A DNA stretch of 22,839 bases. It comes from a virus. The DNA lies in IMG/VR virus record IMGVR_UViG_3300030109_000748, positions 1-22,839 of that record, one strand, 5' to 3'. Made by a program: the position numbers and the translations under genes. The notes below the pieces were generated by a model, which was not told the DNA's origin, searched no databases, and worked only from the letters and a program-made list of their open reading frames with translations. Of the stretch, positions 1-22,839 are shown in pieces; the stretch's first letter is position 1; each line of letters starts with the position of its first letter.

Positions 1-102
1 TGACTTCCGTCCACAGGGTTGGTATTTGCCCTTCTTCTTAGGAGCACCAATATCTACCCAGTCTCCCTTCGGCCCTTTACCAAACCATTCCTTCAGGCTC
101 AT
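1..102 (-). CDS. Small basic phage protein, C-terminus cut by window edge
   Basis: Thirty-four codons are visible, beginning MSLKEWFGKGPKGDWVDI and continuing with GAPKKKGKYQPCGRKS before the sequence ends, so the protein is partial. It is short, Lys/Gly-rich and carries a single Cys in a PCGRKS motif. From memory, the WVDIGAPKK...QPCGRK pattern recurs in small proteins of marine phages, where no function is assigned. The start is well supported: a GGAGGT ribosome-binding site lies 8 nt upstream, and the ATG overlaps the TGA of the preceding gene in an ATGA arrangement, which points to translational coupling. It ends the tail-gene cluster visible here. Gene reality is likely; function is unknown. 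Confidence 0.75.
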   Translation of the reverse strand, partial: MSLKEWFGKGPKGDWVDIGAPKKKGKYQPCGRKS

Positions 103-356
103 GCGTAAGTACCTCCACGTTTTTTGTATGTACGTACTAACCATGCATTTGCATAGGCACTTGGGTAGACTTTGAACTTCTTCTTGGCCTCTGCTTTTAC
201 TCTTGCATACAGCGATGGGTTTGCAGGTTTTGACCCCTTCTTTTTAGTTTTCTTTCTAGCTTTACCACCTTTTTTAAGAAAGCCCATTTTGTTTCTAACT
301 TTCTCTGGTAGAGATGCTGCTCCTTTATTTGGTGGTGGTTTTAGTTTTCTTGCCAT
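99..356 (-). CDS. DUF5872-type small basic protein
   Basis: This is an 85-residue, very Lys/Arg-rich protein. The C-terminal half reads NPSLYARVKAEAKKKFKVYP followed by SAYANAWLVRTYKKRGG, which I recognise as the DUF5872 pattern found in viruses and phages; its function is unknown. The N-terminal half is a low-complexity basic stretch (KKGGKARKKTKKKGSK). An in-frame ATG two codons upstream (at 362) forms TAAATG with the preceding stop, but the GAAAGG ribosome-binding site (366-371) is only 3 nt from it and 9 nt from the ATG at 356, so I prefer 356. The stop overlaps the next start (ATGA). High charge suggests nucleic-acid or virion association, but that is inference. Confidence 0.82.
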   Translation of the reverse strand: MARKLKPPPNKGAASLPEKVRNKMGFLKKGGKARKKTKKKGSKPANPSLYARVKAEAKKKFKVYPSAYANAWLVRTYKKRGGTYA

Positions 357-362
357 AATCAT

Positions 363-998
363 TTACCTTTCATAAGTTTTAATATCATAGTCATCAGGCC
401 AGTCATTAACTTTAGCGACTGCTGTAATATTCCCGTCATCGTCATATGTATCGTTATGTAATGCCTTGAAAGCAGCCATATCAGCACTATTGTCAATGGC
501 ATTGCAAATAGTAGTGCAACTATTTCTAACATTTGTAACGTATGTGGATACTGCACTAGGAATTGTTTTACTGTTATCATATGTATATCTCTCTACTAAC
601 CAATTAAATTTTTTTATTAACTCATTTGCCTGTGTTTTACACCTGTTTTTAGCTACGGATTTCAAGCCGAAGTTTACAACCTGATTATCTTTACGATCTA
701 AAACAGCGTTTCCATCTTTGTCTACAGCGTTGCTGTCTGCAAGTGCCCTATCAGTTTTTGTATAAGTAGTCGTAACCTTCTTATTAGTGCTGTCAAATGC
801 ATACGTAGGCGATGAAGTAATTTCAAACCTATCATCTCCTTGTGTTCCTGTCTCTACAGTATATATACCTACAGCATTCAACTCTGTCCAAGTCCACGCT
901 GTAAATATAGTTCGTGGATGTCGCACACTGTCTATTACCATGCTTTTAGGAAACCTAATTATTTCCTGTATAGTATTTCCTGTTACATAAGCCCACAT
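363..998 (-). CDS. Tail-fibre-associated protein, DUF4376-like
   Basis: The 211-residue protein starts MWAYVTGNTIQEIIRFPKSM and continues with VRHPRTIFTAWTWTELNAVGIY (split here across residues 26-46), a beta-rich opening that I recognise from tail-fibre-distal genes of marine phages. Residues about 105-180 hold a helical region with an alternating pattern ending in CNAIDNSADMAAFKAL, typical of the DUF4376 family of putative tail-fibre assembly or chaperone proteins. It follows the LamG and SPRY tail proteins directly, which fits a fibre accessory role. The start is strongly supported by an AGGAGGTGATA ribosome-binding site that also contains the previous gene's stop. The family assignment is from recall; the exact role (structural or chaperone) is not determinable here. 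Confidence 0.8.
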   Translation of the reverse strand: MWAYVTGNTIQEIIRFPKSMVIDSVRHPRTIFTAWTWTELNAVGIYTVETGTQGDDRFEITSSPTYAFDSTNKKVTTTYTKTDRALADSNAVDKDGNAVLDRKDNQVVNFGLKSVAKNRCKTQANELIKKFNWLVERYTYDNSKTIPSAVSTYVTNVRNSCTTICNAIDNSADMAAFKALHNDTYDDDGNITAVAKVNDWPDDYDIKTYER

Positions 999-1000
999 GT

Positions 1001-1011
1001 TATCACCTCCT
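1001..1011 (-). promoter_or_regulatory. Near-perfect extended Shine-Dalgarno site
   Basis: The minus-strand sequence AGGAGGTGATA lies just ahead of the ATG at 998. It is almost the full complement of the 16S rRNA 3' end, far stronger than the AAAGGA-type sites elsewhere in the window. The TAG stop of the upstream gene (1010-1012) is partly inside it, so termination and re-initiation happen at the same place. Confidence 0.8.
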
Positions 1012-2782
1012 AAAAAGTATTGTTATATTTAAATGGCACGTCTCCCCATGCCATGTATACATAAGTGTCACTATGACCATTTATACTTGCTTCATCTGCC
1101 ATAACCTTGAAACCATTGCTGAGAAAATCTATTTTTCTTGCTCCAGTTGGTTCTGTTAGTTCTGCATTTGTATAATTCCAAGCTACGTGTTTATCAATTA
1201 AATTAAATGTATTTCTAGCAGAATCGAATACATACCAACCATATGCTTCATCTGCACCTTTGATACATATCATACGAGGTCTAAATCCAGTATATACAAA
1301 TGGCCCGTCATTATCTGTATTATTACCTTCAAACGAACCAAACTTACTATACCCTTCAACTGAATGCCACGCATATATAATGTAATCTAACCCACTTGTA
1401 CTTACATTACTTTCATTACCTATACTTATAAGTGTAGTGCTTGGTGCTGTATCATTCCACATACCAGAGCTAGTTGCCACAGCATCAGTTGCATTTAATG
1501 TAAGATATTTTGTTGCTCCTAACCCTACATTATATACTTTCCAACTTTGAGCAGCACTACTTCTTCTTTTAGCCATTATAAATTCTGGTGCTTTTTCTAA
1601 ACCATGTCCTAATGTTGCTGCACTTCCTGTTCCTGAATAGGTAATCATACTAAAACCTCCTTTAGTATTTGCTTGTACTGTGCAAGTTGTAGAACCTTCT
1701 GAATTACTAGCTGTTGTTCCTCCATTAGCTCTCCAACACCATGCAACATACTCTTTACTACTTCCATTAACACTTGCATTATTATTTGTACCTACTGTAA
1801 AACCATCACTATCAAAAGATACTAAATCTTGTGTTGAACTACTATCTGAGGGTTCTGCATCAGTTCTTTGACTATATAATACTTTAGCACGACCTCTTGA
1901 AGTATCAAATAAAACATTAGAATAGTCTGCAGCTGGAGAGCTTCTTTGTTTAATCCACACGAGGTCTGGTTGAAAACCTAAACCAGTTATAGCATTACTG
2001 GTTGAATTATCTCCAGTATAAGTAATTGCATTAAATTGCTTTTGAGGAATATCGTCTTCAGTCTGTGCAGGGTCTATGTCTGCTGATACAGGATAGTTAG
2101 CTGAACTTAATGCTAAAAAATCTGTTGGTGGAGTATAGAAAAAATCACCAAAACCACTACTGTCTGCATTACCACCTGCTGTAGCTCTACCACCAAATGT
2201 TGAGTCTTGTCCACAATTTATACATACTATAGATGTTCCTGTTGCTTCTCTAATAGCTGTAACAATAGCTAAATTAGTTTCTAAACTAGATACAGCAGGA
2301 TTATTTCCATTAGCAGGGTCTCCTACTCCACTTCCAACATTAACCCAAGTATTATTTACTGCAAACCATAACTTATTAGCATCTCTATCTATAGCGATTC
2401 CTACTTTTGCATCTGCATCTCCTGTTTGAGATGGTGAACCAGAATTTCCTGTGTAAGAGGTTGCACTTGTTGATTCATTAAAAATTTGACCATTCATAGG
2501 TTCAATTATAAAAGAACCCGGTTTAGTAAATATATTATTATCATTTAATTCTGAATTTACAGATTGACCCATAACTCCTATACCACTTGGAAATCCTGAT
2601 GTTTGATGGTCAATAAAAAATTCAATATACCATTTACCACTATCAGGAATTGAAGGTCCTCGTACAGCTCTTTTTGTGTTTTGTTGAGTTAAAGATACAG
2701 TAAAATTACCATCACTAAAAGTTTTACCACTACTATAACTATCTCTGGGATTCCATCCTGAAAAATTTGCATTCCCTGCCAT
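1010..2782 (-). CDS. Tail appendage protein: SPRY-like domain plus three DUF7483-like repeats
   Basis: This 590-residue beta-rich protein has two parts. Residues about 1-225 look like a SPRY-type domain (SGKWYIEFFID at 48-58, then VGIAIDRDANKLWFAVNNTW at 127-146), as seen in many marine phage tail proteins. Residues about 250-580 contain three diverged copies of one module: copy 1 at 250-350 (FQPDLVWIKQRSS, SFDSDGFTVG, EYVAWCW), copy 2 at 376-473 (APEFIMAKRRSS, LDYIIYAWH) and copy 3 at 494-580 (FRPRMICIKG, FLSNGFKVM, TYVYMAWG). This pattern matches what I know as DUF7483. It is probably an exposed tail appendage or receptor-binding element. It begins one base after the LamG gene stop, with a GGGAG ribosome-binding site. 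In related phages the LamG and SPRY parts are often one polypeptide. Confidence 0.85.
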   Translation of the reverse strand: MAGNANFSGWNPRDSYSSGKTFSDGNFTVSLTQQNTKRAVRGPSIPDSGKWYIEFFIDHQTSGFPSGIGVMGQSVNSELNDNNIFTKPGSFIIEPMNGQIFNESTSATSYTGNSGSPSQTGDADAKVGIAIDRDANKLWFAVNNTWVNVGSGVGDPANGNNPAVSSLETNLAIVTAIREATGTSIVCINCGQDSTFGGRATAGGNADSSGFGDFFYTPPTDFLALSSANYPVSADIDPAQTEDDIPQKQFNAITYTGDNSTSNAITGLGFQPDLVWIKQRSSPAADYSNVLFDTSRGRAKVLYSQRTDAEPSDSSSTQDLVSFDSDGFTVGTNNNASVNGSSKEYVAWCWRANGGTTASNSEGSTTCTVQANTKGGFSMITYSGTGSAATLGHGLEKAPEFIMAKRRSSAAQSWKVYNVGLGATKYLTLNATDAVATSSGMWNDTAPSTTLISIGNESNVSTSGLDYIIYAWHSVEGYSKFGSFEGNNTDNDGPFVYTGFRPRMICIKGADEAYGWYVFDSARNTFNLIDKHVAWNYTNAELTEPTGARKIDFLSNGFKVMADEASINGHSDTYVYMAWGDVPFKYNNTF

Positions 2783-2783
2783 A

Positions 2784-3635
2784 TTAACTCCCTGTTCCTG
2801 CGGTTGGGCTATCTAAAACTTGATGGTCTGCACCCATATTATTTGCTGTAAAATCATTGTTGTTACCCGAGCTGTCATTCCCGAGGTCACTTGCATTTTC
2901 AAACTTAAGATGATATCCATTATTTCCAAAACTTCCTGTATATTGTTTAGGAATCCAAACACTATTTTTAAATTCACCTACATCTGTATAAGCTGCTGAA
3001 CCATCAACAACTATTACTTCTGCTATAAATCCATCATAATAAGAACTACTATTAGCAGGACTTCTACCAAAATTAGTAGTTCCTCCATTTTTTGTAAAAG
3101 CAAAATCTAAAGCTGAAGCTATATGTGTAGTTCCATTCTGTCTCCAAAAATCTGTTGCACCAGTACCTGTTCCACTACCATTAGTAAAGTCTGGATATAT
3201 TACTCCATTTATATACCATTTAAATCTATCAGCAGTAGTAGAGTCATCAGAGTTATATTCTATTATAAAATTTGTCCAAGCACTAGGGTCACGAAATCTT
3301 CTAACTGTAGTATGACCTCCTGCAGAACCAGTGCTTCCATTAATTGTCATGGTTACTGCATCACTAAATCCTGCAGGATTACCTGTATTAAATTCAATTC
3401 TTAAATTACTAGAACCATCACCTCCTGCTATAGATTCATTTGTAGTAGAACCTATATTATTACCTCTTTTAAACCAAAATGATATAAGACCTACATCTTC
3501 ATTAGTAGCTGTTCCACTATGAGTACGAGATAAATAACTACTACTTCCATCATCAAATCTTACTGATTGTTCTATCTGATGTGAATAAAATGCTCCATCA
3601 GCAGGGGTAGTATGAAAAAACTCTCCTTTAAACAT
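2784..3635 (-). CDS. LamG/concanavalin-like tail appendage protein
   Basis: The 283-residue protein shows the laminin-G/concanavalin-like fold pattern common in marine phage tail proteins: SVRFDDGSSSYLSRT near residue 24, LISFWFKRGN near 50, DPSAWTNFIIEYNSDD near 116, RFKWYINGVIY near 137, FGRSP near 188, YYDGFIAEVIVVDGSA near 199 and a closing YHLKFENASDLGNDSSGNNN. Such domains bind carbohydrate, so a role in adsorption to cell-surface glycans is plausible but inferred. The start has an AGGA site 7 nt upstream, overlapping the TAG stop of the fibre gene. The protein ends SPTAGTGS just where relatives usually continue into a SPRY domain, which here is encoded by the separate next gene. Confidence 0.85.
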   Translation of the reverse strand: MFKGEFFHTTPADGAFYSHQIEQSVRFDDGSSSYLSRTHSGTATNEDVGLISFWFKRGNNIGSTTNESIAGGDGSSNLRIEFNTGNPAGFSDAVTMTINGSTGSAGGHTTVRRFRDPSAWTNFIIEYNSDDSTTADRFKWYINGVIYPDFTNGSGTGTGATDFWRQNGTTHIASALDFAFTKNGGTTNFGRSPANSSSYYDGFIAEVIVVDGSAAYTDVGEFKNSVWIPKQYTGSFGNNGYHLKFENASDLGNDSSGNNNDFTANNMGADHQVLDSPTAGTGS

Positions 3636-3643
3636 ATGTATTC

Positions 3644-6418
3644 CTAAGCAAATGCAAGTTGTGGTGCTCCTAATTGAATTGACCCGGAGGCTTTAACGAA
3701 ATATGGTATCACATCAACGGCATTCGCAGCTGTTGAGATTGTAAGACCTGACCCGCCAGCGGTTTCATAATCTGTTCCTAATGATAGTGTTCTACTACCA
3801 GTGCCATCTTGAATGAGTATAATAATTCCTGACTGTCCTGCTGATTCCGTAGACGGATTAGCTAGTGTTATATTTCCTGTTGCTGTAAGTACAAAGTTTT
3901 GATAAATATCAAAGTCTAATGTAATACTACCAGAGTTAGATGTGTCTGTCAACGTGCTTCCTACAGCACCAGCACCCAACAGCAACTTACCAGCTGCAGA
4001 CATGTCCATGGTCAGAGGAGTTACAGCACTACCACCGTCATCTCCCTTGAATATAATATCTTTGTCCTGCACACTAGAAGTAATTACAGCATCGCTTGAG
4101 CTGTTACTAAAATCTAATATTGATGTACCGCCAGATTTAAATGTCACGTTGTTACCTGCAGCATCAAGTGCGATGTCTCCTGCAGAGTCTAGTGTTATTG
4201 TGGTAGCATCTACTTCAAATGTACCGTCTGCTGTTATCTGTATGTTCGCAGCTGCAGCAGCAGTGTCTGTTGTTTCTACTGTTAGTGTACCGTTTGTGCC
4301 TACAGTAAATACAGCAGTGTCGTCTGTCGAACCTGTCATGGTCATGACTTTACCATTGATGGCTACGTCATCTACAGTCAATGCTGTAAGCGTACCTAAA
4401 CTTGTAATGTTTGCCTGTGCAGCAGTAGAAAGTGTACCAGCAATTGAACCACCTGATACGTTGATACCAGCACTGAACACTGGTATTTGATTCATGGTTA
4501 CTACACCGTCTGAAGCGATTGCTATGGCATCTGCGTCTGAGGCAGAACCAATCTGTCCACCGTCTGCTATTTTTATATCGTGATTAAATATAGCTGTACC
4601 AGCATCACTACCATCTAGTGTTAAGAAAGTAGTGTCAGAACTACCATCAGTCCCTTTGAAGATAATATCACTATCACCAGCTTGTGCATCTATAGTTATA
4701 TTACCAGAAGATGTTGCAAGAGTTACAGCTGCATCACCAGTGCTTATGTCATCAGCAGCAGTAGCAGAAGCTGCGTATGATTTTATCTGTGAGGCATTTA
4801 TATATTTAGTAGTGCCACCATCATCTACTAACAGCTTATCACTATCAGCAACAGTTATACTTGTTCCGTCTGTGCCACTATCAATTTGTATCGCACCACC
4901 TGCAACTTTATCAGCTGTACTTATAGTGCTAAGTTTAGAATCTGCAATTGATCCTGCAAGCATACCATTACTTACAGTTCCTGAATCTCCTGTACCTACT
5001 AAATTACCTGTTGCTGTAGGCAATGTTAACACTGCAGAACTACTTTCAGAGTGTGCAGGACTTTTAAGCTGTACACCATGTGAATTGTTTTCACAGTTAA
5101 ATTGAATTGTACCCGGATTGGTATTACCCTTTACGGTCACATGGCCTGTACCATTTGGTGCAAGTTCTATATCTGCGTTGGAGGTACTAACAATATCGTT
5201 ACCGTTCATGTCAAGATTACCACCTAGTTGTGGTGTACTATCGTCTGCTACGTTTGATATTGCACCAGAAGCAGCAAGACCAGATACAACTGCACTTCTT
5301 GCTATTTTTTTCAAACCACCACCGGATGTGTCTACAGCTAGGAATACATCATCGTTAGCTACAGTGGATATTTCAGATAAGTCACCTACAGCTACAGGAT
5401 TAAAATTAGTTCCGTCTGCAACAAGTATATGTCCTGAAGTGTTAGTACCCATTACTAAATCATCGCCTGTTATAGTAAGATCACCACCTACAACCACATC
5501 ACCGTTGAATGTAGCTTTACCTGCAAGAGCCATGTCAATGTCCAAAGCTGTAATTGCAGAAGAACCATCAGTTCCTTTAATCTTAAAATTCTTATCTGCA
5601 GTGCTAACTGTAAGTTCTACATCTGTAGAGTTGTTAGCAATGTCTAGTACAGAAGTGCCATCGTCTTTTATAGTTACGTTTGCACCACCTGCGTCCAGTA
5701 TAATATCTCCACCAGAATCTATAGTAACATCTGTACCATCATTAGTTATAGTATCTAATGCAATACTACCTACATTGGTTATATCTGCATCGTTGAAAGA
5801 AGTAGCACCAAGAGTGTTTGAAGCAGCTGTGGATGTAATACCACCAGATGCTGTAATTAATTGTGAAGCGTTTACAGTGAATGCAGTTGAGCCACCGGTT
5901 GCTACTGTGATAACATCTGAACCACTGAATGTAATACTTGAGTCTGTGTCCCCGTCACCGGCTATGGAATCTAGCTGTACAGCACCTACGTTGGATAGTG
6001 CAGCATCGCCAAAGTCTACAGCACCTGCTACAGTCAGTGTACCTGATACGTCTACGTTACCGTTTATGTCTATGGTTGTGGCAGCAATCTGTATTTCACT
6101 GTCTGCTACTAAGTCAAGCTGTCCATCTGTGCTTGAATTTATATAAATTGCAGTATCTCTAAATTGCAACTTCTCAGTAGTTGTCATCAATATGTCATCA
6201 GAGAATTGAAAGTAATCCTCATCTTCCATCCATGTTATAATACCATCGTTGGTTTCTCCATCAAATGTCAGAGCTATATCTGTGCCTGATACTCCTGTGC
6301 CAAACGTGGGTTGTAGGAATGCTGAAGCTAACTGATCAAATTCTGCATTTAAATCTGAAGCCTCAATAACACCACCATCAACAATTCCAGATGAACTTTG
6401 TCTTGTATATACTGCCAT
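3644..6418 (-). CDS. Long repetitive tail fibre protein
   Basis: The 924-residue protein begins MAVYTRQSSSGIVDGGVIEA and continues with SDLNAEFDQLASAF, a typical N-terminal signature for a phage tail fibre following the nozzle protein. The rest is a Gly/Ser/Thr/Asp-rich, beta-helix-like fibre with no aromatic core, as expected of trimeric fibres. A module of about 76 residues occurs at 230-306 and again at 737-812 (VTIDSGGDIILDAGGANVT and ITLDSAGDIALDAAGNNVTF, then KGTDGSSAITALDIDM and KGDDGGSAVTPLTMDM), with a shortened copy at 572-612. The last 100 residues (NFVLTATGNITLANP ... IPYFVKASGSIQLG) look like a distinct terminal domain. A GGGAG/AGAAGG site precedes the start, which abuts the previous stop as TAAATG. 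It probably forms the fibre shaft; receptor specificity is unknown. Confidence 0.88.
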   Translation of the reverse strand: MAVYTRQSSSGIVDGGVIEASDLNAEFDQLASAFLQPTFGTGVSGTDIALTFDGETNDGIITWMEDEDYFQFSDDILMTTTEKLQFRDTAIYINSSTDGQLDLVADSEIQIAATTIDINGNVDVSGTLTVAGAVDFGDAALSNVGAVQLDSIAGDGDTDSSITFSGSDVITVATGGSTAFTVNASQLITASGGITSTAASNTLGATSFNDADITNVGSIALDTITNDGTDVTIDSGGDIILDAGGANVTIKDDGTSVLDIANNSTDVELTVSTADKNFKIKGTDGSSAITALDIDMALAGKATFNGDVVVGGDLTITGDDLVMGTNTSGHILVADGTNFNPVAVGDLSEISTVANDDVFLAVDTSGGGLKKIARSAVVSGLAASGAISNVADDSTPQLGGNLDMNGNDIVSTSNADIELAPNGTGHVTVKGNTNPGTIQFNCENNSHGVQLKSPAHSESSSAVLTLPTATGNLVGTGDSGTVSNGMLAGSIADSKLSTISTADKVAGGAIQIDSGTDGTSITVADSDKLLVDDGGTTKYINASQIKSYAASATAADDISTGDAAVTLATSSGNITIDAQAGDSDIIFKGTDGSSDTTFLTLDGSDAGTAIFNHDIKIADGGQIGSASDADAIAIASDGVVTMNQIPVFSAGINVSGGSIAGTLSTAAQANITSLGTLTALTVDDVAINGKVMTMTGSTDDTAVFTVGTNGTLTVETTDTAAAAANIQITADGTFEVDATTITLDSAGDIALDAAGNNVTFKSGGTSILDFSNSSSDAVITSSVQDKDIIFKGDDGGSAVTPLTMDMSAAGKLLLGAGAVGSTLTDTSNSGSITLDFDIYQNFVLTATGNITLANPSTESAGQSGIIILIQDGTGSRTLSLGTDYETAGGSGLTISTAANAVDVIPYFVKASGSIQLGAPQLAFA

Positions 6419-7963
6419 TTACCTTCTCCCTCCCGGTGTGAACTCTAATTGAAAACCTTTTATTCCAAAAGGTATGTTTGTACTTGTATCTGTTATTTTA
6501 ATTGCCACTGAAAAACCAGAGCCCTCGACACTCTGTCTTGTAATAGGCAAATCACCCTGTCCGAATGCAGCTGTACCAAACACCGCTGTTCCGTACAGAG
6601 CACCACTTCCTGATGTAGCCAGTGTAATTACATTGGGCTGTGGTGTGTTTACGTCATCGTAGTTGTAACGTACAAATAAACTGGCACTTACTTCACCTTC
6701 AGGTTTCCAGTTTAAGTTTACTCTCTGCATGCTTTTTCTAATACCTGCATCACCCATTACTATGTCTGGTGATCTGTACGTAGCATCTATAATGCTTGTG
6801 CTACCTGCTCTGGTAAATACATTACCTGAATCTTGTTTATAGATATAACCATCATACCCACCGTGTATGGTAGTTTCTACATTGCTAATTAAATCTGAAT
6901 CACAATCAGCAACTTTTAATCCTTTTAAATCTGCGTATTCGTAACCCATCTGTTTTGAGTTTGGGTTTATTTTAATTACAGCAATTAAACCTTTTTGACT
7001 TGTTTCTAATCCTCCTGTTACTGGATAGAACAATCTATACTGTGTTTTGTTTCTAATAACAGTTGCTGTGACGTTGTCATAACCAATCTCATTTATTCGT
7101 TCCTGTACCTGTTTAGATACAGTACCCAATTCAACGTCACCAATTCTTTCTGTACCAGCAATTGTTCTAAGTCCGTCAGCTGATAAGAATATAATGTCTC
7201 CTCCCAGTTCCTGTATGGAATGATGTGCAATCGTACCAACACTTTTCGCCACCTCGGCAAGTGCAAAGTTTGCTAAACTTGTTCCTGTAAGTTTATATAT
7301 CTTGTTCTCTCCAAAAATAAATAACTCATTACGGAAAACTTTCATACCTGTAACTTCTGTACCTATCTTAAATGAACCTGCACCATCACTAGCATCAAAA
7401 TCATCCTCTGCAAACGGTGCACTAAATATTACTTCTGCCTTGCTGTTGCTCATGCCTGCGTAGAACATGTGGTTGGCAAAAGACTTTACAAACTTTGGTG
7501 CTGTCGGTGCTGTCCCTCCACCTGTGCCATTTATTATATCTTCTGCGTAGCTAGTGTTTAGAGTGAAAGCATTTGTAGAACCTGTAGCAATGATAATCTT
7601 GTCAGTTCCAGCAAAATTAAATCTATCAAAATCATATGTATATGAAGTACCCTTTCCTGTAGCTCTACTTGTCCAGCTACCACTTGTAGTTCCTGTGTAT
7701 ATTGTACCCCCACGGCCAGCAACCACTAGGTCATTAAATATTGCACAGAACATAATTCTTTCTGTAGATACAGATACCTGTGGCACTATGTTCGTATTGA
7801 ATTTGGTCGTGCCGTTTATCCTACGATACCCACCAGTAATGTCTGGCTCAAAGTTTGTAAGCTGTAATGCTTCACCCGGAGACATGCTGTACACGTCTTT
7901 GTTCAATACCAAACCACCGGCACAGCTTGCGTTGAATGGTGATATGGTTGAAGTATCAGGCAT
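6419..7963 (-). CDS. Tail nozzle / tail stabilisation protein (T7 gp12-like, P22 gp10-like)
   Basis: The 514-residue protein is all-beta and opens with a pattern seen in phage tail tube B/nozzle proteins: GGLVLNKDVYSMSPGEALQL and then NFEPDITGGYRRINGT. Repeated strand motifs such as FNDLVVAGRGGTIYT (76-90), NHMFYAGMSNSKAEVIFSAP (164-183), FRNELFIFGENKIYKLTG (210-227) and GGDIIFLSADGLRTIAG (254-270) suggest a beta-propeller, as in T7 gp12 and P22 gp10. It would form the distal tail nozzle that carries fibres and closes the channel. It starts 8 nt inside the end of the adaptor gene and is followed immediately by the fibre gene, the usual adaptor-nozzle-fibre order. The AAGGA site is 12-13 nt from the ATG, rather far. 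Confidence 0.83.
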   Translation of the reverse strand: MPDTSTISPFNASCAGGLVLNKDVYSMSPGEALQLTNFEPDITGGYRRINGTTKFNTNIVPQVSVSTERIMFCAIFNDLVVAGRGGTIYTGTTSGSWTSRATGKGTSYTYDFDRFNFAGTDKIIIATGSTNAFTLNTSYAEDIINGTGGGTAPTAPKFVKSFANHMFYAGMSNSKAEVIFSAPFAEDDFDASDGAGSFKIGTEVTGMKVFRNELFIFGENKIYKLTGTSLANFALAEVAKSVGTIAHHSIQELGGDIIFLSADGLRTIAGTERIGDVELGTVSKQVQERINEIGYDNVTATVIRNKTQYRLFYPVTGGLETSQKGLIAVIKINPNSKQMGYEYADLKGLKVADCDSDLISNVETTIHGGYDGYIYKQDSGNVFTRAGSTSIIDATYRSPDIVMGDAGIRKSMQRVNLNWKPEGEVSASLFVRYNYDDVNTPQPNVITLATSGSGALYGTAVFGTAAFGQGDLPITRQSVEGSGFSVAIKITDTSTNIPFGIKGFQLEFTPGGRR

Positions 7964-9065
7964 TTATATGTATCCTTGTATCTCTCATGTATGCTTTACT
8001 ATTTATATATTCGCTTCTTAATATTTGTAATTGTGATTTATATTCTCCCAAAGCCATCTGTGCAGCTTGTGGATCAGAACGTAGTACGTAAGTATGGTAC
8101 TTTGCTCTTGTAATTATTACATCTTTAAACCTATCGTTTAAATCCATGGTATCTCCATGTGCAGATAAGTCAGTATGTACTTTCCAATATTCGTATTCTA
8201 TAGTATATGTGTCTTTGTCAGGTACAGGATGTAAACCAAACTTTTTATCCTGTGTAGTATAAACTAACTCTGGTCTACCAAAATGTTCTTTTGAGTTTAG
8301 TAGGTCTGTTTCTAAAAATCTGTCAGCCCAGTTATCGTAAGTAATATACTTCAGTCTTTTTACAGGTAAGTCTTCAGATATTCTAATGTAGTCTACATCT
8401 AAGTTTGTAGTGGTAACAGTGTTGTTTACAGTGACCACTGTAGATTGTCCAGTTGCTGTAAACGTGGTATCTAGCACAGCACCTTCCCCAAAATCTGTAA
8501 CAGTCAACGTAGTGTTTAAATTTGTAGTATCTTCAGCTGCTGTACCCACTTGTACTTTCAATGCTGCACCGATGCTGTTCGAATCTAACACTCTAACTTG
8601 TATTCTGTAATCTCTATTCTTCACAGTAGACAGTGTCTGATGAGCTGCATAATCATTCAGTCTTAATCTACCATTTCCTGCAGAACTATAACTTGCACTA
8701 CCAGCACCAGCTATGGTTGTCCAACTGCTAATGTCAGAAGTAAACTCACCGTTTGTAGTTAATTCTCTTGGCACTAAACGAAAAGTATCATAGTCAATTT
8801 TTCTATATTCAGCATCACCTGTCTGTGGAGAGTTTGTAGTTGGTAGGTCGTACACTCTCTGTCCTACTTGCGTATCCTGTTTTGTAGATATGTACAAGTC
8901 AGGCACTTCTTGTAGAGTGCTGTACACTTCATGCATAGCTTTCAACACGAACTTCTTCACGGCTGTCTGTACACCTCTGCTGTTTGCAAACGTGGCAGAT
9001 GTCAACTCTGATTCATTCAGTTCGTTAAGTACGTTATTTACTAATGTTAGATAAGTAGTTGCCAT
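7956..9065 (-). CDS. Head-to-tail adaptor (tail tubular protein A, T7 gp11-like) with jelly-roll insertion
   Basis: The 369-residue protein has the helical N-terminus of a short-tail adaptor (TYLTLVNNVLNELNESEL, then VKKFVLKAMHEVYSTLQEVP with QRVYDLP at 70-75) and the expected C-terminus (FGLHPVPDKDTYTIEYEYWK at 276-295, then FKDVIITRAKYHTYVLRSDP). Together these match the gp11 fold that docks on the portal. Residues about 101-231 are extra: they start LTTNGEFTSDISSWTTIAG and alternate short beta strands up to LDVDYIRISEDLP, the pattern of a CBM4/9-type carbohydrate-binding jelly roll. The stop of the previous gene abuts this start as TAAATG. The 3' end overlaps the nozzle gene by 8 nt. Adaptor assignment is firm; the ligand of the inserted domain is unknown. 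Confidence 0.83.
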   Translation of the reverse strand: MATTYLTLVNNVLNELNESELTSATFANSRGVQTAVKKFVLKAMHEVYSTLQEVPDLYISTKQDTQVGQRVYDLPTTNSPQTGDAEYRKIDYDTFRLVPRELTTNGEFTSDISSWTTIAGAGSASYSSAGNGRLRLNDYAAHQTLSTVKNRDYRIQVRVLDSNSIGAALKVQVGTAAEDTTNLNTTLTVTDFGEGAVLDTTFTATGQSTVVTVNNTVTTTNLDVDYIRISEDLPVKRLKYITYDNWADRFLETDLLNSKEHFGRPELVYTTQDKKFGLHPVPDKDTYTIEYEYWKVHTDLSAHGDTMDLNDRFKDVIITRAKYHTYVLRSDPQAAQMALGEYKSQLQILRSEYINSKAYMRDTRIHINA

Positions 9066-9347
9066 TTAACAATTCCATTTACGTAATGATTTATTAATTC
9101 TTGAATTAGGATTACGAGCTGTCTTCTTACTTGTTAGTTTCTTCTTCATGCCTTTCATTCTTGCACAGAAACTTTTTCTACGTTTGGCAGCCTTAGAGCC
9201 TTTCTTCAACTTCGATGGTTTAGTAGTTACAGCCATGCTCAACTTAGAACCGGGGTTCGCTTTCCTGTAAGACTTGATACCTTTTCTGTTCAAGCCTCCT
9301 TTAGGATTCTTACCTTCTTTTCTTTGCCAAGCTGGTGTCTTTGCCAT
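9066..9347 (-). CDS. DUF6321-type small basic protein
   Basis: The 93-residue protein reads AKTPAWQRKEGKNPKGGLNR at the start and GSKAAKRRKSFCARMKGMKK in the middle, ending NSRINKSLRKWNC. I recognise this as the DUF6321 pattern, a small phage protein family of unknown function. It is strongly basic, with two conserved-looking Cys residues (in SFCARM and at the C-terminus). It sits in tandem with another Lys-rich gene and starts directly at that gene's stop (TAAATG), with only a weak AGAAG ribosome-binding site, so translation is likely coupled. A packaged DNA-binding or virion-interior role is an inference from charge and location between head and tail genes. Confidence 0.85.
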   Translation of the reverse strand: MAKTPAWQRKEGKNPKGGLNRKGIKSYRKANPGSKLSMAVTTKPSKLKKGSKAAKRRKSFCARMKGMKKKLTSKKTARNPNSRINKSLRKWNC

Positions 9348-9569
9348 TTATCTTCTGCCACCCTTTGACATGTACTTAGTTTTCTTTCCACCTTTAGCCA
9401 TGTATTTAGATTTCTTCATACCGCCTTTAGCCATGTATTTAGATTTCTTTCCGCCTCTAGCCATCTTTGCCATGTTCTTGGATGTTTTACCACCACCCAT
9501 CATCTTCTTCTTGGCCATTCCGCCTTTCATCATCTTCGCTTTATTTTTTGTTGTTTTTCTTCCGGGCAT
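9348..9569 (-). CDS. Lys/Met/Gly-rich repetitive miniprotein
   Basis: The 73-residue protein is built almost only of Lys, Met, Gly, Ala, Ser and Arg. Its C-terminal half repeats a KKSKYMAKGG unit: residues about 42-50, 53-61 and a variant KKTKYMSKGG near 62-71. Repeats are visible at DNA level too. An AAAGGA site 7-8 nt upstream supports the ATG, and the start overlaps the end of the 232-aa gene by 29 nt. No enzymatic motif exists. The charge suggests binding to DNA, RNA or acidic virion proteins, similar in kind to viral protamine-like proteins, but this is inference. Small KGG-rich proteins occur in other marine phages from memory. Low complexity makes homology searches unreliable. Confidence 0.75.
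   Translation of the reverse strand: MPGRKTTKNKAKMMKGGMAKKKMMGGGKTSKNMAKMARGGKKSKYMAKGGMKKSKYMAKGGKKTKYMSKGGRR
9391..9449 (-). repeat. 26-bp tandem-type direct repeat in basic miniprotein gene
   Basis: A 26-bp sequence starting CCTTTAGCCATGTATTTAGA on the plus strand occurs identically at 9391-9416 and 9424-9449, giving a period of 33 bp, equal to 11 codons. It encodes the KKSKYMAKGG units. A diverged third unit lies around 9362-9386. The identity over third codon positions points to recent duplication. Confidence 0.85.
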
Positions 9570-10239
9570 TTGTCTTCCTTTCTGATTGGTTATATAAGTT
9601 ATTAAAAGTTACGTCAGGATCAGTGTACGTATCGTGTATCTCTGCAGAGTGTACATACTGGCTAGGTGCAAAGTCTGGTGGCCCTTCGCCTGCTACCCAC
9701 AGAGCAGGATTAGTAACACGAACCCTGTTGTTTGGTAATGCAACTATGTTGCCTGTCCATTTGTCAGCGTCTATCAACTGGAGTACATGACTCTGTTTGT
9801 GCTGTGCAGGATCGTCTGATATGTGGCTGTCTGTATAATCAACCGTAAACAAATACCGACCCTTGTAAAAATCCCCTCCTATTTTACACATCCATGGACT
9901 TGAACTTACTCTGTCCATCACTACTACTGAGTGACCTCTTGAGGAACAGTCCCAAGGCTGTGCGAGATGTGTATCCATTCGTTCTGGCATTCCTTCTAAC
10001 ACCTCATCCGCAATCAAACTGGTGATTGGCATTCTAGCCCACATCGCACCACCGACTACGTTGTCTTCTTCTTCGATACCAGTAAACACCACCTGAAAAC
10101 TTAGACATCTGTCTGGCACTGTGTTGACTGCTATTGCTAACCCATGTAAATACTCACCGTGGTATTTCATATGGTTATGCGTAAACTCCTTACGTACCCA
10201 ACACTTAAAGTGCGGGATATTTGAAATTAGGTAGCTCAA
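9541..10239 (-). CDS. Conserved phage structural protein of unknown role
   Basis: The 232-residue protein opens SYLISNIPHFKCWVRKEFTH, a start I associate with conserved proteins near the capsid and tail-adaptor genes of marine phages. It has mixed alpha/beta composition, many His and Trp residues, and motifs GGAMWARMPITSLI (about 63-76) and HLAQPWDCSSRGHSVVVMDR (about 92-111). No catalytic signature can be claimed. Translation starts at TTG, not ATG: an AGGAG site (10247-10251) lies 7 nt upstream of the TTG at 10239, and the conserved-looking N-terminus agrees with it. It overlaps the upstream coiled-coil gene by 35 nt and the downstream basic gene by 29 nt. A head-completion or structural role is a guess from position. 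Confidence 0.78.
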   Translation of the reverse strand: MSYLISNIPHFKCWVRKEFTHNHMKYHGEYLHGLAIAVNTVPDRCLSFQVVFTGIEEEDNVVGGAMWARMPITSLIADEVLEGMPERMDTHLAQPWDCSSRGHSVVVMDRVSSSPWMCKIGGDFYKGRYLFTVDYTDSHISDDPAQHKQSHVLQLIDADKWTGNIVALPNNRVRVTNPALWVAGEGPPDFAPSQYVHSAEIHDTYTDPDVTFNNLYNQSERKTNARKKNNKK

Positions 10240-10411
10240 GTTGTTTCTCCTGTTCTACCTTCCCCTGATCGTTGTTATCTAATTTTTGCAATATTAAATT
10301 TATTGCTGTCTCCATAGTTTCCATTCTTTTATTTAAAGAATCTATTTCTTTATGATTTACAGATTTTGGTTTGTAAATTTTTTGAGTGGCTCTCAAATCA
10401 TGCGTTGCCAT
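10205..10411 (-). CDS. Small coiled-coil protein
   Basis: The 68-residue protein has a predicted amphipathic helix from about residue 18 to 46 (KEIDSLNKRMETMETAINLI followed by LQKL) with heptad-like hydrophobic spacing, then a charged tail ending LPNFKYPAL. The function is unknown. An AAAGGA site about 7 nt upstream of the ATG supports it. It is the first gene after the hairpin that follows the capsid genes, and its 3' end overlaps the TTG start of the next gene by 35 nt. Confidence 0.72.
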   Translation of the reverse strand: MATHDLRATQKIYKPKSVNHKEIDSLNKRMETMETAINLILQKLDNNDQGKVEQEKQLELPNFKYPAL

Positions 10412-10430
10412 TTATTTTCCTTTGTTTAAA

Positions 10431-10459
10431 TTGAGGGAGAAGAATAACCCCTCCCTCAA
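10431..10459 (-). terminator. Hairpin downstream of capsid genes, possible attenuating terminator
   Basis: A perfect 9-bp stem (TTGAGGGAG at 10431-10439 pairing with CTCCCTCAA at 10451-10459) encloses an 11-nt loop in the 60-nt gap after the decoration-like gene. On the transcribed strand only a short TTTAAAC follows, so this is at best a weak or partly read-through terminator. T7 also has its main terminator just after the capsid gene, which makes a role in setting capsid mRNA levels plausible. It could also act as an mRNA 3'-end stabiliser. Confidence 0.6.
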
Positions 10460-10471
10460 AGTTATTTAGTA

Positions 10472-10936
10472 TTAACTTACAGTGTCGTGTTGTGAGTCAG
10501 TATTTAAATCGTCTTCTTCAATACCTGATACGTCACACATAACAGCCCATACTCTAATCTTACCAGCAGATGAATCTGCACCACCAATAAGTATGTCTAA
10601 AGTGTCTGCAGATGCTGCTACGTGTCTAGCAGTCGCAGTCAATGTGCCATAACCTGTAGCATTAGTGTCACCGTCAACATAAATGTCAACGTCTCCACCT
10701 GTAATACCTAAGTCCATAGTAGCAGAACTAGAAAGTGCAGTTATCACTTCTATTCCAGCCTCCATGATCAAAGTCTCTGCAGGTATGTCTATCACTTGTA
10801 AGACATCTCCATTGTCTGGGCCAGTATCGGCTCTGACTTGAGATAGATCAATAGTGTTTTCAACTAAATATGGAACCCTCCCGTTGGAAGGATGTCCAGT
10901 AGTGCCTCCGGCACCTGTCAAATTAAGTGTACCCAT
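10472..10936 (-). CDS. Putative capsid decoration or minor head protein
   Basis: The 154-residue protein lies directly after the major capsid gene. It is acidic, Gly/Thr/Ala-rich and all-beta: DVLQVIDIPAETLIMEAGIE (about 44-63), ATMDLGITGGDVDIYVDGD (about 72-90) and KIRVWAVMCDVSGIE (about 125-139). This strand pattern is familiar from marine phage structural proteins encoded next to the capsid gene, where decoration or head-stabilising roles have been suggested. There is an AAAGGA site upstream of the ATG. No motif proves binding to the capsid; the placement and composition are the evidence. Confidence 0.7.
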   Translation of the reverse strand: MGTLNLTGAGGTTGHPSNGRVPYLVENTIDLSQVRADTGPDNGDVLQVIDIPAETLIMEAGIEVITALSSSATMDLGITGGDVDIYVDGDTNATGYGTLTATARHVAASADTLDILIGGADSSAGKIRVWAVMCDVSGIEEDDLNTDSQHDTVS

Positions 10937-10961
10937 TTGTCAATTCCTTTCCAAGTTAAAA

Positions 10962-11918
10962 TTAAGAGTCTAAGTCCATGAGCCCTTTGAACACGCCTTT
11001 GAAGCCTGTATCAGATTCAGCTCTTAGAACTTTTCTTCCATAAACATGTAATCCTCTTACGATGTCAGAGAAACTATCTGGGTCTCTTATTACTTCGGTC
11101 TTTGCAATATGAGATGCAGTAGCAACGCCAGACATATGTCCGTATAGGATTAATGTTTGCCCAGATGTGCTTGATGATCCAAAAACTTGGGTGGCTGCAC
11201 TACCAGTAGTACCAACGCCTATTGCATTACTTACATATAAATCAAAGTTATGCAATTTACCATCGGTGACTCTACCGTTTAGAAGAGGAGATGTTCCTCC
11301 ACCAGTTACAGACATATCCATAATTTTAGAACCAGACTGTCTTAACACTTCATAAAACTGAGGTGGTGCAACGAGCCATCTGTTCTCTTCTGGTACATCA
11401 TTTTTATCTAATTCAGTAGCAGCTTGAGATACTAGATTAGCAACTTCATCACCAGTGTTAGCTGATGTGCTTTGAGTTCCTAATGTACCTGTAGATGCTA
11501 CAGCGTTATCATAGATATATTTCAACACATTATAGTCATAATTCTTCTTTAATGCATAAGCACCTGAAGAGGTTGCTAGTGCTTCAAAGTTGATATGTGA
11601 CTGTCTTTCTTCAATATCATCTACTTTAAATGCAAAGTAACTACCTTGGTCGATAGTCAATTGAATTTGATTATCGTCTAGGTTCTCTGTATTTACAGTT
11701 TGACCTCTAGCATAGTCTTTGACTGTGATAGTTGGTTCTTTGATGATGTTTACCGTATCGCCAAAATTCTCGATTTCCCCAGTGTAGTCAGTATTAGTAA
11801 TAGCTTCTACGACTGATGCCCTACGGAAATACTTGAGAACTTTTTGACTGTATATCGCTGGTGCCCAGTTACCAACCGGTAAGTTTTGGTATCCGGCAGC
11901 GGATGACATAGTAGCCAT
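10962..11918 (-). CDS. Major capsid protein (HK97-like fold)
   Basis: The 318-residue protein follows the scaffold gene and has the signatures of a HK97-fold coat protein: an N-terminal arm (NLPVGNWAPAIYSQKVLKYF), an E-loop/P-domain region (GDTVNIIKEPTITVKDYARG at about 53-72, then IQLTIDQGSYFAFKVDDIEE), a spine-helix region (ALKKNYDYNVLKYIYDNAVA) and an A-domain core (PEENRWLVAPPQFYEVLRQ at about 173-191 and a late IVRGLHVYGRKVL). The protein would form the icosahedral shell around the scaffold. A strong AAAGGAG site precedes the ATG. A second in-frame ATG three codons later is a less likely start. Family-level assignment is confident; the exact subfamily is not. Confidence 0.9.
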   Translation of the reverse strand: MATMSSAAGYQNLPVGNWAPAIYSQKVLKYFRRASVVEAITNTDYTGEIENFGDTVNIIKEPTITVKDYARGQTVNTENLDDNQIQLTIDQGSYFAFKVDDIEERQSHINFEALATSSGAYALKKNYDYNVLKYIYDNAVASTGTLGTQSTSANTGDEVANLVSQAATELDKNDVPEENRWLVAPPQFYEVLRQSGSKIMDMSVTGGGTSPLLNGRVTDGKLHNFDLYVSNAIGVGTTGSAATQVFGSSSTSGQTLILYGHMSGVATASHIAKTEVIRDPDSFSDIVRGLHVYGRKVLRAESDTGFKGVFKGLMDLDS

Positions 11919-11943
11919 ATTCTTCTCCTTTATATTTGGTTAG

Positions 11944-12840
11944 TTAATCGTTTAAAACTTGACCAGTTCTAACGGCCTGATCAATCTCCGCTTCATACTT
12001 CTCAAACTCCCATGGTTTGAGTTTCTGAATGTCAGACATCTTCCAAACCTTTCCAGTCTTACCAGTAGTGTTTATCTGCCTTGCAGCAGTTTTAGTCACG
12101 GCTCTGGCAGCCTGTTTAGATTTATCAGAAGTCGGTTTCCTATTCATACCTATGTCCGCTTTATACAAATCAACAGTCCTACTTGCCCAAACAGGATCGG
12201 TATTGTTCTTTGTTATACCTTCAGAAATGCTTTTGGGCTGTTGCTCTAACCACTCTAAAAATTCAGATGATTTCTTGATCTCATCGAAATCTGGGTGATT
12301 GTTCAAAAGCTGTTTGTAAGCAGATTGCACTTTGATTTTTTTCTCTTTCTCAGTGAGTCTACCTATTTCAGCTTGAAGGTCTTCAACTTGCTTCGATGCC
12401 ATATTGTGAGATATGGTCTCTACAACTTGATATACATCCGGATATTGATCTCTAAACTTATCAAGTTCTTCAGGTGTCTTTGGTGGAGCATATTTATTTC
12501 TAGGTTCTTCTATAGCTTTTCTTTGTGCTTCTAGAGTTTCCTTTTCTTGCTTCCATTCGGACAGCTTCTGATCGTAATACTTTTTAAGATCATCGTATCT
12601 TTTCTTATACTTACCTTCGTCTTCCTGAACTATCTCTTCTTTCTTTTCAGGTTGGGTGGAATCTATAAAACCTTCTACTTCTGGAGTGGCTTCCATCACG
12701 GCCTTGATGTCAGTGTCCTCAGTTTCTGTTTCTTCTTCCTCAGCAGTAACTACTCTATCTTTTCCCTTGTACATATCTCCACGAGGGTCTGTTTTAAGTG
12801 CTTCTGCTTTATTGCGTACATTGGTCTTTCCTTTTGCCAT
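11944..12840 (-). CDS. Capsid scaffolding protein
   Basis: The 298-residue protein is highly charged, with an acidic N-terminal third (EEEETETEDTD near 34-44), a central coiled coil (about 76-115, KYKKRYDDLKKYYDQKLSEW; and about 150-175, QVEDLQAEIGRLTEKEKKIK) and a basic, Trp-containing C-terminus (VWKMSDIQKLKPWEFEKYEA). This layout, immediately before the major capsid gene, is the classic phage assembly scaffold, which templates the procapsid and leaves before DNA fills it. The basic C-terminal helix-turn-helix is where other scaffolds bind the coat. An AAAGGA site lies 8 nt before the ATG. A 114-nt leader with paired repeats lies upstream. No protease gene was seen nearby. Confidence 0.85.
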   Translation of the reverse strand: MAKGKTNVRNKAEALKTDPRGDMYKGKDRVVTAEEEETETEDTDIKAVMEATPEVEGFIDSTQPEKKEEIVQEDEGKYKKRYDDLKKYYDQKLSEWKQEKETLEAQRKAIEEPRNKYAPPKTPEELDKFRDQYPDVYQVVETISHNMASKQVEDLQAEIGRLTEKEKKIKVQSAYKQLLNNHPDFDEIKKSSEFLEWLEQQPKSISEGITKNNTDPVWASRTVDLYKADIGMNRKPTSDKSKQAARAVTKTAARQINTTGKTGKVWKMSDIQKLKPWEFEKYEAEIDQAVRTGQVLND

Positions 12841-12856
12841 TTTACTATTCCTTTCT

Positions 12857-12925
12857 CAGTGCCTCCTACGAGGGTGGCTGGTTACGGGTTTAAAAATCCA
12901 GTGCCGAGGCAAATCGGGTGGCTGG
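12857..12925 (-). repeat. Paired repeat in the scaffold-capsid leader
   Basis: Two related elements occupy 12857-12881 and 12899-12925, in the only non-coding stretch over 100 nt in the window. On the transcribed strand each reads CCAGCCACCC, then an unrelated 8-10 nt centre, then GGCACTG. The flanks are identical between copies and the centres differ. Within each copy, CAGCC can pair with GG(CA)CTG leaving a 2-nt bulge; the first copy extends this to CCAG/CTGG. They are 17 nt apart. The function is unknown; they could be RNA stem-loops, protein-binding sites or promoter-associated elements controlling capsid expression. Confidence 0.7.
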
Positions 12926-12928
12926 AAC

Positions 12929-12950
12929 TTTTAGTCATCATCAACTAAAA
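12929..12950 (-). other. AT-rich hairpin after the Pro-rich structural gene
   Basis: A 7-bp stem (TTTTAGT at 12929-12935 with ACTAAAA at 12944-12950) closes an 8-nt loop just after the TAA of the 326-aa gene. It has no GC core and no U-tract after it, so it is not a convincing intrinsic terminator. It may mark the 5' end of the capsid leader or an RNA-processing site. Confidence 0.4.
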
Positions 12951-12954
12951 CTTT

Positions 12955-13935
12955 TTAAGTCATCCTACCTTTAGGTGACTGAACTCTTTCGGGTTGTGGA
13001 TTGCCTTCTGCCAACTGTTCTTCCTGTATAGCTCTTTCTGTTTCGGCTTTCCCCCTATTGTTTATTTTTTCTAACTTATCTAGACCTATGATTTTTGCTA
13101 TGTTTGGTCTAATTGTTACTTCTCTGTTAGATACAAGAACAGGTGTTTTACCACCTTGATCTGTTTGTTTCAATGTTCCTTGATTTATTAATCTTCCTTC
13201 TTCTTCTTCAGCTTTTTTTATCATCTGTTCAATGTCTGTCAATCCTGCAAACTCTACAGCAGCTGCGTTGATTACGAATGACCCCTCTGGTAAGTCCATC
13301 GGCACATCATCTGCTATACCTGTATTGCTTTTTCCGGGGACATCAATCATTCCATTCTTCTGTGGATTAGCATCTGTATTTACCATCTCTTCTTGTGGCA
13401 TTGCAGGTACTTCTAATCCTCTTGCTGCTTCTACTACAGGTTGTTGAGCAGGCTGTGGTGCAGGTGCTGGTGTAGGTGGTGGTGCTGGTGGCTGTTCTCT
13501 GGTCATTTGTCTAGGAGGCACGTCTCCTCCCTGTGGTTGCACAGGCTGTTTTTGTCCGAACAATTCAGCCAATATTTCTTCTTTGTTTTCTACATTGTAT
13601 AAATTTCCATATTCTTCTACGGTCATTTCTTCTCCCGGTTCCATAGAACCTTCTGGCATTTCTCTTTCACCTTCTGGTAGTTGTCCTGTTCTACCTTTAA
13701 AATCTAATATAAAAAATTCTTCTACTGCAGGTGCTAATTGTCTCATTCTAGTAAATTCTTCAGGACTTAAATTTTTTTCATATCTTTCTTTTAATCTTAG
13801 TGAATCAACTTGCGGATCACCTCTACCTAAAAACTCATGGTCTAGTTGTTCCATGGATAAACCTGCTGGCTGTTCTATAGGTTGTTCTACAGGTATCTCA
13901 CCGTTTGCTATCATATTTTCATTTCCTACGACCAT
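12955..13935 (-). CDS. Pro-rich phage structural protein
   Basis: The 326-residue protein is acidic with a long Pro/Gln/Ala linker (about residues 138-168, QPPAPPPTPAPAPQPAQQP). After it comes GIADDVPMDLPEGSFVINAA (about 206-225), AVEFAGLTDIEQMIKKA and VLVSNREVTIRPNIAKIIGL. The DDV-x-x-L-x-x-GSFV pattern resembles the DDVPA-L-GEFVV element I know from virion structural proteins of marine phages. Its role is unknown; placement just before the scaffold suggests a minor head or internal protein. The start at 13935 overlaps the lysozyme gene by 10 nt with a weak ribosome-binding site; an ATG at 13914 (Met8) has an AGGA site 9-10 nt upstream and is a serious alternative. Confidence 0.75.
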   Translation of the reverse strand: MVVGNENMIANGEIPVEQPIEQPAGLSMEQLDHEFLGRGDPQVDSLRLKERYEKNLSPEEFTRMRQLAPAVEEFFILDFKGRTGQLPEGEREMPEGSMEPGEEMTVEEYGNLYNVENKEEILAELFGQKQPVQPQGGDVPPRQMTREQPPAPPPTPAPAPQPAQQPVVEAARGLEVPAMPQEEMVNTDANPQKNGMIDVPGKSNTGIADDVPMDLPEGSFVINAAAVEFAGLTDIEQMIKKAEEEEGRLINQGTLKQTDQGGKTPVLVSNREVTIRPNIAKIIGLDKLEKINNRGKAETERAIQEEQLAEGNPQPERVQSPKGRMT

Positions 13936-14399
13936 TTACCAGTTTCCATCATTTTTGCTAATATGTTTGCTCTTGTTTTTACTTGACCTGCCCATTTGCT
14001 GTCTAGCATTTGTTTGCTGGCTTCTTTATAATTACCAGTCATTACAGCTTTAAAAAACTTAGGCCATGCTTGTTCATTAAATCTAGAACAGCCCATGTTA
14101 AACACCATATCTATAATTACAGTTTTTCTAGGTTCGTTTAAGTTTTCCATGAAACCCCAGTGGTTTACTTCTCTTAACACTCTGTCTACATCATTAGATA
14201 GTAAAATCTTTGCCTCTTCTTCTGTAATACCAAGACCGTCTCCGGCTACGTTTCTACCTACACCAATGGTAGGATGTCCAACTAAAGTGTCTCCAGCTCT
14301 TATTTCTTTACCATTTGCATCATCGTACACTTTTAACTTCATACCTTCATGCAAGATAAGTTTTTCTATTAGTTTATTTCTCGTATCTTTAGTAATCAT
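13926..14399 (-). CDS. Endolysin, T4-type lysozyme (GH24)
   Basis: The 157-residue protein is the size of T4 lysozyme and carries its active-site pattern. LILHEGMKLKVYDD places Glu18 nine residues before Asp27, matching Glu11 and Asp20 of T4, and PTIGVGRN supplies Thr44, matching Thr26 after an 11-residue insertion. A later FNMGCSRFNE and WAGQVKTRANILAKMMETG match the C-terminal lobe. It would hydrolyse the glycosidic bonds of peptidoglycan to lyse the host. No signal peptide or SAR segment is seen, so it needs a holin, and the next gene upstream encodes one. The ATG overlaps the holin stop (ATGA) and lacks a good ribosome-binding site, so translation is probably coupled to the holin. Confidence 0.93.
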   Translation of the reverse strand: MITKDTRNKLIEKLILHEGMKLKVYDDANGKEIRAGDTLVGHPTIGVGRNVAGDGLGITEEEAKILLSNDVDRVLREVNHWGFMENLNEPRKTVIIDMVFNMGCSRFNEQAWPKFFKAVMTGNYKEASKQMLDSKWAGQVKTRANILAKMMETGKWS

Positions 14400-14761
14400 T
14401 TTTTAAATTGTCCTATTGATTTCAAACCAAAACTAGCACCGATACTTGCAAGAATACCCCAGCTCAACCAATCAGGGCAGTCTTCTCTCAAGAATCTAAA
14501 CCCATCAGATAAATATGGCTGTGCAGCAGGAATGAAGCACGCTACTATGATGGAAATGAAGCAAATTGTCCAAAGCTCGTCTTTCCAGCTATCTGCAGAA
14601 GCATCCATTGCTTTCTCTTCCCAGTTTGCATCACTCTGCACTCTCTTTACTTGTGCTTCTATCTTTGCTACTTCTAGCTTTTGTTTTATCTCTGCTTTCT
14701 TCTGTCTACCCTTCAACCATGTTCCTGCTATGTTTGCTATTGGGCTTAAAAATTGTAACAT
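14396..14761 (-). CDS. Holin, 3TM GTA-type family
   Basis: The 121-residue protein begins with a hydrophobic stretch (MLQFLSPIANIAGTWL), continues with a basic coiled region (about 19-50), and then has SWKDELWT (58-65) leading into a membrane segment (about 63-81, TICFISIIVACFIPA) and a second one (about 98-114, WLSWGILASIGASFGL). The SWKDE-W...P...GF...P-W order matches the three-TM holin family first named from gene transfer agents. It would make lesions in the inner membrane so that the adjacent lysozyme reaches the cell wall. An AAGGAG site lies upstream of the ATG, and the stop overlaps the lysozyme start. Confidence 0.83.
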   Translation of the reverse strand: MLQFLSPIANIAGTWLKGRQKKAEIKQKLEVAKIEAQVKRVQSDANWEEKAMDASADSWKDELWTICFISIIVACFIPAAQPYLSDGFRFLREDCPDWLSWGILASIGASFGLKSIGQFKK

Positions 14762-14770
14762 GTTTGCTCC

Positions 14771-16312
14771 TTATGAAAACTGTGTGTTTGCAAATCTATT
14801 AACTTCTCTTTCATACTGTTCTTGAGAAGTAAAAAATCTTCTTTCTCCTGCTTCTGCGTCAAAATAACTAGGAGTTCCTACAAAAGCACCTGAAGACATC
14901 CATCTTTCTATCATTTCACCAGCACTTTGTGATCCGTTCTTATATGGGCTTACATCTATTCTAGTATGGTATTGACCTAACTGACTTGCTTTTTCAGAAT
15001 TAAGTTTCATATTAAATTTTTTCATATAACCGTTTACAAAATTGACTGTTTGATCTGTGTGCTGTTTAGCTTGAGAAGGATTAAATCCATTGTAGCTCCA
15101 AGTCATACTATGAGCTAACTGTCCCGTTTTTTGATCGTATTTAATTTCAGAACCACCCATACCCGGTTTTGGTTTACCTCTTCCCCAACCAGTGAGACTA
15201 CTTACAAAAGAAACTGCTTGAAGAGCCAAAGCCACTGTTTGTAATTGAGGAACAAAAGTTGCAATTGTGGAAACAGTGTTTGCCACTCCTCCTAATGTGT
15301 CTCCTTGTTTGAAGGCATTGTAAGCTCCGTAAGCAGATAAGGCAGCTCCAGCACCTTTCATAATGTTTTGTCCTGTAGGACTTCTATAAAATTTACCAAT
15401 AGAACTTTCTGAAAGAGTATCTGAAATGTCTGTTTTAATTCTTCCAAATGCAGTACCTAATCCTACGTTTCCTTCTTCAACCCCGTACCATGCTTCATAA
15501 AGTGCCTCTTTTGCAGGATCGTACAACTTATTAAAAGCAGTTGACACAGTTTTAGCTTCATCTACTAAACCTAACTTATCCACTCCTTTAAATAATAAAG
15601 TGGGATCAGTATTAGCTGATTTCATTAAACCTTCAGCAGATATTCTAGCAGACTCACTAGGTAATGTTTTTAAAAACTGTTGTTGAGCAGCTGTTCCAAA
15701 TAAATCGTCTTTAAATGCTTCGTATGCAGTGCCTAAACCTTTAGTAACATCAAAACCTAATTTTGCAGTTCTAGCAACGCCTTCAGGACTTTTTAGTGAT
15801 TGTTGAAAAGCGTCTGTAAAATCTATATCAAAAGGGTCTTTAATACTTTCTTCAGGAACTTCTCTACCATACTGTTGAACTCTTGCAGTTAAATCTTGAC
15901 CCGGTTTTCGCATCATTTGTAAAGTAGGCTCCGGTGTGTCTACTTTTAACTGAGGCACCTCTGGAGTTCCTACATTTAAAGTTGGTTCAGTTTCAAAAAG
16001 AGGGTCTGCCTCACCTACAGGTTTTATTTGTTTTCTTCTTTCTTCTTCTTTTTTTCTTCTTTCTCTTATTTCTTCAGGATCAGTAAAAGGACTTATGATC
16101 CCCTCTAAATCACTGGCAAACGGATCATATGAAGTTCTTACAGAAACAGGAGGAGCTGCCGGTATAGTCTCCTGCACTGTAGTAACTTGATATGGTTGAG
16201 AAGGTTTTATATCCTCTTGCGTTAAAAGAGCAGACTGTTCACCTAGACCGAAATCCGATTGAACATTTATGTCTGGAGATAAAAACCCCTCATTTGTTTG
16301 CGGTAAAGCCAT
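14771..16312 (-). CDS. Probable internal virion protein
   Basis: The 513-residue protein has no motif I can name with certainty. The first 150 residues are Pro/Glu-rich and disordered-looking, with a charged stretch EEIRERRKKEEERRKQIK at 80-97. A central helical part (160-300) precedes an Ala/Gly/Val-rich amphipathic-to-hydrophobic stretch at about 318-374 (GKGAGAALSAYGAYNAF-like, then TFVPQLQTVALALQAVSFV), typical of phage proteins that insert into or cross the membrane during DNA ejection. The C-terminus is Tyr/Gln-rich (KKFNMKLNSEKASQLGQYHT). Position after the portal genes suits an ejection protein. Its ATG shares a base with the preceding stop (TAATG), suggesting coupled translation. Confidence 0.72.
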   Translation of the reverse strand: MALPQTNEGFLSPDINVQSDFGLGEQSALLTQEDIKPSQPYQVTTVQETIPAAPPVSVRTSYDPFASDLEGIISPFTDPEEIRERRKKEEERRKQIKPVGEADPLFETEPTLNVGTPEVPQLKVDTPEPTLQMMRKPGQDLTARVQQYGREVPEESIKDPFDIDFTDAFQQSLKSPEGVARTAKLGFDVTKGLGTAYEAFKDDLFGTAAQQQFLKTLPSESARISAEGLMKSANTDPTLLFKGVDKLGLVDEAKTVSTAFNKLYDPAKEALYEAWYGVEEGNVGLGTAFGRIKTDISDTLSESSIGKFYRSPTGQNIMKGAGAALSAYGAYNAFKQGDTLGGVANTVSTIATFVPQLQTVALALQAVSFVSSLTGWGRGKPKPGMGGSEIKYDQKTGQLAHSMTWSYNGFNPSQAKQHTDQTVNFVNGYMKKFNMKLNSEKASQLGQYHTRIDVSPYKNGSQSAGEMIERWMSSGAFVGTPSYFDAEAGERRFFTSQEQYEREVNRFANTQFS

Positions 16313-16569
16313 TATTTTTTCTTATCTTCCTTTTTCATCTGATCAAAATTATTCTTCAAGTTGAGAAGCATTGCCAGCAAACTGGCCTTCCCCTGCAGTC
16401 GGTACACCTCCAACTCCGATTGTGCCGTTACCAGCCCCTGTAAGGTCTGAAGGTGAAGTCCCTGCAGGAGTTTGTTGAGGGCCTGCCATGCCTGTGGGTT
16501 GTTCACCACCGGGGACAGCTGCTTCAGCACCTCCTGATTGTTGTTGTTGTTCTGTTGGTTGTTGGGCAT
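16312..16569 (-). CDS. 85-aa protein nested out of frame in the portal 3' end
   Basis: This gene overlaps the last 221 nt of the portal gene in another frame and runs 37 nt past the portal stop. The N-terminus is a Gln/Asn run (PNNQQNNNNNQ); the remainder is a helical domain, WQALNKLLQGLHLQTLQGLV then SELEVYRLQGKASLLAMLLN, ending FDQMKKEDKKK. The VYRLQG-x-x-x-LL pattern is familiar from small phage proteins with helical hairpins encoded just after portals. It is credible because of a well-placed AAAGGA site 7 nt before its ATG, a TAATG junction with the next gene, and a protein-like helical composition. In the overlapped region the portal is Gln/Gly/Pro-rich and probably unstructured, which leaves room for overprinting. 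Confidence 0.75.
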   Translation of the reverse strand: MPNNQQNNNNNQEVLKQLSPVVNNPQAWQALNKLLQGLHLQTLQGLVTAQSELEVYRLQGKASLLAMLLNLKNNFDQMKKEDKKK

Positions 16570-18460
16570 TTTGCATTCCTTTCAGCATTTCTGCGTATAT
16601 TTGAGCTTGGTTAATATCATTGACTAAACTGTCTGGATCAATATCTTGTGAGATAGCTAGTTCTTTTATAAGATTAGGAATCTTAATAAACGGAGCTAAC
16701 ATTGGGTTTACCACTGTCTGTAGTAACATTGTCAGTCTTTGTGAACGTACTTCTTTCTGCATTACAGAAGACACACCTTTTGGTTTGATCTCTAAGTCTC
16801 CTACAATGTCAGGCTGTTCATCGTTAAACTGCATGTTCCATTGAAATAGTGCTTCTCCCAACGGTTTCAAAAGATGATCATCCATGTTTTTAATCACCGT
16901 TTTTATGGATAAGCCAGCCGAACCTAACAACATTGATAGTCCAGCTGCTGTTCTGCCTGTGCCACTAACGCCTGTCTGCCCATGCATAATACTGGGAATC
17001 CCAGTCTCTTCATCAGCCAACTGTCTAGCTTTATCATACATTTGTATGTTTTCACCAGCGGTATTAGGGAACTTAATACCATTCACTGCGGTTCCTGTAA
17101 CGCCAGACTGTCTTCTGAATATCTTACCCGGAAATATATCGTAGTTCTGTCCGGGAACTAATGATGTCTCATCAACATCAAATATTAAATTACCTGCAAG
17201 TGTTAAGTTATCAATAGCCATTCGTACATGACCATTCATTAACATCTGTGCATCTTCCATGTTCTCTGGTACTCCAATACCCCATAGTTGATAAGGGCTT
17301 ATTTCATATGGAAATACCTGATAGGGTATTCTTGTTGGTGTGAAAGGGTTAATTACAGCACGTAATACTTGACTTCCACAAATCCATGCATTTATTTGTA
17401 CTTTTCCTAGTGGGTCTACATCTCCTACATCTTTTCCAATCTGTTGAAGAAAGGATACGTCTACAGCACCCCAATACTCTAATACTTCATATCTTTCATT
17501 AGATGCTCTAGATAGATACTCATCATCTCTAATTAAACTCTCAAAATACTTATCTACGTAGTTTCCACCACCTGTCAACACAGTTCTAATGGCATCAGGG
17601 TCGAACATTGGCATATCCATAAGATTACGAAGCTGTTCTCTGTTCATCCTGTGTCTTTGTATTACGAAATCTGCATCGTTTATGTTCGTAGCTATAGGAT
17701 CAGGGTATAAATCCCAACAAGATACAGACTCTATCTTAGGTACATCTCTATAATATGGAGAGTACATTCTGCTTCCTTGATCGTCTTTTTGCCATTTATG
17801 CACTGTTTTTGTATGTGTAAACGGGCCTTTTACAATACCTGTGCCTAGTAATACAGACTCAAATATTGAGTTTCGTAAGGTGCTTACAGCGTTGGATTCT
17901 GTCAGTTGATCTAATATAACCTTCTCCATACGCATGGCAGCCTCTTGTGCAGGAGATATCTGTGGTTCTCCCATCAAGGCAGGCCCTTCTGCTACAGGTG
18001 CACCTTCGTATTTATCTTTCAGACCACCTAAGTAGTCTTTTTCTGTAGCTTGAGTAGCTCCGGGTGGCATTTCTCTGCCATCACCTTCAAACCCATAGGG
18101 ACTTTTCATTTCATCAATTGGTGTTTTCAAATGTGCAAATTCAGCAATACCTTCAGGTACAGGTGTAGATTCCACAGTGAGTGGAAACTTCTTATTTGCA
18201 AATAAGATATCTACTATCTGTCCGTAGGCAGCCAACACTTTAGTTTTGGTTATTTTTATAAATACTTTAGACTTCTCAGTGTTTGTGTACTGTGTACTAG
18301 AATCATAAACACCTCTGAAGTTCTTATAAGCCTTTAACCATCGTTCTTCATGCACCAATCGACCATTTTCAGCTTCTTGAAAATAGCCGTTTATTAAACC
18401 TACAAGTCCCGGAGCTTGACTATCGTCAAGTTCTGTAGATATGTCTACAGGATCACTCAT
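16349..18460 (-). CDS. Portal protein
   Basis: The 703-residue protein is the head-tail connector that forms the dodecameric DNA channel. It opens with a helical clip/wing region (GLINGYFQEAENGRLVHEER, then WLKAYKNFRGVYDSS) and has portal-like motifs such as KVFIKITKTKVLAAYGQIVD (about 65-84), SCWDLYPDPIATNINDADFV and FPYEISPYQLWGIGVPENME, followed by a helical crown with RTAAGLSMLLGSAG. The last 75 or so residues are Gln/Gly/Pro/Ala-rich and overlap an 85-aa gene in another frame. Its position after the terminase and two intervening genes is usual. The ATG follows the previous stop by 3 nt with a GAGGG site upstream. Length is at the large end for short-tailed phages because of the disordered tail. 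Confidence 0.9.
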   Translation of the reverse strand: MSDPVDISTELDDSQAPGLVGLINGYFQEAENGRLVHEERWLKAYKNFRGVYDSSTQYTNTEKSKVFIKITKTKVLAAYGQIVDILFANKKFPLTVESTPVPEGIAEFAHLKTPIDEMKSPYGFEGDGREMPPGATQATEKDYLGGLKDKYEGAPVAEGPALMGEPQISPAQEAAMRMEKVILDQLTESNAVSTLRNSIFESVLLGTGIVKGPFTHTKTVHKWQKDDQGSRMYSPYYRDVPKIESVSCWDLYPDPIATNINDADFVIQRHRMNREQLRNLMDMPMFDPDAIRTVLTGGGNYVDKYFESLIRDDEYLSRASNERYEVLEYWGAVDVSFLQQIGKDVGDVDPLGKVQINAWICGSQVLRAVINPFTPTRIPYQVFPYEISPYQLWGIGVPENMEDAQMLMNGHVRMAIDNLTLAGNLIFDVDETSLVPGQNYDIFPGKIFRRQSGVTGTAVNGIKFPNTAGENIQMYDKARQLADEETGIPSIMHGQTGVSGTGRTAAGLSMLLGSAGLSIKTVIKNMDDHLLKPLGEALFQWNMQFNDEQPDIVGDLEIKPKGVSSVMQKEVRSQRLTMLLQTVVNPMLAPFIKIPNLIKELAISQDIDPDSLVNDINQAQIYAEMLKGMQNAQQPTEQQQQSGGAEAAVPGGEQPTGMAGPQQTPAGTSPSDLTGAGNGTIGVGGVPTAGEGQFAGNASQLEE
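16577..16582 (-). promoter_or_regulatory. Ribosome-binding site inside the portal gene
   Basis: AAAGGA on the minus strand, 7 nt before the ATG at 16569, lies within portal coding sequence. It has the same form as the sites of scaffold, decoration and coiled-coil genes, and is the main evidence that the nested 85-aa frame is translated. Confidence 0.7.
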
Positions 18461-18463
18461 CTA

Positions 18464-18706
18464 TTAGCCCTCTGTACCTTGATAGCCTTGCTTTTGCATC
18501 TGTCCCATTATATAACCTGCTTGACCCATATGTCTATTTCCAGCGGGTTTTGGTACAGCCACATTGTAGGAATTTAGGTCTGTAGAGCCTAGTAGCATCT
18601 GGTCTAAACCTTCTCTATATAGAGAACCTTCGCTAGCCTCATTCATTACACCTTGTTTGGACATTTGTCCCATGATGTAACCTTTATCGTAAGTTCCTTT
18701 TGGCAT
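18464..18706 (-). CDS. 80-aa protein with a duplicated GYIMGQM-x-KQG motif
   Basis: The protein contains GYIMGQMSKQG at residues 9-19 and GYIMGQMQKQG at 64-74, separated by a charged spacer. The remaining residues show no recognisable domain. The two motifs differ by one amino acid yet by five synonymous codon changes, so both copies are held constant by selection. A strong AAGGAGGT site precedes the ATG. It lies between the recombinase-like gene and the portal, 3 nt before the latter. The duplicated short motif may bind a symmetric partner such as a portal or terminase ring, but I know no family and offer no function. Confidence 0.75.
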   Translation of the reverse strand: MPKGTYDKGYIMGQMSKQGVMNEASEGSLYREGLDQMLLGSTDLNSYNVAVPKPAGNRHMGQAGYIMGQMQKQGYQGTEG

Positions 18707-18734
18707 GTTTACCTCCTTTTTTGGTTGTTAAAAA

Positions 18735-20648
18735 TTATGATCCACCTCTAATACCACCGAATGGTACTAATTTCTTTAATTGTTCCTCTAAAGGAACTGT
18801 TTCCTCACCTTTTCTTTTAAATAAAGTAATTGGCAAAGGGCTGTATGTTTCTTCTAATATTCTAGCTGCTTTTCTTTCTTCTCCAGTGTCTATTCCTATT
18901 GTTTCTGTCATTCTATTTAATAGATTTTTTTCATCTTCTTCTAATTCATATGCTTCAACAGGAGTAGTGGCTACTTCAGTTACAGCGGCAGCGGTTATTC
19001 CTGCACCAGCTATTCCTAAACCTTTTGCTATAGGTTTTTTAAGAGGACCTGATTTTTTAATACCTTCTTTAGCTTTTTTTAATATTTTACTAAAAGCAGA
19101 TTGCTGTTCTTCAATAGGGAGCTGTTTTATATTTTCAATATCTTGGTTTTTAATATTATATTTATTAATAATAGTGTTCATACTATCAGAATTAAAATTT
19201 ATAGCTTTTTTAGGAGTTTCTTCTAGTCCAACCTGTCTTGCTTGTCTTGTTTCTTGTGCTTTTAATAAGCTAGTTTCTTTTTTTGATTCAAATTCTGCTA
19301 CTTGAGCTTCTTGACCTGCTATATAAGTTTTTTGTTGAGCATCTCTTCTTTCTTTTAATCTAAGCAACTCTTCAGGAGTCATGTCTCTGCTATTTCTAGC
19401 ACCGGTGTCTTCTAAACTATCTAGTTCTATAACTCGTGTGTCATTAGCTATTTTTACACCTGAGTTTCTTGCTATATCATTTATATCTTCTGTATTTAAA
19501 ATGTCCGCTATTAAATTTTCATATTTACGTAATGCAGATAATACTTTTTCGTCAGCCCCTACTCCCTCAATATTACTTATATAATGCTTAGCAGATGTTA
19601 AAGACAAAGTTTGAACAAATTCAACATCAGACCCATGACCAAGTAATTTAACCGCAATTTCAGGGTTGTTTATAGAGGGGTGCATAGCAATTGTACTAGC
19701 AGCTATTTTTCTAAGGCCAGAATAACCAACTATTGGTTTGCCCATTATTATTTCAAATTCTTTCATTTTAGGAGCAAAATGATCTTTTATAGAACTGGAT
19801 AATTTAGCTGTAGTTATATTTTCAAATAGCTTACTTCTACCTTTATTAACAGCATCATTGTATTCTAAATCAACCATATTACTTAAAAATTCAGTAAGTT
19901 TATAGTTTGGAAAGTTTTTTTGTCCTCTTCCTTTTTTGTTAGGCAACATAATACTAAACCCACCATCAGAGTTTTTATACAATAAAGGCCTTGTTACTGT
20001 GCCTGATTTTGCACCTTTTTCTGTAATGTGTATGTCTGTTAAATCTGCTCCTCTGTTTGGAAGTATAGCAGATAATAAAAAAGATTTAGCGTATGCAGGC
20101 CCATATTTAGGATTAGCAGCTATTTCTTGAGCAGCCTCAATTATTTTAGGCCATACTACCTCTGGTTTTGGAACTTTTATAAATTTTGCTGTACCTCTAG
20201 CCTGTGGTGCTTTTATTATTCTTTTAGCATATTCTATTTTTTTGTTGCCAATTTTTTTTCCTTTAGCAAAATTAAAAACAATACCATCTAAGGCTTGAGT
20301 TTTTACTACTTTTCCTTCTGAAAAACCTCTATTCTGTAAATCAACTTCAGTGTCAAAATCAGTCATAAAATTTTTATCTAACTCATTTTTAAAACTTACT
20401 AAGGTTGATCTAAAAGTTTTTGCAGAAGTAGGTTCAGCGTCAGGTAATAATTCATTAAATTGTTTAACAACAGCGTCTTCTAAATCAGCATCAGAAAAAT
20501 TAATACCTTTTTGCTTAGCCTCCATTATAAAAGCATCTCTGTAAGTAAGAGTGTTGTTGCCTATTTTTTTTATAAAGTAATCGTCTGAAGGAACACCTTT
20601 AAATCCTTCAGGAAATAAAATATCTACTATTTGTTTGTTTTTTGCCAT
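18735..20648 (-). CDS. Tyrosine-recombinase-like protein with long C-terminal extension, in the packaging module
   Basis: The 637-residue protein has three parts. Residues about 1-175 resemble an N-terminal DNA-binding region. Residues 180-360 look like a tyrosine recombinase catalytic domain: box I in SFLLSAILPNRGADLTDI with Arg199, a possible catalytic Lys at 238-239 in PNKKGRGQ, box II in YSGLRKIAAS with Arg313, LLGHGS with His338, and Tyr356 in AKHYISN. Spacings Arg199-Arg313 (114) and Arg313-His338 (25) fit the family. Departures: the usual His of H-x-L-R is Ser310, and Tyr356 is 18 residues after His338 instead of about 9. Residues 420-475 are a charged coiled coil, and 538-568 a Gly/Ala/Val stretch (AKGLGIAGAGITAAAVTEVA) typical of large phage virion proteins. 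It follows the terminase stop by 3 nt, with a weak ribosome-binding site. It may be a packaged, co-injected recombinase or a degenerate structural derivative. Confidence 0.75.
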   Translation of the reverse strand: MAKNKQIVDILFPEGFKGVPSDDYFIKKIGNNTLTYRDAFIMEAKQKGINFSDADLEDAVVKQFNELLPDAEPTSAKTFRSTLVSFKNELDKNFMTDFDTEVDLQNRGFSEGKVVKTQALDGIVFNFAKGKKIGNKKIEYAKRIIKAPQARGTAKFIKVPKPEVVWPKIIEAAQEIAANPKYGPAYAKSFLLSAILPNRGADLTDIHITEKGAKSGTVTRPLLYKNSDGGFSIMLPNKKGRGQKNFPNYKLTEFLSNMVDLEYNDAVNKGRSKLFENITTAKLSSSIKDHFAPKMKEFEIIMGKPIVGYSGLRKIAASTIAMHPSINNPEIAVKLLGHGSDVEFVQTLSLTSAKHYISNIEGVGADEKVLSALRKYENLIADILNTEDINDIARNSGVKIANDTRVIELDSLEDTGARNSRDMTPEELLRLKERRDAQQKTYIAGQEAQVAEFESKKETSLLKAQETRQARQVGLEETPKKAINFNSDSMNTIINKYNIKNQDIENIKQLPIEEQQSAFSKILKKAKEGIKKSGPLKKPIAKGLGIAGAGITAAAVTEVATTPVEAYELEEDEKNLLNRMTETIGIDTGEERKAARILEETYSPLPITLFKRKGEETVPLEEQLKKLVPFGGIRGGS

Positions 20649-20651
20649 CTA

Positions 20652-22337
20652 TTAATATCCAAATACTTGATCTTGTGGTTCATACTGCTGTGTCTGTTTT
20701 GTCATCCTATGTGGAGAATGCACATTCATCAGAGTCCTACTCATCATCATATACCTCAACGCATCGTAAGCATGGTCTTCAGCTTTCGTATCCACATCTT
20801 CAGGATTGGTTTTAGATATGGGTAGTGTAGGTAGAGTCCTGATTGTATTGTTGCACGTAGAAAAAAAGCGAACCCTAGCATTACCGTGGTCGTCACAGGC
20901 TAATCTCCTGTGTACTTCTATCTTTCCTGCAATTCTGTTCCTGTCCGCTGGTGTCCATCGTGCTCCTCTCCTTACCATAGTCTCTGCAATAGAAGGCCCT
21001 AAGCCTGTTCTGTTCCAACAGGAAGAATCCAGCGTTGTTTGCTGCATCGGTGGGTCTTCTCTTTCCATTTGTACTATCAAATCTCCTAACCTCTCTCCTG
21101 TATATCCTTTTACGTATAATTCTCTGTATATCCATATGTTATTGTCCCAATCTATGGCTCCCCATAAGATACAAGACGGTGAAGAATAGCCATAATCGCC
21201 TGATCTTATCCTTGTCCAGCCCGATGGCACCTCAAAAGGCTCTACAACGTGTGTCTCACGACTAAATTCAGTAAAAGCAGAGCCATCTGCTACGTCCCAG
21301 TCACCTTCTAACAACCTTTTTCTCTCTATTTCCGGTAGAGACATCAACATCGCCTCATATTGACCGTCTTCAAACAGATATGGGTTGTCTGTCAACCTTG
21401 CAGGCACGAATTTACGTAAAAATAACGGTTCATCGGCCTTTGGGTGGTTCATTGGGTACTTCAAAACCTTACCAGTGTCAAAATCCCTAGCCCAAAATGG
21501 ACTATCTGGTGGATTAGGGTCTAAATACATCTTTTTTACCCACCAACCTCCTACTCCTCCGGGGTTTGCTGTACATCTCATGTACATTCCTAGTTCTGGA
21601 TCAGTAGTTCTAAGTCTAGAACGTAGGTAATTCCACACGTATGGTGTGGGGTAGTTCGTAATCTCGTCTATTCCTATCCAATTGAACGCTTGTCCTTGGT
21701 ATCTAGTCACATCTCGGTCATCATCTACGTATGAAAACCATACTCTAGCACCTGATGGGAACTGCCAGATGGACTTTGCCTCTTTAAATACAGCTCCGGG
21801 GAACGCTTTTGGATAGAGTTGCTTGCTTTTGTCTATCAATTCGGTCAATTCAGCTAGTGTTCTTCTCAACAGCAACCCTCTATGGTTGGGATTTGATGCA
21901 TCTCGCAGTACATCTGCTAGTAATGCATAGGATTTTCCCCCTCCTGCTGCTCCTCCGTATAAGACATCTCTTTCAGGTGACTCAAGGAATGTAGTTTGAG
22001 GGCCTTCGTTGGCTCTGAATACTACATCGTGGTGCTGTAAATGCTCACGTACAGCTTGAGGCACCTTCTTTAAGTCCTCGTCAGTGATTACACTTACGGA
22101 CTTCTGTCTTCCCTTTAGAGCATTGTCCACTTTGACAGCAGCCTGTTGTGCCTCTTTAGATTTTCTTCTGGCATTCTTAGCTTGCTTCGTCAATCTTTCA
22201 GCTCTTCGTTTCTTTTCGGAAAGCTGTCTTTGAGTGGCCAATCTGGCCTTCATCTTCATCGACCAGTTATAACTCGTTTTTGGTTCTCCCTCTTTTTTGG
22301 GAGGTCTACCTCTTTTTGGTTTCTGTTCTTCTGTCAT
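20652..22337 (-). CDS. terL: Terminase large subunit (packaging ATPase-nuclease)
   Basis: The 561-residue protein powers DNA packaging into the procapsid and cuts the genome. ATPase motifs are clear: Walker A GGAAGGGKS at 128-136 (Lys135), Walker B WIGIDE at 220-225 (Asp224, Glu225) and the coupling motif TANPGG at 256-261. The RNase H-like nuclease follows: Asp381 in SGDYGYSSPS, Asp437 in TTLDSSCW, and Asp521/Asp525 in KAEDHAYDALRYMM. The first 100 or so residues are an unusual basic extension with an AT-hook-like KRGRPPKK at 8-15 and a Lys/Arg-rich helix (about 28-65). The start overlaps the stop of the 75-aa upstream gene (ATGA). Assignment is very secure. Confidence 0.97.
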   Translation of the reverse strand: MTEEQKPKRGRPPKKEGEPKTSYNWSMKMKARLATQRQLSEKKRRAERLTKQAKNARRKSKEAQQAAVKVDNALKGRQKSVSVITDEDLKKVPQAVREHLQHHDVVFRANEGPQTTFLESPERDVLYGGAAGGGKSYALLADVLRDASNPNHRGLLLRRTLAELTELIDKSKQLYPKAFPGAVFKEAKSIWQFPSGARVWFSYVDDDRDVTRYQGQAFNWIGIDEITNYPTPYVWNYLRSRLRTTDPELGMYMRCTANPGGVGGWWVKKMYLDPNPPDSPFWARDFDTGKVLKYPMNHPKADEPLFLRKFVPARLTDNPYLFEDGQYEAMLMSLPEIERKRLLEGDWDVADGSAFTEFSRETHVVEPFEVPSGWTRIRSGDYGYSSPSCILWGAIDWDNNIWIYRELYVKGYTGERLGDLIVQMEREDPPMQQTTLDSSCWNRTGLGPSIAETMVRRGARWTPADRNRIAGKIEVHRRLACDDHGNARVRFFSTCNNTIRTLPTLPISKTNPEDVDTKAEDHAYDALRYMMMSRTLMNVHSPHRMTKQTQQYEPQDQVFGY

Positions 22338-22561
22338 CTATCTAAATGTACACCTATTTTCATTCGCTTTGTAAGACCGGGGTTTGATATTCTTCTACCG
22401 GATGCTGTGCTTAACCACCTTGCAGCTTTTGCAGGCCCACAGCTGTTTGCGAATGTAAACGCCTTTTCTAATAATTCTAATTCCTTATCTACAGGAATAT
22501 ATTCTTTTCCGTCCTCTGATAGTTCATACCCAAATGGTATGGTTGATGTTGTTCTTCTCAA
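22334..22561 (-). CDS. Helix-turn-helix-like small protein in the small-terminase position
   Basis: The 75-residue protein starts RRTTSTIPFGYELSEDGKEY and continues with IPVDKELELLEKAFTFANSC, then GPAKAARWLSTASGRRISNP. The FGY-x-L...I-P...A-x-W-L...I-S...G-L pattern resembles the short resolvase-associated recombinase domain and its helix-turn-helix. I recall similar stand-alone proteins directly upstream of the large terminase in marine phages. Position suggests a DNA-recognition role in packaging (TerS-like), but the sequence is shorter than typical TerS and this is inference. It starts at TTG (22559-22561), overlapping the preceding TGA as TTGA, with an AAGGTGA site 5-8 nt upstream. It ends as ATGA into terL. 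Confidence 0.7.
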   Translation of the reverse strand: MRRTTSTIPFGYELSEDGKEYIPVDKELELLEKAFTFANSCGPAKAARWLSTASGRRISNPGLTKRMKIGVHLDR

Positions 22562-22839
22562 TTGTCACCTTTTCTTAACTGACTTATATATTTAGATAAA
22601 CCTTTAGAAAATGTTGTTGCTTCTGCAGGTGTATTAAATTCTATAAAATCTTTTTTTCTTAAAGCTATTTTTCTTGCTTCTTCACGAGAATATTTTATTA
22701 ATTCACCACCTACCATTCTAATAGTTGGGTATAAAATTTCTCTACCCTCTCCCACTCCCGATGATGCCGTTCTAATACTTTCTCTTGCAACAGTAGTTGG
22801 TGTATTAGGATTTAATGCTCTTTTCAACCATGCTGGCCT
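22558..22839 (-). CDS. Partial protein with GEGREILYPTIR module, N-terminus beyond window
   Basis: The reading frame is open to the right edge. It reads RPAWLKRALNPNTPTTVARE and then GVGEGREILYPTIRM, SREEARKIALRKKDFIEFNT and ATTFSKGLSKYISQLRKGDN at the C-terminus. The internal TTG at 22827 is not needed as a start. The EGREILYPT...A...F-x-T-x-x-E-A-x-x-F-S module is one I have seen at the C-termini of phage and prophage structural or internal proteins (forms like EGREVLIPT...E-A...Y-A-E). It may be a small adapter domain of a longer protein. The upstream part cannot be seen. It is the first gene of the operon segment here and its stop overlaps the TTG of the next. Confidence 0.65.
   Translation of the reverse strand, partial: RPAWLKRALNPNTPTTVARESIRTASSGVGEGREILYPTIRMVGGELIKYSREEARKIALRKKDFIEFNTPAEATTFSKGLSKYISQLRKGDN

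Follow-up and report, generated by a model that had tools for sequence, protein, structure and literature searches.

Can a site-specific recombinase belong to the packaging genes of a tailed phage, and if so, what would it do there? The question is raised by a 22,839-bp virus record (the whole stretch analysed, referred to here as the window), in which all major genes lie on the minus strand. A preliminary description had placed a tyrosine-recombinase-like domain between the genes for the terminase large subunit (TerL) and the portal. We call the gene position in this terL-portal gap the slot, and the product of the 637-aa open reading frame found there, or of its counterparts in other phages, the slot protein. 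The reading frame is real (18735-20648, minus strand), and residues 180-360, to which the domain had been assigned, do correspond to 19569-20111. Its ATG lies 3 nt past the stop codon of terL (20652-22337, minus strand), also as described. The encoded TerL is of the HMO-2011 type (PHROG 979, E 1.8e-58), with 47-53% identity to the TerL proteins of HMO-2011, CRP phages and pelagiphages. The order terminase, recombinase, portal is likewise correct, but the recombinase and portal genes are not immediate neighbours: an 80-aa gene (18464-18706, minus strand) with a strong Shine-Dalgarno sequence (AAGGAGGT) intervenes before the portal/head-tail adaptor gene (16349-18460, minus strand; PF23899 SU10 portal, E 9.9e-22; PHROG 332, E 2.6e-77). 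Upstream of terL, a 75-aa gene resembling HMO-2011 gp53 (22334-22561, minus strand) marks the start of a terL block that is about 99% identical in phages carrying other alleles of the slot.

The slot protein can be divided into an N-terminal region (residues 1-150), a tyrosine recombinase catalytic domain (about 150-370) and a C-terminal tail (about 400-637). Single-sequence searches with the 637-aa protein against Pfam, PHROGs, the PDB and 50,697 phage records returned nothing relevant. The way in was the neighbouring gene: IMG/VR contains at least 600 relatives of the window TerL, from which 80 loci were kept, and downstream of terL most of these have a large open reading frame, then a gene of about 80 aa, then the portal. 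The slot proteins are linked to each other by iterated profiles, and direct matches to Pfam Phage_integrase and the PHROG 1 integrase were obtained with other slot alleles. Profile comparison gave no link between family F4 (L076, L079, L080) and the remaining slot families, and its assignment is tentative. When a profile of the full-length alignment was run against PDB sequences, no relevant match appeared. Structure prediction with AlphaFold (AF2) was uninformative from the single sequence (pLDDT 38); the homologue alignment was used instead and produced a model with a pLDDT of 78. Foldseek matched this model to XerH and Cre in the PDB (probability 1.00, E 1.2e-3 to 4e-3), and all PDB matches at ranks 1-36 are tyrosine recombinases or type IB topoisomerases (XerH, Cre, Tn1549 Int, XerA, TelA, Flp, topoIB). 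In a viral structure library the matches were integrases and a nudivirus VLF-1. The predicted fold is thus that of the XerD/lambda Int/Cre class, and an unrelated fold, which would have spoken against the original proposal, was not seen.

The active site points the same way. NRGADL (R199), SGLRK (R313) and LLGHGS (H338) were found at the residues named in the preliminary description, which had omitted the nucleophile, Y356. The four codons lie on the minus strand at 20052-20054 (Arg199, box I), 19710-19712 (Arg313, box II), 19635-19637 (His338) and 19581-19583 (Tyr356). Among 21 divergent slot homologues, 15-38% identical to the query, these four are the sole fully invariant columns, and their conservation therefore exceeds what chance would produce in sequences of this kind. 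A larger alignment of 66 sequences, made up of the query and loci retrieved with a pattern that covers only the surroundings of R313, keeps R199, H338 and Y356 in 65 of 65 aligned rows, R313 being the anchor of that pattern; counted over all four catalytic positions, conservation is 65/65 or 66/66. The Arg/Arg/His signature thus holds in homologues, with the tyrosine added to it. From the conserved residues and the predicted fold together, we regard it as settled that the 637-aa protein carries a tyrosine recombinase domain, in likeness to XerH, Cre, lambda Int and Tn1549 Int. It differs from these in having about 280 residues after the catalytic tyrosine, the modular tail included, in escaping detection by Pfam and PHROGs, in being a gene of a packaging operon, and in its box II. 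The histidine of the superfamily's HxxR motif, three residues before Arg313, is Ser310 in the window and Thr in 65 of the 66 aligned rows, so that on this point the window protein departs from the superfamily pattern; some slot alleles of other recombinase families retain HSLRH. This histidine is replaceable in active tyrosine recombinases, and Ser or Thr in its place therefore does not exclude membership. For the beta-hairpin lysine, a Lys-rich GRK/KKGRGQK segment aligns only loosely. Within alleles, purifying selection acts on the catalytic part (dN/dS 0.05-0.45). The enzyme is probably catalytically competent, which, with Ser or Thr for the box II histidine in the window subfamily, is an inference. 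A second recombinase family in the slot (L004, L012, L016, L020, L025, L038) keeps both arginines and the tyrosine and mostly has Arg for the histidine of the LGH box; L016 (KSGRADVRVIEGYM) exemplifies this unusual active-site variant.

How constant is the position of the gene? A scan seeded by the recombinase sequence alone yielded 77 loci, 71 newly fetched and six from the earlier set, some of the 71 having been re-cut from contigs already in that set. All 77 adjoin terL and/or portal. In each of the 71, TerL lies upstream and/or the portal downstream; both are present in 54, and in the others a contig end truncates the locus. The recombinase gene is at most 5 nt away from terL or overlaps it. 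The gene is fixed in the packaging/head module throughout the clade, and its unusual placement in this operon is strongly supported. Searches of open-access literature, a source of incomplete coverage, gave no title or abstract that describes a recombinase between terminase and portal, and we consider the packaging-operon context to be new. The carriers are uncultured phages, mostly of marine type. No confirmed relative of either TerL or the recombinase was found among 84,980 genomes of bacteria and archaea, in which the hosts of these phages may be unsampled, and phage isolates likewise yielded no such recombinase.

These phages are of the HMO-2011 type, three long slot contigs sharing helicase, DNAP, RNR, endonuclease, coat, portal and TerL with HMO-2011. 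The cultured relatives examined have no slot recombinase gene. An ordinary int occurs at another position in some of them: HMO-2011 has one beside its primase, and the majority of subgroup I and subgroup III phages have int at that place, with none reported in subgroups IV-X (PMC9038755). HMO-2011 gp09 and the CRP-3 integrase are tyrosine recombinases of the same phage group and, like the slot proteins, occur at about one per genome. They differ in lying upstream of primase, in their ordinary length of 292 aa and in their ready recognition (PF00589 at 72 bits), and by profile they are not detectably related to the slot proteins. Conversely, the long slot-bearing contigs that were checked have one slot recombinase each and no second integrase or other Phage_integrase match. 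The finding that slot recombinase and canonical int never occur in one genome among those checked is one reason to consider that the slot gene is an ordinary lysogeny integrase moved to the terL-portal gap, where it would be expressed after entry from a weak promoter of its own, integrate the phage at a host site and change its att site by allele swaps. CRP-3, an HMO-2011-type relative, does integrate into its host genome (PMC9038755). Against such a relocation stand the invariable location in the late operon, at most 5 nt from terL or overlapping it, and the failure to find a prophage of this kind in the 84,980 genomes; an HTH_3 repressor was not found above cut-off in eight slot contigs either, a weak point, since HMO-2011 also lacks one.

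The same gap holds unrelated genes in related phages (an HNH endonuclease, PhoH/GDSL, an FAD-oxidoreductase-like protein and small open reading frames), so that position alone may reflect a permissive insertion site. Two of these occupants are annotated as hypothetical: the HNH-endonuclease-like protein of a relative from Manatee Spring (L177, MW202701.1, 5586-6245) and an 849-aa FAD-dependent oxidoreductase-like protein with other domains fused to it in Rhizobium phage RHph_N3_19 (L085, 3935-6484). The recombinase could then be a passenger that exploits the gap, as the HNH endonuclease may do in the relative, and that moves itself. Within the clade, however, it is not sporadic: nearly all slot open reading frames of about 490 aa or more are recombinases, and the only slots that lack one belong to a distinct TerL branch of about 64% identity. 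In that branch, six loci (L048, L049, L052, L056, L057, L066) have short slot proteins of 202-355 aa with diverse N-termini and a near-constant C-terminal KPYAxGGKVY..RKPK tail.

The manner in which the gene is exchanged bears on both proposals. The window and two other loci, L003 and L004, have TerL proteins that are 100% identical and terL DNA that is 98.6-98.8% identical, and homology ends within 9 nt of the slot ATG. It resumes at the slot stop codon, and the DNA downstream of it is 93% and 81% identical; BLAST cannot align the slot proteins themselves. Recombinase domains are often unrelated by BLAST in pairs whose TerL proteins are at least 88% identical. Phages with about 99% identical terL DNA (98.6-98.9%) thus exchange the entire coding sequence of the recombinase, from ATG to stop, and the catalytic residues are kept each time, apart from the LGH histidine in the second family. 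The breaks in identity exactly at the ends of the gene would suit a passenger in an insertion-permissive gap; the junctions, however, show no flanking repeats and no target-site signature, and the gene is always exchanged for another recombinase, which makes a self-spreading element improbable. The 99% identical block also stops abruptly at its other end, at 22561-22569 in the window, at the start of the 75-aa gene, so that both of its flanks are exchanged between phages.

Within the slot protein, residues 401-637 (18738-19448, minus strand; about 240 aa) form a separate module, and similar tails are common to different recombinase families. L016 and L017, for example, have 100% identical TerL proteins and tails that are 60% identical, attached to recombinases of different families; L022/L024 and the window/L024 are further pairs of this kind. 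The last roughly 100 residues of the window tail are common to L022 and to L024, the recombinase domain of L024 being of a different family. Two scans for tails fused to non-recombinase proteins gave only 2 and 8 loci, mostly slot contigs already known. A role of the tail as an ejection or membrane domain was considered and set aside, because its hydrophobic stretch is no stronger than those of the portal or the amidase in the window. The tail of the L035 slot protein (8058-9047) has a lone weak PHROG match to a pilot protein for DNA ejection (E 0.002), which is insufficient as evidence for such a role. A tail of about 240 aa is not a feature of known integrases, and this too speaks against a relocated one.

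If the enzyme is active, where is its site? The preliminary description had found no tRNA or att-like sequence beside the gene; indeed there is no tRNA in the window, and T-arm-like sequence occurs there no more often than expected by chance. An attachment site adjoining the gene, the positional feature of an integrase in a lysogeny module, is absent on each of the counts considered (tRNA, T-arm match, exchange of coding sequence only); an att site may lie elsewhere. In temperate phages the integrase module is often a mosaic, which would fit the swapping of alleles. Yet here the coding sequence alone is exchanged, so no adjacent attP travels along with it. As the upstream flank remains about 99% identical, a recognition site that varied together with the enzyme would have to be either within the coding sequence or at some other place in the phage genome. 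Neither lox-like nor dif-like repeats were found in the window's slot gene, its flanks or the rest of the window, and no lox-like site in or beside the slot is consistent across alleles. One candidate from other contigs, a 12-7-12 bp palindrome (AAAAGTTAAGTA/CATTATA/TACTTAACTTTT) at 14467-14505 of L161, which equals 54467-54505 of contig G001, and with the same core in L182, was not retained as a recombination site: it is AT-rich, intergenic and followed by T-runs, and looks more like a terminator. It is probably a bidirectional terminator and possibly a recombination site.

Nor do sequence signals set the gene apart, as no convincing promoter or terminator separates it from the late operon, again contrary to what a relocated integrase would lead one to expect. 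In the window the slot start has no Shine-Dalgarno sequence and the following gene has one of eight bases, which suggests, from these signals, that translation of the recombinase is coupled to that of terL. From this coupling and the place of the gene we infer late, low-level synthesis. A displaced lysogeny integrase is the main rival explanation and a live one, although we think it less likely than not.

A gene adjoining terL and probably translated with it, whose best fold matches are XerH and Cre, might also be a late-acting resolvase that resolves concatemers, multimers or replicative intermediates in the manner of Xer or Cre so that terminase can package the DNA. A role of this type was proposed for gp143 of phiCbK, likewise a tyrosine recombinase, from a phage that is not known to have a temperate life cycle, although gp143 has only 208 aa, consists of the catalytic core alone and is discussed with replication genes (PMC3556154). 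From a housekeeping enzyme, however, one would not expect divergence to the point of being unrecognisable among phages with 99% identical terL; no dif- or lox-like site lies in the window or near the slot, and the cultured relatives package their DNA without a slot gene. We consider this version doubtful; its probability overlaps with that of the explanation preferred below, of which it is a sub-case. P1 Cre circularises terminally redundant genomes. It is among the best fold matches of the slot protein, but it is encoded outside the packaging operon and has a lox site; no counterpart of lox was found for the slot protein. One further member of the fold suggests a protelomerase, making the hairpin ends of a linear plasmid prophage: the length of 637 aa is similar to that of the N15 and phiKO2 protelomerases, and TelA is among the structural matches. 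TelA appears only at rank 16, though, below XerH and Cre, a search of the window and three long contigs gave no long telomere-type palindrome, and the module order in contig G013 suggests a circular map; a telomere resolvase is hardly credible.

The explanation that we rank first, and hold to be the probable one, is a catalytically competent late-operon recombinase of an HMO-2011-type clade, whose substrate would be the phage chromosome at about the time of packaging or entry. It would stand in for the ordinary integrase encoded next to the replication genes of some relatives, and would be translated at a low level late in infection through its coupling to terL. Its N-terminal and catalytic domains would recombine the phage chromosome at a cognate site, either at packaging, where concatemers or multimers would be resolved or trimmed, or after entry, where an enzyme carried in with the DNA by way of the tail domain would circularise or integrate the genome. 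That no other integrase is present suggests that the slot recombinase has taken over the integrase role or has another role on the phage chromosome. The fast exchange of its versions suggests that the DNA target, or what must be avoided, varies among near-identical phages, and the constant place of ever-changing versions suggests work at packaging or DNA entry rather than that of an ordinary lysogeny gene. Three versions can thus be set side by side: an enzyme carried in and acting on entry, one acting at packaging, and an ordinary integrase that has been relocated. The first of these goes furthest and is offered tentatively: a tailed phage would package a tyrosine recombinase in its particle, the tail domain loading it with the DNA, so that it acts on the incoming genome by circularisation or immediate integration, while whole-gene cassettes are swapped to change the target.

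For a recombinase tied to capsid and genome packaging, the closest functional parallel is VLF-1 of baculoviruses and nudiviruses, the nudivirus protein being itself among the structural matches. Baculovirus VLF-1 is needed for capsids and packaging, and its tyrosine is required for infectious virus (PMC3649998). Fixation in the packaging/head module is a feature that the slot gene shares with a VLF-1-like role; VLF-1 differs in belonging to insect viruses and in being an experimentally demonstrated virion component. Among marine phages, those of the HMO-2011 type are some of the most abundant, and several of their subgroups have been called obligately lytic, with no lysogeny gene recognised (PMC9038755). 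Members of this type do carry a recombinase, one that is invisible to standard libraries. Should it act at packaging, or enter the cell together with the DNA, phages would have a counterpart of their own to baculovirus VLF-1, whose type of role is reported to be unique to baculo-like viruses (PMC11654684). The natural library of swapped recombinases in this slot may also supply new DNA-recombination specificities.
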